A stretch of DNA of 64,000 nt from Streptomyces koelreuteriae (GTDB lineage Bacteria > Actinomycetota > Actinomycetes > Streptomycetales > Streptomycetaceae): positions 6,262,001 through 6,326,000 of the forward strand of contig NZ_CP075896.1 of assembly GCF_018604545.1 (NCBI RefSeq), read 5' to 3'. Every line of letters begins with the position of its first letter. The first letter of the stretch is position 1. The translations under genes were made by a program, and so were the position numbers. The notes under the pieces were generated by a model. The model was not told the origin of the DNA. It made no database searches and worked only from the letters and a program-made list of their open reading frames with translations. This document shows, in pieces, positions 1 through 64,000 of the stretch.

Positions 1-983
1 ATCCGGTCCAGCTCGTCGGTGACGAGCCGGACGGTCTCCTCGCGTTCGGCAGGGTCGTCGCCCATCAGCTCCAGATGGCCGCGCACGATGGTGATGGGGG
101 TCCGCAGTTCGTGCCCCGCGTCGTCGACGAACTCGCGCTGCGCGGCGAAGGCCCGCTCCAGCCGGTCGAGCATGCCGTTGAAGGTGACGGCGAGGGCCGC
201 TATGTCGTCGTTGCCGTGCACCGGGATCCGCCGGGTGAGCCCCTGCTCGGTGAGCTGCGCCGCCGCGCTGCGCACCACCCGCACCGGTTTGAGGATCCGC
301 CCGGCGACCGCCCAGGCGATGCCGACGGTCAGCAGCAGGGCGACCCCGGAGATGACGAGCAGTATGCGGAACATGTCGTTCACCCGGGCCTGTTCGCGTT
401 CCGGGTGGAAGGCGACGACGAACGCGGCCTCCGGCGCCCGGCCCTGCTGGGCCACCGTGACCTTCGCCCAGCGGATCTCGCCCTCGGGACGCCGGAGCAC
501 CCCGGAGGACTCGGGCGAGTCGAAGACGGCGCGCTTGGCGGCGGGATCCCGGTGCAGGGGCAGGGCGACGGGCAGGTCGTGCCGCTGGCGGATCTGCCGG
601 GGGTCGCCGCCCGCCCGGCCGACCAGGCCGATCAGCTCCTCGTCCGCGTCGGGGTACTGCCGTTCCAGGAACACCGTCAGCAGGCGGTTCGCGTCGGTGA
701 ACGGGCGGCCTGTCTGCGGATCCCCGCCCCGTTCCTCGAAGTTGGCGAACTCGCCGGTCTCCTGGGTGAGCAGGCGGTTGATCCGGTTGTCGACGTCCCG
801 CAGCAGGAAGGAGCGGGTGGTCATGGCGACCGAGGCGAGCGCCACCGCCATCACCAGCAGCAGCCAGAGCAGGATGCGGACCCGGGCGGAGACCCGCCGC
901 CGGCCGGGGTCAGTTGTCGGAGCCGGGTCCGTCGTCGCCGGGTCCGTCGTCCCCGTTGCCCTGGCCGCTGTCGTCGTCATCAT
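1..983 (-). CDS. HAMP-domain sensor histidine kinase (3' end cut by window)
   Basis: Membrane sensor kinase of a two-component system; about 327 N-terminal residues are visible and the ATPase domain lies outside the window. A membrane segment is near residues 36-55 (ILLWLLLVMAVALA). It is followed by an extracytoplasmic region, a second membrane segment after MFRILLVISG, a HAMP linker, and an H-box (DDAGHELRTP) with phospho-accepting His291. The first usable start is a double ATG at 983/980, inside the 3' end of the preceding small gene, so the two frames overlap by 74 nt. No ATG or GTG lies between there and the first membrane helix; a shorter rare-codon start is possible. The partner response regulator is presumably just outside the window. 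Confidence 0.85.
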   Translation of the reverse strand, partial: MMTTTAARATGTTDPATTDPAPTTDPGRRRVSARVRILLWLLLVMAVALASVAMTTRSFLLRDVDNRINRLLTQETGEFANFEERGGDPQTGRPFTDANRLLTVFLERQYPDADEELIGLVGRAGGDPRQIRQRHDLPVALPLHRDPAAKRAVFDSPESSGVLRRPEGEIRWAKVTVAQQGRAPEAAFVVAFHPEREQARVNDMFRILLVISGVALLLTVGIAWAVAGRILKPVRVVRSAAAQLTEQGLTRRIPVHGNDDIAALAVTFNGMLDRLERAFAAQREFVDDAGHELRTPITIVRGHLELMGDDPAEREETVRLVTDELDR

Positions 984-1221
984 CGTCACCAGCCGAGCTG
1001 TCGGTCACCGGAGGCCGCGAGACGACCTCGTCGCCGGGCGTGGGTTTCGGGGTGGGCCCGAGCGTGGAGGTGGGGGTGGGTGTGCCGCTGTCCAGCTCCA
1101 CCTGCTGGGACGGGACCTTCGGCGACCGGGGGCTGTCCGCGAGGGCGTAGCTGGTCGCCGCGATGCCCAGGGGGATCAGCACGACCGCGGAGAGGGCGGC
1201 CATACGACGGGAGAATGCCAT
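910..1221 (-). CDS. Small secreted acidic protein upstream of sensor kinase
   Basis: A 103-residue protein of unrecognised family. The N-terminus (MAFSRRMAALSAVVLIPLGIAA) is a typical signal peptide, probably cut after ALA near residue 28. The rest is a Pro/Thr-rich linker with a strongly acidic Asp/Gly tail containing six consecutive Asp, so it is probably an exported, disordered, possibly cation-binding peptide. It directly precedes and overlaps the histidine kinase gene on the same strand, which suggests co-transcription and a possible role as an accessory to the sensor. That role is inference from position only. Confidence 0.7.
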   Translation of the reverse strand: MAFSRRMAALSAVVLIPLGIAATSYALADSPRSPKVPSQQVELDSGTPTPTSTLGPTPKPTPGDEVVSRPPVTDSSAGDDDDDDSGQGNGDDGPGDDGPGSDN

Positions 1222-1250
1222 GCGCCCGATCCTGCGGACGGAACCCGCCG

Positions 1251-1287
1251 CGGATGATGAACCCCGGATGAAGAACCCTTCATCCGG
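1251..1287 (-). promoter_or_regulatory. Tandem direct repeat / hairpin upstream of the small secreted protein-kinase operon
   Basis: Read on the minus strand, two abutting 14-mers occur, GGGTTCTTCATCCG and GGGTTCATCATCCG, identical at 13 of 14 positions. Tandem direct repeats are the usual binding architecture of OmpR-family response regulators. The same stretch also forms a perfect 10-bp hairpin (CCGGATGAAG, loop AACC, CTTCATCCGG; 1264-1287), which sits 43 nt after the Lrp-type gene and could terminate it. Either or both roles are possible. Confidence 0.5.
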
Positions 1288-1329
1288 AGCCGGTCGGGCC
1301 GCCGGGCCCTCCGGTCGGCCCCGCGAGCC

Positions 1330-1611
1330 CTAGTTGTCCAGCCCGATCGAGAACGCCGCCTCCAGGTCGTGCTGCGAGTACGTACGGAACGCCACGTGCG
1401 TGTCCGTGCCCTCGACGCCGGGGATCTTGCTGATCCGGCCGGGGATGACCTCGGCGAGGTCCTCGTGCTCCTTCACCCGGACCATCGCGATGAGGTCGTA
1501 GGTGCCGGTGACCGAGAAGACCTCGCTGACGCTGTCCAGCGCCGCGATCGACTCCGCGATCTCGGGGATCCGGTCCACGCTGGTCTTGATCAGGACGATC
1601 GCGGTGATCAC
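1330..1611 (-). CDS. Lrp/AsnC-type stand-alone ligand-binding (RAM) domain protein
   Basis: A 93-residue protein made only of the alpha-beta RAM (ligand-sensing) domain of Lrp/AsnC regulators. It starts MITAIVLIKT, carries the glycine-containing core VTGTYDLIAMVRV, and has no helix-turn-helix. Such stand-alone RAM proteins form oligomers that bind amino acids; the exact ligand cannot be told from sequence. The start is GTG at 1611 and overlaps the rhomboid stop as GTGA, so the two genes are probably translationally coupled. Confidence 0.85.
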   Translation of the reverse strand: MITAIVLIKTSVDRIPEIAESIAALDSVSEVFSVTGTYDLIAMVRVKEHEDLAEVIPGRISKIPGVEGTDTHVAFRTYSQHDLEAAFSIGLDN

Positions 1612-2360
1612 GGCTGGTTCTCTCCCTCGGGGGCCGGTGCAGGGGCTTTCCTCACTCTAGTAGGGCCGGTGGGACGGCCGTAGCGGACCGAGGCGTAGCA
1701 GAAGCCCAGGCCGAAGCCGACCAGGTGGGCGAGGTAGGCCACCCCTGGCCCCTCCGGGGCCCGCCCCGCCGCCAGCCACTGCAGCGCCGCCCAGAAGGGC
1801 AGCACGACCCAGGCCGGGAAGCGCACCGGCAGGAAGAAGAGGAACGGCAGGAGACTGGTCACCCGGGCACGGGGGAACAGGTACAGGAACGCGCCGAGGA
1901 CCGCCGAGATCGCCCCGGAGGCACCGACCAGGGACTGCTCGGAATCCGCGTTGGCGACGGCGTACCCGAGCAGGGCCAGGTAGCCGCAGCCTACGTAGAA
2001 CAGGGTGAACTGCACCCGCCCCATCCGCTCCTCGGTCATCGCCCCGAAGACGTAGAGGAAGAGCATGTTGCCGAGCAGGTGCACCCAGGTGCCGTGGACG
2101 AAGAGGGCCGTCACCGGGGTGAGGGCCGCCCCGGGGGATGCCTCGAACAGGTCTGCGGGAATCACGCCCCAGTGCCGGAAGTAGGCCCGCTGCGCGGCGA
2201 GCAGATCGTCGCCCGAGCCGTACGCCGGGCCGATGCCCGAGGCGGGCCCGGCCAGGAAGACCGTGCAGCACAGGGCGATCAGTGAGTACGTCACCGGCGC
2301 CGACGAACCCCTGATCGATCCGCTCGCCCGGGCGATCGACGCACTCCACTTGCTGATCAT
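1608..2360 (-). CDS. Rhomboid family intramembrane serine protease
   Basis: A 250-residue multi-pass membrane protein. The rhomboid catalytic serine is in GASGAISAVLGAF and the catalytic histidine in YLAHLVGFGLGF; the upstream HGTWVHLLGNMLFLYVFG segment matches the conserved His-x-x-x-Asn helix. It cleaves membrane-embedded substrates within the bilayer. The start was placed at ATG 2360 (MISKWSASIARAS), because upstream sequence in the frame is Arg/Pro-rich and not membrane-like. No convincing ribosome site precedes it, so the start is moderately certain. It is coupled downstream to the RAM protein. Confidence 0.85.
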   Translation of the reverse strand: MISKWSASIARASGSIRGSSAPVTYSLIALCCTVFLAGPASGIGPAYGSGDDLLAAQRAYFRHWGVIPADLFEASPGAALTPVTALFVHGTWVHLLGNMLFLYVFGAMTEERMGRVQFTLFYVGCGYLALLGYAVANADSEQSLVGASGAISAVLGAFLYLFPRARVTSLLPFLFFLPVRFPAWVVLPFWAALQWLAAGRAPEGPGVAYLAHLVGFGLGFCYASVRYGRPTGPTRVRKAPAPAPEGENQP

Positions 2361-2519
2361 GGCTACAGAGCATGACGTAACCGGACGCAACCGCACAGAC
2401 CGCCTCGCCGCCGTGGACACGCAGGCGACGAGGACCTCGCAGGCCGTAGGGTTACGAGCCACACGCACCGGGGAAGCCGGTGGCGTCACGGACACTAGAA
2501 GGAAAGAGAACAGGCCACG

Positions 2520-2759
2520 ATGACGGTTCCCCTGCCGACCGCCGAGACGCGGTGGCGCTGCACCCTCTGCGGCAACCTCACGCGCTTCGACGTGACCCGC
2601 TCGTCGAAGGTCGTCGAGTACGTCCACCTGGACCTGGCCGGAGAGCCGAAGGTCGAGGAGCGCGACGTGCTCAGTGAGACCATCGAGTCGGTGCGCTGCC
2701 GCTGGTGCAACGCGGTGGACCAGGTGGAACTCGTGGACAGGCCGGGCGCCGGCTCCTGA
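2520..2759 (+). CDS. Small zinc-ribbon protein
   Basis: A 79-residue cytoplasmic protein with two CxxC pairs, RWRCTLCGN near residue 13-16 and VRCRWCN near residue 61-64, forming a likely four-cysteine zinc ribbon. An acidic linker lies between them. A purine-rich ribosome site (AAGGAAAGAG) precedes ATG 2520. It is divergent from the rhomboid gene and 39 nt upstream of the NYN-domain gene on the same strand, so the two may share a transcript. It is conserved in Streptomyces as a hypothetical protein; function unknown, with binding of nucleic acid or protein a guess. Confidence 0.8.
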   Translation: MTVPLPTAETRWRCTLCGNLTRFDVTRSSKVVEYVHLDLAGEPKVEERDVLSETIESVRCRWCNAVDQVELVDRPGAGS

Positions 2760-2798
2760 GGGGAGCAGGGCCCCCGCACAGGCATAGGGGTGTGACGG

Positions 2799-4148
2799 AT
2801 GGTGGAGACCACAGGCGGGGGGCCGGGCGACGGCGCCGCCGAGGTGCTCGACCGTCCGCTGCCCGACGGGGTGCGCCGCAGGGTCGTGCAGATCGTCTCC
2901 GACGGCTTCGGAGCGCTGACGGTCGGCGAGCTGCCCGCACAGCTCAGGCAGTACGCCCGGTTCGCCCCGAACCGCAGAGCCAAGTTCGCCGGCAATGCCA
3001 TGGCCTCGGCGCTGGAGTCCGACCCGCTGTTCCGTCAGCGCATCGGGGAGAAGCTCAGAGAGGCCCAGCCGGAACTCGCCGGCGCCCTCGACTCAGGCTC
3101 CCCGCCCCCGGCCGCGGACCCGCTCGACGTGGCGGCCGCGGCCTACGTACTGCGGCCCACCGACTGGGTGAAGCTGGTGACCGCGGCCGGCGAGGAGGCC
3201 CAGCGGGCCGACGCCGAGCGGGCCGACGAGGAGAGCCGGGCCGAGCTGGAGCGACTGCGTGAGGAGCTGGCCCGGGCCCGTGACCACACCAGGACCGAGA
3301 CCGAGCGGCTGCGCATGGAGCTGGAATCGGCCAAGAAGGAAACCGAGTCGCTGCACCGCAAGCTCCGCGCCGCCCTCAGCGACGTCAAGCGCGGCGAGGC
3401 GGCCCTGCGCAAGGCGCACGGCGAGATGGAGGCCGTCCGCGCCGAGGGGCACGCCCAGGTGTCCGCCGCCGAGAGCGAGAGCCGGCGGCTCAAGGCCCGG
3501 CTGGGGGAGACCGAGGCGGCCCTGGAGGCCACGCGCCGGGCGGCCCGCGAGGGCCGCAGCGTGGAGGACATGCGGGTCCGGCTGCTGCTGGACACCCTGC
3601 TGGACGCCACCCAGGGGCTCCGGCGCGAACTGGCCCTGCCGCCGGTGTCGGTGCGGCCCGCCGAGACCGTGGACGCCGTCGAGCCGGGCCGGATGACCCC
3701 GAAGGACATCGCCGCCCGCGCCCTCTCCGAGGACGACCCGCAGGTCCTCGACCAGCTCCTGGCGCTGCCGCAGGCGCATCTGGTCGTCGACGGCTACAAC
3801 GTCACCAAGACCGGCTATCCGCAGATGCCCCTGGAGAAGCAGCGCCTCAGGCTGCTGGGGCAGCTCTCCCAACTGGCGGCGCAGAGCGGCGCCGAGGTGA
3901 CGTGCGTCTTCGACGGCGCCGAACTGGCCGCACCGGTCCTGCTGGCGCCGCCGCGCGGCGTACGGGTGCTGTTCTCGAAGCCGGGCGTCACCGCCGACGA
4001 ACTCATCCGTCAACTGGTGCGCGCCGAACCACCCGGAAGGCCGGTCATCGTGGCGTCCACGGACCGCGAGGTCGCCGACGGAGTGGCCCGGGCCGGTGCC
4101 CGCCCGGTGGCCTCGGCGATGCTCCTCAGGCGCCTTTCGCGGTCCTAG
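2799..4148 (+). CDS. NYN-domain (YacP-like) predicted RNase with coiled coil
   Basis: A 449-residue cytoplasmic protein. Residues about 1-120 form a helical N-terminal region, and about 125-260 a long Glu/Arg/Ala-rich coiled coil. The C-terminal 130 residues are a PIN-like NYN domain of the YacP type: HLVVDGYNVTK, then CVFDGAE, then VIVASTDREVADG, which supply the acidic residues expected for metal-dependent RNA cleavage. In Bacillus, YacP/Rae1-type proteins cut mRNA at the ribosome. The coiled-coil fusion is typical of actinobacteria. Substrate unknown. Confidence 0.85.
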   Translation: MVETTGGGPGDGAAEVLDRPLPDGVRRRVVQIVSDGFGALTVGELPAQLRQYARFAPNRRAKFAGNAMASALESDPLFRQRIGEKLREAQPELAGALDSGSPPPAADPLDVAAAAYVLRPTDWVKLVTAAGEEAQRADAERADEESRAELERLREELARARDHTRTETERLRMELESAKKETESLHRKLRAALSDVKRGEAALRKAHGEMEAVRAEGHAQVSAAESESRRLKARLGETEAALEATRRAAREGRSVEDMRVRLLLDTLLDATQGLRRELALPPVSVRPAETVDAVEPGRMTPKDIAARALSEDDPQVLDQLLALPQAHLVVDGYNVTKTGYPQMPLEKQRLRLLGQLSQLAAQSGAEVTCVFDGAELAAPVLLAPPRGVRVLFSKPGVTADELIRQLVRAEPPGRPVIVASTDREVADGVARAGARPVASAMLLRRLSRS

Positions 4149-4292
4149 GCGCCCCTACGGGCGATGCGTAACGTCCGGGCGTGATGCCCGAATTGGTGAG
4201 ACCTGTGGGCCACGTTAAGTCAAGTGAGTCTCACCGCCTGTGAGTCCAGGGGAAAAGTTGGCTCACTGTGACGCAATTTTTCATCTGAGGAT

Positions 4293-4322
4293 TTGAACTG
4301 ATCACAGGAAGGTCACTAGGGT
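4293..4322 (+). promoter_or_regulatory. Candidate promoter of first NlpC/P60 gene
   Basis: TTGAAC at 4293 and TAGGGT at 4317 are separated by 18 bp, matching a main sigma factor promoter. It lies in the 248-bp gap before the GTG start at 4397, inside an AT-richer patch. The rest of the gap (4149-4290) holds two weak 5-bp hairpins (4150-4163 and 4176-4190) that may end the NYN transcript. Confidence 0.45.
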
Positions 4323-4396
4323 CAGGCTCCGAAACCTCCGCTCGGGTGATCACTCATCGGGAGAGACGGCGGAGGGGGCAGAAGGAGCTTTCACCC

Positions 4397-5437
4397 GTGG
4401 CGTCCCACCGTCGTCCGAAGCAGCCGAGCCGCGCACGTGTGACCGTGCTGACCACCGCCGCCGCCGCTGCCGTCGCCTTCAGCGCGCAGGCCGCCAACGC
4501 GGCTCCCAGCGAGAAGCCGAGCAAGGACGAGGTCAAGGCCAAGGTCGACAAGCTCTACGAAGAGGCGGAGCAGGCCACCGAGAAGTACAACGGGGCCAAG
4601 GAGAAGCAGGAGAAGCTCCAGAAGGAGATCTCCACCATCCAGGACAACGTCGCCCGCGGCCAGGAGGAGCTCAACGAGCTGCGCGACAGCCTGGGCCTCG
4701 CGGCCGCCTCGCAGTACCGCACCGGCTCCATCGACCCCTCGGTCCAGCTCTTCCTCTCCGCGAACCCGGACGACTACCTCGACAAGGCCTCCACGCTCGA
4801 CCAGTTGAGCAGCCAGCAGGTCGAGGCGCTGAAGAAGGTCCAGGAGAAGCAGCGCGAACTCGCCCAGGAGCGCGCCGAGGCCTCCGAGAAGCTCAAGGAC
4901 CTCGCCTCCACCCGCACCGAACTCGGCAAGAAGAAGAAGGAAGTCCAGGGCAAGCTCGGCTCCGCGCAGAAGCTGCTCAACAGCCTCACCGCCGCCGAGA
5001 AGCAGGCGCTCGCCGCCGAGCAGGACCGCGCCAGCCGCGACAGCCAGCGCGACGCCCTCACCGACAACGTCCCGCCCGGCTCCGGCCGCGCCGCCTCCGC
5101 CTTCGCCTTCGCCCAGAGCCAGCTCGGCAAGCCGTACGTCTACGGCGCCACCGGCACCAGCTCCTACGACTGCTCCGGCCTCACCTCCCGGGCCTACGCG
5201 GCGGCCGGCATGCAGATCCCGCGCACCTCCGAGGCGCAGTCCCAGATCGGCACCAGGATCTCCTCGGTCAGCCAGCTCAAGGTCGGCGACCTGGTCTTCT
5301 TCTTCAACGACCTGCACCACGTCGGCCTCTACGCCGGCAACGGCCAGATCATCCACGCCCCGCGCACCGGCACGGTCGTCCGCTACGAGTCGATGGACAC
5401 CATCGGCGGCCCGTTCATGTTCGGCGTCCGCGTCTGA
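4397..5437 (+). CDS. Secreted NlpC/P60 peptidoglycan endopeptidase (first paralogue)
   Basis: A 346-residue exported cell-wall hydrolase. The signal peptide ends after AANA at residue 35. Residues about 45-215 form a charged coiled coil, and about 230-346 form the NlpC/P60 (C40) domain with catalytic Cys259 (YDCSGLT) and His308 (HHVGLYAG). It cuts peptide stems of peptidoglycan. The start was set at GTG 4397 because AGAAGGAG lies 7-8 nt upstream; a longer in-frame ATG at 4346 has no such site and would add a charged non-signal stretch. A strong hairpin follows at 5507. A paralogue lies directly downstream. Confidence 0.9.
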   Translation: MASHRRPKQPSRARVTVLTTAAAAAVAFSAQAANAAPSEKPSKDEVKAKVDKLYEEAEQATEKYNGAKEKQEKLQKEISTIQDNVARGQEELNELRDSLGLAAASQYRTGSIDPSVQLFLSANPDDYLDKASTLDQLSSQQVEALKKVQEKQRELAQERAEASEKLKDLASTRTELGKKKKEVQGKLGSAQKLLNSLTAAEKQALAAEQDRASRDSQRDALTDNVPPGSGRAASAFAFAQSQLGKPYVYGATGTSSYDCSGLTSRAYAAAGMQIPRTSEAQSQIGTRISSVSQLKVGDLVFFFNDLHHVGLYAGNGQIIHAPRTGTVVRYESMDTIGGPFMFGVRV

Positions 5438-5506
5438 CGAACGGCACCGCCCCCGAGGACACCGTGTCCGCCATTCGGGGGAATCACCACAGTCTCGAGT
5501 AAGCCC

Positions 5507-5542
5507 ACGCCCCGCCGGTGACCTGCGTCAGCGGCGGGGCGT
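5507..5542 (+). terminator. Hairpin terminator after first NlpC/P60 gene
   Basis: A perfect 11-bp stem, ACGCCCCGCCG at 5507-5517 with CGGCGGGGCGT at 5532-5542, with a 14-nt loop. It lies 70 nt after the stop codon and separates the two paralogous hydrolase genes into distinct transcription units. Confidence 0.75.
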
Positions 5543-5567
5543 CGTGCCGCACCCCCACGGATGGTCG

Positions 5568-5596
5568 TTGGCTGCTCCCGGTCGCGGGGCTACTGT
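5568..5596 (+). promoter_or_regulatory. Candidate promoter of second NlpC/P60 gene
   Basis: TTGGCT at 5568 and TACTGT at 5591 have a 17-bp spacer. They lie just after the terminator at 5507-5542 and about 45 bp before the GTG start at 5641, which suits an independent promoter. Confidence 0.45.
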
Positions 5597-5640
5597 CTGC
5601 CGCGTTTCCAAGTCCGTCAGCGGAAGGAGTGCGGCTTCCC

Positions 5641-6654
5641 GTGGGGTCCCATCGCCGACTTGCACCGTCCGGGTTCGACCGGGGCGCCGGTGCCGCGGTC
5701 GGTTTCCTGTCCGTCGCGGCCACCGCCCTGTGCGCGGTACCGGCCGCGTCCGCACCGCACGACGACACCCGGGCCGAGGTGGACCGCCTCTACGCGCAGG
5801 CCGAGAAGGCCACCGAGGCCTACAACAAGGCCGACGAGCGCGCCGACGCACTGCGCGAGGAGGCCGGAACCGCCCGGGACCGGATCGCCCGGCAGCAGCA
5901 GCGCATCAACTCCATGCGGGAGCAGCTCGGTTCGCTCGCCGGCGCCCAGTACCGCTCGGGCGGCCTCGACCCGTCCCTCGCCCTGCTGTTCTCCGACGAC
6001 CCCGAGGACTACCTCGACCGGGCCGCCCGGCTGGACCGCCTCACCGCCCACCAGGCCGGTGAGCTCGAAGACCTCCAGGACGCCATGCGCACACTCGCCC
6101 AGGACCGCGAGGAGGCCGCGGGCAAGCTCCGCGAACTGGAGAAGAGCCGCAGGACCGTCGCCGTCCACAAGAAGTCCGTCGAGCGGAAGCTCGCCACGGC
6201 CCGGCGGCTGCTCAACTCCCTGCCGGAGGCCGAGCGCGCCGCCTACGACCGGGCCTCCCGCTCCGGCCGCGGCGACCTGCCCTACCTCGGGAACGCCACC
6301 CCCGCCTCGGGACGCGGGGCCGCCGCCGTCGCGGCCGCCCGCAGCGTGGTCGGCCGGCCCTACGTCTGGGGCGCCAACGGCCCCTCCGGCTTCGACTGTT
6401 CGGGCCTGACGCAGTGGTCGTACGCGCAGGCCGGGGTGGCCCTGCCGCGCACCTCGCAGGCCCAGCGGTACGCCGGCCGGCAGGTCCCGCTGTCCGAGGC
6501 GCGCCCCGGCGACCTGGTCGTCTACCGGGACGACGCCAGCCATGTCGGGATGTACATGGGCAACGGCCAGGTCATCCACGCGCCCTACCCCGGCGCACCC
6601 GTGCGCTACGACCCCGTCGGGATGATGCCCGTCTCCTCGGTCACCAGGGTCTGA
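5641..6654 (+). CDS. Secreted NlpC/P60 peptidoglycan endopeptidase (second paralogue)
   Basis: A 337-residue exported hydrolase, paralogous to its upstream neighbour along its whole length. A signal peptide ends near AASA. A coiled coil with the same register follows (DRLYAQAEKATEAYNKADER). The NlpC/P60 domain has catalytic Cys253 (FDCSGLTQW) and His301 (SHVGMYMG). The start was chosen at GTG 5641, 11 nt after AGGAG at 5625. The upstream in-frame region to 5518 overlaps the terminator and promoter and is not signal-like. The two genes look like an old tandem duplication with separate promoters. Confidence 0.9.
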   Translation: MGSHRRLAPSGFDRGAGAAVGFLSVAATALCAVPAASAPHDDTRAEVDRLYAQAEKATEAYNKADERADALREEAGTARDRIARQQQRINSMREQLGSLAGAQYRSGGLDPSLALLFSDDPEDYLDRAARLDRLTAHQAGELEDLQDAMRTLAQDREEAAGKLRELEKSRRTVAVHKKSVERKLATARRLLNSLPEAERAAYDRASRSGRGDLPYLGNATPASGRGAAAVAAARSVVGRPYVWGANGPSGFDCSGLTQWSYAQAGVALPRTSQAQRYAGRQVPLSEARPGDLVVYRDDASHVGMYMGNGQVIHAPYPGAPVRYDPVGMMPVSSVTRV

Positions 6655-6688
6655 CCGGAGCGGCCCCGGCGCCCGTACGATCGGGAAC

Positions 6689-7873
6689 GTGGCTGGTCGA
6701 AGGTCGGGGTCCGCGGTGGTGGCGCTCGTCGTGCTGCTCGTCGCCCTGGTCGGGTGCGGCGGCCGGTCCGCCGCCGACAGCGCCACGGCCGACGTCCAGC
6801 GGCTCCTGGACCGGCGGGCCGCCGCCGTCCTGGACCGCGACGAGCGGGCCTACGAACGCACGGGCACTGGGGTGGATTTCGCCCGGCTGCGCGCGGTGCC
6901 GCTGGCCGCCTGGTCGTACCGGGTGACCGAAGTGCGCCGCACCGGCGACACCGCCACCGCCGACGCCGAACTGCGCTACCGCGTCGCCGGGTACGACCGG
7001 GCGCCGGTGACCGCGGGCCGCACCCTGCGGCTGAGCCGGGACACGGCGGGGCGGTGGTCCGTCGAGACCGACCGGCCCGCGAAGAAGTCCGCACAGCAAC
7101 TGTGGGACCAGGGGGCGGTGCAGGCCGTCCGGGGCGCCCGCAGCCTCGTCCTCGGCGTCGGGCAGTCCGGCCGGTCGCTGCGCGACTTCGCGGACCTGGC
7201 CGACCGTGCGGTGCCCGCCGTGTCCGAGGCGTGGGGCACGGACTGGTCCCGGCAGGTGGTCCTGCTCGTGCCGAAGTCCCTGGAGGGGATGGCGGGGCTG
7301 CTCGGCTCGCCCGCCTCCTCCTACCGGGGGATCGCGGCGGTCACCACAGGCGAGACGGGCGCTCCGGCCCGGGCACCGGCGGACCGCGTCATCGTCAACC
7401 CGGACGCCTTCGCGCTCCTCGGCGGCCTCGGCGAGCAGGTCGTCGTCACCCACGAGACCACCCATGTCGCCACCCGCGCCCACACCAGCGCCGCCACGCC
7501 CCTCTGGCTGTCCGAGGGGTACGCGGACTGGGCCGGCTACCGCGCCACCGGCCGGGTCCCCTCCGAGGCCGCGCCCGAGCTGTCCCGGGCGGTGAGCCAG
7601 GGGCGGCTCCCGGAGGCGCTGCCGGAGGACGAGGACTTCGGGTTCACCGGCGACGCGAGCCGCCTGGCCCGGGCCTACGAGAGCGGCTGGACGGCGTGCC
7701 GGCTGATCGCCGACCGCTGGGGCGAGGCCCGGCTGGGCGAGTTCTACCGGGCCGTCGGGGACCACCGGAAGCGGGCCGGGGCGGTGGCGGAGGCGATGCG
7801 GGACGTGCTGGGGACGACGCCGGAGGCCTTCACCGAGCAGTGGCAGGAGTATCTGCGGGCTCAGCTCGGCTGA
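6689..7873 (+). CDS. Lipoprotein with gluzincin (peptidase MA-like) motif
   Basis: A 394-residue predicted lipoprotein. The N-terminus has a hydrophobic stretch ending in the lipobox LVGC near residue 23. The middle resembles an NTF2-like fold. The C-terminal half has the zinc-peptidase signature HETTH (His255, Glu256, His259) followed by LSEGYADW, with Glu276 as the likely third ligand, as in peptidase MA-like proteins. It probably acts outside the membrane, on an unknown substrate, perhaps envelope proteins given the two wall hydrolases upstream. The start is GTG 6689 with a poor ribosome site. Its 3' end overlaps the convergent padR gene by 13 bp. Confidence 0.8.
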   Translation: MAGRRSGSAVVALVVLLVALVGCGGRSAADSATADVQRLLDRRAAAVLDRDERAYERTGTGVDFARLRAVPLAAWSYRVTEVRRTGDTATADAELRYRVAGYDRAPVTAGRTLRLSRDTAGRWSVETDRPAKKSAQQLWDQGAVQAVRGARSLVLGVGQSGRSLRDFADLADRAVPAVSEAWGTDWSRQVVLLVPKSLEGMAGLLGSPASSYRGIAAVTTGETGAPARAPADRVIVNPDAFALLGGLGEQVVVTHETTHVATRAHTSAATPLWLSEGYADWAGYRATGRVPSEAAPELSRAVSQGRLPEALPEDEDFGFTGDASRLARAYESGWTACRLIADRWGEARLGEFYRAVGDHRKRAGAVAEAMRDVLGTTPEAFTEQWQEYLRAQLG

Positions 7874-8391
7874 TCGAGCAGCGCGACGGTCTCCCGCAGC
7901 CAGGCCCGCTCCGCCTCGCCCGTCGCCCGCGCGACCCGGAGCATGCCCTGGCGGAACAGGTCGTCCGAATCCTCGGCGCGGACCGGCTTGCCGGAGTCGT
8001 AGAAGAAGCTCGTCGGGGTCTCCAGGAAGGCCAGCCGGCGGCGCAGCACCGCGGCCTGCTCGTGCCGGTCGGGCAGGTGGCGCAGGAAGGCCAGGACCGT
8101 GTTGAAGCGGACGTGGTCGGTGATCTCGGTCTGCTTCGGCCGGCGCAGCCGCTCCAGCAGTTCCTCGCGGCCCCGGTCGGTGAGGGCGAGGATCCGGCGC
8201 GGGGCCGCGCTCGCGCCCGGCTCGGTGTGCTGGTCGAGCAGGCCCGCCCCGACCAGGCGCGTGATCGCCGGGTAGAGCGCGCCGTCGCTCACGGGCCGGA
8301 CATGGCCGGTCAGCGCCTTGATGCGCTCCTTGAGCTCATAGCCGTGCAGGGGCTCCTCGGCCAGGAAGCCGAGGATCGACAGCTCCAGCAT
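7861..8391 (-). CDS. PadR-family transcriptional regulator
   Basis: A 176-residue regulator. The N-terminal winged helix has the PadR pattern: LELSILGFLAEEPLHGYELK, then DGALYPAITRLVGAGLL. The C-terminal helical half is the Vir-type dimerisation domain. It is divergent from a MATE exporter gene, the usual arrangement of a PadR repressor controlling its own transporter in response to a transported drug. Iterated palindromic half sites fill the shared 137-bp promoter region. The ligand is unknown. Confidence 0.9.
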   Translation of the reverse strand: MLELSILGFLAEEPLHGYELKERIKALTGHVRPVSDGALYPAITRLVGAGLLDQHTEPGASAAPRRILALTDRGREELLERLRRPKQTEITDHVRFNTVLAFLRHLPDRHEQAAVLRRRLAFLETPTSFFYDSGKPVRAEDSDDLFRQGMLRVARATGEAERAWLRETVALLDQPS

Positions 8392-8432
8392 GGTCCTCCC
8401 TTGGTCCTCCTTGCGGGTGACGTCTGACGCAT

Positions 8433-8486
8433 GCTACCTCTTAACGAGCTACCTCGAATCGAGATAGCTCGTACAGAGGTAGCTCG
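8433..8486. promoter_or_regulatory. Iterated operator between padR and the MATE gene
   Basis: Four copies of a GCTACCTC-like half site alternate in orientation: GCTACCTC at 8433, CGAGCTACCTC at 8445-8455, GAGATAGCTCG at 8461-8471 and GAGGTAGCTCG at 8476-8486. The second and fourth are exact 11-bp inverted copies. The middle pair forms a near-perfect palindrome about AAT. Such sites match PadR operators that silence divergent regulator and pump promoters. Confidence 0.7.
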
Positions 8487-8528
8487 TATCGAGGGCCATG
8501 GGGACTCGGGGTCAGGGGGACGGTCACG

Positions 8529-9851
8529 GTGAACGCCCATCGCAAGCAGCTCCTCCTGCTCGCCGGACCCGTCTATCTCTCGCTGCTCGCCTCCGTCGCC
8601 GCGGGGATCATCAACACCGTCTGGGTCGCGCGGCTCGGCAGCCCGGCCGTGGCCGCCGTGGCCGTGGCGACCAACACGGAGAACGTGCTGCTCGGCATCG
8701 CCCTGGTCTTCGGCTCCGGCACGACCGTGCTGGTCGCACACGCCCGGGGCGCCCACGACCCCGTGGCCGTACGGGCGGCCATGCGCGGCGGATGGGCGCT
8801 GTGGGCGCTCGTGACACCCCTGGTGGTGGCGGGCGGACTGCTGGGACGCGAACCGCTGGCCCGGCTGGTGCTGGGCGGCGCCGACAGCGCCGCCCTCCCG
8901 CTCGCCGTCGCCTACTTCACGCTCTCCCTGCCGGGCATGGCCGTCTTCTTCGCCCAGCAACTCGTCGACGGCCTCCTCAAAGGCACCGGCGACACACGCA
9001 CCCCGCTACGGCTCGCCCTGCTCTCCAACGGCCTGATCCTGGCCCTCGACCCGCTCTTCATCCACCTCTACGGCGTCCGGGGCGCCGCGGCCGCCACGGT
9101 GCTGTCCCGGTCCGTGGCGCTCGGGGCGGGACTCCTCGCGGTACGGCGCAACGCGCTGCTGCGCGAGGCACGCGAGGCGGAGACGGGCGAGTCCCTGGCC
9201 GTCTCCCTGCGCCGGACCCTGTCGACCGGCCTGCCCATGTCCGCCGACTTCACCGTGCGGCAGACGGGCGCCCTGGTCCTGGTCGCGATCGTGGCGCGGC
9301 TCGGGGTGACGTCGGTGGCCGCGTACGCGATCGCCTACAAGGTCATGTACGTGGCGACCATGGCCTTCTACGCCGTCCGCCAGGCCGCCGCCATCCACAC
9401 CGCGCACACCCGGGGCGCGGGGGAGGACGAGCGGCGGGCGATCGGGCGGCAGGCCGTGCTCGTCTCCGGCGCCCTGGGCCTCAGCGCGGCCGTGCTGCTG
9501 GCCGCCGGTGCCCCGTGGCTCATGGCCGCCTTCGGGTCCGGGCCCGGGGTCGCGGGCGAGGGTGTGCTGTTTCTGCGCTGCGTCGGGCCCTGTCTGCTGC
9601 TCATGGCCTGTCTCGTCGCGCTCGGCGGGGTCTTCGAGGGCAGCGGGGGCGCCTCGGCGCTGCTGCGGGTGACCGTGCTCGGGACCGCGGTGCAGCTGGC
9701 GCTCGCGTACGGCTTGACGGGGCTCGGGCTGCCGGGGGTGTGTCTCGCGCTGGGGCTCGCGACGGCGGTGCAGTGCGGGCTGGCGGGTGTGCTGTTCCGG
9801 CGGGCCCCGGCTCAGGAGGAGACGGGGGTCTCGCCCGCGCGGGCCGGCTGA
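8529..9851 (+). CDS. MATE family multidrug efflux transporter
   Basis: A 440-residue inner-membrane protein with about 12 hydrophobic helices. It starts at GTG 8529 with N-terminal QLLLLAGPVYLSLLASVAAG, the typical MATE first helix. The two six-helix repeats are recognisable (N-half LIFGSGTTVLVAHARGA-like region, C-half LPMSADFTVRQTGALVLVAI). It should export cationic drugs or metabolites using a Na+ or H+ gradient. It is divergent from padR and its 3' end runs 40 bp into the convergent mannosyltransferase gene. Confidence 0.88.
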   Translation: MNAHRKQLLLLAGPVYLSLLASVAAGIINTVWVARLGSPAVAAVAVATNTENVLLGIALVFGSGTTVLVAHARGAHDPVAVRAAMRGGWALWALVTPLVVAGGLLGREPLARLVLGGADSAALPLAVAYFTLSLPGMAVFFAQQLVDGLLKGTGDTRTPLRLALLSNGLILALDPLFIHLYGVRGAAAATVLSRSVALGAGLLAVRRNALLREAREAETGESLAVSLRRTLSTGLPMSADFTVRQTGALVLVAIVARLGVTSVAAYAIAYKVMYVATMAFYAVRQAAAIHTAHTRGAGEDERRAIGRQAVLVSGALGLSAAVLLAAGAPWLMAAFGSGPGVAGEGVLFLRCVGPCLLLMACLVALGGVFEGSGGASALLRVTVLGTAVQLALAYGLTGLGLPGVCLALGLATAVQCGLAGVLFRRAPAQEETGVSPARAG

Positions 9852-11047
9852 GAGGGCAGGGGAGCGGGGACCGTGCGCGGCACCGTCGCCTTCCACAGGG
9901 CGCGGGCCGCGAGGAGGGTGGCGACGACCAGGAGGCCGTTGCGCAGGAACAGCAGGGTGATGCCGAGGCCGTCGCTGGCCACCACGTTGGCGAAGTAGAG
10001 CGGGAACTCCAGCACCGTCACGAAGCACGCCACCAGGACGAGACCGACCGGCAGCCGCATCCGGCTCCCGGGGAAGCAGAGGCACACCGCGGCCAGCCCG
10101 ACCAGCCACACCATGTACTGCGGGCTGATCACCCGGCTGGTGGTCGTGAACATCAGCACCGCCACGAAGGCCGCGTCGGCGAGCGTGTGCTCCTCGAAGC
10201 GCCGGGCCAGCAGCCGCCACAGCACCAGCCAGCCGAAGGCGGCCCCCGTCAGGAACAGCGCGGCCGTGCTCACCTCGCTCACATACGGCCCGAGGAACTC
10301 GATCGAGCCGTAGTTCAGCCGCACCTCGCCGTTCCAGCCGAAGTGCCGGGCGACATGGAAGACCAGCGCGCCCAGCGACTCCACCTCGGTGCCCCGGTCC
10401 CGCTGGAAGGTCAGGAAGGCGAACCCGCCGGGCATGACCAGGGCGAAGGCGCCCGTCACCGCGAGGCCGGTCACCAGGGCCGACGCCCAGGCGCTCCGGC
10501 GGCGGGCGGCCAGCAGGAGCATCGCGGGCCAGACCTTCAGCAGCGCGCCGAAGGCCGCCAGCGCCCCCATGGTCTTCGGGTGCCGGGCGCCCGCGAGCAG
10601 CGCGGCCATCGCCACGGCCGTGACCATCACGTCGTAGCGCGAGTACACCGTCGGCCCCAGCAGCGGGACGCCCACCACCCACACCCAGGCGCCGCGCAGG
10701 GTCTTGCCGGGCCGCCGTCCGGCGTACATCAGCAGGGCCAGGACGATCAGGTCGGTGACGCAGACCAGGACGAAGAACGCGGTCGCGTAGTGCAGGAAGG
10801 GCAGCAGCGCGGGGGAGAGGATCGCCAGGGCGGCGGCAGGCGGGTACTGCCAGGTGACATCGTTCTGAGGAAACGTTCCGGTGCGCAGTACCTCGTACCA
10901 GCCCTGGTAGATGGCGTGCACGTCGCTCGTCACGTCCGGGCCCGGGAAGACGTACACCTTCATCACGAACAGCAGCAGCGCCAGCCTCGTGAGACACCAG
11001 ACCACCGGCAGCCATGCCAGGGACCGCCTCGCGCCCGTCGTCTTCAC
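9812..11047 (-). CDS. GT87/DUF2029 polyprenol-phosphate-dependent mannosyltransferase-type membrane protein
   Basis: A 411-residue membrane protein with about ten hydrophobic helices. The first extracellular loop has the acidic pattern GPDVTSDVHAIYQGWYEVL and then TWQYPPAAAL, as in GT-C glycosyltransferases of family GT87. Mycobacterial members (PimE and arabinan/mannan enzymes) move mannose or arabinose from a lipid-phosphate donor on the outer face of the membrane. The divergent neighbour is a GT4 mannosyltransferase, which supports a role in mannolipid or wall glycan assembly. The tail overlaps the MATE gene by 40 bp. Confidence 0.8.
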   Translation of the reverse strand: MKTTGARRSLAWLPVVWCLTRLALLLFVMKVYVFPGPDVTSDVHAIYQGWYEVLRTGTFPQNDVTWQYPPAAALAILSPALLPFLHYATAFFVLVCVTDLIVLALLMYAGRRPGKTLRGAWVWVVGVPLLGPTVYSRYDVMVTAVAMAALLAGARHPKTMGALAAFGALLKVWPAMLLLAARRRSAWASALVTGLAVTGAFALVMPGGFAFLTFQRDRGTEVESLGALVFHVARHFGWNGEVRLNYGSIEFLGPYVSEVSTAALFLTGAAFGWLVLWRLLARRFEEHTLADAAFVAVLMFTTTSRVISPQYMVWLVGLAAVCLCFPGSRMRLPVGLVLVACFVTVLEFPLYFANVVASDGLGITLLFLRNGLLVVATLLAARALWKATVPRTVPAPLPSQPARAGETPVSS

Positions 11048-11166
11048 CTGATCCCTGCCCGTCCGCGTGCTCTGTCGATGGGCTCATGATGTCCCGGACA
11101 GCTGTGAGCGTGCCATAAGAGCTGCCCCGCACGGCGCTGAGGGTCGGGTTCGGTAGGGTCGGCGGC

Positions 11167-12309
11167 GTGCGCAAGACCCTGATCGTGACCAACGACTTCC
11201 CGCCCCGGCCCGGTGGCATCCAGGCGTTTCTGCACAACATGGCGCTGCGGCTGGACCCGCAGCAGCTGGTCGTCTACGCGTCGACGTGGAAGCGGAGCCG
11301 GGAGGGCGTCGAGGCGACCGCCGCCTTCGACGCCGAGCAGCCCTTCACCGTCGTACGGGACCGTACGACCATGCTGCTGCCCACGCCCGCCGTCACCCGG
11401 CGTGCCGTCGGGCTGCTGCGGGAGCACGGCTGCGCCTCGGTGTGGTTCGGGGCGGCGGCGCCGCTCGGCCTGATGGCACCGGCGCTGCGCGGCGCGGGCG
11501 CCGAGCGGCTGGTCGCCACCACGCACGGCCACGAGGCCGGCTGGGCCCAGCTGCCCGCGGCCCGGCAGCTGCTGCGCCGGATCGGGGACTCCACGGACAC
11601 GATCACCTACCTGGGCGAGTACACGCGCTCGCGGATCGCCGGCGCGCTGAGCCCCCAGGCCGCCGCGCGCATGGCGCAGCTCCCGCCCGGCGTCGACGAG
11701 AAGACCTTCCACCCGGACTCGGGCGGCGACGAGATCCGGGCCCGGCTCGGGCTGACCGACCGCCCGGTGATCGTGTGCGTGTCCCGGCTGGTGCGGCGCA
11801 AGGGGCAGGACACGCTGATCCGGGCCATGCCCCGGATCCTGGCCGCCGAGCCGGACGCCGTCCTGCTGATCGTCGGGGGCGGCCCGTACGAGGGCGACCT
11901 GCGCAAGCTGGCCCGGGAGACCGGCGTCGCCGCCTCGGTCCGCTTCACCGGCGCCGTGCCCTGGTCCGAGCTGCCCGCGCACTACGGCGCCGGGGACGTC
12001 TTCGCGATGCCCTGCCGGACCCGGCGCGGCGGCCTCGACGTCGAGGGCCTCGGCATCGTCTACCTGGAGGCCTCGGCGACCGGCCTGCCCGTCGTCGCCG
12101 GCGACTCGGGCGGCGCGCCGGACGCGGTCCTCGACGGCGAGACGGGCTGGGTCGTCCGGGGCGGCTCCCCCGAGGAGGCGGCCGAGCGCATCGTCACCCT
12201 CCTGGGAGACGCCGAGCTCCGCCACCGGATGGGGGAGCGGGGCAGGGCGTGGGTCGAGGAGAAGTGGCGCTGGGACTTGCTGGCGGAGAAGCTGCAGACG
12301 CTGCTGTAA
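11167..12309 (+). CDS. GT4 glycosyltransferase, PimB'-like
   Basis: A 380-residue cytoplasmic GT-B enzyme. The N-terminal domain starts MRKTLIVTNDFPPRPGGIQAF, the acceptor-side motif seen in PimB' and PimC-like mannosyltransferases. The C-terminal GT4 nucleotide-sugar domain has VCVSRLVRRKGQDTLI and the GLGIVYLEASATGLPVV donor loop with the E-x7-E pattern. The likely reaction is transfer of mannose from GDP-mannose to a phosphatidylinositol mannoside or similar lipid; substrate specificity is inference. The start is GTG 11167. A copy of an intergenic repeat family follows at 12311. Confidence 0.85.
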   Translation: MRKTLIVTNDFPPRPGGIQAFLHNMALRLDPQQLVVYASTWKRSREGVEATAAFDAEQPFTVVRDRTTMLLPTPAVTRRAVGLLREHGCASVWFGAAAPLGLMAPALRGAGAERLVATTHGHEAGWAQLPAARQLLRRIGDSTDTITYLGEYTRSRIAGALSPQAAARMAQLPPGVDEKTFHPDSGGDEIRARLGLTDRPVIVCVSRLVRRKGQDTLIRAMPRILAAEPDAVLLIVGGGPYEGDLRKLARETGVAASVRFTGAVPWSELPAHYGAGDVFAMPCRTRRGGLDVEGLGIVYLEASATGLPVVAGDSGGAPDAVLDGETGWVVRGGSPEEAAERIVTLLGDAELRHRMGERGRAWVEEKWRWDLLAEKLQTLL

Positions 12310-12310
12310 G

Positions 12311-12396
12311 GCTCTGTGTCGATGTGCGGCTCCGCCGCGTGGGCGCGATCAACCACAACGAACCCGCACCCGCCCACGACGAAAAACGCGCACCCC
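12311..12396 (+). repeat. Intergenic repeat family, copy 1
   Basis: This stretch is a GC-rich element containing GCGGCTCCGCCGCGTGGGC and then an ACCACAACGAACCCGCACCC tail. The same block recurs reverse-complemented at 17532-17609, and its right half recurs at 20402-20475. GCGGCTCCGCCGC is a self-complementary hairpin, so the element may end the upstream transcript. Similar sequences are scattered between genes in many Streptomyces genomes (from memory). Confidence 0.7.
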
Positions 12397-12400
12397 ACTA

Positions 12401-14071
<1,671 letters not shown>

Positions 14072-14084
14072 CGCCGTTCGCGCA

Positions 14085-15881
14085 CTACTTGGCGTAGATC
14101 GCCTCGACCTCGTGCGCGTAGTCCTTCGCCACCACGTTCCGCTTCAGCTTCAGTGAGGGGGTCAGGTGGCCCGACTCCTCCGTGAACTGGGAGGACAGAA
14201 TGCGGAACTTCCGCACCGATTCCGCCTTCGACACCGCGGCGTTGCCGTCGTCGATCGCCGCCTGGATCGCGGCCAGCAGGTCCGGGTCCTCGCACAGCGA
14301 CGCCGCGGTGGCACCCGCCGGCTTGCCGTGGTCCGCGCACCAGCGGCCCAGGAACTCCTCGTCGATGGTGACCAGCGCGCCCACGAACGGCCGCCCGTCG
14401 CCCACCACCATGCACTCCGCCACCAGCGCGTGCGCGCGGATGCGGTCCTCGATCACGGCCGGGGCGACGTTCTTGCCGCCCGCGGTGACGATGATCTCCT
14501 TCTTGCGGCCGGTGATCCTGAGGTAGCCGTCCTCGTCGAGGGTGCCGATGTCACCGGTGTGGAACCAGCCGTCGGCCAGCGCCTCCCCGGTCGCGCCGGG
14601 GTTGTTCCAGTACTCCTTGAACAGGTGCTCGCCGTGCAGCAGCACCTCGCCGTCGTCGGCGATCCGGACCACCGAGCCGGGCAGCGGCTGACCGACCGTG
14701 CCGATCTTCTGCCGGTCCCAGGGGTTGAACGCGGTGGCCGCGCAGGACTCGGTCAGGCCGTAGCCCTCCAGGACCGTGAAGCCGATGCCGCGGAAGAAGT
14801 GGCCGAGGCGCTCGCCCAGCGGGGCGCCGCCGGAGATGGCGTACTCGCCCCGGCCGCCGAGGACCGCGCGCAGCTTGCTGTAGACGAGCTTGTCGAACGT
14901 CTTGTGCTTGATCTTCAGGCCGAAGGACGGGCCCGAGGGGGTGTCCAGCGCCTTGCTGTAGGCGATCGCGGTGTCGGCGGCCTTGTCGAAGATCTTGTCC
15001 TTGCCGTCGGCCTGCGCCTTGGCGCGCGCCGAGTTGTAGACCTTCTCGAAGACGCGCGGCACCCCGAGGATCAGCGTCGGGCGGAACGAGGCCAGCTCGT
15101 CGGTGAGGTTCTTGATGTCCGGGACGCAGCCGAGCTTGATCGGCGCCATCATGGGCGCGATCTGCACCAGCCGCCCGAAGACGTGCGCGAGCGGCAGGAA
15201 GAGGAGCACCGAGCACTCGCCCGTGCGGAAGAGCGGACGCAGCCGCTCCACGATGTTGCCGCACTCGGCGAAGAAGCTGCGGTGGGTGAGCACACAGCCC
15301 TTGGGGCGGCCGGTGGTGCCCGAGGTGTAGACGATGGTCGCCGGGTCGTCGGCCTTGGCGATCGAGCCGCGCTCCTCGACCGTCCGGTCCGTGACGTCCT
15401 GCCCGAGCCGGCCCAGTTCGTCGAGGCCGCCGCCCTCGATCTGCCACACGTGTTTCAGCGCCGGTAGCCGGTCACGCACCGACTCGACGGCGGCCGTGTG
15501 CGCGTCCGACTCCACGATGCACGCGGTGGCGCCCGAGTCACCGAGGATCCACTGCACCTGCTCCGCCGAACTGGTCTCGTACACCGGCACGGTCACCGCG
15601 CCCGCGCTCCAGATCGCGAAGTCCAGCAGCGTCCACTCGTAGCGCGTGCGGGACATCAGCCCGACCCGGTCGCCCGGCTGGACACCGGCGGCGATCAGCC
15701 CCTTCGCGGCCGTGTGCACCTCGGCGAGGAACGCGGTGGCCGTGACGTCCTGCCAGGTGCCGCCGATCTTGCGGGCGATGACGGCGACGTCCGGGTGCTG
15801 CGCGGCGTTTCTGCGGACGATGTCGGTGAGATTTCCGTCCGCAGGGACCTCGTACAAAGCCGGAAGGCTGAACTCGCGCAA
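14085..15881 (-). CDS. Long-chain fatty acid-CoA ligase (AMP-forming)
   Basis: A 598-residue ANL-superfamily enzyme that activates long-chain fatty acids as acyl-AMP and then acyl-CoA. The AMP-binding P-loop is YTSGTTGRPKG. The A5-type motif is EGYGLTESCA, followed by DGWFHTGD and the hinge/lysine region GRKKEIIVTAGGKNV. The start is TTG 15881, supported by GAGGAG at 15890-15895. The stop lies 14 bp from the convergent choA stop. A palindrome at 16102-16119 in the divergent upstream region resembles the operator of the TetR operon at 47.8 kb. Confidence 0.92.
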   Translation of the reverse strand: MREFSLPALYEVPADGNLTDIVRRNAAQHPDVAVIARKIGGTWQDVTATAFLAEVHTAAKGLIAAGVQPGDRVGLMSRTRYEWTLLDFAIWSAGAVTVPVYETSSAEQVQWILGDSGATACIVESDAHTAAVESVRDRLPALKHVWQIEGGGLDELGRLGQDVTDRTVEERGSIAKADDPATIVYTSGTTGRPKGCVLTHRSFFAECGNIVERLRPLFRTGECSVLLFLPLAHVFGRLVQIAPMMAPIKLGCVPDIKNLTDELASFRPTLILGVPRVFEKVYNSARAKAQADGKDKIFDKAADTAIAYSKALDTPSGPSFGLKIKHKTFDKLVYSKLRAVLGGRGEYAISGGAPLGERLGHFFRGIGFTVLEGYGLTESCAATAFNPWDRQKIGTVGQPLPGSVVRIADDGEVLLHGEHLFKEYWNNPGATGEALADGWFHTGDIGTLDEDGYLRITGRKKEIIVTAGGKNVAPAVIEDRIRAHALVAECMVVGDGRPFVGALVTIDEEFLGRWCADHGKPAGATAASLCEDPDLLAAIQAAIDDGNAAVSKAESVRKFRILSSQFTEESGHLTPSLKLKRNVVAKDYAHEVEAIYAK

Positions 15882-16101
15882 GACTGCTGCTCCTCATAGG
15901 GCGCCGGCGCCACGACGTTGTGCTGCGACGGTGTGGTCCAAGGCTCGGGCAGGTACTCAGGCATTCACTTGTTGAAATGCAGAGCACGACTGGACGGCCC
16001 GGACGTTACCCGCCGGTATGGCTTCTGCGACAGGGGGTCCTGTCGAGATGTTCGGTGCGTCACACACTCGGGTATTCCTTCGCGCACAGTAGTCCACGTA
16101 C

Positions 16102-16119
16102 TAACTGACTGACCAGTAA
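16102..16119. promoter_or_regulatory. Palindrome between acyl-CoA ligase and metallophosphoesterase genes
   Basis: TAACTG at 16102-16107 and CAGTAA at 16114-16119 flank ACTGAC, an 18-bp imperfect palindrome of TetR-operator style. Its core, read as ACTGGTCAGT on the minus strand, also occurs at 47769-47782. It sits about 220 bp before the ligase start and 58 bp before the phosphoesterase start, within a 295-bp gap that otherwise shows no gene. Confidence 0.45.
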
Positions 16120-16176
16120 CCGCAGGTAGGACCGCCACTGTTCACAAGGACAGCGCTCGGCCTACCCTTGATCGCC

Positions 16177-16974
16177 ATGGCACCCACACCAGCCGGAAAC
16201 CACAGGACACGCGTGCATGTGGTGAGCGACGTGCACGGCAACGCCCGTGACCTGGCCAGGGCCGGCGAGGGCGCCGACGCCCTGATCTGCCTGGGCGACC
16301 TCGTCCTCTTCCTCGACTACGCCGACCACTCGCGCGGCATCTTCCCCGACCTGTTCGGCGTCGAGAACGCCGACCGCCTCGTGGCCCTGCGCACCGCCCG
16401 CCGCTTCGAGGAGGCGCGGGAACTCGGGGCCCGGCTGTGGGCCGGGGTCGGCGCGGAGCGCGCCTCGGTGATCGAGAAGGCGGTGCGCAGACAGTACGCC
16501 GAGATGTTCGCCGCGTTCCCCACCCCTACGTACGCCACCTACGGCAACGTCGACATGCCGCCGCTGTGGCCCGAGTACGCCGGGCCCGGCACGACCGTCC
16601 TCGACGGCGAGCGCGTCGAGATCGGCGGCCGGGTCTTCGGCTTCGTCGGCGGCGGCCTGCGCACGCCGATGCGGACGCCGTACGAGATCAGCGACGAGGA
16701 GTACGCGGCGAAGATCGAGGCCGTCGGCGAGGTCGACGTGCTCTGCACCCACATCCCGCCCGAGGTTCCCGAGCTGGTCTACGACACCGTCGCCCGCCGC
16801 TTCGAGCGCGGCAGCCGCGCCCTGCTGGACGCCATCCACCGCACCCGGCCCCGGTACGCCCTGTTCGGGCACGTGCACCAGCCCCTCACCCGGCGGATGC
16901 GGATCGGGGCCACCGAGTGCGTGAACGTGGGGCACTTCGCGGCGACCGGGACGCCCTGGGCGCTGGAATGGTGA
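16177..16974 (+). CDS. Calcineurin-type metallophosphoesterase
   Basis: A 265-residue cytoplasmic phosphoesterase with the two-metal signature in order: VVSDVHGNARD, LICLGDLV, YGNVDMP, CTHIPP and GHVHQP. The substrate is not identifiable; relatives act on nucleotides, proteins or nucleic acids. ATG 16177 was preferred over an in-frame TTG at 16168. No ribosome site is visible before either. It is divergent from the acyl-CoA ligase gene and 111 bp upstream of the SRPBCC gene. Confidence 0.85.
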   Translation: MAPTPAGNHRTRVHVVSDVHGNARDLARAGEGADALICLGDLVLFLDYADHSRGIFPDLFGVENADRLVALRTARRFEEARELGARLWAGVGAERASVIEKAVRRQYAEMFAAFPTPTYATYGNVDMPPLWPEYAGPGTTVLDGERVEIGGRVFGFVGGGLRTPMRTPYEISDEEYAAKIEAVGEVDVLCTHIPPEVPELVYDTVARRFERGSRALLDAIHRTRPRYALFGHVHQPLTRRMRIGATECVNVGHFAATGTPWALEW

Positions 16975-17085
16975 GGACGCCCCAGGTCGGGTGAGATCGG
17001 CGGGCCCCGTGCGCGGTAGCCTTCACGCTGCACACACGTGCGCACGACGACGTCTTACCGGCCCGTATCTGGAGGAGCCACGGCG

Positions 17086-17523
17086 ATGGCGGAACACACC
17101 AGCTCGAGCATCACCATCGAGGCAGCCCCGGCCGACGTCATGGCGGTCATCTCCGACTTCGCCCGCTACCCGGACTGGACGGGTGAGGTGAAGGAGGCGG
17201 AGGTCCTCAAGACCGACGAGCAGGGCCGCGCCGAGCAGGTCCGCCTCGTCATGGACGCGGGGGCGATCAAGGACGACCAGGTGCTCGGGTACACCTGGAC
17301 CGGCGAGAACGAGGTGTCCTGGACGCTGGTCAAGTCCCAGATGCTGCGGTCTCTGGACGGCTCGTACATCCTCAAGCCGGCCGGGGCGGGGGGTACGGAG
17401 GTCACGTACGTGCTGACCGTGGACGTCAAGATCCCGATGCTGGGGATGATCAAGCGGAAGGCCGAGAAGGTCATCATCGACCGGGCGTTGGCCGGGTTGA
17501 AGAAGCGCGTTGAGTCGGCGTAG
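17086..17523 (+). CDS. SRPBCC (START-like) small-ligand binding protein
   Basis: A 145-residue helix-grip fold protein of the polyketide cyclase/dehydrase and lipid transport type. The N-terminal strand-helix SSSITIEAAPADVMAVISDF is followed by YPDWTGEVKEAEV, and the long C-terminal helix is KAEKVIIDRALAGLKKRV. The usual role is binding a hydrophobic ligand; no pathway is indicated by neighbours. The start is ATG 17086, 6-10 nt after GGAGGAG. An earlier in-frame ATG at 17038 lacks a ribosome site. Confidence 0.85.
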   Translation: MAEHTSSSITIEAAPADVMAVISDFARYPDWTGEVKEAEVLKTDEQGRAEQVRLVMDAGAIKDDQVLGYTWTGENEVSWTLVKSQMLRSLDGSYILKPAGAGGTEVTYVLTVDVKIPMLGMIKRKAEKVIIDRALAGLKKRVESA

Positions 17524-17531
17524 CTGATTGA

Positions 17532-17609
17532 CCGGGTGCCGGTGCGCTGTGGTTGCTCGCGCCCACGCGGCGGAGCCGCATGTTCAACACAGCCCCGCGC
17601 CCCTTAGGG
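17532..17609 (-). repeat. Intergenic repeat family, copy 2 (reverse orientation)
   Basis: Read on the minus strand this matches copy 1 closely through TGCGGCTCCGCCGCGTGGGC and the following GCGAGCAACCAC, with scattered changes on either side. It begins 8 bp after the SRPBCC stop and fills most of the gap before the ArsA-like gene. Confidence 0.7.
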
Positions 17610-17634
17610 GGCGACTCGGTTACCGTTCCTTCCC

Positions 17635-18804
17635 ATGCGCACCATCCTGATCATGGGCCCCGGCGGTAGCGGGCGTACCACGCTCGCCGCTGCCACCGCG
17701 GTCACCGCCGCCCGCGCGGGCACCCGCACCCTCGTCCTCAGCGCCGACCGCACCGACACCCTCGGTGCCGCGCTGGGGATCGGCACGGGCCCCACCCCCG
17801 TCGAAGCCGCGCCACGCCTCACCGCCTGGCGGCCCGACCCCGCCCAGGACTTCCGCAAGGACCTCACCGCCCTTCAGGACCGTGCCTCCTCCGCCCTGGA
17901 TCTCCTCGGCGCCTCCCGGCTTGACCCCGAGGAACTCACGCCGCTGCCCGGCGCGGAGGAACTCGCCCTGCTGCGGGCCCTGCGTGACGCCGCACTGTCG
18001 GAGTCGTACGACCTCCTCGTCGTCGACCTGCCGCCGACGCCGCAGGCCCTCGCCCTTCTCGCCCTGCCCGAGGAACTGCGCCGCTATCTGCGCCGGCTGC
18101 TGCCGCCGGAACGGCAGGCCGCCCGGGCCCTGCGCCCCGTGCTGGGACGGCTCGCCGGCGTGCCCATGCCCGCCGAGTGGCTGTACGAGACGGCGGGCCG
18201 CTGGGATCTGGAGCTGGCGGCCGTGGAGGCGGTCGTCGCCGACCGCGACACCGTCGTACGGCTGGTCGCCGAGCCCGGCCCGGCCGGTGCCGACGCCGTC
18301 CGCGGCGCCGGCCTGGGTCTCGCCCTGCGCGGTCTGCGCACCGACGTCGTGGTCGCCAATCGCGTCCTGCCCGAGGCGTCCCCGGACACCTGGCTCGCCG
18401 GGCCGGTCGCCCAGCAGCGCAAGACACTGGAGGAGTGGCGGGAGGCGTACGACGTGCGCACCGTCACCCATCTCGGACACGACCCGCGCGGCACCGACGA
18501 CCTCACCGCCCTCGCGGCGCCCGGCGCCGAGCCCACCGGCGCCCCGGCCGAATGGCCCGTGACCGACCGGCTCGGCGAGGACGGTGTGCTCGTCTGGCAC
18601 ATCCCGCTGCCCGGCGCCATACGCGAGGAACTGGACCTCGTCCGGCGAGGCGACGAACTGGTCGTCACCGCGGGGCGGTTCCGCCGTATCGTCCCGCTGC
18701 CCTCCGCGCTGCGCCGCTGCACCGTCGACGGGGCCGCTCTGCGCGAGGGCGAGCTGCGCATCCGCTTCGCACCCGACCCGAAACTGTGGCCGAAGGCCCG
18801 GTGA
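17635..18804 (+). CDS. ArsA/Get3-like P-loop protein with altered Walker A
   Basis: A 389-residue protein with the fold signature of ArsA-type ATPases: P-loop near the N-terminus, the switch region LLVVDLPPTPQAL, an AEPGPAGADAV segment, and a C-terminal small beta domain as in bacterial ArsA homologues. The P-loop is GPGGSGRTT: both lysines of the deviant Walker A GKGGVGKT are replaced (Pro and Arg). Nucleotide hydrolysis may therefore be weak or absent. The start is ATG 17635. No arsenic genes are nearby, so the arsA name would mislead. It is 57 bp upstream of the DUF5304 gene, and glkA follows. Confidence 0.8.
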   Translation: MRTILIMGPGGSGRTTLAAATAVTAARAGTRTLVLSADRTDTLGAALGIGTGPTPVEAAPRLTAWRPDPAQDFRKDLTALQDRASSALDLLGASRLDPEELTPLPGAEELALLRALRDAALSESYDLLVVDLPPTPQALALLALPEELRRYLRRLLPPERQAARALRPVLGRLAGVPMPAEWLYETAGRWDLELAAVEAVVADRDTVVRLVAEPGPAGADAVRGAGLGLALRGLRTDVVVANRVLPEASPDTWLAGPVAQQRKTLEEWREAYDVRTVTHLGHDPRGTDDLTALAAPGAEPTGAPAEWPVTDRLGEDGVLVWHIPLPGAIREELDLVRRGDELVVTAGRFRRIVPLPSALRRCTVDGAALREGELRIRFAPDPKLWPKAR

Positions 18805-18861
18805 GCGCGGTACGCCCGTTCGGGTAACGTCGTAGGGACGAACCGTAGTCAGGAGTCCGTC

Positions 18862-19362
18862 ATGAGCGAAGAGCTCCCCCCGTCCGACGCCGCCCGCGAA
18901 GAGGCCGTGGACGAGGTACGGGCGACCGACGCCGACGCCTGGGCGACCGCGTGCGCCGAGGACCTCGAGGCGGAGAAGGCCCGCCGCCGCGCCGAGTACG
19001 GCCCGCCCCCGGGCTCCGCGGCCGAGGAACTGAAGAAGCTCGTCGACGCCGTCGCGGACAAGCTGTCCGGCCTCGAGTCCCCGCTGTTCGGCGCGGTCGC
19101 CGGGCCCGCCGCCCAGCAGGTCGTCCGCCAGGTCGTCCAGCAGGCCAAGGACGCCGTGGAACCCGTCATCGAGCGCAACCCGGACGTCTTCGACCACCTG
19201 GCGGCGGCCGGGAACGAACTGCTCGCCGCCTACCGCTCCGCCGTCCAGGCCCAGGAGCGGCGCTGGACCGGCCGCGACGACGACACCGATCCCCGTGACC
19301 TGGACGAACGCCGTGACCGGGGCGACGACGACGGCCCCGGAGAGCGCATCGACCTGGACTGA
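18862..19362 (+). CDS. DUF5304 protein upstream of glucokinase (SCO2127-like)
   Basis: A 166-residue hydrophilic protein. A helical central part (AAEELKKLVDAVADKLSGLE, then QQVVRQVVQQAKDAV) is flanked by an acidic N-terminus and an Asp/Arg-rich disordered tail. AGGAG precedes ATG 18862. By position it matches S. coelicolor SCO2127, adjacent to glkA and reported to affect glucose repression (from memory). The biochemical role is unknown. Confidence 0.75.
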   Translation: MSEELPPSDAAREEAVDEVRATDADAWATACAEDLEAEKARRRAEYGPPPGSAAEELKKLVDAVADKLSGLESPLFGAVAGPAAQQVVRQVVQQAKDAVEPVIERNPDVFDHLAAAGNELLAAYRSAVQAQERRWTGRDDDTDPRDLDERRDRGDDDGPGERIDLD

Positions 19363-19433
19363 GCCCCCGGCCGAGCCCCCGGCCTCTCGGGTACCGTTGG
19401 CCGTAGCGGGGCTCGACCGAAACTGAGGGATTC

Positions 19434-20387
19434 ATGGGACTCACCATCGGCGTCGACATCGGCGGCACGAAGATCGCGGCCGGCGTGGTCGATGAGGAAG
19501 GCAACATCCTCTCGACCCACAAGGTGCCGACCCCGGGCACGGCCGAGGGCATCGTGGACGCCATCGCCTCGGCGGTGGAAGGCGCGCGCGTCGGACACGA
19601 CATCGTCGGCGTGGGCATCGGCGCCGCCGGCTATGTGAACCGGCAGCGCTCCGAGGTCTACTTCGCGCCTAACATCCACTGGCGCAACGAGCCGCTCAAG
19701 GAGAAGGTCGAGGCCCGTGTGGGCCTTCCGGTGGTCGTCGAGAACGACGCGAACGCCGCGGCGTGGGGCGAGTACAAGTTCGGCGGCGGCAAGGGCCACC
19801 GCAACGTCATCTGCATCACCCTGGGCACCGGCCTCGGCGGCGGCATCATCATCGGCAACAAGCTGCGCCGCGGGCACTTCGGCGTGGCCGCCGAGTTCGG
19901 CCACATCCGCATGGTGCCGGACGGCCTGCTGTGCGGCTGCGGCTCGCAGGGCTGCTGGGAGCAGTACGCCTCCGGGCGCGCGCTCGTCCGGTACGCCAAG
20001 CAGCGCGCCAACGCCACCCCGGAGAACGCCGAGATCCTGCTCGGCCTCGGCAACGGCACGCCCGAGGGCATCGAGGGCAAGCACATCTCCATGGCCGCCC
20101 GCCAGGGCGACCGCGTGGCCGTCGACTCCTACCGCGAACTGGCCCGCTGGGTCGGCGCGGGCCTCGCCGACCTCGCCTCCCTGTTCGACCCCTCCGCGTT
20201 CATCGTGGGCGGCGGCCTCTCCGACGAGGGCGAACTGGTCCTCGGCCCGATCCGCAAGTCCTACAAGCGCTGGCTGGTCGGCGGCAACTGGCGCCCGGTC
20301 GCGGAGGTAAGAGCGGCCGAACTGGGCAACAAGGCAGGCCTGGTAGGAGCAGCGGACCTGGCAAGGGAACCCGACCCGATCATGTAA
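19434..20387 (+). CDS. glkA: ROK-family glucokinase
   Basis: A 317-residue ATP-dependent glucokinase forming glucose 6-phosphate. In Streptomyces it is also central to carbon catabolite repression. The phosphate-binding loop is GVDIGGTKIAAGVVD. The catalytic region VENDANAAAWGEYKFG is followed by ROK sugar-binding GHIRMVPDG and the zinc site CGCGSQGCWEQYASG with its three to four cysteines. The start is ATG 19434 after GAGGG. It follows the DUF5304 gene by 71 bp, and copy 3 of the intergenic repeat follows it. Confidence 0.95.
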   Translation: MGLTIGVDIGGTKIAAGVVDEEGNILSTHKVPTPGTAEGIVDAIASAVEGARVGHDIVGVGIGAAGYVNRQRSEVYFAPNIHWRNEPLKEKVEARVGLPVVVENDANAAAWGEYKFGGGKGHRNVICITLGTGLGGGIIIGNKLRRGHFGVAAEFGHIRMVPDGLLCGCGSQGCWEQYASGRALVRYAKQRANATPENAEILLGLGNGTPEGIEGKHISMAARQGDRVAVDSYRELARWVGAGLADLASLFDPSAFIVGGGLSDEGELVLGPIRKSYKRWLVGGNWRPVAEVRAAELGNKAGLVGAADLAREPDPIM

Positions 20388-20401
20388 TGCCCTGCCTTTG
20401 T

Positions 20402-20475
20402 CTTCAGGGGCGCGGGGAACTGCGCGACCAGCCACGAACAACCGGCACTCGCGCACAATCCCCGCGCCCCGCCCC
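20402..20475 (+). repeat. Intergenic repeat family, copy 3
   Basis: A GGGGCGCGGGGAACTGCGCG block is followed by ACCAGCCACGAACAACCGGC and ends in CCCCGCGCCCC. The ends are inverted copies and can fold into a long hairpin, probably acting as the glkA terminator. The central part aligns with copies at 12311 and 17532. Confidence 0.7.
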
Positions 20476-20496
20476 ATTGGGCGTAAATTGACCAAC

Positions 20497-21243
20497 ATGC
20501 CGCCGCTCCCCAACTCCCGTACCGAACCCGACGGTTCCGCGGTCATCAGGGTCCTCACCTACAACATCCGCTCGATGCGCGACGACACCGCCGCCCTGGC
20601 CCGCGTCATCAGGGCATGCGAACCCGACCTGGTCCTCGTCCAGGAAGCCCCCCGCTTCTTCCGCTGGCGCAAGAAACTCGCCCGCCTGGCCCGCGCGGCC
20701 GACCTGGTGATCGTCACCGGCGGAGCCACCACCACCGGACCGGCGATCCTCAGTTCGCTCCGGGCGGGGGTGGAACGCACCGAGGACATCCTCCTGCCCC
20801 CCACCCCCGGCCTGCACCGCCGCGGCTTCGCCACCGCCGTCGTCCGCTTCGCCGGCACCCGGATCGGCGTCCTGAGCTGCCATCTCTCGTTGCAGAAGGA
20901 CGAGCGCCACGAGCAGGGCGGCATGCTCCTGGACCGGCTCGCCGGGATGGGCGTGGAGCACGCGATCGCGGGCGGCGACCTGAACGAGCGCCCCGACGGC
21001 CGCACCTTCCGCCTGCTGACCGAGCAGCTCACCGACTGCCGGGCCGCCGCGCCCTGGGGCGGCGAGCACACCTGGACCCCCGCCGACCCCTACCAGCGCA
21101 TCGACGCGATCTTCGCGACCAAGGGCATCGAGGTGCTGGGCTGCGGCGTGCCGGACGGACTCCCCGGGGTGACCGGGACAGACCTGAGGGCGGCCACGGA
21201 CCATCTCCCGGTCCTCGCCGCCCTCAGAATCCCAGCCGGTTAG
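20497..21243 (+). CDS. Endonuclease/exonuclease/phosphatase (EEP) family protein
   Basis: A 248-residue metal-dependent phosphodiesterase of the EEP superfamily. Motifs are in order: VLTYNIRSM (metal Asn), LVQEAPRFF (metal Glu), SCHLSLQ, GGDLNERPD (catalytic Asp/Asn) and TDHLPVLAAL (catalytic Asp-His). There is no signal peptide. The substrate could be DNA, inositol phosphate or lipid. ATG 20497 was chosen because a candidate -10 (TAAATT, 20483-20488) lies just upstream, suggesting a leaderless mRNA; upstream in-frame codons fall in the repeat. The 3' end overlaps the convergent membrane gene by 4 bp (TTAG). Confidence 0.85.
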   Translation: MPPLPNSRTEPDGSAVIRVLTYNIRSMRDDTAALARVIRACEPDLVLVQEAPRFFRWRKKLARLARAADLVIVTGGATTTGPAILSSLRAGVERTEDILLPPTPGLHRRGFATAVVRFAGTRIGVLSCHLSLQKDERHEQGGMLLDRLAGMGVEHAIAGGDLNERPDGRTFRLLTEQLTDCRAAAPWGGEHTWTPADPYQRIDAIFATKGIEVLGCGVPDGLPGVTGTDLRAATDHLPVLAALRIPAG

Positions 21244-21872
21244 ACGACCGCCCCGCGCCCCGGATCCTCGTCGTCCTCGTCGTCCGTCCGCATCCGCATC
21301 ACCAGCGTCGCGAACCCGCCGAGGAAACCGCCGATCCCCGCCGTGGCCAGCCACCACTCCATCTCCCAGCCGAGCACCACGGCCAGCAGCAGCAGGACCG
21401 GCCCGCCGAGCACGCCCAGCCAGGCGAACTTCGCGGTGACGTCGGCCGTCGGCAGCGGGGGCGGCTCGGGCGGCACGAAGTGGCCCTCGTCGTCCTCGTC
21501 GAAGTCCTCCTCGGCGGGCTCGGGCACGGAGTAGTCGCGCGGTCCGACACCGGGCGCGAAGGAGACCGAGCCGCCCAGCGGGGTGACCGGCTCGACCGGC
21601 TTGTCCCCGGGCTTCGCGGCCTCCTCGGGCTCGGCGGGCTTGACCGCCTCCCCGGCCGCCCCGGCCGTGTCCACCCGGTCGTCGTTGGTCCCGGTCGCCG
21701 GCAGCGCCAGGTCCTCGATCGACTTGAACGGCTTGGCGCCCGGCGGGTCCGGCGGCTCCTCGCCGTACGCGGCGACGATCGCGGCCCAGGCGGCCTCCTC
21801 GTCGAACGGGACGCCCTGTTCGTCCGGCTCACGGCCCTCGCGGTCCTCGCGGTCCGAGTCGTGCTCAGCCAC
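21240..21872 (-). CDS. Acidic membrane protein with two C-terminal helices
   Basis: A 210-residue protein of unknown family. Residues about 1-140 are acidic and Pro/Glu-rich, with a short conserved-looking helix FDEEAAWAAIVAAYGEEP near the start. Two membrane helices follow (WLGVLGGPVLLLLAVVLGW and WLATAGIGGFLGGFATLVM) and a short acidic cytoplasmic tail. The start is GTG 21872, which overlaps the hydrolase stop by 8 bp; the upstream frame lies within the hydrolase gene. Translational coupling with the hydrolase is likely. Confidence 0.75.
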   Translation of the reverse strand: MAEHDSDREDREGREPDEQGVPFDEEAAWAAIVAAYGEEPPDPPGAKPFKSIEDLALPATGTNDDRVDTAGAAGEAVKPAEPEEAAKPGDKPVEPVTPLGGSVSFAPGVGPRDYSVPEPAEEDFDEDDEGHFVPPEPPPLPTADVTAKFAWLGVLGGPVLLLLAVVLGWEMEWWLATAGIGGFLGGFATLVMRMRTDDEDDEDPGRGAVV

Positions 21873-22662
21873 CTGCGGTCGTCCCTTCCTTGCCGAGACC
21901 GGGCCCCTTGCCGAGGCCGGACGCGAGCCGGCCGATGAAGTCGACGCTCTCCTCGAAGATCCGGTCCGCGTCATGGTCCAACGTGGCGACGTGGTAGCTC
22001 TGTTCCAGGATGACCTCTTTCACATCCGTCGAGGAGATGCGGCTGAGGATGCGGGCCGAGTCGGCGGGCGGCACCACATGGTCCTGCGGGCTGCGCAGCA
22101 GCAGCACCGGCTGGGTGACCTGCGGCAGCTCGCCGTCGGTCATCCGGAAGAACTGGCGCAGGGAGTGCGCCGCGTGCAGCGGGACCCGGTCGTAGCCCAG
22201 CTCCCGGCTGTCCGGCTTGGCGATGTCGCTGGCGATGCCCTTCGTCGCGGGGACGAGGTGGCGGACCACCGGGAGCGCGTGCGCCGCCAGCCCGTGCACC
22301 TTGTTCGCGGGGTTGACGACCACCACGCCGCTCACGGCGCCGCCGTGCTTCGCGGCGAGGCGCAGGGCCAGGGCGCCGCCCATGGACAGACCGGCCACGA
22401 ACACCTGCTCACGGCGCTCGCACAGCAGGCGCAGCTCGCGGTCCACCTCCGCGTACCAGTCCTGCCAGCCGGTGATCCGCAGGTCCTCCCAGCGGGTGCC
22501 GTGCCCGGGCAGCAGCGGCAGGGAGACGGTCAGGCCGCGCTCGGCGAGATGCTCCGCCCAGGGGCGCAGCGACTGCGGTGATCCGGTGAAACCGTGGCAG
22601 AGGAGGACGGCGACCTCCCCGCCCTCGTGGCGAAACGGCTCGGCTCCGGAAAGGACCGGCAC
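21865..22662 (-). CDS. Alpha/beta hydrolase (carboxylesterase/monoacylglycerol lipase type)
   Basis: A 265-residue cytoplasmic esterase. The oxyanion loop is LLCHGFTGSPQSL, the nucleophile elbow GLSMGGA supplies Ser, the acid is in RSPQDHVVPP, and the histidine in SYHVATLDHD. Length and motifs fit Est30-type carboxylesterases and monoacylglycerol lipases, so a medium- or long-chain acyl ester is the likely substrate. The start is GTG 22662. It is divergent from the PlsC acyltransferase gene, hinting at lipid turnover, but that is context only. Confidence 0.87.
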   Translation of the reverse strand: MPVLSGAEPFRHEGGEVAVLLCHGFTGSPQSLRPWAEHLAERGLTVSLPLLPGHGTRWEDLRITGWQDWYAEVDRELRLLCERREQVFVAGLSMGGALALRLAAKHGGAVSGVVVVNPANKVHGLAAHALPVVRHLVPATKGIASDIAKPDSRELGYDRVPLHAAHSLRQFFRMTDGELPQVTQPVLLLRSPQDHVVPPADSARILSRISSTDVKEVILEQSYHVATLDHDADRIFEESVDFIGRLASGLGKGPGLGKEGTTAGG

Positions 22663-22849
22663 CTTCGGCCTCCTGGTCGTGAGAAGGGACTGACACGATC
22701 ACGGAATGTCACGGAACGTCATGGAGGGGGTCGCACGTCGTTCGCGGGACCTTCACCGTACGCGACCGCACTGACACCGACCAGGGCCGTCGGCGCCTTT
22801 GACAGCGCTCCGGGTTATGGTCTGACCGACACATACAGGAGGCACTCGG

Positions 22850-23686
22850 TTGTTGTACGGCGCGATGAAGGTCGCTGTTGGGGGACCGCTGAAGGTCGCC
22901 TTCAGGCCCTGGGTGGAAGGCCTGGAGAACGTTCCCGCAGAGGGCGCCGCGATCCTGGCGAGCAACCACCTGTCCTTCTCGGACTCGTTCTTCCTGCCCG
23001 CGGTCCTGGACCGCAAGGTCACGTTCATCGCGAAGGCGGAGTACTTCACGACGCCCGGGGTGAAGGGCCGGATGACGGCCGCGTTCTTCAAGGGCGTCGG
23101 CCAGCTCCCCGTGGACCGCTCCGGTGCGCGCGGCGCGGGTGAGGCCGCCATCAAGAGCGGCATAGAGGTGCTGGAGCGGGGCGAGCTGTTCGGGATCTAC
23201 CCGGAGGGGACGCGCTCGCCCGACGGCCGGCTCTACCGGGGCAAGCCGGGCGGCCTCGCGCGCGTGGCCCTCGCCACCGGCGCCCCCGTCCTGCCCGTCG
23301 CGATGATCGACACGGAGAAGATCCAGCCGCCCGGCAAGGTCATGCCCAAGCTGATGCGCCCGGGCATCCGGATCGGCAAGCCCCTGGACTTCAGCCGCTA
23401 CCAGGGCATGGAGCACGACCGTTTCGTGCTGCGCGCGGTGACCGACGAGGTCATGTACGAGATCATGAAGCTCTCCGGCCAGGAGTACGTCGACATGTAC
23501 GCCACGGCCATGAAGCGGCAGATCGCGGACGCGGCGAAGGCGGACAAGGAAGCCGAGAAGGCGGCGAAGGCCGCCCTCGCGCGGGCGGAGAAGGAACAGG
23601 CCGCGAAGGAGAAGGCCGAGCGCGAGCAGGCCGAGAAGGACCGGGCCGAGAAGGACCAGACGGAGCAGCGGCGGACCGAGCCCTAG
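22850..23686 (+). CDS. plsC: 1-acyl-sn-glycerol-3-phosphate acyltransferase
   Basis: A 278-residue membrane-associated acyltransferase making phosphatidic acid from lysophosphatidate. The block I motif is NHLSFSDS (H-x4-D variant), block III is IYPEGTRSPDG, and block IV VLPVAMI follows. The last 60 residues are a lysine/glutamate-rich coiled coil (AEKAAKAALARAEKEQ). The start is TTG 22850, set by AGGAGG at 22837-22842; an ATG at 22865 is the alternative. The macS gene begins 29 bp downstream, so the three may be co-transcribed. Confidence 0.9.
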   Translation: MLYGAMKVAVGGPLKVAFRPWVEGLENVPAEGAAILASNHLSFSDSFFLPAVLDRKVTFIAKAEYFTTPGVKGRMTAAFFKGVGQLPVDRSGARGAGEAAIKSGIEVLERGELFGIYPEGTRSPDGRLYRGKPGGLARVALATGAPVLPVAMIDTEKIQPPGKVMPKLMRPGIRIGKPLDFSRYQGMEHDRFVLRAVTDEVMYEIMKLSGQEYVDMYATAMKRQIADAAKADKEAEKAAKAALARAEKEQAAKEKAEREQAEKDRAEKDQTEQRRTEP

Positions 23687-23715
23687 TCGGGGCTCGACGC
23701 CGGGGGGCGGGGGAG

Positions 23716-24942
23716 ATGGCCAAGCGCGAGCGAGTCATGAGGATGTCGGTCGAGCTGCCGCTGTGGCGTGCCCTGTCCGGCTACCGGGTGCTCACGATGC
23801 TGTACGCGGTCGGCCTGTTCGCCACCGCCTACGACGAGTTCACCCGCCCCTGGGTCGCCGTCGCCTACTACGCCGTGCTGAGCGTGTGGACCCTGGCCAC
23901 CCTGCCCCGGGTCGCGAACGCCGCCGGCTGCACCAAGCGGTTCCTCGCCGCCGACCTCACCATCGCGATCACCGGCATCATGCTCACGCCCGTCGCCGAC
24001 GCCCACGAGCGGGTCCAGGCCGGCGGCCCGACCCTGCCGTCGATCTGGACCGCCGGAGCCGTCCTCGCCTTCGCGGTCAAGGGCGGCTGGCGCTGGGCGG
24101 CCCTCGCCTCCGGCCTCGTGGCCGTGGCCAACCTGGTCGAGCGCGGCACCCCGGCCCGCGACACCGTCCACAACGTCATCCTCGTCTGCATCGCCTCCGT
24201 CGCCATCGGCTACGTCGTCGAGGTCGCCCGCGCCTCCGAGCGCACCCTCGCCCGCGCCCTGGAGATCGAGGCCGCCACCCGGGAGCGGGAGCGGCTCGCC
24301 CGGGACATCCACGACAGCGTGCTCCAGGTGCTGGCGATGGTGCAGCGGCGCGGGGCGGTGATCGGCGGCGAGGCGGCCGAGCTGGGCCGGATGGCGGGCG
24401 AGCAGGAGGTCGCGCTGCGCACCCTGGTCTCCGGCGGGCTCGTGCCCGTCTCCCGGGTCTCGGAGGACGCCGCCGAGGGCGCGGTCGTCCGGACGGTCGA
24501 GGAGGAGCCGCAGGACAGCGGCCCCGTCGACCTGCGCGCCCTGCTCGCGCCGTACGCCGGGGCCAGGGTCAGCCTCGCCGAGCCCGGCGCGCCCGTGCCG
24601 CTGACCCCGGTCGCCGCCCGCGAGGTGGCCGCGGCCGTCGGGGCCGCCCTGGACAATGTCCGCAGGCACGCCGGGGAGCAGGCGCGCGCGTGGATCCTGG
24701 TCGAGGACGAGCCGGACGAGGTGATCGTCACCGTCCGGGACGACGGCCCCGGCATCCCGCAGGGCCGGCTCGCCGAGGCCGAGGGCGAGGGGCGGCTCGG
24801 TGTCGCCCTGTCGATCCGCGGCCGGCTGCGCGACCTCGGCGGCAGCGCGGAGCTGATCTCGGTGCCGGGCCAGGGCACGGAGGTCGAGCTGAAGGTACCG
24901 AAAGCAGTGACGGACGCACGGGGGAAGGCGGAGCGGCCATGA
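23716..24942 (+). CDS. macS: MacS-like sensor histidine kinase
   Basis: A 408-residue NarL-class (HisKA_3) kinase. About five membrane helices and a PspC-less sensor region occupy residues 20-175. The dimerisation helix RDIHDSVLQV holds phospho-acceptor His199. A linker follows, and then the ATPase with N-box NVRRHAGE and G1 DDGPGIPQG. Gene order (kinase, then regulator, before a phosphofructokinase gene) matches the S. coelicolor MacRS pair, which controls morphogenic membrane protein genes (from memory). The stop overlaps the regulator start as ATGA. Confidence 0.85.
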   Translation: MAKRERVMRMSVELPLWRALSGYRVLTMLYAVGLFATAYDEFTRPWVAVAYYAVLSVWTLATLPRVANAAGCTKRFLAADLTIAITGIMLTPVADAHERVQAGGPTLPSIWTAGAVLAFAVKGGWRWAALASGLVAVANLVERGTPARDTVHNVILVCIASVAIGYVVEVARASERTLARALEIEAATRERERLARDIHDSVLQVLAMVQRRGAVIGGEAAELGRMAGEQEVALRTLVSGGLVPVSRVSEDAAEGAVVRTVEEEPQDSGPVDLRALLAPYAGARVSLAEPGAPVPLTPVAAREVAAAVGAALDNVRRHAGEQARAWILVEDEPDEVIVTVRDDGPGIPQGRLAEAEGEGRLGVALSIRGRLRDLGGSAELISVPGQGTEVELKVPKAVTDARGKAERP

Positions 24943-25640
24943 CGGACACCACGGAGAACCCGCGGGACCCGGCGAAGGACCCCATCAAGGTCATGGTCGT
25001 CGACGACCACCCCATGTGGCGCGACGCCGTCGCCCGTGACCTGGCCGAGTCGGGCTTCGAGGTGGTCGCCACCGCGGGCGACGGCGACCAGGCCGTGCGC
25101 CGCGCCAAGGCCGCCGCACCCGACGTCCTCGTGCTGGACCTGAACCTGCCCGCCAAGCCCGGCGTCCAGGTCTGCAAGGAGGTCGTCGCCGCCAACCCCG
25201 CGCTGCGCGTCCTCGTGCTGTCCGCGAGCGGTGAGCACGCCGACGTCCTGGAGGCCGTGAAGTCCGGCGCGACCGGCTACCTGCTGAAGTCGGCCTCCAC
25301 CGGGGAACTCCAGGACGCGGTGCGCCGTACGGCCGTCGGCGACCCGGTCTTCACCCCCGGCCTCGCCGGACTGGTCCTCGGCGAGTACCGCCGCCTGGCC
25401 TCCGAACCCGCCCCCGCCCCCGACACCGACGAACCGAAGGCGCCCCGGCTCACGGACCGCGAGACCGAGGTGCTGCGCCTGGTCGCCAAGGGCCTGAGCT
25501 ACAAGCAGATCGCCGAACGCCTGGTCATCTCCCACCGCACGGTGCAGAACCACGTCCAGAACACCCTCGGCAAGCTCCAGTTGCACAACCGGGTCGAGCT
25601 CGTCAGGTACGCGATAGAGCGCGGCCTCGACGACGAGTGA
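24939..25640 (+). CDS. macR: MacR-like NarL-family response regulator
   Basis: A 233-residue regulator. The receiver domain has acidic pocket VVDDH, phospho-acceptor Asp67 (LVLDLNLP), Ser/Thr LSAS and Lys in LLKSAS. A Pro-rich linker leads to a LuxR-type helix-turn-helix (LTDRETEVLRLVAKGLSYKQ). It is translated from ATG 24939 in an ATGA overlap with the kinase. A near-match to the reported MacR palindrome lies at 43867 in this window. No such site was seen directly upstream of macS. Confidence 0.87.
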   Translation: MTDTTENPRDPAKDPIKVMVVDDHPMWRDAVARDLAESGFEVVATAGDGDQAVRRAKAAAPDVLVLDLNLPAKPGVQVCKEVVAANPALRVLVLSASGEHADVLEAVKSGATGYLLKSASTGELQDAVRRTAVGDPVFTPGLAGLVLGEYRRLASEPAPAPDTDEPKAPRLTDRETEVLRLVAKGLSYKQIAERLVISHRTVQNHVQNTLGKLQLHNRVELVRYAIERGLDDE

Positions 25641-25693
25641 GGCGCACGTCACACTGACCCTTCGTCAGGCACCTGCGGCGAAGGGACTGTTCC

Positions 25694-26722
25694 ATGCGCG
25701 TCGGAGTACTGACCGGAGGCGGCGACTGCCCCGGCCTCAACGCCGTCATCCGGGCGATCGTCCGCAAGGGCGTGCAGGAGTACGGCTACGACTTCACCGG
25801 CTTCCGGGACGGCTGGCGAGGACCCCTGGAAGGCGACACCGTCCGGCTCGACATCCCCGCCGTGCGCGGCATCCTGCCCCGCGGCGGCACCGTCCTCGGC
25901 TCCTCGCGGACCAACCCGCTGAAGGAGGAGAACGGCATCCGCCGTATCAAGGACAACCTCGCCGCGCTGGAGGTCGAGGCGCTCATCGCCATCGGCGGCG
26001 AGGACACCCTGGGCGTGGCCGCCCGGCTGTCCGACGACCACGGCGTGCCCTGTGTCGGCGTCCCGAAGACCATCGACAACGACCTGTCCGCCACCGACTA
26101 CACCTTCGGCTTCGACACCGCGGTCGGCATCGCGACCGAGGCGATCGACCGGCTGCACACCACCGCCGAGTCCCATATGCGGGTCCTGGTCGTCGAGGTG
26201 ATGGGCCGGCACGCCGGGTGGATCGCCCTCCACTCGGGCCTGGCCGGCGGGGCGAACGTCATCCTCATCCCCGAGCAGCGCTTCGACGTCGAGCAGGTCT
26301 GCGCCTGGGTGACGTCCCGCTTCAAGGCGTCGTACGCGCCGATCGTCGTCATCGCCGAGGGGGCGATGCCGAAGGACGGCGACATGGTTCTCAAGGACCA
26401 GTCGCTGGACTCCTTCGGGCACGTCCGCCTCTCCGGCGTCGGCGAGTGGCTGGCCAAGCAGATCGAGAAGCGCACGGGCAAGGAGGCCCGCACCACCGTC
26501 CTGGGCCATGTCCAGCGCGGCGGCACCCCCAGCGCCTTCGACCGCTGGCTCGCCACCCGCTTCGGCCTGCACGCCATCGACTGCGTCCGCGACGGCGACT
26601 TCGGCACGATGGTCGCCCTGCGCGGCACGGACATCGTCCGGGTCCCGATCGCCGACGCGACGGCCCGCCTGAAGACGGTGGACCCCACGCTGTACGAGGA
26701 GGTCGGCGTCTTCTTCGGCTGA
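25694..26722 (+). CDS. pfkA: 6-phosphofructokinase with PPi-type active-site residues
   Basis: A 342-residue glycolytic enzyme phosphorylating fructose 6-phosphate. Motifs: GVLTGGGDCPGLNAVIR, SSRTNP, the donor loop IGGEDTLG, PKTIDNDLSATDYTFGFDTA (catalytic Asp in TIDND), MGRHAGWIA and VLGHVQRGG. Residue 104 is Asp and the residue before TIDND is Lys. In this family Gly at 104 goes with ATP use, and Asp104 plus Lys with pyrophosphate use. By position it corresponds to S. coelicolor PfkA1 (SCO2119, from memory). A bidirectional terminator separates it from trpEG. Confidence 0.93.
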   Translation: MRVGVLTGGGDCPGLNAVIRAIVRKGVQEYGYDFTGFRDGWRGPLEGDTVRLDIPAVRGILPRGGTVLGSSRTNPLKEENGIRRIKDNLAALEVEALIAIGGEDTLGVAARLSDDHGVPCVGVPKTIDNDLSATDYTFGFDTAVGIATEAIDRLHTTAESHMRVLVVEVMGRHAGWIALHSGLAGGANVILIPEQRFDVEQVCAWVTSRFKASYAPIVVIAEGAMPKDGDMVLKDQSLDSFGHVRLSGVGEWLAKQIEKRTGKEARTTVLGHVQRGGTPSAFDRWLATRFGLHAIDCVRDGDFGTMVALRGTDIVRVPIADATARLKTVDPTLYEEVGVFFG

Positions 26723-26734
26723 CCGGGACACGGA

Positions 26735-26760
26735 CGTCCGGGGGCGCCGGCCCCCGGACG
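26735..26760. terminator. Bidirectional terminator between pfkA and trpEG
   Basis: A perfect 10-bp stem, CGTCCGGGGG with CCCCCGGACG, with a CGCCGG loop. It fills the 39-bp gap between convergent genes and ends 2 bp before the trpEG stop codon. Confidence 0.75.
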
Positions 26761-26761
26761 G

Positions 26762-28618
26762 CTACACGGTCGTGTTGCGCAACTGCCCCACCAGCTCCCG
26801 TACGACCGCCGCGCCGTTCAGCGTCAGGATCGACTCCGGATGGAACTGCACCCCGGCGAACCCGGGCCCGCGCATCGCGTGCACCTCGCCGTTCGCGGCC
26901 CGGCTGACCTCGACGCCGTGCGCGGCCAGCTCCTGGTGGGCCTCCTCGTCGCAGCGCGCCACGAAGCTGTTGTAGAAGCCGACGGTCTCGCGCCGCCCGA
27001 ACAGCTCGATCTCCGTCTGCGCGCCCTGGTACGGCACGTCCTTCCGTACGATCTCCAGCCCCAGCTCGGCCGCGATCAGCTCGTGCCCGAGGCAGACGCC
27101 GAGGACCCCGTGCGCATGGCCGCGGATGACCTCGGCGGTGAGGCCGCGCAGGATCCGCATCTTGGGGCCGGTGAGATCGGCGGGGTCACCCGGGCCGGGG
27201 CCGAGCACGACCGGCCCCTCGTGCGCGAGCACCGCCTCCCGCAGCCCCGCCTCGTCGTAGCGCCGGACGGTCACCTCCAGGCCGTTCGACCGCAGCAGGT
27301 GCGCGAGCATCGCCGTGAAGGTGTCCTCGCCGTCGACGACCAGGGCGTGCCCGGCGAGCCCCTCGGAGCGCTCCTGCATCCGCAGCCAGAACGGCGCCAG
27401 CGACGCCCGGCGCCCGTCGAGCGCGGCACGCACGCGTGGATCCTCGGCCAGCTTCGGCCGCACGGACTCCGCACGCGGCCTGCCCGGCCGTACACCCAGG
27501 GCCGCCAGCACGCCCGCCGCCTTCGCATGGGTCTCCGCGACCTCGCCCTCGGGGTCCGACCCGCGCACGAGCGTGGCGCCCACCGGCACCCGCAGACCGC
27601 CGTCCGCGTCGATGTCGGCGGTACGGATGAGGATGGGGGAGTCCAGGGTCTGCGCCCCGCCGGAGTCCCGCCCGATGAGGGCCAGCGCCCCGGCGTAGTA
27701 GCCCCGTCCTCCGGTCTCGTGCCGCTCGATCACCCGGCAGGCGTTCTGCACCGGCGAGCCGGTGACGGTCGCCGCGAACATCGTCTCCTTCAGCACCTCC
27801 CGCACATCCAGCGAGGACTTCCCGCGCAGCTCGTACTCGGTGTGCGCGAGGTGCGCCATCTCCTTCAGCCGGGGTCCGACCACGACGCCGCCCATGTCGC
27901 CGACGGTGCACATCATCTTGAGCTCCTCGTCGACGACCATCGACAGCTCCTCGATCTCCTTGCCGTCGGCGAGGAAGCCGAGCAGATGCTCGGGGGTCGG
28001 CCCCTCGGCGGGGTAGCGGTAGGTGCCGCTGATCGGGTTCATGACGACCGTGCCGCCGGACATCCGGACATGCACCTCCGGGCTCGCCCCGACCAGCGTC
28101 CGGTCCCCGGTGTGCACGACGAACGTCCAGTACGCGCCCCGCTCGCCCTCCAGCAGCCGCCGGAACAGAGCCAGCGCGTCGGCCCGCCCGAACCCGGGGA
28201 TCTCCCCCTCGTATGTGCGCCTGATCACGAAGTTCGCGCCCTCGCCGCGCCCGATCTCCTCCCGCAGCACCCGCCCGACGATCTCCGCGTACTCCTCGTC
28301 GCCGACGTCGAAGCCGCCGCCCTCGACCCGCACGTCATGCCCCGGGAGCTGGTCCAGGGCCTCGGCCAGCGGGATCTCGCAGGACTCCTCGGGCGTCAGC
28401 ACCGCCAGGGGCGTGCCGTCGTCGCGGACGTCGAAGCCGCGCTCACGGATCTGCCGGAAGGGGACGAGCGCGAGGCCCTCGTCGGGGAGGTCGGCGAGCC
28501 GGTCGCAGGTGGCGACCGGGCCGATCAGGACCTCGACCTGATCATGGTCCTGGCCCGGGGTGCGGCGGCGCAGCAGCGCGAAGGGGCGCGGATCGTGAAG
28601 GAGCTGTGCCAGGTCCAT
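26762..28618 (-). CDS. trpEG: Fused anthranilate synthase TrpE-TrpG
   Basis: A 618-residue bifunctional enzyme converting chorismate and glutamine to anthranilate, the first committed tryptophan step. The N-terminal part (to about 425) is the chorismate-using subunit, with NPISGTYRYP and the metal-binding Glu region. The C-terminal part is a class I glutamine amidotransferase with nucleophile Cys in GVLGVCLGHE and the His/Glu pair in VQFHPES. Fused enzymes occur in several Streptomyces, often alongside split trpE. The start is ATG 28618 after GGAAGAGG. An 18-residue leader peptide with three Trp codons and an attenuator precede it. Confidence 0.93.
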   Translation of the reverse strand: MDLAQLLHDPRPFALLRRRTPGQDHDQVEVLIGPVATCDRLADLPDEGLALVPFRQIRERGFDVRDDGTPLAVLTPEESCEIPLAEALDQLPGHDVRVEGGGFDVGDEEYAEIVGRVLREEIGRGEGANFVIRRTYEGEIPGFGRADALALFRRLLEGERGAYWTFVVHTGDRTLVGASPEVHVRMSGGTVVMNPISGTYRYPAEGPTPEHLLGFLADGKEIEELSMVVDEELKMMCTVGDMGGVVVGPRLKEMAHLAHTEYELRGKSSLDVREVLKETMFAATVTGSPVQNACRVIERHETGGRGYYAGALALIGRDSGGAQTLDSPILIRTADIDADGGLRVPVGATLVRGSDPEGEVAETHAKAAGVLAALGVRPGRPRAESVRPKLAEDPRVRAALDGRRASLAPFWLRMQERSEGLAGHALVVDGEDTFTAMLAHLLRSNGLEVTVRRYDEAGLREAVLAHEGPVVLGPGPGDPADLTGPKMRILRGLTAEVIRGHAHGVLGVCLGHELIAAELGLEIVRKDVPYQGAQTEIELFGRRETVGFYNSFVARCDEEAHQELAAHGVEVSRAANGEVHAMRGPGFAGVQFHPESILTLNGAAVVRELVGQLRNTTV

Positions 28619-28640
28619 GGTTCCTCTTCCGTTGATGTCG

Positions 28641-28685
28641 ATCGATGCCGATCGACGTCGGTAATCGATGCGGATCGATGTCGGT
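28641..28685 (-). repeat. Two 22-bp direct repeats in the trpEG leader
   Basis: Copies at 28641-28662 and 28664-28685 start with ATCGATGC and end in GTCGGT, differing at two positions. They lie between the attenuator terminator and the trpEG ribosome site. Both are rich in ATCGA units, giving an AT-richer, self-complementary leader segment. Confidence 0.7.
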
Positions 28686-28707
28686 GAGGAACGGACCCCG
28701 GAAACGC

Positions 28708-28734
28708 CGAAGGCCGCCCCTCGGGCGGCCTTCG
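28708..28734 (-). terminator. trp attenuator terminator hairpin
   Basis: A perfect 12-bp stem, CGAAGGCCGCCC with GGGCGGCCTTCG, and a 3-nt loop. On the minus strand it is followed by GCGTTTCC. It lies 22 nt after the leader peptide stop. The 5' arm (GGCCGCC) can instead pair with GGCGGCC at the leader peptide end, forming an antiterminator. Confidence 0.85.
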
Positions 28735-28755
28735 CGAAGTCAGTCGTACGCGCAG

Positions 28756-28812
28756 TCAGTGGGCCGCCGGATGAGCGGTCCACCACCAGGTCTGGATCGA
28801 ATGCGCGAACAT
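28756..28812 (-). CDS. trpL: trp leader peptide (18 aa, three tandem Trp codons)
   Basis: A short ORF, ATG at 28812 to TGA at 28756, encoding MFAHSIQTWWWTAHPAAH. The three consecutive TGG codons (28788-28780) are the sensing element: ribosome stalling at low Trp-tRNA covers region 1. Region 1 (GTGGACCGC, 28783-28775) pairs with region 2 (GCGGCCCAC, 28767-28759) with one mismatch. Region 2 also pairs with the 5' arm of the terminator. Attenuation of a fused trpEG is known in S. venezuelae. A candidate -10, TAGGGT (28825-28820), lies 7 nt before the ATG, so the leader may itself be leaderless. Confidence 0.88.
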   Translation of the reverse strand: MFAHSIQTWWWTAHPAAH

Positions 28813-28908
28813 GCAGCGCACCCTACCCCATGTCCGAGGAGCGTACGCCGTGTCTCAATTGCTGGGCATGGGTCAGGACGCCCGACACGACCCCGTAATG
28901 TTGAGGTC

Positions 28909-30261
28909 GTGACCGTGAACGCTAAGACCAGCGCGAGTGCTGGCAACACCTGGCGAGACCTGCCCGCGGCGCAGCAGCCCGAGTACCCCGACACCGAGGC
29001 TCTGCGCGCAGTCGTTGCGGACCTCGAGTCGTATCCGCCGCTCGTCTTCGCGGGCGAGTGCGATCAGCTGCGCGCCCGGATGGCGGCCGTCGCCAAGGGA
29101 GAGGCGTTCCTCCTTCAGGGCGGCGACTGCGCCGAGGCCTTCGACGCGGTGTCCGCGGACCACATCCGCAACAAGCTGAAGACGCTGCTCCAGATGGGCG
29201 CCGTGCTGACGTACGCCGCGTCCGTGCCCGTGGTGAAGGTCGGCCGGATCGCCGGCCAGTACTCCAAGCCGCGCTCCAAGGGCACCGAGACCCGCGACGG
29301 CGTGACCCTGCCGACCTACCGCGGCGACTCGGTCAACGGCTTCGAGTTCAACGAGGCCGCCCGCATCCCGGACCCCGAGCGCCTGAAGCGGATGTACCAC
29401 GCGTCGGCCTCCACGCTGAACCTGGTGCGCGCCTTCACCACCGGCGGCTACGCCGACCTGCGCCAGGTGCACGCCTGGAACCAGGACTTCGTGAAGTCGT
29501 CCCCCTCGGGACAGCGCTACGAGCAGCTGGCCCGCGAGATCGACCAGGCACTGAACTTCATGCACGCCTGCGGGGCCGACCCGGAGGAGTTCAAGACCGT
29601 CGAGTTCTACTCCTCGCACGAGGCGCTGCTGCTCGACTACGAGTCCGCCCTGACCCGGGTCGACTCGCGCACCGGGCAGCTGTACGACGTCTCCGGGCAC
29701 ATGGTGTGGATCGGCGAGCGCACCCGGCAGCTGGACCACGCGCATGTCGAGTTCGCCTCGAAGATCCGCAACCCGATCGGCATCAAGCTGGGCCCGACGA
29801 CCACGGCCGAGGACGCGCTGCAGTACATCGAGAGCCTCGACCCGGAGCGTGAGCCGGGCCGGCTGACCTTCATCGTCCGCATGGGCGCCGACAAGGTCCG
29901 GGACAAGCTCCCCGAGCTGGTGGAGAAGGTCACCGCCTCGGGCGCCACCGTGGCCTGGGTGACCGACCCGATGCACGGCAACACCTTCGAGGCGGCCTCC
30001 GGACACAAGACCCGCCGCTTCGACGACGTGCTCGACGAGGTCAAGGGCTTCTTCGAGGTCCACAAGGCCCTCGGCACCCACCCGGGCGGCATCCACGTGG
30101 AGCTGACCGGCGACGACGTCACCGAGTGCGTGGGCGGCGGCGACGAGATCTTCGTCGACGATCTGCACCAGCGCTACGAGACGGCCTGCGACCCGCGGCT
30201 CAACCGCAGCCAGTCGCTCGACCTGGCGTTCCTCGTGGCCGAGATGTACAGGGACCAGTAG
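28909..30261 (+). CDS. aroH: Class II 3-deoxy-D-arabino-heptulosonate 7-phosphate (DAHP) synthase
   Basis: A 450-residue enzyme condensing phosphoenolpyruvate with erythrose 4-phosphate, the entry to the shikimate pathway. Plant-like class II signatures include LLQGGDCAEAF (metal Cys), KVGRIAGQYSKPRS, GEREPGRLTF-type EREPGRL and WVTDPMHGNT (metal His). The start is one of two GTG codons, 28909 or 28915. TAATGT at 28896-28901 lies where a -10 would put the transcript start at about 28908, so the mRNA is probably leaderless. It is divergent from trpEG, pairing the first enzyme of aromatic synthesis with the first of the Trp branch. Confidence 0.93.
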   Translation: MTVNAKTSASAGNTWRDLPAAQQPEYPDTEALRAVVADLESYPPLVFAGECDQLRARMAAVAKGEAFLLQGGDCAEAFDAVSADHIRNKLKTLLQMGAVLTYAASVPVVKVGRIAGQYSKPRSKGTETRDGVTLPTYRGDSVNGFEFNEAARIPDPERLKRMYHASASTLNLVRAFTTGGYADLRQVHAWNQDFVKSSPSGQRYEQLAREIDQALNFMHACGADPEEFKTVEFYSSHEALLLDYESALTRVDSRTGQLYDVSGHMVWIGERTRQLDHAHVEFASKIRNPIGIKLGPTTTAEDALQYIESLDPEREPGRLTFIVRMGADKVRDKLPELVEKVTASGATVAWVTDPMHGNTFEAASGHKTRRFDDVLDEVKGFFEVHKALGTHPGGIHVELTGDDVTECVGGGDEIFVDDLHQRYETACDPRLNRSQSLDLAFLVAEMYRDQ

Positions 30262-30289
30262 CGGGCTCGCCTGTTACCGGGCATGGACT

Positions 30290-30317
30290 GGGGCGCGGAT
30301 CACAGGATCCGCGCCCC
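30290..30317 (+). terminator. Terminator after DAHP synthase gene
   Basis: A perfect 12-bp stem, GGGGCGCGGATC with GATCCGCGCCCC, and an ACAG loop, followed by a T-containing stretch (TCTCCACTTTTGT). It lies 29 nt after the stop. Confidence 0.85.
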
Positions 30318-30352
30318 TCTCCACTTTTGTGGCTCCGGCCCGGCGGGTAAGG

Positions 30353-30371
30353 TTAGGTTAGCCTCACCGAT
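30353..30371. promoter_or_regulatory. Iron box (DmdR/IdeR-type) before bfd
   Basis: TTAGGTTAGCCTCACCGAT matches the 19-bp DmdR1/IdeR consensus TTAGGTTAGGCTAACCTAA at the left half and in CT..ACC of the right half. It sits about 47 bp before the bfd start, so iron-loaded repressor would silence bfd when iron is plentiful. Confidence 0.75.
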
Positions 30372-30417
30372 CAACGGGACGGCACCAGGAACGAAACCCC
30401 GCCGGGAGGTGAGCCGC

Positions 30418-30651
30418 GTGTACATCTGCAGTTGCTTCGGGATCACCGAGCAGCAGGTCAAGCAGCACGCGGACAGCGGCGCCTGCACCCCCCGCCAGAT
30501 AGCCTCCGCCTGCAAGGCGGGCACCGACTGCGGGTCGTGCGTACGCCGTATCCAGGCGCTCCTCGGCAGGGGCGCGTGCCCTCGCCGGGACATGGCCGAC
30601 CGGGGCGAACCGGTTCTCTCGGACCTGTCGGATCTGGAGGACGCCGCCTAG
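30418..30651 (+). CDS. bfd: Bacterioferritin-associated ferredoxin (BFD-like [2Fe-2S] protein)
   Basis: A 77-residue protein with the BFD-like [2Fe-2S] domain. Cysteines lie in VYICSCFGIT and CKAGTDCGSCV, giving C-x-C then C-x2-C spacing. In other bacteria Bfd reduces the bacterioferritin heme so that stored iron is released. The start is GTG 30418, set by GGGAGG at 30404-30409. It is preceded by an iron box, and its convergent neighbour is bacterioferritin itself, 7 bp away. This is a coherent iron mobilisation/storage pair on opposite strands. Confidence 0.9.
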   Translation: MYICSCFGITEQQVKQHADSGACTPRQIASACKAGTDCGSCVRRIQALLGRGACPRRDMADRGEPVLSDLSDLEDAA

Positions 30652-30658
30652 GCGGGTC

Positions 30659-31135
30659 CTAGCTCGGCTGCTCGATCTGCTGCGCGAGGTACAGCGCCTC
30701 ACCGAGCTTCTCGATGAGCTCCAGCTGCGTGTCCAGATAGTCGATGTGGTGCTCCTCGTCCTCGAGGATCGACTCGAAGAGGTTCGCGGACGTGATGTCG
30801 CCCTTGGTGCGCATCACCTCGATGCCCCGCTTGAGGCGGTCGATCGCCTCGACCTCGACCTGTCGGTCGGCCTGGAACATCTCGGTCACCGTCTGCCCGA
30901 CCCGGACATGGAAGAGCCGCTGGTAGTTGGGCAGACCGTCCAGCATGAGGATGCGCTCGGTGATCTTGTCCGCGTGCTTCATCTCATCGATGGACTCTTC
31001 ACGCGTGTACTTGGCGAGCTTGGTCCAGCCTTTGTTGTCCTGGATCCGGTAGTGCAGCCAGTACTGGTTGATCGCCGTCAGCTCGCCGGTCAACTGCTCG
31101 TTCAGGAATTCGAGGACCTCGGGGTCGCCCTGCAT
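30659..31135 (-). CDS. bfr: Bacterioferritin
   Basis: A 158-residue four-helix ferritin that stores iron in a heme-bearing 24-mer. Ferroxidase ligands are visible: Glu in NEQLTGELTAINQYWLHY, DEMKHADK (Glu and His, with the Met as heme ligand), and EDEEHHIDYL. The start is ATG 31135, supported by GAAGGAG a few bases upstream. The upstream 100 bp are AT-rich and contain an 11-bp perfect palindrome at 31219. It is convergent with bfd. Confidence 0.95.
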   Translation of the reverse strand: MQGDPEVLEFLNEQLTGELTAINQYWLHYRIQDNKGWTKLAKYTREESIDEMKHADKITERILMLDGLPNYQRLFHVRVGQTVTEMFQADRQVEVEAIDRLKRGIEVMRTKGDITSANLFESILEDEEHHIDYLDTQLELIEKLGEALYLAQQIEQPS

Positions 31136-31218
31136 CGCAGAGGCTCCTTCCACGCGTAAGAACTGGCAGGTTGCGCCGCATGATTCCACCGCGGAAGAAG
31201 ATCGTCCAGTAAGTCTTC

Positions 31219-31229
31219 ACTTAGTAAGT
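31219..31229. promoter_or_regulatory. Perfect palindrome in the bfr upstream region
   Basis: ACTTAGTAAGT is a perfect 11-bp palindrome (ACTTA-G-TAAGT) in an AT-rich stretch about 85 bp before bfr. It could bind a metalloregulator, but it does not match the DmdR box well. Confidence 0.3.
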
Positions 31230-31310
31230 TAGGGCATGCTTAGTTCGTAATGCCCCGTTTTGAGATGGCCCGGGTCAAGGGCATCACCCCAGGTCTGTCA
31301 GGATGGACCC

Positions 31311-31961
31311 ATGGGTCAGCCGGTGGGACGCGAATCGGGAGAAGGGCGCGATTCGGCGGGAGCGACGCAGCCCGGGCTTCCGCCGGGACAGCGATTGCAG
31401 CGCGGCTGGCCGGTCACGCACTACGGGCCCGTCCCCAAGTTCCGGCCCGAGCGCTGGGAGTTCAGGGTCTTCGGCGCCACCGCCGGCGGCGGCAAGCACT
31501 GCTGGACCCACGAGGAGTTCACGGCCCTGCCGTACACCACTGTCGTGGCCGATCTGCATTGCGTCACGAAGTTCAGCATGCTGGGCGCCGAATGGGGAGG
31601 CGTCCCCGCGCGCACCATCCTCGACATCGCTCCGCCCGCGGACGACGTCACCCATGTGATGGTGTGGGCCGAGTACGGCTTCAGCTCCAACCTGCGGCTG
31701 TCCGACTTCGCCTCCGAGCAGGCCCTGTTCGCCACCCACAAGGACGGCGAACTCCTCACCGCCGAGCACGGCTTCCCGCTGCGCCTGATCGTGCCCCACC
31801 TCTACGCCTGGAAGGGCCCCAAGTGGGTGCGCGGCGTGGAGTACATGACCGCAGACCGGCGCGGTTTCTGGGAGGAGCGCGGCTACCACAACGTCGGCGA
31901 CCCGTGGCAGGAGCAGCGCTACTCGTACCAGGAGGAGCCCGGGGACGGCCCCGACCTCTGA
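31311..31961 (+). CDS. Molybdopterin-dependent oxidoreductase (sulfite oxidase fold)
   Basis: A 216-residue protein made of the sulfite oxidase/YedY-type molybdopterin-binding domain. The molybdenum-ligand cysteine lies in VADLHCVTKFS. Further conserved parts are GAEWGGVP, HVMVWAEYGFSSNL and FPLRLIVPHLYAWKGPKWV. There is no twin-arginine or other signal, so it is probably cytoplasmic, unlike MsrP/YedY. Substrate unknown. The start is ATG 31311 after AGGATGG. The gene ends 19 bp from the convergent endonuclease IV gene. Confidence 0.85.
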   Translation: MGQPVGRESGEGRDSAGATQPGLPPGQRLQRGWPVTHYGPVPKFRPERWEFRVFGATAGGGKHCWTHEEFTALPYTTVVADLHCVTKFSMLGAEWGGVPARTILDIAPPADDVTHVMVWAEYGFSSNLRLSDFASEQALFATHKDGELLTAEHGFPLRLIVPHLYAWKGPKWVRGVEYMTADRRGFWEERGYHNVGDPWQEQRYSYQEEPGDGPDL

Positions 31962-31979
31962 TCCGAGGCCGTCAGGCCG

Positions 31980-32858
31980 TCAGCAGTCGCGCAGCTTCTT
32001 CAGCCGCTCCACGTCCGCCGCGTGCCCCTCCTTGCCGCCCGGCGTCTCGATGATCAGCGGCACGCCCTCGGTCGCGGGGTGCGTCATCAGGGCCCGGAAG
32101 GGGTCCTCGCCGATGTGGCCGACGCCGATGTTCTCGTGCCGGTCCTTGTGGGCGCCCACCACGTCCTTGGAGTCGTTGGCGTGGATCAGCTTCAGCCGGC
32201 CCTCGCCGACCGTGTCCACCAGCAGGTCCAGCGTCTGGTGCATCCCGCTCGGGCCGGTCAGATCGTGCCCGGCGGCGAAGATGTGGCAGGTGTCCAGGCA
32301 CACGCCGAGCTTCGGGTGGGCGTCCAGCGCCTCGAAGTACGGGCCGAAGTCCCAGGTCCGCGAGCACAGTGAGGCGCCCTGGCCGGCGGTCGACTCCAGC
32401 AGCAGATACGGGTCGTCGTCGTGGGTCAGCTCGTCCAGCAGCGGCAGCAGACGCTCCCGCACCTGCTTCAGCGCCACGGACCGCTCCCGGCCGCCGGTCG
32501 CGCTGCCGGTGTGCACGACCACGCCCAGCGCCCCGATCTCCCGCCCGCGGCGCAGCGAGTGCCGCAGCGACTCCACCGACTTCTCCACGGTCGCCTCGGT
32601 GTGCGAACCGAAGTTGATCAGGTAGGGGGCGTGCACGTACGCCGGGATCGACTCGGCCTCGCAGGCCGCACGGAACGCCTCGTCCTGCTTGGGATTCCCG
32701 GCCGGTGTGGCCCAGCCGCGCGGGTTGGCGACGAAGACCTGGACGGTCTCCGCCCTCAGATCACGGGCGTACGACAGACCGACGGAGTGCAGCCCACCGG
32801 CCACGGGGACATGGCCGCCCACCGGGTTGCGGGAGGGGCCGGACAGCTGATTGTTCAC
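31980..32858 (-). CDS. nfo: Endonuclease IV (deoxyribonuclease IV)
   Basis: A 292-residue TIM-barrel AP endonuclease for base excision repair, cutting 5' to abasic sites. The three-zinc ligands are spread over LLESTAGQG (Glu), CLDTCHIFAAGHD (Asp, His), HANDSKD (His), RHENIGVGHIG (His) and LIIETPG (Glu). The start is GTG 32858. It lies 59 bp downstream of the PASTA kinase gene, from which a hairpin at 32895 separates it. Confidence 0.93.
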   Translation of the reverse strand: MNNQLSGPSRNPVGGHVPVAGGLHSVGLSYARDLRAETVQVFVANPRGWATPAGNPKQDEAFRAACEAESIPAYVHAPYLINFGSHTEATVEKSVESLRHSLRRGREIGALGVVVHTGSATGGRERSVALKQVRERLLPLLDELTHDDDPYLLLESTAGQGASLCSRTWDFGPYFEALDAHPKLGVCLDTCHIFAAGHDLTGPSGMHQTLDLLVDTVGEGRLKLIHANDSKDVVGAHKDRHENIGVGHIGEDPFRALMTHPATEGVPLIIETPGGKEGHAADVERLKKLRDC

Positions 32859-32894
32859 CCGTTCAGGGTGTCACGCTGCCGGCCCCGCTCCGTC

Positions 32895-32913
32895 CACGGG
32901 CTCCCGGCCCGTG
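32895..32913 (-). terminator. Hairpin after the PASTA kinase gene
   Basis: CACGGGC and GCCCGTG form an exact 7-bp stem with a 5-nt loop, directly after the kinase stop codon (32918) on the minus strand. Confidence 0.5.
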
Positions 32914-32917
32914 CCCG

Positions 32918-34873
32918 TCACCTGATCTTGATGGTGATCGTCGAACCCTTGGGCGCGGTCTCGCCGCCCTCGACGGACTGGCCCTTGACCTCGTCGCCGA
33001 ACAGGCCGAGCAGACCGCGGTCCTCGTCGACCTGGAACCCGGCGCCCTCCAGCGCCCGCGTGGCGTCGTCGACGCTCTGGCCGACCACGTCCGGGACCTC
33101 GATCATCTCGGGGCCCTTGGACAGCGTCAGCGTCACCGTGTCGCCCTCGGCCGCACGGCCGCCGGCGTTCGGGGTCTGCTCGGCGACCTGGCCCTTGTCG
33201 AACTCGGAGGAGTTGACCCGCTCGGTGGCGATCTTCACCTTGAGCCCGGCCTCCTGGAGCTGAGCCCGGGCGTCGGCCTCGTCCGCGCCGGTGACGTCGG
33301 GGATGTCGATGGGGCTGCCCTTGCTGACGACCAGGGCGACGGCCGTGCCCGAGCGCACCTTGGTGCCGTCGGCGGGCCGCGCGGAGATCACCGAGCCCCT
33401 CGGCACGTCCTCGCTGAACTCCCGGGTGACCATGCCCGGCTCAAGACCGTCCTCCTTCAGCTGGGCCCGCGCCTCGACCAGCTTCTGGCCCTCCAGGGCG
33501 GGCACCCGCACGGTCTCGGGGCCGTCGGAGACGGTGATGCTCACCGCGTCGTTGCCGCGGATGCGCGCCCCGGGCTTCGGGTCGGTGCTGATGATCTGGC
33601 CCCGCTCCACGGTGTCGCTGTAGGCGTGCTCGACCTTGCCGAGATCCAGCCCGGCGTCCTGCAGCCGGCTCTCGGCCTGGCTCTGGGTCTTCGCCAGCAG
33701 CGGGGGGACCTCGGTGAACTGGCCCGAGTTGATGTACCAGATGCCGCCGCCGAGGCCCAGCACCAGCAGCACGGCGACGACGATCGCCAGCGGGCCGCGC
33801 CGGGACCCCGGGCGGCGCCGGGACGGCGGGGGCGGCGGGGACTCGAAACGGCTGGTGCGGTTGAGCGCCGCCTCGGAGGTCTCGTCGTCCTCGTTGACCG
33901 GCAGCGGGCGCAGCGTGGTCAGGGCGCGCGGGATCACGCTCGTACGGTCGTCGGCGCCGTCGTGCTCCGCGCTGAGCGCCTGCGGCGGCACCACGTCGAG
34001 CTGCTCCGCGCTCAGCCCGGCGCGCCCGTCGCGGACCCGCGCGAGCAGCGCCACCGCGTCGTGCGGGCGGATGTCGGGGGTGCGGGCGGTCGCCGAGGCC
34101 ACCATCTCGTCCAGCTCGTAGGCCAGACCGGGTACGGCGGCCGACGGCGGCGGGACGTCCTCGTGCAGGTGCTTGTAGAGGATCACGGCCGGGGAGTCCG
34201 CGTCGTGCGGCTTGTCGCCGGTCAGCATCTCGTACAGCATCACGCCGCACGCGTACACGTCGACACGGGGGTCCGCGGTGCCGTTCTCTATCTGCTCGGG
34301 CGCGAGGTACGCGACCGTGCCGAGCACGGTGCCTGTGGTGTTCGTCACCGTGTCCACGGCTCGGACGAGTCCGAAGTCGGCGACCTTCACCCGGCCGTCG
34401 TCCCCTATGAGGACGTTCTCGGGCTTCATGTCCCGGTGCACGAATCCGGCGCGGTGGGCGGCGCCCAGCGCGGCCAGCACCGGCTCCAGGATGTCCAGGG
34501 CGGCGCGCGGCTGCAGGGCCCCGCGCTCGCGCAGGACGTCCCGCAGGGTGCAGCCCGCGACGTACTCCATGGCGAGATAGACGTAGCTGCCGTCGGTGCC
34601 CTGGTCGAAGACCTGCACCACATTCGGATGGGCCAGTCGGGCGACGGACTTCGCCTCGCGGATGAACCGCTCGACGAACGAGCCGTCCACCGCGAGCGAG
34701 GGGTGCATCACCTTGAGCGCGAGAACGCGGTCCAGCCGGGTGTCCACAGCCCGGTAGACCGTCGCCATCCCGCCGACGGCGATGCGCGCGTCGATGCGAT
34801 ACCGGCCGTCGAGCACCTGCCCGACCAAGGGGTCCTGAAGGGTCGTGTCCACGCAGGCGAGTGTACGAGCCAC
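32918..34873 (-). CDS. PASTA-domain Ser/Thr protein kinase (PknB-like)
   Basis: A 651-residue single-pass membrane kinase. Kinase domain residues about 25-285: glycine loop RIAVGGMATVY, Lys in LALKVMHP, catalytic HRDMKPEN, DFGLVRA and APEQIE. A linker with likely phospho-Thr sites leads to one membrane helix (LAIVVAVLLVLGLGGGIWYI) and four extracellular PASTA repeats. Such kinases sense muropeptides and control growth and division. The start is GTG 34873, with GTG 34852 as an alternative; neither has a good ribosome site. An Rv2175c-like putative kinase substrate lies 4 kb away. Confidence 0.92.
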   Translation of the reverse strand: MARTLACVDTTLQDPLVGQVLDGRYRIDARIAVGGMATVYRAVDTRLDRVLALKVMHPSLAVDGSFVERFIREAKSVARLAHPNVVQVFDQGTDGSYVYLAMEYVAGCTLRDVLRERGALQPRAALDILEPVLAALGAAHRAGFVHRDMKPENVLIGDDGRVKVADFGLVRAVDTVTNTTGTVLGTVAYLAPEQIENGTADPRVDVYACGVMLYEMLTGDKPHDADSPAVILYKHLHEDVPPPSAAVPGLAYELDEMVASATARTPDIRPHDAVALLARVRDGRAGLSAEQLDVVPPQALSAEHDGADDRTSVIPRALTTLRPLPVNEDDETSEAALNRTSRFESPPPPPSRRRPGSRRGPLAIVVAVLLVLGLGGGIWYINSGQFTEVPPLLAKTQSQAESRLQDAGLDLGKVEHAYSDTVERGQIISTDPKPGARIRGNDAVSITVSDGPETVRVPALEGQKLVEARAQLKEDGLEPGMVTREFSEDVPRGSVISARPADGTKVRSGTAVALVVSKGSPIDIPDVTGADEADARAQLQEAGLKVKIATERVNSSEFDKGQVAEQTPNAGGRAAEGDTVTLTLSKGPEMIEVPDVVGQSVDDATRALEGAGFQVDEDRGLLGLFGDEVKGQSVEGGETAPKGSTITIKIR

Positions 34874-34945
34874 GACCGACAGCCCGCCGCCCCGTCCGCT
34901 CTCGGGCCCGGTACTGCGACTGACCTGTGACGTGTAGGTCGGCGC

Positions 34946-35942
<997 letters not shown>

Positions 35943-35946
<4 letters not shown>

Positions 35947-37112
35947 ACGGGCTGCTCCGTGAGTGCGGTGGCGGTACTGAAGCGCTTCGGGGTGAAGGGG
36001 CGTGCTTCTTCGGGCAGTTCGCCCGTCGTCAGGGCGTGCGCCATGGCGTCGCCGGTCACCGGGGTGAGCAGGACACCGTTGCGATAGTGCCCCGTGGCCA
36101 GCAGCAGTCCCTCCAGGCCGGTCGGGCCGAGCAGCGGCGCGTTGTCGGGGGAGCCGGGCCGCAGTCCGGCCCGGGTCTCGGTGAACGGCAGCTCGGTGAT
36201 GCCGGGGACCAGCTCGTGCGCGTCGCGCAGCAGCTCGTACACGCCGCCCGCGGTCACGGTGGTGTCCCAGCCCGTCTCCTCGCTGGTCGCCCCGATGACC
36301 AGCTCGCCGCTCTCGCGCGGCACCAGGTAGACATGGCTGCCGCGCACCACCGCGCGCACGGTCCGGCTGAGGAACGGCCCGTGCCGCCCCGGCATGGTCA
36401 GCCGTACGACCTGCCCCTTCACCGGCCGCACGGGAGGCAGCACGTCCTCGAGGACGCCCGCGAGCCGTCCGCTGAGGCTGCCCCCGGCCAGCACCACCTG
36501 CCCGGCGTCCAGCGCGGTCCCGTCGGCCGTGACGACGCCCGCGGCCCGCTCCCGTACGACGGTGAGCCGCTCCGCCCATGCCCGGTGGAAGACCACACCC
36601 GCCCGCTCGCACGCCGTCACCAGCGCCGCGGACAGCCGCCGCGGGTCGATCTGGTGGTCGCCGTCGACCCGCAGCCCGCCGCGCACGCCGGGCGCGAGCA
36701 TCGGCTCCAGGCGACGGCACTCGCGCCCCGACAGCCACTGCGAGTCCAGGCCGGACTGCTGCTGCAGGGCGTGCAGTTCACGCAGATGGGCCCGGTCGTC
36801 GGCGTCCAGGGCCACGGCGAGGGTGCCGCAGCGGCGGTAGCCGAGGTCGTGGCCCGTGAGGTCGGTGAGCTCCGCCGCGAAGTCCGGGTAGCGCCGGGCG
36901 GAGGCGAGGTTCAGACCGAGCAGGGTCTGCTCGCCGTAGTGCAGCTCCGTGACGGCGGCCAGCATGCCGGCCGCCACCTGCGCGGCCCCGCCGCCCGGCT
37001 CGGGGTCCACCACGGCCGTGGCGAGCCCGCGTTGTGCGGCCCGCCACGCGGTGACCAGGCCGATGATGCCGCCCCCGATGACGAGGACGTCTGAGGTTCG
37101 CGTACGCGACAT
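35943..37112 (-). CDS. thiO: Glycine oxidase ThiO
   Basis: A 389-residue FAD-dependent amine oxidase that makes dehydroglycine from glycine for thiazole synthesis (the aerobic route, in place of ThiH). The dinucleotide motif is VIGGGIIGLVTAWRA. The C-terminal FAD-contacting segment is LLATGHYRNGVLLTPVTGD. It is the first gene after the TPP riboswitch, and its stop overlaps the thiS start. Confidence 0.93.
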
Positions 37113-37127
37113 GGGCGTCCAGCCCCT

Positions 37128-37216
37128 CCCTTCGCCGGCATGACCCGGATCAGGTTCGTACGGTCGGAGGCCGCCAGCCTCCCTCTCAGCCCGGTGCGTC
37201 CGGGCTCCCGCGAGTG
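37128..37216 (-). ncRNA. TPP riboswitch (THI element)
   Basis: Read on the minus strand it has the conserved CCCGG-CGGGCTGAGAGGG block, then CCGACCGTACGAACCTGATC, CGGGTCATGCCGG and GAAGGGAGG. These are the pyrimidine- and pyrophosphate-binding segments of the thiamin pyrophosphate aptamer. It lies directly upstream of thiO, so thiamin pyrophosphate should shut off thiO-thiS-thiG. The ribosome site (AGGGAGGGG) overlaps the 3' end, suggesting control of translation. Confidence 0.93.
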
Positions 37217-37273
37217 CTCTACGTTGGCCACCCTAGCCCGATGCCGTATGTCGCAGTAAGGGAGCCTCCGTCC

Positions 37274-37624
37274 ATGGCCCGATCCCTCGACGGTCTTCTC
37301 CTCGCCCCGGTCGCCGACCAGGCGCCGGGCCAGGTGGGGACCCGCACCCGGTTCACGTACCACGAGAAGGACGGCGAGATCTGGGCCGAGTACACGGGCG
37401 GCGACGTCGTACGCGGCCATCTCGTGGGTACCCGGGAAGATGACCGGCTGGACTTCCGCTACGTACAACTCAAGCAGGACGGAACCACGTCCTCGGGGCA
37501 CTGTGTGTCGACGGTCGTGGAACTGCCCGACGGGCGGGTGCGGCTGGAGGAGACGTGGGAGTGGGAGTCCCAGCAGGGCAGCGGGACGAGCGTTGTGGAG
37601 CAGGTCACTGCGCATGAGCACTGA
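37274..37624 (+). CDS. Small beta-rich protein of unknown function
   Basis: A 116-residue protein, probably cytoplasmic, with alternating beta-strand pattern (TRFTYHEKDGEIWAEYTGGD, VRGHLVGTREDDRLDFRYVQ, GRVRLEETWEWES). This resembles a small antiparallel beta-barrel. GGGAG precedes ATG 37274. It is divergent from the thi operon and 32 bp upstream of the reductase gene. Relatives have been labelled N-acetylglutamate synthase in databases, which the sequence does not support. Confidence 0.75.
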   Translation: MARSLDGLLLAPVADQAPGQVGTRTRFTYHEKDGEIWAEYTGGDVVRGHLVGTREDDRLDFRYVQLKQDGTTSSGHCVSTVVELPDGRVRLEETWEWESQQGSGTSVVEQVTAHEH

Positions 37625-37656
37625 CTGACAAAACGTCAGGTGTCTATGGTGATCAG

Positions 37657-38898
37657 GTGAGCGAGCAGACGCAGGAACCAGGTCCGTCCGCGCCGCGGCG
37701 CGTGGTCGTGGCGGGTGCGGGCATGGCCGGTGTGCAGACCGCGGTCGCCTTGCGGGAGCAGGGCTTCACCGGCACCGTGACCCTCATCGGCGCCGAGCCC
37801 CATCAGCCCTACGACCGGCCCCCGTTGTCCAAGGCCGTCCTGCTCGGCAAGGCCGAGGGCTCCGCCTTCGACCTCGACTTCGAGGCCCTCGGCATCGAAC
37901 TGCGACTCGGCTGCGAGGTGCTGGGCCTGCGCCCCGGCGACCATGAGCTGGACACCGAGGACGGGCCCGTGCCCTACGACGCCCTCGTCGTCGCGACCGG
38001 CGCCGAACCGGTCCGGCTGCCCGGCGCGGAGGGCGTGCCGGGCGTGCATCTGCTGCGCACCCTCGACGACGCCGAGCGGCTGCGGCCCGTGCTGGCCCGC
38101 AAGCACGACATCGTGGTCGTCGGCGCCGGCTGGATCGGCGCCGAGTTCGCCACGGCCGCGCGCGAGGCCGGTTGCGCGGTGACCGTCGTGGAGGCCGCCG
38201 AGCGGCCGCTCGCCGGGGCACTGCCCGCCGAGGTCGCCGCCCCGATGGCCGGCTGGTACGCCGACGCGGGTGCGGTCCTGCGCACCCACGCGCGCGTGGA
38301 GCGCGTCGAGCCCGGGACGGTGCTCCTCGACGACGGCACACGGCTGCCCGCGGGCGCGGTCGTGGTCGGCATCGGCGCCCGCCCCGCGACGGCGTGGCTG
38401 GCCGGTTCCGGAGTGGAGCTCGGTCCCCAGGGCGAGATCATCTCCGACCAGCACCTGCGGACCTCGGCGCCGGACGTGTACGCCGTCGGCGACTGCGCCT
38501 CCTTCCCCTCGGGCCGGTACGGCGAGCGCCTGCTGGTGCACCACTGGGACAACGCCCTCCAGGGGCCGCGCACGGTGGCCCTGAACATCGTCGGCCTGGC
38601 CTCGGGGGAGGCACCGGCGGTGTACGACCCGGTGCCGTACTTCTGGTCCGAGCAGTTCGGGCGTTTCGTGCAGTACGCCGGGCATCACGCGGGCGCCGAC
38701 ACGACCCTGTGGCGGGGCGACCCGACCGGGCCGGCCTGGACGGTGTGCTGGCTCCGCGGTGACCGGCTGGTGGCGCTGCTGGCGGTGGGCCGTCCCCGGG
38801 ACCTGGCGCAGGGGCGGCGCCTGATCGAGTCCGGCGCCGCCATGAATCCGGTGCTGCTGGAGGACCCGGCCAGGCCACTGAAGGCGGCGACGGCGTAG
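37657..38898 (+). CDS. FAD/NAD-dependent ferredoxin reductase-type oxidoreductase
   Basis: A 413-residue flavoprotein of the BphA4/putidaredoxin reductase type. FAD motif VVAGAGMAGVQTAVAL, then QPYDRPPLSK, NAD motif VVGAGWIGAEFATAA, FAD-contacting DVYAVGDCA and a C-terminal reductase domain. It should pass electrons from NAD(P)H to a ferredoxin; no partner P450 or ferredoxin is adjacent. GTG 37657 lies 6 nt after TATGGT (37645-37650), which suggests a leaderless mRNA. Confidence 0.88.
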   Translation: MSEQTQEPGPSAPRRVVVAGAGMAGVQTAVALREQGFTGTVTLIGAEPHQPYDRPPLSKAVLLGKAEGSAFDLDFEALGIELRLGCEVLGLRPGDHELDTEDGPVPYDALVVATGAEPVRLPGAEGVPGVHLLRTLDDAERLRPVLARKHDIVVVGAGWIGAEFATAAREAGCAVTVVEAAERPLAGALPAEVAAPMAGWYADAGAVLRTHARVERVEPGTVLLDDGTRLPAGAVVVGIGARPATAWLAGSGVELGPQGEIISDQHLRTSAPDVYAVGDCASFPSGRYGERLLVHHWDNALQGPRTVALNIVGLASGEAPAVYDPVPYFWSEQFGRFVQYAGHHAGADTTLWRGDPTGPAWTVCWLRGDRLVALLAVGRPRDLAQGRRLIESGAAMNPVLLEDPARPLKAATA

Positions 38899-38976
38899 CT
38901 TTCGGGGAGCCCGTGGCCGGTCCGGGCGGGCCGGGCTGACTTCCGACTGTCAGTGGGGGATGGCAGGCTGGTTTCC

Positions 38977-39342
38977 GTGACCGAGATTGACGCAAAGATC
39001 GATGCTCTCGTCCCCGCCTGGCTCACCCTCCCCGACATCGCCGAACAGTTCGATGTCGAGGTGACGCGTGTGCGGCAGCTGGTCAAGGACGGCCAGCTCA
39101 TCGCCGTACGCCGAGGTGAGAACCGCGCGCTGCACGTCCCCGCCGCCTTCATCGACGGGGACAAGGTCGTCAAGGGCCTGTCCGGGACCTTGACGCTCCT
39201 GCGGGACGACGGCTTCACGGACGAGGAGATGCTGGAGTGGCTCTTCACCCCCGACCCGAGCCTGCCCGGCACCCCGGCGCAGGCCCTGAGTGAGAATCGC
39301 GGCACGGAGGTGAAGCGCCGCGCCCAGGCGCTGGCGGTCTGA
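38977..39342 (+). CDS. Rv2175c-family DNA-binding protein
   Basis: A 121-residue protein. The N-terminal half is a winged helix-turn-helix ([20 protein letters not shown], then [12 protein letters not shown]). The C-terminal part is the conserved Rv2175c extension with [16 protein letters not shown]. In Mycobacterium the homologue is a DNA-binding substrate of the Ser/Thr kinase PknL, encoded next to it. Here a PASTA kinase lies 4 kb upstream. The start is GTG 38977. Confidence 0.85.
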
Positions 39343-39420
39343 CCCGGCCTGGACCGAAACGCCGTCCGGTGCCGTGCGAGCGGGGCCGGACCTGAACCAC
39401 TGCCCGGAGCGCGGGCCGCG

Positions 39421-39445
39421 GCCCCCGGGGCCACGGCCCCGGGGC
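39421..39445 (+). terminator. GC-rich hairpin after the Rv2175c-like gene
   Basis: GCCCCCGGGGCC and GGCCCCGGGGC pair with one bulge around an AC loop, 78 bp after the stop. The rest of the 247-bp gap to thiE is GC-rich with several short inverted repeats. It shows no TPP aptamer and no gene. Confidence 0.5.
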
Positions 39446-39589
39446 GGCTCGCGCCCGTTCGGGGCGTGGGCCGCCGCCCGCCTGCCATCGGCGGCGTGGC
39501 CTCGCCGCCCTGCCGGCACCGGCACGGGGCGCTCCGGCGCCCCGGTCGCGCCCCGAACGCCACCGACACCGACACCCAGGGGGACACGC

Positions 39590-40246
39590 ATGCCCGACAC
39601 CGCCACCACCGCACGGGCTCGGCTCGCCGACGCCCGGGTCTACCTCTGCACCGACGCCCGTAAGCGGCAGGGCGATCTCGTCGAGTTCCTCGACGCCGCG
39701 CTGGCCGGCGGGGTCGACATCGTGCAGTTGCGGGACAAGGGCATGGAGGCGGGCGAGGAGCTGGAGCATCTGGCCGTCTTCGCCGACGCCTGCGCCCGGC
39801 ACGGCAAGCTCCTCGCGGTGAACGACCGCGCCGACATCGCCCACGCCGCCGCCTCCGACGTGCTGCACCTCGGCCAGGGCGACCTCCCGGTCCCCGCTGC
39901 CCGCGCGATCCTCGGCGAGGACGTCCTGATCGGCCGCTCCACGCACGCCGAGTCCGAGGCCGCCGCTGCCGCCGCACAGGACGGCGTGGACTACTTCTGC
40001 ACCGGCCCGTGCTGGCCCACCCCCACCAAGCCCGGCCGCCACGCCCCCGGCCTGGACCTCGTCCGGTACACCGCCGCCCTCGGCACCGACCGCCCCTGGT
40101 TCGCCATTGGCGGCATCGACCTCGGCAACCTCGACCAGATCCTGGAAGCGGGCGCCCGGCGGGTCGTCGTCGTACGGGCGATCACCGAGGCCGACGACCC
40201 CGGCGCGGCGGCGGCCGAGTTCGCCAAGCGGCTGCGGGAGAAGTAG
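39590..40246 (+). CDS. thiE: Thiamine-phosphate synthase
   Basis: A 218-residue TIM barrel joining hydroxymethylpyrimidine diphosphate and thiazole phosphate. Motifs: [38 protein letters not shown] and [10 protein letters not shown]. The start is ATG 39590 after AGGGGGA. It is on the strand opposite thiOSG and has no visible TPP aptamer of its own. Confidence 0.94.
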
Positions 40247-40261
40247 TACGCCGGTGGGCCG

Positions 40262-40282
40262 GTTGTCCAAGGGGTGGACAAC
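40262..40282. promoter_or_regulatory. Inverted repeat GTTGTCC-GGACAAC between thiE and metF
   Basis: An exact 7-bp inverted repeat with a 7-nt spacer. It is either a weak thiE terminator or an operator upstream of the metF promoter. Each arm resembles a Streptomyces DnaA box (TTGTCCACA) with one to three mismatches. Confidence 0.4.
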
Positions 40283-40315
40283 AAGTACACAAATCGGTCA
40301 AATATCGATGCCCGG

Positions 40316-40344
40316 TTGGGGGACCGACCGCCCCTGGCTAACCT
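40316..40344 (+). promoter_or_regulatory. Candidate metF promoter
   Basis: TTGGGG at 40316 and TAACCT at 40339 are 17 bp apart. The -10 ends 6 nt before ATG 40351 and no ribosome site is present, so transcription probably starts at or next to the ATG (leaderless mRNA). Confidence 0.55.
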
Positions 40345-40350
40345 GCCGGT

Positions 40351-41274
40351 ATGGCCCTCGGCACCGCATCCATCAGGTCGGACCACGCCCGCACCGTCCG
40401 CGACATGCTCGCGACAGGAAAGACGACGTACTCGTTCGAGTTCTACGCGCCCAAGACCCCGAAGGGCGAGCGGAACCTGTGGAACGCGCTCCGCCGGGTC
40501 GAGGCGGTGGCGCCCGACTTCGTCTCCGTGACCTACGGCGCGGGCGGTTCCACCCGCGCGGGCACGGTCAAGGCGACCGAGGCGATCGCCTCCGACACCA
40601 CCCTCACCCCGATCGCGCACCTCACCGCCGTCGACCACTCCGTCGCCGACCTGCGCAACATCATCGGCCAGTACGCCGACGCCGGGATCCGCAACATGCT
40701 CGCCCTGCGCGGCGACCCGCCCGGCGACCCGATGGGCGACTGGGTGCCGCACCCCCGCGGCCTCGCCTACGCCGCCGAGCTCGTCGAGCTGATCAAGGCC
40801 TCCGGTGACTTCTGCGTGGGAGTCGCCGCCTTCCCCGCGATGCACCCCCGCTCCAGCGACTGGGACACCGACGTCCGCCACTTCGTCGACAAGTGCCGCG
40901 CGGGCGCGGACTACGCGATCACGCAGATGTTCTTCCAGCCGGAGGACTATCTGCGGCTGCGTGACCGGGTCGCGGCCGCCGGCTGCGACACCCCGGTCAT
41001 CCCCGAGATCATGCCGATCACCAGCGTGAAGTCGCTGGCGCGGATCCCGTCCCTCACCAACGCCGTCTTCCCGGACGCCCTGAAAGAGCGGATCCTCACA
41101 GCAAAAGACGATCCGGCCGCTGTACGCTCCATTGGGATCGAATTCGCCACGGAGTTCTGCGCGCGGCTGCTCGCCGAGGGAGTGCCCGGCTTGCACTTCA
41201 TCACGCTCAACAACTCCACGGCGACTCTGGAAATCTACGAGAACCTGGGCCTGCACCACCCATCGCAGGCCTAG
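40351..41274 (+). CDS. metF: Methylenetetrahydrofolate reductase (NADH)
   Basis: A 307-residue flavin enzyme reducing 5,10-methylene- to 5-methyl-tetrahydrofolate for methionine synthesis. The beta-barrel starts with [12 protein letters not shown], then [32 protein letters not shown] (FAD site), [12 protein letters not shown] and GLHFITLNN. Length fits bacterial MetF. ATG 40351 is preceded by a promoter-like sequence and no ribosome site. Confidence 0.95.
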
Positions 41275-41330
41275 ACCGTTCGCACCGGTATACGACACAC
41301 TGCGTAGCGGCCACTGGGAGAGGGGCGTAC

Positions 41331-42278
41331 ATGGGCTGGGCGGTCCTCTACATCGCGTTCGGCGTCGTCGCGCTGTGGCTGCTGGGCGAGGTGCTGTTGC
41401 AGTACAAGGCGCGGCTGCGCTGGCGACTGCTGGCCTTCGGCGGCTTCCTCGGCGTCGTCGTCGGTGTCCTGATCCCGTCGGTCGTCGTGATCGGACTGGG
41501 CGCGGCCGCCTTCGCGGTCGGGCAGACCTACGTCACCCTGTCGTTCCGCAGCGGCTTCGCGGCCGGCTGGGCGATGAACGCCCCGATCCTGGGCGGCGGC
41601 AAGCGCGGCCGCGGTGAGCGGGGCCGCCAGGAGCCGACCCTCGAGGTCTCCGGCCTGGAGTCGGCGGAGGGCGACGAGGGCGGCGAGCGCGGCGACTACC
41701 GCCGTGACGCGGCCTCCTACGCGCAGGGCGACGACTACGACCGCGACGACGTCTTCACCCCCGCGCGTCCCCTCCAGTCGACGGCCGCCGACGGTGCCGC
41801 CGTCTACGAGCCGCAGCCCATCCCGGACGACACCGGCTCCTACGGCGTCTACGGCGACACCGGCTACCCGCAGCAGGGCTCGACCCACGACCAGTACGCC
41901 GCCACGGCCCAGGGCACCGACCAGTCCTACGCCTACGACTACTCGGGCTACGGCCAGCAGCAGGGCTACGACACCACCGGCCAGCAGCAGTACGCGGCCT
42001 ACTCCGACCCGTACGTCGGCAACGGGACCTACGGCGGCGGAACCTCGTACGACACCGGCTACGGCGACCAGCAGTACTACGGCCAGCAGCAGGGCTACGG
42101 CCAGGACCAGTACGCCGGCACCTACGGCGGCGAGTCCCCGCCCGGCGGTGTGTGGGTCCCGCAGCAGCGCACCGACGAGTACGGGCAGGAGCTGCCGCCG
42201 GAGCAGCCGTACCCGTACCAGGACAACGGGCAGCAGCAGCCGCAGGGCAACGGCTTCGACGAGCAGTACCGTTTCTGA
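41331..42278 (+). CDS. Membrane-anchored protein with Tyr/Gln/Gly-rich low-complexity tail
   Basis: A 315-residue protein of no recognised family. Two N-terminal membrane helices (VLYIAFGVVALWLLGEVLL and GVVVGVLIPSVVVIGLGAAA) are followed by a basic patch (GGKRGRGERGRQ). About 220 hydrophilic residues then become increasingly rich in Tyr, Gln, Gly and Asp, with recurrent SGYGQQQGY, QQYYGQQQGYGQ and GTYGGG units in residues about 195-265. This resembles the prion-like domains of phase-separating proteins. GGGAGAGGGG precedes ATG 41331. It ends 28 bp from the convergent CrtI-like gene. Confidence 0.8.
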   Translation: MGWAVLYIAFGVVALWLLGEVLLQYKARLRWRLLAFGGFLGVVVGVLIPSVVVIGLGAAAFAVGQTYVTLSFRSGFAAGWAMNAPILGGGKRGRGERGRQEPTLEVSGLESAEGDEGGERGDYRRDAASYAQGDDYDRDDVFTPARPLQSTAADGAAVYEPQPIPDDTGSYGVYGDTGYPQQGSTHDQYAATAQGTDQSYAYDYSGYGQQQGYDTTGQQQYAAYSDPYVGNGTYGGGTSYDTGYGDQQYYGQQQGYGQDQYAGTYGGESPPGGVWVPQQRTDEYGQELPPEQPYPYQDNGQQQPQGNGFDEQYRF

Positions 42279-42287
42279 AGGCTGAAC

Positions 42288-42305
42288 CCCGCCGGGGGCG
42301 GCGGG
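42288..42305. terminator. Hairpin between convergent genes
   Basis: CCCGCCG and CGGCGGG form an exact 7-bp stem with a GGGG loop in the 28-bp gap between two convergent genes. Confidence 0.55.
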
Positions 42306-42306
42306 C

Positions 42307-43809
42307 TCACTGGGAGCCCCGGAACCCCGGCCCCTCCACGATCAGTCCCGCGACCAGCGCGCCCGACATGCCCGCGTGCGGCAGTCCGCCGCCGGGGTGC
42401 GCCCAGCCGCCGACGGTGAACAGTCCGGGCACGCGCGTGCCGTTGGACGGATGCAGCAGCCGCCCGTCGGCCGCCGCCAGTGCCTGCACCGGCACCGCCC
42501 CGCCCTCCGCGCCGGTCGCCCCGGCGATGTCGGCCGGGGTGCGCACCTCGTGCCAGAGGAGACGCTCGCGCAGGTCGGGTATGGCCCGTTCGGCGACGCC
42601 GATCATGGTGTCGGCGAGGTCGTCGTAGGACATGGCGGGTTCGTCGGGCCGGGCGGGCACCACCGTCGTCAGGGTGACCGCCTCGTGGTCCCGGTCCGGG
42701 ACCAGTGCCGGGTCGTCGGGCCGCAGGATCGTGACCGTGGGCCGCGCGTGCGACGGAGTCGTGCCGAACAGGGCGTCCAGCTCGGCCTCCCGGTCCGCCG
42801 TGTGCACCACCGTGCGGTGTGCCGTGTCCTCGGGGCGGGCGCCGCGCAGGCCCAGCAGCAGCGTGAGCCGACTGGCCGAGGCGGGCTGCGGCGGCACCTC
42901 CCCGTCGCCCCGCACCGCGGTGCCCGCCGTCAGCCGCTCCAGCACGCCGGGTGCGACACCGGCGATCACGAAGTCCGCCTCGGCGACCGTCCCGTCGGCG
43001 AGCTCCACCCCGGATGCCCGCCCGTCCTTCTCCAGCACCCCGGTCACATCGGCGCCGAAGCGGAACTCGACCTTTCTGGCCACGCACCGCTCGTACACCG
43101 CCCGCGCCAGCTCGCGCAGGCCACCGCGCACGTACCAGACGCCGAAGGCGTGCTCCATGTACGGCAGTACGGCCGCGCTCGCCGGGGTGGCGCGGGGGTC
43201 CAGGCCCTGGGCGAGGGCGTGGCTCTCCAGCAGGGCGGTGAGCCGGGGGTCGCGCAGCTCCCAGGCGCCGATCTCGGCGAGGGTGCCGGCCCGGCGGGTG
43301 CGCACCAGCCGCTTGTGGGGCACCGCGGGGTAGGGCTCGCGCTCGGCCAGCACCTGCCAGTTCGGCCACAGCGGCTCCTCCAGGAGCGGGCGGCGGGTGC
43401 GGTCCCAGGCCTCGCGGGCCCGGACCAGGAAGTCGCCCCACCGCTGCCCGGCGCCCGGGCCGAGGCCCTCGTCCAGGGCGGTGACGACACCCGCGCGCGA
43501 GGCGTTCGGCAGCGACACACAGGTGCCGTCCGCGAACACATGCCGGGACGAGGGATCGACCTGGACCAGGTCGACGCACGCCTCCAGCGGCTCCTTGCCG
43601 GTCTTGAGGAACAGATCGCGGTAGACCGCCGGGAGCGGGAGCAGGCCGGGGCCCGTGTCGAAGGAGAACCCGTCACGCTCGAAGCGGCGCAGGGCCCCGC
43701 CGTATGTGTCCGTCCGCTCGTACACCGCCACCCGGTGGCCCGCGACGGCCAGCCGGGCGGCAGCCGTCAGCGCGCCCATCCCGGCGCCGATCACCGCAAT
43801 CCGTGCCAT
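42307..43809 (-). CDS. Phytoene desaturase (CrtI)-like FAD oxidoreductase
   Basis: A 500-residue flavoprotein of the CrtI/CrtN superfamily. The FAD motif is VIGAGMGALTAAARLAVAGH, followed by YERTDTYGG and the substrate-side FDTGPGLLPLPAVY. A PYMEHAFGVWYVRGG block lies mid-protein, and the C-terminal FAD segment is LFTVGGWAHPGGGLPHAGMSG. No crtB, crtE or other carotenoid gene is nearby, so the substrate is unknown; retinol saturase-like or other isoprenoid oxidation is possible. The start is ATG 43809 with no clear ribosome site. Confidence 0.85.
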   Translation of the reverse strand: MARIAVIGAGMGALTAAARLAVAGHRVAVYERTDTYGGALRRFERDGFSFDTGPGLLPLPAVYRDLFLKTGKEPLEACVDLVQVDPSSRHVFADGTCVSLPNASRAGVVTALDEGLGPGAGQRWGDFLVRAREAWDRTRRPLLEEPLWPNWQVLAEREPYPAVPHKRLVRTRRAGTLAEIGAWELRDPRLTALLESHALAQGLDPRATPASAAVLPYMEHAFGVWYVRGGLRELARAVYERCVARKVEFRFGADVTGVLEKDGRASGVELADGTVAEADFVIAGVAPGVLERLTAGTAVRGDGEVPPQPASASRLTLLLGLRGARPEDTAHRTVVHTADREAELDALFGTTPSHARPTVTILRPDDPALVPDRDHEAVTLTTVVPARPDEPAMSYDDLADTMIGVAERAIPDLRERLLWHEVRTPADIAGATGAEGGAVPVQALAAADGRLLHPSNGTRVPGLFTVGGWAHPGGGLPHAGMSGALVAGLIVEGPGFRGSQ

Positions 43810-43866
43810 GCCATGGACTCTATCGGCCCCCACCGACAGCGCCTTCTGGTGCCGTGTGCGCAGGGC

Positions 43867-43882
43867 TGAGTACCCGTACCTA
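43867..43882. promoter_or_regulatory. MacR-box-like palindrome upstream of the CrtI-like gene
   Basis: TGAGTACCCGTACCTA matches the reported MacR consensus TGAGTAC-NN-GTACTCA (from memory) at 12 of 14 defined positions. It is 58 bp before the ATG at 43809. A macS/macR pair is at 23.7-25.6 kb. Functional linkage is inference. Confidence 0.4.
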
Positions 43883-44045
43883 GCCGGGGAGTTGAGTACG
43901 CGCGCGGATGGGGCGGGCCCGGCGGGAACGAGAGAGTGGAGGCACGGAAAGGGGCACGGCTCCGGCACCGGCGACACGGGGCGCCGGAACGGGGCCGGCC
44001 CGCGATCCGCTCCTTCCGCCGGCCCTGTCGGCGGGAGCGAGACAC

Positions 44046-44114
44046 GGGGGAGAACCGGGGGACGACCGCACGGGGGTCCTGCGGGGGACGCACGGGGGAG
44101 CAGGAAAAAGGGGG
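44046..44114 (+). other. G-run cluster, potential G-quadruplex
   Basis: Six GGGGG runs (44046, 44057, 44072, 44083, 44094, 44110) are separated by 6-11 nt. Four closest runs could form a G-quadruplex on the plus strand, which is the template for the flanking minus-strand genes. It lies just after the tetR stop. Confidence 0.5.
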
Positions 44115-44199
44115 AGCAGGGAAGGCGCCGGTTCGAGGTGGCCCGCGGGGGACGCGGCCACAGCGGACCGGCGCTTTCACGTGTGCGCCGGCCGCCTCC

Positions 44200-44829
44200 T
44201 CAGCGGCAGCCGCTCACCCTGCCCTGGAGCAGCCGGGACAGGGCCGCGTGCACATCGTCCAGGGAGCGCTCCGCCTGGAAGGACTTCCAGTCGAGCGCGG
44301 CCACCAGGACCATGCCGACCAGCGCGGACGCCGTCAGCGGGACATCGATCTCCTCGCTGAACTCGCCGCCCGCGACGCCCTCGCGCAGGACGTCCTCCAC
44401 GACCGCGACGGCCTGCTGCCTGACCACCATCAGCGTGGACTGCCAGGTCCGGTTGGTGCGCCACAGCTCGGCCACGTAGAGCTGGGTGAAGGCCGGATAG
44501 CGGTCGATGAAGACCAGACCCGCGCGGATCATCGCGTCCAGCGCGTCGACCTTGCTGCCACCCTCCCGGGCGGTCCGCTCGGCCGCCTCCTTGAGCGAGG
44601 CGGTGAGGAGGCCCACTCCGTGCCGCAGCAGTTCCTCGAAGAGTACGGACTTGCTCGCGAAGTTGTAGTAGACCGTGCCCTTCGCGACTCCGGCACGCTC
44701 GGCGATCTCGTCCACGGTCGTGGCGGAGAAGCCCTGCTCGGCGATGAGCGTGACGGCCGCCTCGTAGAGCTTCTGCCGGGTGGCCTCGCGGCGTGTGCTG
44801 CCGCCCGACGTTGCACTGCTGCTTTCCAT
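44200..44829 (-). CDS. TetR-family transcriptional regulator
   Basis: A 209-residue repressor. The N-terminal helix-turn-helix (AAVTLIAEQGFSATTVDEIAE, then GVAKGTVYYNFASKS) is a classic TetR domain. The C-terminal helices form the ligand pocket. It is the third gene after the ABC ATPase and YhgE-type permease on the same strand, so it probably represses its own operon through the palindrome at 47764. The start is ATG 44829; longer frames into the permease are excluded. Confidence 0.9.
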   Translation of the reverse strand: MESSSATSGGSTRREATRQKLYEAAVTLIAEQGFSATTVDEIAERAGVAKGTVYYNFASKSVLFEELLRHGVGLLTASLKEAAERTAREGGSKVDALDAMIRAGLVFIDRYPAFTQLYVAELWRTNRTWQSTLMVVRQQAVAVVEDVLREGVAGGEFSEEIDVPLTASALVGMVLVAALDWKSFQAERSLDDVHAALSRLLQGRVSGCR

Positions 44830-44876
44830 GGCCCTGATTGTCACAGGAACCTTTCCGGGAGACGTGACGGAAGGGC

Positions 44877-46961
44877 TCACAGGGTCAGCTCCGGGTGCAG
44901 CCGGTCCAGCGTCCACACCTGGCGGCGCCGGGCCGCCACGGCGGTCAGCGCGAGGGCACCGGCGGTGAACGCCGTCAGCACCACGCACGCGTGCCACACC
45001 GGTTCCATACCGCCGCCCGTGATGAGCCTCCTGAGGGCCTCCACGACGTAGCTCATCGGCAGGAAGGGGTGGAGCGCGTTGAAGAAGCCGGGGCTGGTCT
45101 GCACGGGGTACGTGCCGCCCGCCGAGGTCAGCTGGAGCATCAGCACGGCGAGGACGAGGATCCGGCCCGCCGCCCCGAAGCGCGCGTTCAGCCACTGCAC
45201 GATCGCCGCGAAGCACGCCGTCACCAGGAACAGGAAGCCCACCGTCCCGGCCGCCCGCGCCATCTCCAGCCCGACCGCCCAGTGCAGCACCGACATCAGG
45301 GCCACCGTCTGGAGCACCCCGATCGCCACCACCGGCAGCCAGCCGGACAGCGCGATCCGCCACGCCGAGGCGCCCGCGGCGAGCGCGCGCCGGTTCATCG
45401 GCGCGATCAGCATGTACGCCACCATGGCGCCCACCCACAGCGACAGCGGGATGAAGTACGGGGCGAAGCCGGTGCCGTAGTTGGGCGCCTTGTGCAGGTC
45501 CTGGGAGGCGAGCCGCACCGGGTCGGCCATGACCTCGGTGCGCCGGTCGCGGTCCTGCTTGTCGTAGTCGGGGATCTGCTCGGCCCCGTCGTGCAGTCCG
45601 CCGGCGAGCTTCCCGGAGCCGCCGACCAGCTTGTAGATGCCGCCGTTGAGGTCGACCGCGCCGGTCTCCAGATCGCCGACGCCTTTGTCCAGGTCGGTCG
45701 CTCCGGTCTTGGCCGAGCGGATCCCCTGGTGCAGCTTCTTCGCGCCCTTGGCGACCTCGCCCGCCCCGTCGTTCAGCTTGTTGATCTTCTTGACGGCGTC
45801 GGCGAGGTCCTCGGAGAGATGCGGCGCGCGGTCCGCGAGGGCCTGGGACTGCTTCTGCAGGGTGGCGAGGTGCTTGTCGAGCTTGGTCAGATCGCCCTTC
45901 TGGTCCGCGATCAGCGTGTCGAGGTCACCGGCGAGGGTGGCCACGCCGGCGGCCGCGTCCTTGGCCTTCTTCAGGTCGGCGCAGGCGGCGTCGGGCACCA
46001 CGGGGTCGTCGCAGCGCCTGGCGTAGGTGCCGTTCAGCGTGTCCGAGGACGTACGGGCCTCCTTGGCGGCGGCCGGGGCCCGCTCCGCCAGGGCGTCCAG
46101 GTGCTTGCGGACCGCGCCGGAGGCGTCGGCCACGAACTGGGCCGTGTCGCCGATGGACTTCTCGTTGCCCTTCAGGAAGGGGGCCACCTTGCCGGCGTTC
46201 GTGTTGACCTTGTCGGCGAGACGCTGGGTGCCTTCCGCGACCTCCTTCGTGCCGTACGCGATGTCGCCCCCGCCCTTGTCGAGCTTCTTCAGGCCCGCGG
46301 ACAGCTTCCCGCTGCCGTCCTTGGCGTCCTTGAGGCCGTCGGCGAGGTCCTTGGAGCCCTTCTCGGCCCTCCCGATGCCGCCCTTGAGCTTGTCGGCGCC
46401 CTTCGCGGCCTTCACGGTCTCGCCGTGGATGTCGGAGAACGAGACGAAGATCTTGTCCAGGAAGGACCGCGACGTCTTGGTGGACGCGGCCTGGCGCACC
46501 TCGCCGAACACCGACCGGGAGATCTGCCCGACGATGTAGTTGTTCGCGTCGTTGGTGCGCACCTGGAGGGCGCCGGTCTCCGGGGCCTTGCCGGAGCTGG
46601 AGGCGACCTGCTCGCTGAAGTCGCCCGGCATGGTGAGCGACAGGTAGTAGGTGCCGTCCTCGACGCCCCTGCGGGCCTCGGCGGCGCTCACCTCGCGCCA
46701 GTCGAAGGTCTTGCTGTCGCGCAGCTTCTTCGTGATGTCGTCGCCCGCCGTGACCTTCTTCCCGTCGGCGGTCGCCCCCTTGTCGTCGTTCACGAGCGCC
46801 ACGGGGATGCGGTCCAGCCGGCCGTACGGGTCCCAGAACGACCACAGGTACAGCGCGCCGTACAGCAACGGCAGCACCAGCAGCGCGACCAGCGCCGCGC
46901 GCGGCAGCTTCCCCCGGCCGAAGCGGCGGAGCTCAAGCGCGGCCAGTCTCGGCGAGCGCAT
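44877..46961 (-). CDS. YhgE/Pip-type ABC-2 permease
   Basis: A 694-residue membrane protein. One N-terminal helix (AALVALLVLPLLYGALYLWSF) is followed by about 450 extracytoplasmic residues. These are rich in Gly/Lys/Asp helical repeats (LADGLKDAKDGSGKLSAGLK type) typical of YhgE/Pip/EsaA proteins. Five to six helices then form the ABC-2 transporter domain (FIPLSLWVGAMVAYMLI onward). Relatives act in phage entry, type VII secretion or drug export. Its ATG lies inside the 3' end of the ATPase gene (29-nt overlap). Confidence 0.85.
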   Translation of the reverse strand: MRSPRLAALELRRFGRGKLPRAALVALLVLPLLYGALYLWSFWDPYGRLDRIPVALVNDDKGATADGKKVTAGDDITKKLRDSKTFDWREVSAAEARRGVEDGTYYLSLTMPGDFSEQVASSSGKAPETGALQVRTNDANNYIVGQISRSVFGEVRQAASTKTSRSFLDKIFVSFSDIHGETVKAAKGADKLKGGIGRAEKGSKDLADGLKDAKDGSGKLSAGLKKLDKGGGDIAYGTKEVAEGTQRLADKVNTNAGKVAPFLKGNEKSIGDTAQFVADASGAVRKHLDALAERAPAAAKEARTSSDTLNGTYARRCDDPVVPDAACADLKKAKDAAAGVATLAGDLDTLIADQKGDLTKLDKHLATLQKQSQALADRAPHLSEDLADAVKKINKLNDGAGEVAKGAKKLHQGIRSAKTGATDLDKGVGDLETGAVDLNGGIYKLVGGSGKLAGGLHDGAEQIPDYDKQDRDRRTEVMADPVRLASQDLHKAPNYGTGFAPYFIPLSLWVGAMVAYMLIAPMNRRALAAGASAWRIALSGWLPVVAIGVLQTVALMSVLHWAVGLEMARAAGTVGFLFLVTACFAAIVQWLNARFGAAGRILVLAVLMLQLTSAGGTYPVQTSPGFFNALHPFLPMSYVVEALRRLITGGGMEPVWHACVVLTAFTAGALALTAVAARRRQVWTLDRLHPELTL

Positions 46962-47760
46962 CGGCCTTCTCCTTGTCCTCGCTCTGATGGGTGTCCTGCG
47001 GGGTGTCCTGAGAGGTGTCCTGCGGGGTTTCCTCAGGGGCGCTCTGCCGGGTGGACACCTTGACGGCGCCCTCGGGGGCCTCGCTGCACACCGCGACGAC
47101 CGTCGTCCCGGCCTCGGCGAGGGATGTGAGCAGGGCCCAGACCTCGTCCCGCTCGCCGTCCGAGAGCTTGAGGTCGGTGTCGTCGACCCCGAGCAGCCGC
47201 GGCCGGGCCACGAGGGCGAGGGCGACCGACAGCCGCAGCGCCTCCAGCCGCTCCAGATCGCGTACGGCGGTCCGGGGACCCTTGGGCAGCGCCTCCAGGT
47301 CCAGTCCGGCCGCGGTCAGCGCCGCGTCGACGCGCCGCTTCGCCTCGGCCGCCCGCTCGCCGCGGGGCCGCAGCAGCCCGCGCAGGGAGTCGCCGAACCG
47401 CCTGTGGAGCAGGGCCCGTTCGCGCAGGTGCTCGCCGACGGTGAGCGCCGGGTCGAGGTCGGTGACCCCGGGCACATGGGCCAGGGCGCTGATTCGGCGC
47501 ACCGCCGACATGTGCTTGGGAAGGCCGGCGTCGCCGATGGTCGCCGTGCCCTCCGTGATCTTCATCCGGCCCGTCAGCGCGAGCAGCAGGCACGTACGGC
47601 CGGAGCCGGACGGGCCCTCGACCGCGATGAGTGATCCCGGCTCTGCGTCGACGGACATCCCGCGGAACGCCCACCCGCGCGGCCCCTTGATCCCAAGGCC
47701 CTCGGCGGCGACCCGCGCCCCTCCCGTTTGTTCCCCCACGGGGCTCCCCTGATGGTGCAT
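46933..47760 (-). CDS. ABC-transporter-type ATP-binding protein with degenerate motifs
   Basis: A 275-residue P-loop protein partnered with the YhgE permease. The Walker A is GPSGSGRTC with Arg in place of the invariant Lys. The signature LSGGQ is replaced by LERLEALRLS. The Walker B ends LLGVDDTD with Asp where the catalytic Glu normally sits. The C-terminus has 4-residue repeats (PQDT, SQDT, PQDT) followed by a charged tail. The start is ATG 47760, beside the operator palindrome. It may regulate rather than power the permease. Confidence 0.8.
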   Translation of the reverse strand: MHHQGSPVGEQTGGARVAAEGLGIKGPRGWAFRGMSVDAEPGSLIAVEGPSGSGRTCLLLALTGRMKITEGTATIGDAGLPKHMSAVRRISALAHVPGVTDLDPALTVGEHLRERALLHRRFGDSLRGLLRPRGERAAEAKRRVDAALTAAGLDLEALPKGPRTAVRDLERLEALRLSVALALVARPRLLGVDDTDLKLSDGERDEVWALLTSLAEAGTTVVAVCSEAPEGAVKVSTRQSAPEETPQDTSQDTPQDTHQSEDKEKADALAETGRA

Positions 47761-47763
47761 GAA

Positions 47764-47787
47764 TTTGAACTGACTGGTCAGTGCAAA
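47764..47787. promoter_or_regulatory. 24-bp palindromic operator of the ABC-tetR operon
   Basis: TTTGAACTGAC and GTCAGTGCAAA flank TG. The arms match with a single mismatch, and the inner ACTGAC/GTCAGT is exact. It ends 4 bp before the ATPase ATG, so a bound TetR would block the promoter. The core ACTGGTCAGT recurs at the acyl-CoA ligase promoter (16102). Confidence 0.75.
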
Positions 47788-47916
47788 AACTACTCCGAAC
47801 CTGCGATCGAAGCAAAACCGCAGGTCAGAACGGATTGTCAGTGCCATACCTCACGATGGGTCACATACGGCACTCCCTGGGAGGAGCCGCCGTCACACGA
47901 CGACAGGAGGTTCGTC

Positions 47917-48510
47917 ATGGCCAGCTATCACGCAGCCGCCGCCCGCCGGCGCCGCGCCACCGGCCCTGCCCCCTCACTGACCGGCCCCGCGAGCGACGTG
48001 CACCCCGTGCTCCGCCGGGCCACGGCCCCGCCCGCCGCCCTCGACCTGCTCGCCCAGGCCCGCTCCGGTCTCGACGAGGCCACCGCCCTGGGCACTCCGA
48101 ACGAGCGCTACGCGACGGCCCATCTCGCCGCCCTCCGCACCGCCGCCGCCGTCCTCGCGGCCCGGGGGAGGCCCGAGACCTCGACCCGCGCCCGGACCAA
48201 GATCAGGAGCGCCTGGGAGGTCCTCCCCGAGATCGCACCCGAACTGACCGAGTGGAGCGCGCTGTTCGCCGCCGGAGCCCGGCGCCGGGCCCGCGCCGAG
48301 GCGGGCATCGAGGGCGCGGCGAGCGTCCGGGACGCCGACGACCTGATACGGGACGTGTCGATGTTCCTCCGCCTCGTCGAGCGCATGCTCGTCCTCCAGC
48401 CGGTCCTCCCACAGCCGCGCCCGGACCGCGACCGGGACCGGAACCGGGACAGGGGCCGGGACCGGCCGGAGGATCCCGGCGTGGGGAGGGGCATGCCGGA
48501 CGCCGGCTGA
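47917..48510 (+). CDS. SAV_6107-family HEPN domain protein
   Basis: A 197-residue helical protein with the SAV_6107 HEPN pattern: LLAQARSGLDEATALGTPNERYATAHLAALR, then RSAWEVLPEIAPELTEWSALF. HEPN domains often act as RNases or toxins, but the catalytic R-x4-H motif is not evident here. The C-terminus is an Arg/Asp dipeptide-rich tail (DRDRDRNRDRG) encoded by a hexamer repeat. AGGAGG precedes ATG 47917. It is divergent from the ABC operon. Function in Streptomyces is unknown. Confidence 0.82.
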   Translation: MASYHAAAARRRRATGPAPSLTGPASDVHPVLRRATAPPAALDLLAQARSGLDEATALGTPNERYATAHLAALRTAAAVLAARGRPETSTRARTKIRSAWEVLPEIAPELTEWSALFAAGARRRARAEAGIEGAASVRDADDLIRDVSMFLRLVERMLVLQPVLPQPRPDRDRDRNRDRGRDRPEDPGVGRGMPDAG

Positions 48511-48706
48511 CCGGCGGGCTGCGCCCCGGATCCACCCGGCCGGCACTGCCTCCGGTCCGGGGCGGGACCGCTCATGCGGGCCGCCGTGTCCGAGGCAATA
48601 GGGTGGGAGACGCCTGAAGTCTTCCCTCCCCGTAGCCGGGGCCGGGGGAGGCGCCCCGTTCGCTCCGCCGCGCAAGAGGCGGTGCCGCGCCGAGGAGTCA
48701 ACTGCC

Positions 48707-49570
48707 GTGTCGGACCCGATGCGCCCGCCCGTCTCCCCTCACCACGCTGAACCGGCGTCGTCGCGCTCCGGCCCTTCCCGGTCGCGTGCCTCACTGCGTA
48801 CGGCCGTGGTCTGGGAGGTCGTCCAGGACGCCCTGGAGCGCCGGGTCAAGGCCACGGGCCGGGAATCGCTGGACGTCCTCGACACCGGCGGCGGCAGCGG
48901 CAACTTCGCGGTGCCCGCCGCCCGCCTCGGCCACCGGGTCACCGTCGTCGACCCCAGCCCCAACGCGCTGTTCGCCCTGGAGCGCCGCGCCGCCGAGGCC
49001 GGCGTCGCCGACCGGGTCAAGGGCGTGCAGGGCGACGCCCACGGCCTCTTCGACGTGGCGGAGCGCGGCGGCTACGACGTGGTGCTGTGCCACGGCGTCC
49101 TGGAGTACATGGACGATCCCGCCGAGGGCGTCCGCAACGCGGTGGCCGCCCTGCGCCCGGAGGGCGTCCTGAGCCTGCTCGCCGCCGGTCTCGGGGGTGC
49201 CGTGCTCGCCCGCGCCCTCGCAGGTCACTTCAAGGAGGCCAAGCAGGCCCTCGACGACCCGAACGGCCGATGGGGCACGGGTGACCCCGTGCCGCGCCGC
49301 TTCACCGCCGAGCAGCTCACGGACCTCGTGGAGGGCGCGGGCCTGCGGGTCGGGGCCGTGCACGGCGTGCGGGTCTTCGCCGACCTCGTGCCCGGCGTCC
49401 TCGTGGACACCGAGCCCGGGGCCCTGGAAGCGCTGCTGAAGCTGGAGGAGGCCGCGGCCGAGCTGTCGGCCTTCCACTCGGTGGCCACGCAACTGCATGT
49501 GCTGGGTGAGACCGCCGGGGCCGCTGGGACCGGTGGGGCCGGCGAGACCGGTGAGGCGGCCGGGGCCTGA
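48707..49570 (+). CDS. Class I SAM-dependent methyltransferase
   Basis: A 287-residue Rossmann methyltransferase. Motif I is VLDTGGGSGNFAVPAA, then VTVVDPSPNAL, VKGVQGDAHGLF and YDVVLCHGVLEYMDDP, a layout like CmoM tRNA methyltransferases and similar enzymes. Substrate unknown. The C-terminal 20 residues are Gly/Ala/Thr low complexity. The start is GTG 48707. A hairpin at 49632 probably ends its transcript. It lies upstream of DUF3040 in the region preceding the cell-division cluster. Confidence 0.85.
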   Translation: MSDPMRPPVSPHHAEPASSRSGPSRSRASLRTAVVWEVVQDALERRVKATGRESLDVLDTGGGSGNFAVPAARLGHRVTVVDPSPNALFALERRAAEAGVADRVKGVQGDAHGLFDVAERGGYDVVLCHGVLEYMDDPAEGVRNAVAALRPEGVLSLLAAGLGGAVLARALAGHFKEAKQALDDPNGRWGTGDPVPRRFTAEQLTDLVEGAGLRVGAVHGVRVFADLVPGVLVDTEPGALEALLKLEEAAAELSAFHSVATQLHVLGETAGAAGTGGAGETGEAAGA

Positions 49571-49631
49571 GCCGCTTCATGGGGTACCACCCCTGATCAG
49601 CGCCTTGACTGTGCATGGAGTACGCCACAGG

Positions 49632-49648
49632 CCCCCCGAATGGGGGCT
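49632..49648 (+). terminator. Hairpin after the methyltransferase gene
   Basis: GCCCCC and GGGGGC pair around CGAAT and are followed by TT, 62 bp after the stop. The remaining gap to 49850 contains a TATGAT (49658) that may be a -10 for the DUF3040 gene. Confidence 0.55.
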
Positions 49649-49850
49649 TGGCGCCGTATGATCGAGGGAGACCGTTCCGGCATGACGGGTCGGCCGCCGG
49701 GGAATGGAAGCCTCAGCGAGCCGGGACGTCCATGTCGGGTACCGGTTGGTCAGTTGGCGCAGAGGGGCGGGTTTCACGGGGGCGATTCCCTGCCTATCCT
49801 GAAGAGACCCCCCGGGTCGCCCCCGGCGACTGCACGATGAGGAGGACTCC

Positions 49851-50252
49851 GTGCCGCTCTCGGAGCACGAGCAGCGCATGCTCGAGCAGATGGAGCGAGC
49901 GCTGTACGCCGAAGATCCCAAGTTCGCGACGGCGCTCGAGGGAAGCGGACTGCGTACGTACACCCGGCGACGGGTCTACCAGGCGGTCGCCGGCTTCCTC
50001 GTAGGTATTGCGCTCCTCATGGCCGGTATGGTCGCCAAGCAGGTCTGGCTCAGCGTCGTGGGCTTCCTCGTCATGCTGGGCTGTGCGGTGCTCGCCGTGA
50101 CCGGCTGGCGCAAGGCCCCCAAGCCAGGAGAACAGGCGGCAGGCGCCGCCGGACCGCAGGCCCGCCGCCAGGGCGGCCGGCAGAAGCGCTCCATGATGGA
50201 CCGCATCGAGCAGCGCTGGCAGAAGCGCCGCGACGAACAGGGCGGCCACTAG
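49851..50252 (+). CDS. DUF3040 membrane protein
   Basis: A 133-residue protein with the DUF3040 pattern: an N-terminal amphipathic part (LSEHEQRMLEQMERALYAED), two membrane helices (VAGFLVGIALLMAGMVA and VVGFLVMLGCAVLAV) and a basic C-terminal tail. It is widespread in actinobacteria near the division cluster; in Mycobacterium it neighbours mraZ. Function unknown. The start is GTG 49851 with GAGGAGG upstream. Confidence 0.88.
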   Translation: MPLSEHEQRMLEQMERALYAEDPKFATALEGSGLRTYTRRRVYQAVAGFLVGIALLMAGMVAKQVWLSVVGFLVMLGCAVLAVTGWRKAPKPGEQAAGAAGPQARRQGGRQKRSMMDRIEQRWQKRRDEQGGH

Positions 50253-50293
50253 TTCCCACGGGTCTAGTCCCCACGGGACTGGTCCCCACCGCT
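50249..50293 (+). repeat. Three tandem 15-bp repeats at the DUF3040 stop
   Basis: CTAGTTCCCACGGGT, CTAGTCCCCACGGGA and CTGGTCCCCACCGCT lie end to end. The first contains the TAG stop of the DUF3040 gene. They directly precede the palindromic terminator. Confidence 0.7.
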
Positions 50294-50301
50294 GACGTGA
50301 A

Positions 50302-50338
50302 TCAGGGGGTGACCACCGAGTCGGTGGTCACCCCCTGA
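50302..50338. terminator. 37-bp perfect palindromic bidirectional terminator
   Basis: A perfectly self-complementary sequence of 18 bp per arm around a single central G. Its arms read TCAGGGGGTGACCACCGA and its reverse complement. It lies between the convergent DUF3040 and transglutaminase genes and should stop transcription from both sides. Confidence 0.85.
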
Positions 50339-50390
50339 CGCATGCCGTCGACGCCGGGCGCCGCCGGGGCCCGGCGGCGCCCGGCGGGCT

Positions 50391-52784
50391 TCAGCCCTGC
50401 TGCCCCGAGGCCTTCCGCCACGTCGGCCGCATCGCCAGGACGCGCTCCCGCACCCCCGACCACCAGGCCGACGCCGTCCACACCACACGCACCGTGGAGC
50501 GCGGCGCGAGAACCGCGCGGATCCTGGCGCCCCTGCCGACCGCGGCGCTCAGACCCGCCGACGCCCGGCGGACGTCGTCCGCGATGCCCGCCGTCGGGCG
50601 GGGCTGCGGCGCGTACAGGACCTGCTCCACCGCGTTCGCCACCCGGTGCACCGAGGCCGCAGGCGCCCCTTCGAGCCCGCCCAGCGCGACGATGCGGGCG
50701 GCCGCCTTGCGCGGGGTCTGTGACTCGTCCGGGGTGATGCCGAAGTCCCACGCGGTGTCGGTCAGCTCCTGCCAGACGGCCAGCGTGTGCGGAGCCGCGT
50801 CCGCCTCGCCGCGGCCGTGCGCCCCCAGCCGGACCGTGCGCGTCCGCAGACGCCACAGCATCGGGGCCAGCGGGAGCGCCAGGGCGGCGAGGCCCGCCAG
50901 GGCCCAGACCAGGATCGCGTACCACTTCGGGCCGTCGTCGTCCGTGGGCAGCGCCGCCTGCGGCGACTCGCTCGCGCACCCGCCGTCCAGCCTCTTCTGC
51001 TCCGGCGTGCAGCTCTCGCGCGTCGAGGGCGCCGCTGAGGGCGCGGCGGAGGACGTCTCGGTCGGGCGCGCGGGGTCCGGCACCGAGCTGCCCTGGTCCT
51101 CCGGCAGCGTGTACGACGGCATCGAGCCGCGGTTCGGAGTCGGCTCGAAGCGGGTCCAGCCCACGCCCTCGAAGTACAGCTCGGGCCAGGCGTGCGCGTC
51201 CCGCAGGCCCACCGACACCGAGCCGTCCGCCTGCGGGGAACCGGGCGCGAAGCCCACCGCGACCCGGGCCGGTATGTCCAGGGAGCGGGCCATCGCCGCC
51301 ATCGCGAAGGAGAAGTGCACGCAGAAACCCTGCTTGTCCTTCAGGAAGCGGGCGATCGCCTGCGAACCGCTGCCGACCTGCACCTGGGTGTCGTACTCGA
51401 AGCCGCCGGTCACGGCGAACCAGTCCTGGAGCTTGACCGCCTGGTCGTAGGGGTTGGCCGCGCCCGCGGTGACCTTGCGGGCCGTGCTCGCCACCACCGA
51501 AGGCAGCGAGTCGGGCAGCTTGGTGAAATCGCGGTCGATGGACGCCGGCGGCTTCGGCGCCGAGGCGAGCTGTTCCGCCGTCGGCTGCACGTCCAGGCTC
51601 TTGACCTGGTATGTCAGGCCCCGGGTGTTCTGGCCGTGATCGCCGACCAGCGTCATGCCCAGGGGCTCGTAGCGCCAGTTGCCCCGGATGTTCACCCCGC
51701 TCGGCGGATACGGCATGGGCAGCCAGTCCTGGGCGTACCAGTCGGCCGCGGAGATCGTGGTGTCGAACTCCGTGCGCTTCACGTCCGGGCCGAGACCGAT
51801 CGGCGTCGGGAACGTGCCGTCGGGGAGGGCGGTGATGGACCGCCGGGACGGCTTCCAGGTCGTGCCGTCGAAGTCGTCCAGGGACACGATCCGCAGATAC
51901 AGGTCCGAGACGTCCGGCACCTTGGTCTTCACGGACAGGACCTGCTGGTCCTCGTCCGCGTTCAGGCTGTCCCGCAGCGACACCAGCGGGTTCACGGCGG
52001 AGATCGTGCCGCCGCCGCCCGAGCCGGAACCGGCGCCCGCCCCCACCGAGTCCAGCAGGCCGCCGTTCATCGCGGGCAGGCCGAGCGGCACCACCAGGGC
52101 GATGCCCAGCGCGACCACACCGATGCGCCGGCCGGTGCGGACCGGGGCGACCGCCCCGCTCTGCTCCTCTCCGGCCGTGCGCGGGGCCCCGCCGAAGACC
52201 CGCCCCCACTGGGAGAGACGGTCCCGCCCCTCGGCCAGCAGCAGCATCAGATAGCCGGCCGCCGCGACCAGGAACCACAGCCAGTCCGTGCCCCCGTCGG
52301 AGAGCCCCGCGGCCACCGAGTACAGCGCGAGCAGCGGCAGCCCGGCCGGAGCGGCGCTGCGGAAGGTCACCGCGAGGGCGTCCACCAGCAGCCCGATGAT
52401 CAGGACCCCGCCGATGAGCATCAGCCGGATGCCGTCGGACTCCAGAGGGGCCGGGATCGCGTACCGCGCGATGTCGTCCCCGCCCTGCCGGAGCAGGATC
52501 GCGAAGCGGTCGAGGGCCTCCGGCCCCGGGACCAGCCCGGCGAGGGCCTGCTCACGGGCGAAGACGAACGTCAGCAGGAACACCATGACCACGGCCTGCG
52601 CAGCGACCGTCAGCGGCCTGGCCAGCGGCACCCTGCGTGTCGCGGCCCCCACGCCCGCCTGCACGCCCAGCAGGAAGGCCGCCTGCACGATCCACGTGGC
52701 CGGTCTGACGAGGGGCAGCAGGGCGCACGAGGCCATCACGGCGGCCGCCCACGCGCCCAGCGTCAGTCGTATCCGCCCGCTCAT
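50391..52784 (-). CDS. Membrane transglutaminase-like protein (TgpA type)
   Basis: A 797-residue membrane protein. About six N-terminal helices are followed by an extracellular segment and a transglutaminase-like cysteine protease fold. Catalytic Cys is in GFCVHFSFAMA and His in RDAHAWPELYF; the third position reads FEPTPNRG (Glu where Asp is usual). One more helix (ILVWALAGLAALALPLAPML) and a DUF4129-like cytoplasmic tail follow. It is the last of three genes (MoxR, DUF58, TGase), a conserved trio thought to assemble or modify envelope proteins. The start is ATG 52784, overlapping the DUF58 stop (TGATG). Confidence 0.9.
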   Translation of the reverse strand: MSGRIRLTLGAWAAAVMASCALLPLVRPATWIVQAAFLLGVQAGVGAATRRVPLARPLTVAAQAVVMVFLLTFVFAREQALAGLVPGPEALDRFAILLRQGGDDIARYAIPAPLESDGIRLMLIGGVLIIGLLVDALAVTFRSAAPAGLPLLALYSVAAGLSDGGTDWLWFLVAAAGYLMLLLAEGRDRLSQWGRVFGGAPRTAGEEQSGAVAPVRTGRRIGVVALGIALVVPLGLPAMNGGLLDSVGAGAGSGSGGGGTISAVNPLVSLRDSLNADEDQQVLSVKTKVPDVSDLYLRIVSLDDFDGTTWKPSRRSITALPDGTFPTPIGLGPDVKRTEFDTTISAADWYAQDWLPMPYPPSGVNIRGNWRYEPLGMTLVGDHGQNTRGLTYQVKSLDVQPTAEQLASAPKPPASIDRDFTKLPDSLPSVVASTARKVTAGAANPYDQAVKLQDWFAVTGGFEYDTQVQVGSGSQAIARFLKDKQGFCVHFSFAMAAMARSLDIPARVAVGFAPGSPQADGSVSVGLRDAHAWPELYFEGVGWTRFEPTPNRGSMPSYTLPEDQGSSVPDPARPTETSSAAPSAAPSTRESCTPEQKRLDGGCASESPQAALPTDDDGPKWYAILVWALAGLAALALPLAPMLWRLRTRTVRLGAHGRGEADAAPHTLAVWQELTDTAWDFGITPDESQTPRKAAARIVALGGLEGAPAASVHRVANAVEQVLYAPQPRPTAGIADDVRRASAGLSAAVGRGARIRAVLAPRSTVRVVWTASAWWSGVRERVLAMRPTWRKASGQQG

Positions 52785-54142
52785 CACGGTCCCTCCCCGC
52801 CCGCCGCGGCCACGCCCCTGCGCTCCCGGTCCGCCTGTCGCCACAACTCGTCCAGGGAAGCCCCCCGGGGCACGCCCACGGTCGTCCAGCCCGCCTCGCG
52901 CAGCATGCGCAGCCGCTCCTCGCTCCCGTCCGACGGACCGGTCACGTCACTCGGTTCCCGCACCCAGGTCTCGCTGTCCAGCACGAAGGCGACGCCGCCT
53001 CCGCCGCGCTGGCGCATCCTGGCCACCACGGCCGCCTGCTCCTCGTCCAGGTCGCCGAGGAAGGCCACCAGCAGCCCCTCGTTCCCCCCGCGCAGGACGT
53101 CGTAGGCCCGGGACAGGCCCGCGCCGTCGGAGTGGTCGATCACCGCGAGGGTGTCCATCATCAGCCCGGCCGCGTCCGCCGACCCCTGGCTCGCGCCCGC
53201 GAAGCCGTCGCCGCCCTCGCCGGGCACGGCGCTGCCGGTGTCGGTCAACAGCCGTACCGAGAAGCCCTGTTCGAGCATGTGCACCAGCACGGACGCGGCG
53301 CCCGCCACGGCCCACTCGAAGGCCGCGTCCGGGCCCGCGCCCTGGAAGGCGATGCCCCGGGTGTCGAGCAGCACCGTGCAGCGGGCGCGCTGCGGCTGTT
53401 CCTCGCGGCGCACCATCAACTCGCCGTAGCGGGCCGTGGAGCGCCAGTGCACGCGGCGCAGATCGTCGCCGTAGCGGTACCCGCGCGGGATCACGTCGTC
53501 CTCGCCGGCCAGCGCGAGCGAACGCTGCCGTCCGTCGCCGTACCCCTTCGCCTCACCGCTGAGGCGCACCGGCGCCAGCGGCTCCACGCGCGGGATCACC
53601 GTGAGGTTGTCGTACGTCGAGAAGGACCGGGTCAGCTCGCACATGCCGAACGGGTCGGTCAGGCGCAGCTGGAGCGGGCCCAGCGGGTAGCGGCCGCGCA
53701 GGTCCGAGCGCACCCGGTAGGACACCTCGCGGCGGCCCCCCGCCTCCACTCGGTCCAGCACGAAGCGCGGCCGGGGGCCGAGCACGTACGGCACCCGGTC
53801 CTGGAGCATCAGCAGGCCCGTGGGCAGCCGCGAGACGTTGTCCATCCGCAGGTGGACCCGGGCCTCGCTGCCGGCGGGCACGCGCGCGGGGGAGAGGCGG
53901 CGGCTGCCCGCGACCCGGTAGCGCGTGCGGTACAGGACCGTCGCGCACACGAGTGGCAGCACCGCCAGCAGCAGCCCCACGCGCAGCAGGTCGCTCTGCC
54001 CGAGCACATAGGCGCAGACGGCGGCCGCGACGCCGGCGGCCAGGAAGGAGCGTCCGCGGGTGGTCAGACCGGCCAGGGCGGTGCGGATGCCGCCCTTCTC
54101 GTCCTGGTCGGCCTCCGCGTGCCCCGTCCCCGCGGTGGTCAT
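52784..54142 (-). CDS. DUF58 (vWA-like) membrane protein
   Basis: A 452-residue protein with two N-terminal helices (FLAAGVAAAVCAYVLG and LLLAVLPLVCATVLY), a beta-rich middle and the DUF58 block. Its signature is PRGYRYGDDLRRVHWRSTARYGELMVRRE, followed by a vWA-like fold (CTVLLDTRG). The typical partner is a MoxR ATPase, here immediately upstream, with overlapping stop and start (TGATG at 54144-54140). A GTG at 54145 is an alternative start. Confidence 0.9.
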   Translation of the reverse strand: MTTAGTGHAEADQDEKGGIRTALAGLTTRGRSFLAAGVAAAVCAYVLGQSDLLRVGLLLAVLPLVCATVLYRTRYRVAGSRRLSPARVPAGSEARVHLRMDNVSRLPTGLLMLQDRVPYVLGPRPRFVLDRVEAGGRREVSYRVRSDLRGRYPLGPLQLRLTDPFGMCELTRSFSTYDNLTVIPRVEPLAPVRLSGEAKGYGDGRQRSLALAGEDDVIPRGYRYGDDLRRVHWRSTARYGELMVRREEQPQRARCTVLLDTRGIAFQGAGPDAAFEWAVAGAASVLVHMLEQGFSVRLLTDTGSAVPGEGGDGFAGASQGSADAAGLMMDTLAVIDHSDGAGLSRAYDVLRGGNEGLLVAFLGDLDEEQAAVVARMRQRGGGGVAFVLDSETWVREPSDVTGPSDGSEERLRMLREAGWTTVGVPRGASLDELWRQADRERRGVAAAGGEGP

Positions 54143-55182
54143 CACAGCCTCCGCGGCGGCTGCTGGGGATACGCCGGAACCCCGCGGCCCAGGCCGCCGA
54201 AGCCGCTCTGCGGCTGCGGCGCCGCCGGCACCGGGGTGCGCTGCAGGATCTCCTCGACGACCTGCTCGGAGGTGCGGCGGCCCAGCTGGGCCTGGGCGGT
54301 GGGCAGCAGGCGGTGGGCCAGGACGGCGACGGCCAGCGCCTGCACGTCGTCCGGCAGCGCGTACTCCCGGCCGCTGAGGGCCGCGGACGCCTTCGCCGCG
54401 CGCAGCAGGTGCAGCGTCGCGCGCGGGGAGGCGCCCAGTCTGAGGTCGGGGTGCGTGCGCGTGGCGCCGACCAGGTCCACCACGTAGCGCCGGACCGGCT
54501 CGGCGACGTGCACGCCGCGCACCGCCTCGATCAGCTTGAGGATCTCGTGCGCGTGGGCCACGGGCTGGAGGTCCTCCAGCGGCGAGACGCCGCCGTGCAC
54601 GTCCAGCATCTGCAACTCGGCCTCCGCGCTGGGGTAGCCGACCGAGACCCGGGCCATGAAACGGTCGCGCTGGGCCTCCGGCAGCGGGTAGGTGCCCTCC
54701 ATCTCGACCGGGTTCTGCGTCGCCACCACCATGAAGGGGCTGGGCAGTTCGTAGGTGTCGCCGTCGATGGTGACCTGCCGCTCCTCCATCGACTCCAGGA
54801 GCGCGGACTGCGTCTTGGGCGAGGCGCGGTTGATCTCGTCGCCGATCACGACCTGCGCGAAGATCGCGCCCGGCTTGAACTCGAAGTCACGGCGCTGCTG
54901 GTCCCAGATGGACACACCGGTGATGTCCGAGGGCAGCAGGTCGGGCGTGAACTGGATGCGCTGCACCGAGCAGTCGATGGACCGCGCCAGCGCCTTGGCC
55001 AGCATCGTCTTGCCGACTCCCGGGACGTCCTCGATCAGCAGATGTCCCTCGGCGAGCAGCACGGTCAGCGAGAGCCGTACGACCTCGGGCTTGCCCTCGA
55101 TCACGCCTTCCACCGACTCCCGCACCCGCTCCACCACGGCGGTCAGATCAGTGAGGCTCGCTCGATCGTCATAGGTCGTCAC
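54142..55182 (-). CDS. MoxR-family AAA+ ATPase
   Basis: A 346-residue AAA+ chaperone-like ATPase. Walker A is IEDVPGVGKTMLAKAL, Walker B VVIGDEINRASPKTQ, sensor I MVVATQNP, and the arginine region PEAQRDRFM. MoxR proteins help mature vWA-domain partners, which fits the downstream DUF58 gene. GTG 55182 was chosen because GAGGAGG lies just upstream; a longer frame to 55290 has no such site. The C-terminus is Pro/Gln-rich. Confidence 0.92.
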   Translation of the reverse strand: MTTYDDRASLTDLTAVVERVRESVEGVIEGKPEVVRLSLTVLLAEGHLLIEDVPGVGKTMLAKALARSIDCSVQRIQFTPDLLPSDITGVSIWDQQRRDFEFKPGAIFAQVVIGDEINRASPKTQSALLESMEERQVTIDGDTYELPSPFMVVATQNPVEMEGTYPLPEAQRDRFMARVSVGYPSAEAELQMLDVHGGVSPLEDLQPVAHAHEILKLIEAVRGVHVAEPVRRYVVDLVGATRTHPDLRLGASPRATLHLLRAAKASAALSGREYALPDDVQALAVAVLAHRLLPTAQAQLGRRTSEQVVEEILQRTPVPAAPQPQSGFGGLGRGVPAYPQQPPRRL

Positions 55183-55473
55183 CCGGCCCTCCTCGGCCTT
55201 TCCCGTACTCCCGGGGAGCACGGGATACCCCATTTTCCCCGGCCGACGCCGCATGCCGCGCGTCGGCCCACCCCGAACCACGGACACCACGCGTGAAACG
55301 CTCAGCGTGACGTCACTCCCGCATTCTTGCTGCCGTTACCGATTCGTGTCACTCGACTGTGGATAACTGGCCGCGATATGTCGGCCTTGGCACCCTTTCG
55401 AACGTGTGACTGACAGGATTTCGACAGCCGCGAGAGGCCGGCTCCGGGGTGGGGCCGGGGGCGGGTGACCAGG
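55183..55473. other. 291-bp gap with a consensus DnaA box
   Basis: This gap holds the MoxR operon promoter region and the carbonic anhydrase 3' flank. TGTGGATAA at 55358-55366 is an exact reverse-complement DnaA box (TTATCCACA). No gene is visible. Confidence 0.5.
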
Positions 55474-56031
55474 TCAGGAGGCGGGGTCGATCTCCCGCAG
55501 CAGGCCCGTCCTGACGTCGTAGACGAATCCGCGGATGTCGTCGGTGTGCGGCAGGAACGGCGAGGTGCGCAGGCGCCGCATCGACTGCCGTACGTCCTGG
55601 TCGGCGTCCTGGAAGGACTCCACGGCCCAGACCGGGCGCTGGCCGACCTCGGCCTCCAGCTCCCCCCGGAAGTCCTCGGTGAGGGTCTCCATGCCGCAGC
55701 CGGTGTGGTGGACGAGGACGACGCTGCGCGTCCCCAGCTTGCGCTGGCTGATGGTGAGCGAGCGGATCACGTCGTCGGTGACCACGCCGCCGGCGTTGCG
55801 GATGGTGTGGCAGTCGCCGAGTTCGAGGCCGAGCGTGGCGAGCGGGTCGAGGCGGGCGTCCATGCAGGCCACGACCGCCACGTGCAGGGCGGGTGCGGCG
55901 GCCATCCCGGCGTGGCCGAAGTCGGCGGCGTAGCGGGTGTTGGCGTCGACGATGCGGTCGGTGACCGTGCCGCTTCCGGTGCCGGCGCTCTCCGAACCCG
56001 TGGGAAATGATGCAGAAGTCGTCATATCCAT
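55474..56031 (-). CDS. Beta-carbonic anhydrase
   Basis: A 185-residue zinc enzyme interconverting CO2 and bicarbonate. Zinc ligands are Cys in VACMDARLDP (with the catalytic Asp-Arg pair) and His-x2-Cys in HHTGCG. The size and NAGGVVTDDVIRSL segment fit the small beta-CA type. Starts at ATG 56031 or 56025 are both possible; neither has a ribosome site. It is divergent from the division cluster. Confidence 0.9.
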   Translation of the reverse strand: MDMTTSASFPTGSESAGTGSGTVTDRIVDANTRYAADFGHAGMAAAPALHVAVVACMDARLDPLATLGLELGDCHTIRNAGGVVTDDVIRSLTISQRKLGTRSVVLVHHTGCGMETLTEDFRGELEAEVGQRPVWAVESFQDADQDVRQSMRRLRTSPFLPHTDDIRGFVYDVRTGLLREIDPAS

Positions 56032-56397
56032 GACGGTACTGGTCACGACCGTTCCGGGGCCGCTGTGAGAGGGGACAAAGAACGCCATCGGGCCTTGTGG
56101 TGAGGTAACCCACAAGGGTGGTGTGCCCGCCGGTCGCGACGCGCAGGCCGGTTGATTGACCGGGAGACACGGTGGACTAAAGTGACGCGAAGCGGGAGGC
56201 GAGACTCTCCCCGCTGGACTGATTTCCCCGGAGACCCGGCGACGCCCGGCGATCTCCCCACGTGCGCGGCGCGTACGTACGGCTCGGCCTCCTCCCGCTC
56301 CCGGTCGGCTGACGCTTCCGGCGCCGGCAGGCCTCCCCTTCAGCAGCGGGCGGGGACCCGGCGGTGCGTGGGCCCGTGCCGGATCTGAGAGGCCCCC
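56032..56397 (+). promoter_or_regulatory. Upstream region and candidate promoter of the dcw cluster
   Basis: TTGACC at 56156 and TAAAGT at 56178 with a 16-bp spacer form the best promoter. It would give a leader of about 210 nt before rsmH. The leader starts with an AGCGGG...CCCGCT hairpin. The region carries no mraZ and no other gene. Confidence 0.5.
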
Positions 56398-57354
56398 TTG
56401 AGCCAGAGTCGACACGTCCCGGTGATGCTCCAGCGGTGCCTGGACCTGCTGGCACCCGCCCTGGAGGGCCCGGAGGCGGTGGTCGTCGACTGCACCCTCG
56501 GCCTCGGCGGCCACAGCGAGGCGCTGCTCGAGCGGTTCCCCGGGGCGCGGCTCGTCGCCCTCGACCGCGACAAGGAGGCCCTGCGCCTGTCCGGTGAGCG
56601 CCTCGCGTCCTACGGGGGGCGCGCCACCCTCGTCCACGCGGTGTACGACGAACTGCCCGAGGTGCTGGACAAGCTCGGCATCGCGCGCGTGCAGGGCGTT
56701 CTCTTCGACCTCGGCGTCTCCTCCATGCAGCTCGACGAGGCCGACCGCGGCTTCGCCTACGCCCAGGACGCCCCGCTCGACATGCGGATGGACCAGACGA
56801 CGGGAGCCAGCGCCGCCGAGGTCCTCAACACGTACCCGCCGGGCGAACTCGTCCGCATCCTGCGGGCGTACGGCGAGGAGAAGCAGGCCAAGCGGATCGT
56901 GGCCGCGGTCGTGCGCGAGCGCGAGAAGGAGCCGTTCAGCAACAGCGCGCGGCTCGTCGAGCTGATCCGGGACGCCCTGCCGCAGGCCGCCAAGCGCACC
57001 GGCGGCAACCCGGCCAAGCGCACCTTCCAGGCGCTGCGCATCGAGGTCAACGGCGAGCTGTCCGTCCTGGAGCGGGCGATCCCGGCCGCGGTGAAGGCGC
57101 TCGACGTGGGCGGGCGGATCGCGGTGCTGTCGTACCACTCGCTGGAGGACCGTCTGGTCAAGCAGGTCTTCGCGGCGGGCGCCGCCACCACCGCGCCGCC
57201 CGGACTGCCCGTCGTGCCCGAGCGTTACCAGCCGCGGCTCAAGCTGCTCACCCGTGGTGCCGAACTCCCCACGGAAGAGGAGATCGCCGAGAACCGGCGG
57301 GCGGCACCGGCGCGGTTGCGCGGGGCGCAGCGCATCAGGGAGGACGTCGAGTGA
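56398..57354 (+). CDS. rsmH: 16S rRNA m4C1402 methyltransferase RsmH (MraW)
   Basis: A 318-residue SAM-dependent enzyme methylating N4 of C1402 in 16S rRNA; first gene of this dcw cluster. Motifs: [29 protein letters not shown] (SAM loop), [25 protein letters not shown] and [16 protein letters not shown]. The start is TTG 56398 after GAGAGG. The ftsL gene follows after 24 bp. Confidence 0.95.
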
Positions 57355-57378
57355 GCCACGTGACCCGAGGGAGCGTGA

Positions 57379-57828
57379 GTGAGCAGTAAACCCGAACTCA
57401 AGGGGAGGGCGGCCGGTCTCGCGCGGCTCTTCCCGACCGGTAAGGCACAGGCGGCCCGCATGCCGTTCGTGCTCCTCGTGGTCCTCCTGCTCGGCGGCGG
57501 CCTCATCAGTCTCCTGGTGCTGAACTCGGCGCTCAGCGAAGGCGCGTTCAAGCTCGACGATCTCCAGCGCGAGACCAAGAGCCTCACCGACGAGGAACAG
57601 GCCCTCCAGCGGGACATCGACGCCTACTCCGCCCCCGAGGCCCTTCAGCGCCGCGCCCGCGAGCTCGGCATGGTCCCCGGCGGCGACCCGGCCTTCCTCG
57701 AGCGCGACGGCACCGTCAAGGGCGTCCCCAGTGCCGCCCCCGGCGCCTGGCAGACCGCCGCCCACATCCCCCTCGTCCTCGCCCCCGAGGCCATGCCCAA
57801 CGGCCCCGCCCCGACCCCCGGCAGGTGA
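57379..57828 (+). CDS. ftsL: Cell division protein FtsL
   Basis: A 149-residue bitopic division protein. The cytoplasmic N-terminus is followed by one membrane helix (FVLLVVLLLGGGLISLLVL), then a heptad-like helix (LQRETKSLTDEEQALQRDID) that would pair with DivIC/FtsB. The position between rsmH and ftsI is diagnostic. The C-terminal Pro/Ala tail ends PTPGR at a TGA lying within the 56-bp repeat. The start is GTG 57379. Confidence 0.9.
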   Translation: MSSKPELKGRAAGLARLFPTGKAQAARMPFVLLVVLLLGGGLISLLVLNSALSEGAFKLDDLQRETKSLTDEEQALQRDIDAYSAPEALQRRARELGMVPGGDPAFLERDGTVKGVPSAAPGAWQTAAHIPLVLAPEAMPNGPAPTPGR

Positions 57829-57864
57829 CGGAAGTGTCCGACAGGGAACCCCCGCGCCGGCGTG
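57809..57864 (+). repeat. 56-bp direct repeat, copy A (ftsL end / false ftsI start)
   Basis: This segment covers the last codons of ftsL, its stop, GTGACGGAA, and a GTG followed by codons for SDREPPRRR. It is identical over 56 bp to copy B at 58246-58301. The two copies lie 437 bp apart, so their downstream reading frames differ. Confidence 0.95.
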
Positions 57865-58265
57865 CCCCGGCCCTCGCCGAGCCCGCCTGCCCTCGTGATC
57901 CCGGCGCTCGCCCGGCTCTTGGCGCGGTCTCCGCTCGCGGATTCGCGGTGGCTCGGGTCTCGGGCCGGGTAGCTCGGGTGTCTGCCGGGTGGTCTCCGTT
58001 GGGTCAAGCCCGTGGCGGTGCCGGGGCCGGCGGGCTCGATGCCCGGTGCCGCCGTGCGGCGGGCCTGGCCGGGTCCGCCTGTCTCCGTGATCCCGGCGTT
58101 CGTCCGGCCCCTGGCGCGGTGTCCCCTCGTGGGCTCGCGGCCGCTCGGGTGTTCGCCGGGCCGTCGCCGTTGTGCGCCCTCGGCCCCGAGGCCCGGGGCC
58201 GGATCGGCCGTGGGGCCCCAGCCGTGTCCGTCAGTCCCCAGTCCACCCCGACCCCCGGCAGGTGA
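57834..58265 (+). pseudogene. Frame-shifted duplicate of the ftsI 5' end
   Basis: An open frame of 143 codons starting with the same residues as FtsI (VSDREPPRRR) and ending with the same residues as FtsL (PTPGR, stop). It is therefore a chimera produced by duplication of the ftsL-ftsI junction. The body is Ala/Gly/Pro/Arg low complexity with two diverged internal repeats about 190 bp apart (CGTGATCCCGGCG at 57894 and 58086). It lacks a membrane helix or any domain. It could be translated, since it keeps the ribosome site, but no function is apparent. Confidence 0.45.
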
Positions 58266-58301
58266 CGGAAGTGTCCGACAGGGAACCCCCGCGCCGGCGT
58301 G
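58246..58301 (+). repeat. 56-bp direct repeat, copy B (true ftsI start)
   Basis: Exact copy of 57809-57864. Its GTG at 58271 opens the long ftsI frame. Confidence 0.95.
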
Positions 58302-60229
58302 TGCCCGGTCCTGCCAGGCCCGCTCGGTCTGATGCCCGGCGGCGGCCGGGGCCCGGTGCGCGGCCGGTGCGGCGGCCGGGTCAGGGACGGCCGGGGGCGT
58401 CCCGGCCGCTGCGGCTGGGCAGTCCCCGGCCCCGGCTGCGGCTGGTCGGGCTCGCGCTGACGCTGGTGATGATCGCCTTCGTCGTGCGGCTGTTCCAGGT
58501 GCAGGCCGTCGACGCGAGCACGTACGCGGCCAAGGCCGAGCAGAACCGCTATGTCGGGCAGGTGCTGGCAGCCGACCGGGGCGAGATCACCGACCGGTCC
58601 GGTGTGGCCCTGGCGACCAGTGAGGACGCCTACGACATCACGGCCGACCCCACCATGTTCGCCCCGGACCACCTGAAGATCGGTGACGGGCCCGAGCAGG
58701 CCGCCGCGCTCCTCGCGCCGATCCTCGGCCAGGACCAGGAAGCCCTGGTCGAGAAGCTGCGGCCGAAGAACAAGAACCTGCGCTACGCGAAGCTGGCCTC
58801 CCGGCAGACCCCGCAGGTCTGGAAGCAGATCAAGGACCTGAAGTCCGCGCTGGCCAAGAAGGAGGAGACGGACAAGTCAGCGCACAACGTCCTCGCGGGT
58901 GTCTTCTCCGTCGCCACCAGCAAGCGCGTGTACCCCAACGGCGACCTCGCCGCCGGGATACTGGGCTGGGTCAACGGCGAGGGCAAGCCCGGCGGCGGCA
59001 TCGAACTGCAGCTGGACAAGGAACTGGCCGGCAAGGACGGCAAGATCCGCTACGCCCAGTCCGGCGGCCGTCTCGTCCCCACCGTGGGTTCCACCGAGAC
59101 CCCCGCCGTGCCCGGCAGCGACGTCGAGCTCACCATCGACCGCGACATCCAGTGGGCCGCCCAGAAGGCCATCAGCGACCAGGTGAAGGAGTCCGCGGCC
59201 GACCGCGGCTACGTCATCGTCCAGGACACCCGCACCGGACAGATCCTGGCCATGGCCAACTCACCCGGCTTCGACCCCAACGACCTGTCGGACGCCGACT
59301 CGGCGGCGCTCGGCAACGCGGCCGTCCAGGACGCCTTCGAGCCCGGCTCCACCGCCAAGGTCATGTCGATGGCCGCCGTCCTCCAGGAGAACACCGCCAC
59401 CCCGATGACCCACGTCGTCGTGCCCAACCGGCTGCACCGCGGCGACCGGCTCTTCAAGGACGACATCGACCACCCGACCTGGTACCTGACGCTCAACGGC
59501 GTCCTCGCCAAGTCGAGCAACATCGGCACCATCCTCGCCACCGGCCAGCTCCGCAAGACCCAGGCCCAGTCCAACAAGGTCCTCTACGACTACCTGCGCA
59601 AGTTCGGCCTCGGCGACTACACCGGCCTCGGCTTCCCCGGCGAGACCAAGGGCATCCTCGCCCCGCCCGACAAGTGGTCGACCTCGCAGCAGTACACGAT
59701 TCCTTTCGGCCAAGGCGTCTCCATCAACGCCATGCAGGCGGCGTCCGTGTACTCGACCATCGCCAACGGCGGCGTCCGCGTCGAACCCTCGCTCGTCCGC
59801 GGCACCAAGGGCCCCGAAGGCCGCTTCGCCCCGGCCCCCGAGCCCAAGAAGACGCGGGTCGTCAGCACCAAGACGGCGAAGACCCTCGCCCAGATGCTGG
59901 AGTCCGTCGTGGACGACGAGGAGGGCACCGGCACCAAGGCGCGCATCCCCGGCTACCGCGTCGCGGGCAAGACGGGCACGGCCAACCGCGTGGATCCGGC
60001 CACCGGCAAGTACCACGGCTATACCTCGTCCTTCGCCGGCTTCGCGCCCGCCGACAAGCCCCGCGTGACCGTCTACTGCGCCATCCAGAACGCCACCCAG
60101 GGCAGCTACTTCGGCGGCCAGATCTGCGGCCCCGTCTACAAGCGGGTCATGGAGTTCGCACTGAAGTCCCTCCAGGTCCCGCCGACCGGCGCCAAGGCCG
60201 CGAAGCTGCCCGTCTCCTTCCAGAACTGA
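58271..60229 (+). CDS. ftsI: Septal transpeptidase FtsI (PBP3)
   Basis: A 652-residue class B penicillin-binding protein cross-linking septal peptidoglycan. A Pro/Arg-rich cytoplasmic N-terminus (about 55 residues) precedes one membrane helix (LVGLALTLVMIAFVVRLF). A dimerisation domain and the transpeptidase follow, with nucleophile Ser360 (GSTAKVM), SSN in AKSSNIGT and Lys567 in GKTGTAN. GTG 58271 was chosen because it sits in the repeated junction, after a GACGGAA purine stretch; an ATG at 58172 lies in the duplicated low-complexity part. Confidence 0.93.
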   Translation: MSDREPPRRRVPGPARPARSDARRRPGPGARPVRRPGQGRPGASRPLRLGSPRPRLRLVGLALTLVMIAFVVRLFQVQAVDASTYAAKAEQNRYVGQVLAADRGEITDRSGVALATSEDAYDITADPTMFAPDHLKIGDGPEQAAALLAPILGQDQEALVEKLRPKNKNLRYAKLASRQTPQVWKQIKDLKSALAKKEETDKSAHNVLAGVFSVATSKRVYPNGDLAAGILGWVNGEGKPGGGIELQLDKELAGKDGKIRYAQSGGRLVPTVGSTETPAVPGSDVELTIDRDIQWAAQKAISDQVKESAADRGYVIVQDTRTGQILAMANSPGFDPNDLSDADSAALGNAAVQDAFEPGSTAKVMSMAAVLQENTATPMTHVVVPNRLHRGDRLFKDDIDHPTWYLTLNGVLAKSSNIGTILATGQLRKTQAQSNKVLYDYLRKFGLGDYTGLGFPGETKGILAPPDKWSTSQQYTIPFGQGVSINAMQAASVYSTIANGGVRVEPSLVRGTKGPEGRFAPAPEPKKTRVVSTKTAKTLAQMLESVVDDEEGTGTKARIPGYRVAGKTGTANRVDPATGKYHGYTSSFAGFAPADKPRVTVYCAIQNATQGSYFGGQICGPVYKRVMEFALKSLQVPPTGAKAAKLPVSFQN

Positions 60230-60426
60230 CCGGAACCGAACCCCGAGCCCTGATCAGCACCGAGCATCACCGAGCCACCAGGACCGCCCCCGTGACAACG
60301 ATCACCCCCGACCCCGGGAACCAGAGCACCCCCGCCCCCTCACTTCGCCCGGAGGCGGGTGCGCCCGGTACGCTCACCGCCGTGCCACACGCTGATCAGT
60401 CCCAAACCACCCAGAAGGGCCATCCC

Positions 60427-61947
60427 GTGACATACCCCGGGCCGCCCAGGCCGGTGCAGGTCTCCGCCACACCCCTCGCGGAACTCTCCGATCAGCTGGG
60501 TGTTCCCACGCCGGAGAGCGCCGCCGAGGTCACGGGCATCACCCACGACTCGCGCGCCGTACGCCCCGGCGATCTGTACGCCGCCCTCCCGGGCGCTCGC
60601 CTGCACGGCGCCGACTTCGTCACGCAGGCCGCCGGCCTCGGCGCGGCAGCCGTGCTCACCGACCCCACCGGCGCCGAGCGCGCCGCGGAGTCCGGGCTGC
60701 CGGTCCTCGTCGTCGACGACCCGCGCGCGCAGATGGGCGAGCTGGCCGCCACGATCTACGGCCACCCCGGCCGGGACCTGCTCCAGATCGGCATCACCGG
60801 CACCTCCGGCAAGACCACCACGGCCTACCTCGTCGAGGGCGGCCTGAAGACCGTCAGGTCCACCGGCCTGATCGGCACGGTCGAGATGCGCATCGGCGAC
60901 GAGCGCATCAAGTCCGAGCGCACCACCCCCGAGGCCACCGACCTCCAGGCCCTGTTCGCCGTCATGCTCGAACGCGGCGTCGACGCCGTCGCCATGGAGG
61001 TCTCCAGCCACGCCCTGGTCCTCGGCCGGGTCGACGCCTGTGTCTTCGACATCGGCGTCTTCACCAACCTCAGCCCGGAGCACATGGAGTTCCACTCCGG
61101 CATGGAGGACTACTTCCAGGCCAAGGCGCAGCTCTTCACGCCGGGACGCGGCAAACTCGGCGTGGTCAACATCGACGACGAGTACGGCCGCAGGCTCGCG
61201 AACGAGGCCACCGTCCCGGTCGTCACCTACTCCGCCGAGGGCCACCCCGACGCCGACTGGCGCGCCGAGGACGTCGAGGTCGGCCAACTCGACTCGACGT
61301 TCACCGTCATCGGCCCCAAGGGTGAGCGGATCAGCGCCAAGTCACCGCTGCCGGGCCCCTTCAACGTGGCCAACACCCTCGCCGCGATCGTCGCCCTGGC
61401 CGTCGCCGGCCTCGACCCGCAGGCCGCCGCCGACGGTGTCGCCGCCGTACCCGGCGTGCCGGGCCGTCTGGAGCGCGTGGACGCCGGTCAGCCCTACCTC
61501 GCGGTCGTCGACTACGCCCACAAGACCGACGCGGTCGAATCGGTCCTCAAGGCCCTCCGCAAGGTCACCGAGGGCAAGCTGCACATCGTCCTCGGCTGCG
61601 GCGGCGACCGGGACAAGTCCAAGCGCGAGCCCATGGGCGCCGCCGCGGCCCGGCTCGCCGACACCGCCGTACTGACCTCCGACAACCCCCGCTCCGAGGA
61701 CCCCCTCGCGATCCTCGCCACGATGCTCCAGGGCGCGGCCTCCGTGCCCGCGTTCGAGCGTGGCGAGGTGCAGGTCTTCGAGGACCGGGCCGCCGCGATC
61801 GCCGCCGCCGTCGCCCGTGCCGAGCCCGGCGACACCGTGCTGGTCGCGGGCAAGGGCCATGAGCAGGGCCAGGACATCGCCGGGGTGGTCCGTCCCTTCG
61901 ACGACCGCCAGGTACTTCGCGAAGCCGTCCAGAAGACCCAGGGATGA
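60427..61947 (+). CDS. murE: UDP-MurNAc-tripeptide ligase MurE
   Basis: A 506-residue cytoplasmic ligase adding diaminopimelate to UDP-MurNAc-Ala-Glu. Motifs: THDSRAVRPGDLY, ATP loop GTSGKTTTAYL, EVSSHAL, and the diaminopimelate-recognition DNPR in TSDNPRSEDP. GTG 60427 is preferred because AGAAGG lies 8 nt upstream and the length fits the family. An in-frame GTG at 60292 would add 45 residues with weaker codon bias. The 3' end is duplicated in the spacer before murF. Confidence 0.92.
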   Translation: MTYPGPPRPVQVSATPLAELSDQLGVPTPESAAEVTGITHDSRAVRPGDLYAALPGARLHGADFVTQAAGLGAAAVLTDPTGAERAAESGLPVLVVDDPRAQMGELAATIYGHPGRDLLQIGITGTSGKTTTAYLVEGGLKTVRSTGLIGTVEMRIGDERIKSERTTPEATDLQALFAVMLERGVDAVAMEVSSHALVLGRVDACVFDIGVFTNLSPEHMEFHSGMEDYFQAKAQLFTPGRGKLGVVNIDDEYGRRLANEATVPVVTYSAEGHPDADWRAEDVEVGQLDSTFTVIGPKGERISAKSPLPGPFNVANTLAAIVALAVAGLDPQAAADGVAAVPGVPGRLERVDAGQPYLAVVDYAHKTDAVESVLKALRKVTEGKLHIVLGCGGDRDKSKREPMGAAAARLADTAVLTSDNPRSEDPLAILATMLQGAASVPAFERGEVQVFEDRAAAIAAAVARAEPGDTVLVAGKGHEQGQDIAGVVRPFDDRQVLREAVQKTQG

Positions 61948-61966
61948 AAATCCAGAAGACCCAGGG
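61928..61966 (+). repeat. Duplicated murE 3' end before murF
   Basis: TCCAGAAGACCCAGGG occurs at 61928-61943 (last murE codons) and again at 61951-61966 (spacer), each followed by an ATGAA-like sequence. The second copy supplies the AGGGG ribosome site of murF. Confidence 0.85.
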
Positions 61967-61975
61967 GATGAACTT

Positions 61976-63391
61976 GTGATCGCCCTCTCCCTCGCCGAGA
62001 TCGCAGAAGTCGTCGGCGGGCAGACACACGACATACCGGATCCGTCCGTCCAGGTCACCGGACCGGTCGTCCGTGACTCTCGCGAGGCGGTGCCGGGCAG
62101 CCTGTTCGCCGCCTTCGCCGGCGAGCGCGTGGACGGACACGACTACGCGGCGGCGGTCGTCGAGGCGGGAGCGGTGGCCGTGCTCGGCACCCGGCCCGTC
62201 GGCGTGCCCGCGATCGTCGTGGACGACGTCCAGAGCGCCCTCGGCGCCCTCGCCCGGCACGTCGTACGCCGTCTCGGTGCCACCCTCGTCGCCCTCACCG
62301 GCTCGGCGGGCAAGACCAGCACCAAGGACCTCATCGCGCAGGTGCTCCAGCGCAAGGCGCCGACGGTGTTCACGCCCGGCTCCCTCAACAACGAGATCGG
62401 ACTGCCGCTGACCGCGCTCAGCGCCACCGAGGAGACCAGGTTCCTCGTCCTGGAGATGGGCGCCCGGGGTATCGGGCACATCAGCTACCTCGCCGGTCTG
62501 ACGCCCCCGAAGGTCGGCCTCGTCCTCAACGTCGGCAGCGCCCACATCGGCGAGTTCGGCGGCCGTGAGCAGATCGCCCAGGCGAAGGGCGAACTCGTCG
62601 AGGCGCTCCCGTCCGAGGCCGAGGGCGGAACCGCCATCCTGAACGCGGACGACCCCTACGTGCGGGCCATGGCCGCCCGTACGAAGGCGAAGGTGATCTT
62701 TTTCGGAGAGTCCGGCGAAGCGGACGTCTCCGCCGAGAACGTGCGACTCACGGACAGCGGACAGCCCTCGTTCAGGCTTCACACACCCTCCGGTGCAAGT
62801 GACGTGACCATGCGCCTGTACGGTGAGCACCACGTGTCGAACGCGCTCGCCGCGGCCGCCGTCGCCCACGAACTGGGCATGTCCGCAGACGAGATCGCCG
62901 TGGCGCTCTCCGAGGCGGGCTCCCTCTCCCGCTGGCGGATGGAGGTCACCGAGCGCCCGGACGGCGTGACGATCGTCAACGACGCCTACAACGCGAACCC
63001 CGAGTCCATGCGAGCCGCTCTGCGCGCGCTCGCGGCGATGGGCAAGGGGCGGCGGACCTGGGCGGTGCTCGGCAAGATGGCCGAGCTCGGGGACGAGGCT
63101 CTCGCCGAGCACGACGCGGTCGGGCGGCTCGCCGTCCGGCTCAACGTCAGCAAGCTCGTCGCGGTCGGTGGCAGGGAAGCCGCCTGGCTGCAACTGGGCG
63201 CATATAACGAGGGTTCGTGGGGTGAGGAGTCGGTGCACGTGTCCGACGCACAGGCGGCGGTCGACCTGTTGCGCAGCGAGTTGCGCCCGGGGGATGTCGT
63301 GCTCGTGAAGGCGTCCCGTTCGGTCGGCCTCGAGAGCGTGGCGCAGGCGCTCCTCGAGTCCGGTGCCGAGGGTGAGGTTTCCGCCCGATGA
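61976..63391 (+). CDS. murF: UDP-MurNAc-tripeptide-D-Ala-D-Ala ligase MurF
   Basis: A 471-residue ligase adding D-Ala-D-Ala to complete the cytoplasmic peptidoglycan precursor. Motifs: DSREAVPGSLF, ATP loop TGSAGKTSTKDL, NNEIGLPLT, MGARGIGHI, NVGSAHIGEFG and NDAYNANPESM. The start is GTG 61976 with AGGGG 8-9 nt upstream. The stop overlaps the mraY start. Confidence 0.95.
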   Translation: MIALSLAEIAEVVGGQTHDIPDPSVQVTGPVVRDSREAVPGSLFAAFAGERVDGHDYAAAVVEAGAVAVLGTRPVGVPAIVVDDVQSALGALARHVVRRLGATLVALTGSAGKTSTKDLIAQVLQRKAPTVFTPGSLNNEIGLPLTALSATEETRFLVLEMGARGIGHISYLAGLTPPKVGLVLNVGSAHIGEFGGREQIAQAKGELVEALPSEAEGGTAILNADDPYVRAMAARTKAKVIFFGESGEADVSAENVRLTDSGQPSFRLHTPSGASDVTMRLYGEHHVSNALAAAAVAHELGMSADEIAVALSEAGSLSRWRMEVTERPDGVTIVNDAYNANPESMRAALRALAAMGKGRRTWAVLGKMAELGDEALAEHDAVGRLAVRLNVSKLVAVGGREAAWLQLGAYNEGSWGEESVHVSDAQAAVDLLRSELRPGDVVLVKASRSVGLESVAQALLESGAEGEVSAR

Positions 63392-64000
63392 TGAAGCAGA
63401 TCCTGTTCGCAGGAGTCATTGGCCTCTTCCTGACCCTGGTCGGCACCCCGCTGCTGATCAAGCTGCTCGCCCGCAAGGGCTACGGCCAGTACATCCGCGA
63501 CGACGGCCCGCGCGAGCACGCCAGCAAGCGCGGTACGCCGACCATGGGCGGTATCGCCTTCATCCTGGCGACGGTCGCCGCGTACTTCCTGGCGAAGGTG
63601 ATCACGGGCTATCTGGACCCGGAGGCCGACGCGGCGCCGACCTTCTCGGGTCTGCTGGTGCTCGGCCTGATGGTCGGCATGGGCCTGGTCGGCTTCCTCG
63701 ACGACTACATCAAGATCGTCAAGCGGCGTTCGCTGGGTCTGCGGGCCAAGGCGAAGATGGCCGGCCAGCTGATCGTCGGCATCGGGTTCGCCGTGCTGTC
63801 GCTGCAGTTCGCGGACAACCGCGGCAACACCCCCGCCTCCACGAAGCTGTCGTTCATCACGGACTTCGGCTGGACGATCGGACCCGTGCTGTTCGTCGTC
63901 TGGGCGCTGTTCATGATTCTCGCGATGTCGAACGGCGTGAACCTGACCGACGGTCTGGACGGTCTGGCCACCGGCGCCTCGGTGCTGGTCTTCGGCGCCT
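63388..64000 (+). CDS. mraY: Phospho-MurNAc-pentapeptide translocase MraY (cut by window end)
   Basis: The first 204 residues of the membrane enzyme forming lipid I on undecaprenyl phosphate. Helices begin with ILFAGVIGLFLTLVGTPLL. The conserved cytoplasmic loop GPREHASKRGTPTMGGI, the catalytic Asp pair in GFLDDYIK, and NLTDGLDGLA are present. ATG 63388 overlaps the murF stop (ATGATG), indicating coupling. The 3' part lies outside the window. Confidence 0.95.
   Translation, partial: MMKQILFAGVIGLFLTLVGTPLLIKLLARKGYGQYIRDDGPREHASKRGTPTMGGIAFILATVAAYFLAKVITGYLDPEADAAPTFSGLLVLGLMVGMGLVGFLDDYIKIVKRRSLGLRAKAKMAGQLIVGIGFAVLSLQFADNRGNTPASTKLSFITDFGWTIGPVLFVVWALFMILAMSNGVNLTDGLDGLATGASVLVFGA

Follow-up and report, generated by a model that had tools for sequence, protein, structure and literature searches.

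A duplicated stop-start junction between ftsL and ftsI in Streptomyces and the putative translational relay frame that it encloses

The ftsL-ftsI junction in Streptomyces koelreuteriae

The window, i.e. the whole stretch of 64 kb of Streptomyces koelreuteriae DNA analysed here, contains the division genes ftsL and ftsI with a third open reading frame between them (Table 1). Pfam matches place FtsL in the DivIC/septum formation initiator family and assign a transpeptidase and a PBP dimerisation domain to FtsI. As the initial annotation had reported, the junction is present twice: the 56-bp sequence CCCCGACCCCCGGCAGGTGACGGAAGTGTCCGACAGGGAACCCCCGCGCCGGCGTG occurs in two identical copies at an offset of 437 bp. 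Each copy holds the end of the frame upstream of it, CCCCCGGCAGG followed by TGA, the Shine-Dalgarno (SD)-like hexamer AGGTGA, which contains that TGA, and two GTG triplets. Judged from the general anti-SD sequence, AGGTGA would be capable of SD pairing.

In the first copy, the GTG at 57825 overlaps the ftsL stop codon in the −4 arrangement and a second in-frame GTG follows at 57834, 5 nt past AGGTGA. From the latter the middle frame comprises 143 codons (146 from the former), and it closes on the second copy of the ftsL tail, as had been described, where its TGA (58263-58265) overlaps the ftsI GTG at 58262. GTGA overlaps of the NTGA type exist at 57825-57828 and 58262-58265, and the same overlap is found at every junction of all the unfused cases described below. 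The diverged internal repeats noticed earlier in the spacer were also recovered; the two units share 79% identity across 109 nt at an offset of 192 nt, equal to 64 codons, and unit A represents an internal duplication that kept the frame.

Table 1 Features of the ftsL-ftsI region in the window
Feature	Position	Strand	Basis or remark
ftsL, 149 aa	57379..57828	+	ORF; Pfam PF04977 DivIC above cutoff
Junction copy 1: ftsL end, stop-start overlap, 40 nt opening the middle ORF	57809..57864	+	exact repeat
AGGTGA, SD-like hexamer enclosing the ftsL stop TGA (57826-57828)	57823..57828	+	sequence reading
Middle (putative relay) ORF, 146 aa; 143 aa with start at 57834	57825..58265	+	ORF; no Pfam match
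Internal repeat unit A, starting in the final bases of junction copy 1	57850..57958	+	sequence comparison
Internal repeat unit B	58042..58150	+	orthologous to the sole unit of S. violaceus (L031)
Junction copy 2: end of the middle ORF and true ftsI start region	58246..58301	+	exact repeat
ftsI, start GTG 58262 or GTG 58271	58262..60229	+	Pfam PF00905, PF03717

Apart from the 56-bp pair, the window has no exact direct repeats of 30 bp or more spaced 60-1500 bp apart. The survey was extended to 864 kb of the genome (the window together with 800 kb from its flanks and elsewhere, with the best 40 of 77 repeats for one segment). Among the longest matches listed, ftsL/ftsI was the only gene-junction repeat; the other close exact repeats of at least 30 bp among the matches listed were tandem-repeat arrays and scattered pairs, and no stop-start junction duplication elsewhere was apparent among the close repeats listed for these 864 kb. 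The junction repeat in the window is not a chance event. In the longest tandem array among the listed repeats the spacings were multiples of 138. A tandem array with a 138-bp (46-codon) period, apparently an in-frame repeat protein, is located at G000:C1:6233208-6234700 (L209) of the same genome.

Junction duplications in other Streptomyces and their frame

A single GTGA/AGGTGA stop-start junction joins ftsL and ftsI in most Streptomyces examined. In nearly all loci without duplication, the distance from the ftsL stop to the transmembrane (TM) segment of FtsI is 176-233 nt; it is somewhat different in other subgroups of the genus and reaches up to 576 nt in one (L173). Duplications were searched in two ways. 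A junction pattern search covered 393 Streptomyces, and 7 of the 194 pattern-matching genomes had adjacent copies; allowing three mismatches made this search too loose, and a second sample of the genus yielded mostly identical genomes. An FtsL search, using one genome per species for 84,980 species, was followed by a junction scan. Three genomes of the pattern search recur under other labels: G042 as L038, G277 as L033 and G312 as L079. The resulting cases (Table 2) form a scattered minority among their relatives. In S. olindensis (L040) a frame stays open for 128 codons or more, up to the contig end.

Table 2 Offsets between neighbouring junction copies
Genome	Offset (nt)	Remark
Window (S. 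koelreuteriae)	437	
S. lomondensis (L035)	644	
S. africanus (L042)	611	
S. tuirus (L037)	275 and 275	
NRRL S-455 (L033)	239	
S. djakartensis (L038)	239	
G009	368 and 248	
S. griseus NRRL WC-3645 (L079)	176	
G343	203	
G007	113	
S. violaceus (L031)	240	in-frame
S. viridochromogenes (L032)	60-nt remnant	in-frame; first SD damaged

No obvious junction duplication was seen in 30 loci screened from 60 pattern-negative Streptomyces by an FtsI search, where ftsL could be placed. The DNA of the window spacer had no homologue above noise in 40 mixed relatives or in 392 other sampled Streptomyces; its homologues in the clade of the window emerged solely via the FtsL search. Base-for-base conservation of the spacer in relatives, which the initial annotation had held to speak against its reading, was not found in the comparison across Streptomyces. 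The literature searched on Streptomyces ftsL/ftsI, with subscription journals mostly outside its coverage, contained no report of a junction duplication.

The initial annotation had pointed out that 437 is not divisible by three. This is true but not incidental, as all ten distinct offsets of the unfused cases (113 to 644 nt, Table 2) equal 2 mod 3. In each of these cases the next ftsI GTG precedes the stop of the middle ORF by exactly 1 nt, and AGGTGA and both GTGs are kept in all junction copies. By simple algebra, the middle frame can stop on the following ftsI start only if the offset is 2 mod 3. With 0 mod 3 the insert becomes part of FtsI; with 1 mod 3 ribosomes would read past that start out of frame. 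Among the cases found, none had an offset of 1 mod 3. The chance that ten distinct lengths all fall into this class is about (1/3)^10 = 2e-5, before openness is considered and uncorrected for shared ancestry. The joint probability of encountering no stops across the middle frames is about 0.01, with a single open frame not improbable on its own at ~80% GC. Several species inherited a single ancestral insertion; their offsets therefore count as less than fully independent, and the common descent implies that length changes preserved the frame.

The in-frame exceptions are S. violaceus and the remnant in S. viridochromogenes. The draft of S. violaceus NRRL B-2867, the nearest relative, contains N-runs, gaps and an adapter remnant, and its offset of 240 arises via two single-C deletions; if real, this offset would represent a fusion to FtsI.

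Divergence, composition and history of the duplicated segment

Substitutions in the middle ORF are spread evenly over the codon, with 0.23, 0.30 and 0.30 per site at positions 1, 2 and 3 in eleven comparisons; ftsL of the same species has a third-position excess (2/4/22 for the window versus S. violaceus). For the pairs window/S. violaceus and NRRL S-455/S. djakartensis, the middle ORFs are 81% and the ftsL genes 94-96% identical. Most gaps in the middle ORF are multiples of 3, GC at codon positions 1-3 is flat and the length varies from 38 to 215 aa across the cases. There was no Pfam match for the ORF at E ≤ 0.01 and no Rfam match for the segment at E ≤ 0.1, and RNA folding was not in excess of that of shuffled sequences (z −1.3 to +2.3, negative values being more stable). 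The Rfam result and folding no stronger than in shuffles speak against a structured cis-regulatory RNA. Given the even substitutions, the flat GC3, the lack of a Pfam match and of excess folding, the peptide looks unconstrained, and the even divergence and flat GC1-3 give no sign of purifying selection on it. The features that look to be kept are the ends, the frame and its openness, and not the peptide sequence.

The interiors are poor in adenine. On the coding strand, 57850-58240 of the window has 3% A and 18% T, and no other 361-nt stretch of the window is as poor in A as this interior. All interiors, including three unrelated ones, have 0-6% A, with T clearly above A in all save S. djakartensis; the 5′ end of ftsI is A-poor as well (4%). 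A lack of stops, of SD-like or of −10-like sequences would each be a candidate source of this depletion. The second most A-poor stretch of the window, 9401-9700 (~4% A, 19% T), is situated within an apparent MATE-like membrane transporter gene (8529-9851). The interiors might have come from simple tandem duplication of a longer stretch of ftsL-ftsI; this origin is not established, as their alignments to the 5′ end of ftsI and the 3′ end of ftsL reach weak significance at best.

The junction copies within one genome differ by a median of ~2 of 48 nt, and orthologous copies between species by means of 8-13. Copies are more alike within a genome than between orthologues, as is typical of gene-converted repeats, with the exceptions of S. 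djakartensis and the indel-affected S. violaceus. Thus, GACGGCAGTG is present in all three copies of S. tuirus, GTGACCGAC in both copies of S. africanus and GATGACGACCACGGCAGGC in both copies of NRRL S-455. The S. djakartensis locus (L038:3941-4230) has two unhomogenised junction alleles, GATGACGACTTC and TCCGACAGGGAACC, with 22 of 48 positions different. Its sister NRRL S-455 has the first-type allele in both copies, and its FtsI and middle ORF carry the same N-terminal allele. Only ~20-63 bp at the ends are shared in most cases, around an interior that is unrelated or highly diverged. Units have also multiplied: S. tuirus has two identical 275-bp units (a 335-bp exact repeat), and the two units of G009 differ by a 120-nt in-frame deletion.

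In a tree from rsmH-ftsL plus ftsI (G343 was outside this tree), most carriers belong to one clade of 14. The duplication is cleanly absent in S. coeruleorubidus, which is nested inside the carrier clade, and absent also in L044/L047; S. viridochromogenes has the remnant. S. griseus NRRL WC-3645 and G007 (L143) are placed among non-carriers, pointing to several origins. The initial annotation had proposed a recent duplication or gene conversion. A duplicated junction whose flanks are homogenised against a diverged interior agrees with this, and the homogenised copies together with the fast-diverging interior point to recombination or gene conversion between the copies. A one-off recent event does not fit, since the window interior is common to several related species and older than their split, and the interiors in other lineages are unrelated to it. 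Recombination between the repeats would explain homogenisation, amplification and clean loss alike.

A translational relay and its alternatives

We consider it probable that the segment is a translational relay ORF, tolerated since it hands ribosomes from ftsL to ftsI through two successive stop-start couplings. The NTGA overlap of −4 is the commonest coupling arrangement, and coupling declines with distance (PMC12548453). The 113-644 nt between ftsL and ftsI should for this reason end direct hand-over; a frame that fills the gap and has NTGA at either end would re-establish it. After terminating on ftsL, ribosomes would start again on the relay ORF, make a dispensable low-complexity peptide, stop at the second junction and there reinitiate on ftsI. 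Selection would retain only the length modulo 3, a frame free of stops and the signals at its two ends, leaving the length and sequence of the unit to drift. Recombination between the direct repeats may homogenise the ends and also expand, contract or remove the unit. Translation of the ORF and coupling at both junctions are predicted here from the DNA sequence: from the repeat, the frame rule, the neutral-looking peptide, the similar ends within genomes, and loss and amplification.

Known NTGA-coupled pairs (PMC12548453) resemble this arrangement in the GTGA overlap, an SD sequence holding the upstream stop and the expected dependence on upstream translation. They differ in that here two identical junctions stand in series around a peptide without sign of sequence selection, and the interval length changes in steps of three. 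As in regulatory uORFs and minigenes (PMC8092293, PMC8708949), a small upstream ORF may set the translation of the coupled gene; compared with these, the relay ORF is flanked by a structural gene on either side, can reach 215 codons and has no conserved stall or sensor sequence. Direct repeats, copy-number change and within-genome similarity are common to converted or unequally recombined tandem duplications. Here, however, the shared part is ends of ~20-63 bp, the interior is unrelated or diverged and the frame rule limits the survivors.

Several lineages with ftsL and ftsI 113-644 nt apart represent a natural experiment on translational coupling, in which the survivors reveal the retained property: frame, openness and two end signals, not the peptide. 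The need for coupling in a bacterial division operon becomes directly testable, and a plausible route is indicated by which new ORFs arise inside operons. Only tentatively do we suggest that relay ORFs form a class, in which duplicated stop-start junctions spread and persist by recombination and are tolerated via ribosome hand-on. Such a class could be a route for near-neutral, fast-evolving coding sequence inside conserved operons (gene birth from a duplicated hand-over site) and for conversion to rewrite the N-terminus of the downstream protein.

Alternatively, the first junction might be a decoy or attenuator selected for its effect, capturing ribosomes that leave ftsL and advantageously lowering FtsI relative to FtsL. 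Retention of AGGTGA and the GTGs in both junction copies and of the unit in most members of one clade agrees with this, and two serial reinitiations should give less than one. However, nothing would require the stop of a decoy frame to meet the ftsI start, as it does in every unfused case, and repeated loss and the length range of 113-644 suggest that the unit is tolerated and not tuned for a function; we judge this explanation unlikely. Because all offsets of the unfused cases are 2 mod 3 and keep the coupling to ftsI, a relay is a better fit than a decoy. Lowered FtsI output is possible with a relay. The operon had been called essential, but deletions of ftsL and ftsI in Streptomyces chiefly affect sporulation septation and ftsI is dispensable for growth (PMC8748795), so a moderate loss of FtsI could be tolerated.

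A functional small divisome-linked protein could account for the recognisable homologues with conserved ends in several related species. It is very improbable in view of the even codon-position substitutions, the flat GC, the missing Pfam match, the variable length and the unrelated interiors in three lineages. The sharp edge between identical core and unrelated interior in S. griseus NRRL WC-3645 and G343, and interiors that in most cases lack significant derivation from the flanking ftsI or ftsL, would suit the remnant of a mobile element with long target duplications. Yet no convincing further copy of the interior was found in the own genomes of the window (beyond weak noise), G343 and G312, and the window spacer is missing from the 392 sampled Streptomyces. 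In addition, there is no transposase, the spacer ORF is domain-free and the core repeats, in most cases 21-63 bp long, do not resemble the usual target duplications, all of which makes such a remnant just as improbable.

An assembly artefact, the other objection anticipated in the initial annotation, is the least likely explanation, and extremely so: many draft contigs stop at this GC-rich spot and suspect assemblies do occur there, but the window genome is one 8.6-Mb contig, analogues exist in further genomes made up of one contig, those of G009, G007 and G343 are located on contigs of 9.4-10 Mb and that of S. tuirus on one of 6.6 Mb, and the spacers are species-specific yet under one frame rule.

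Among the drafts, the duplication in Streptomyces sp. LUP47B (L090:4041-4347) is a clear case of a probable scaffold artefact, an N-flanked 100-bp repeat, and was rejected. So was L191 (G115 contig 124), a probable misassembly in which an ftsI 92% like that of the window is joined just upstream of the TM segment to unrelated genes, including a transporter solute-binding-like gene. Contigs end in or near the ftsL/ftsI junction in L033, L036, L040, L052, L060, L081, L085-L087, L089, L096, L100, L102, L105 and L106, from which it follows that short-read data under-report the insertions. The junction repeat may add to the breaking or misjoining of short-read assemblies at ftsL/ftsI.
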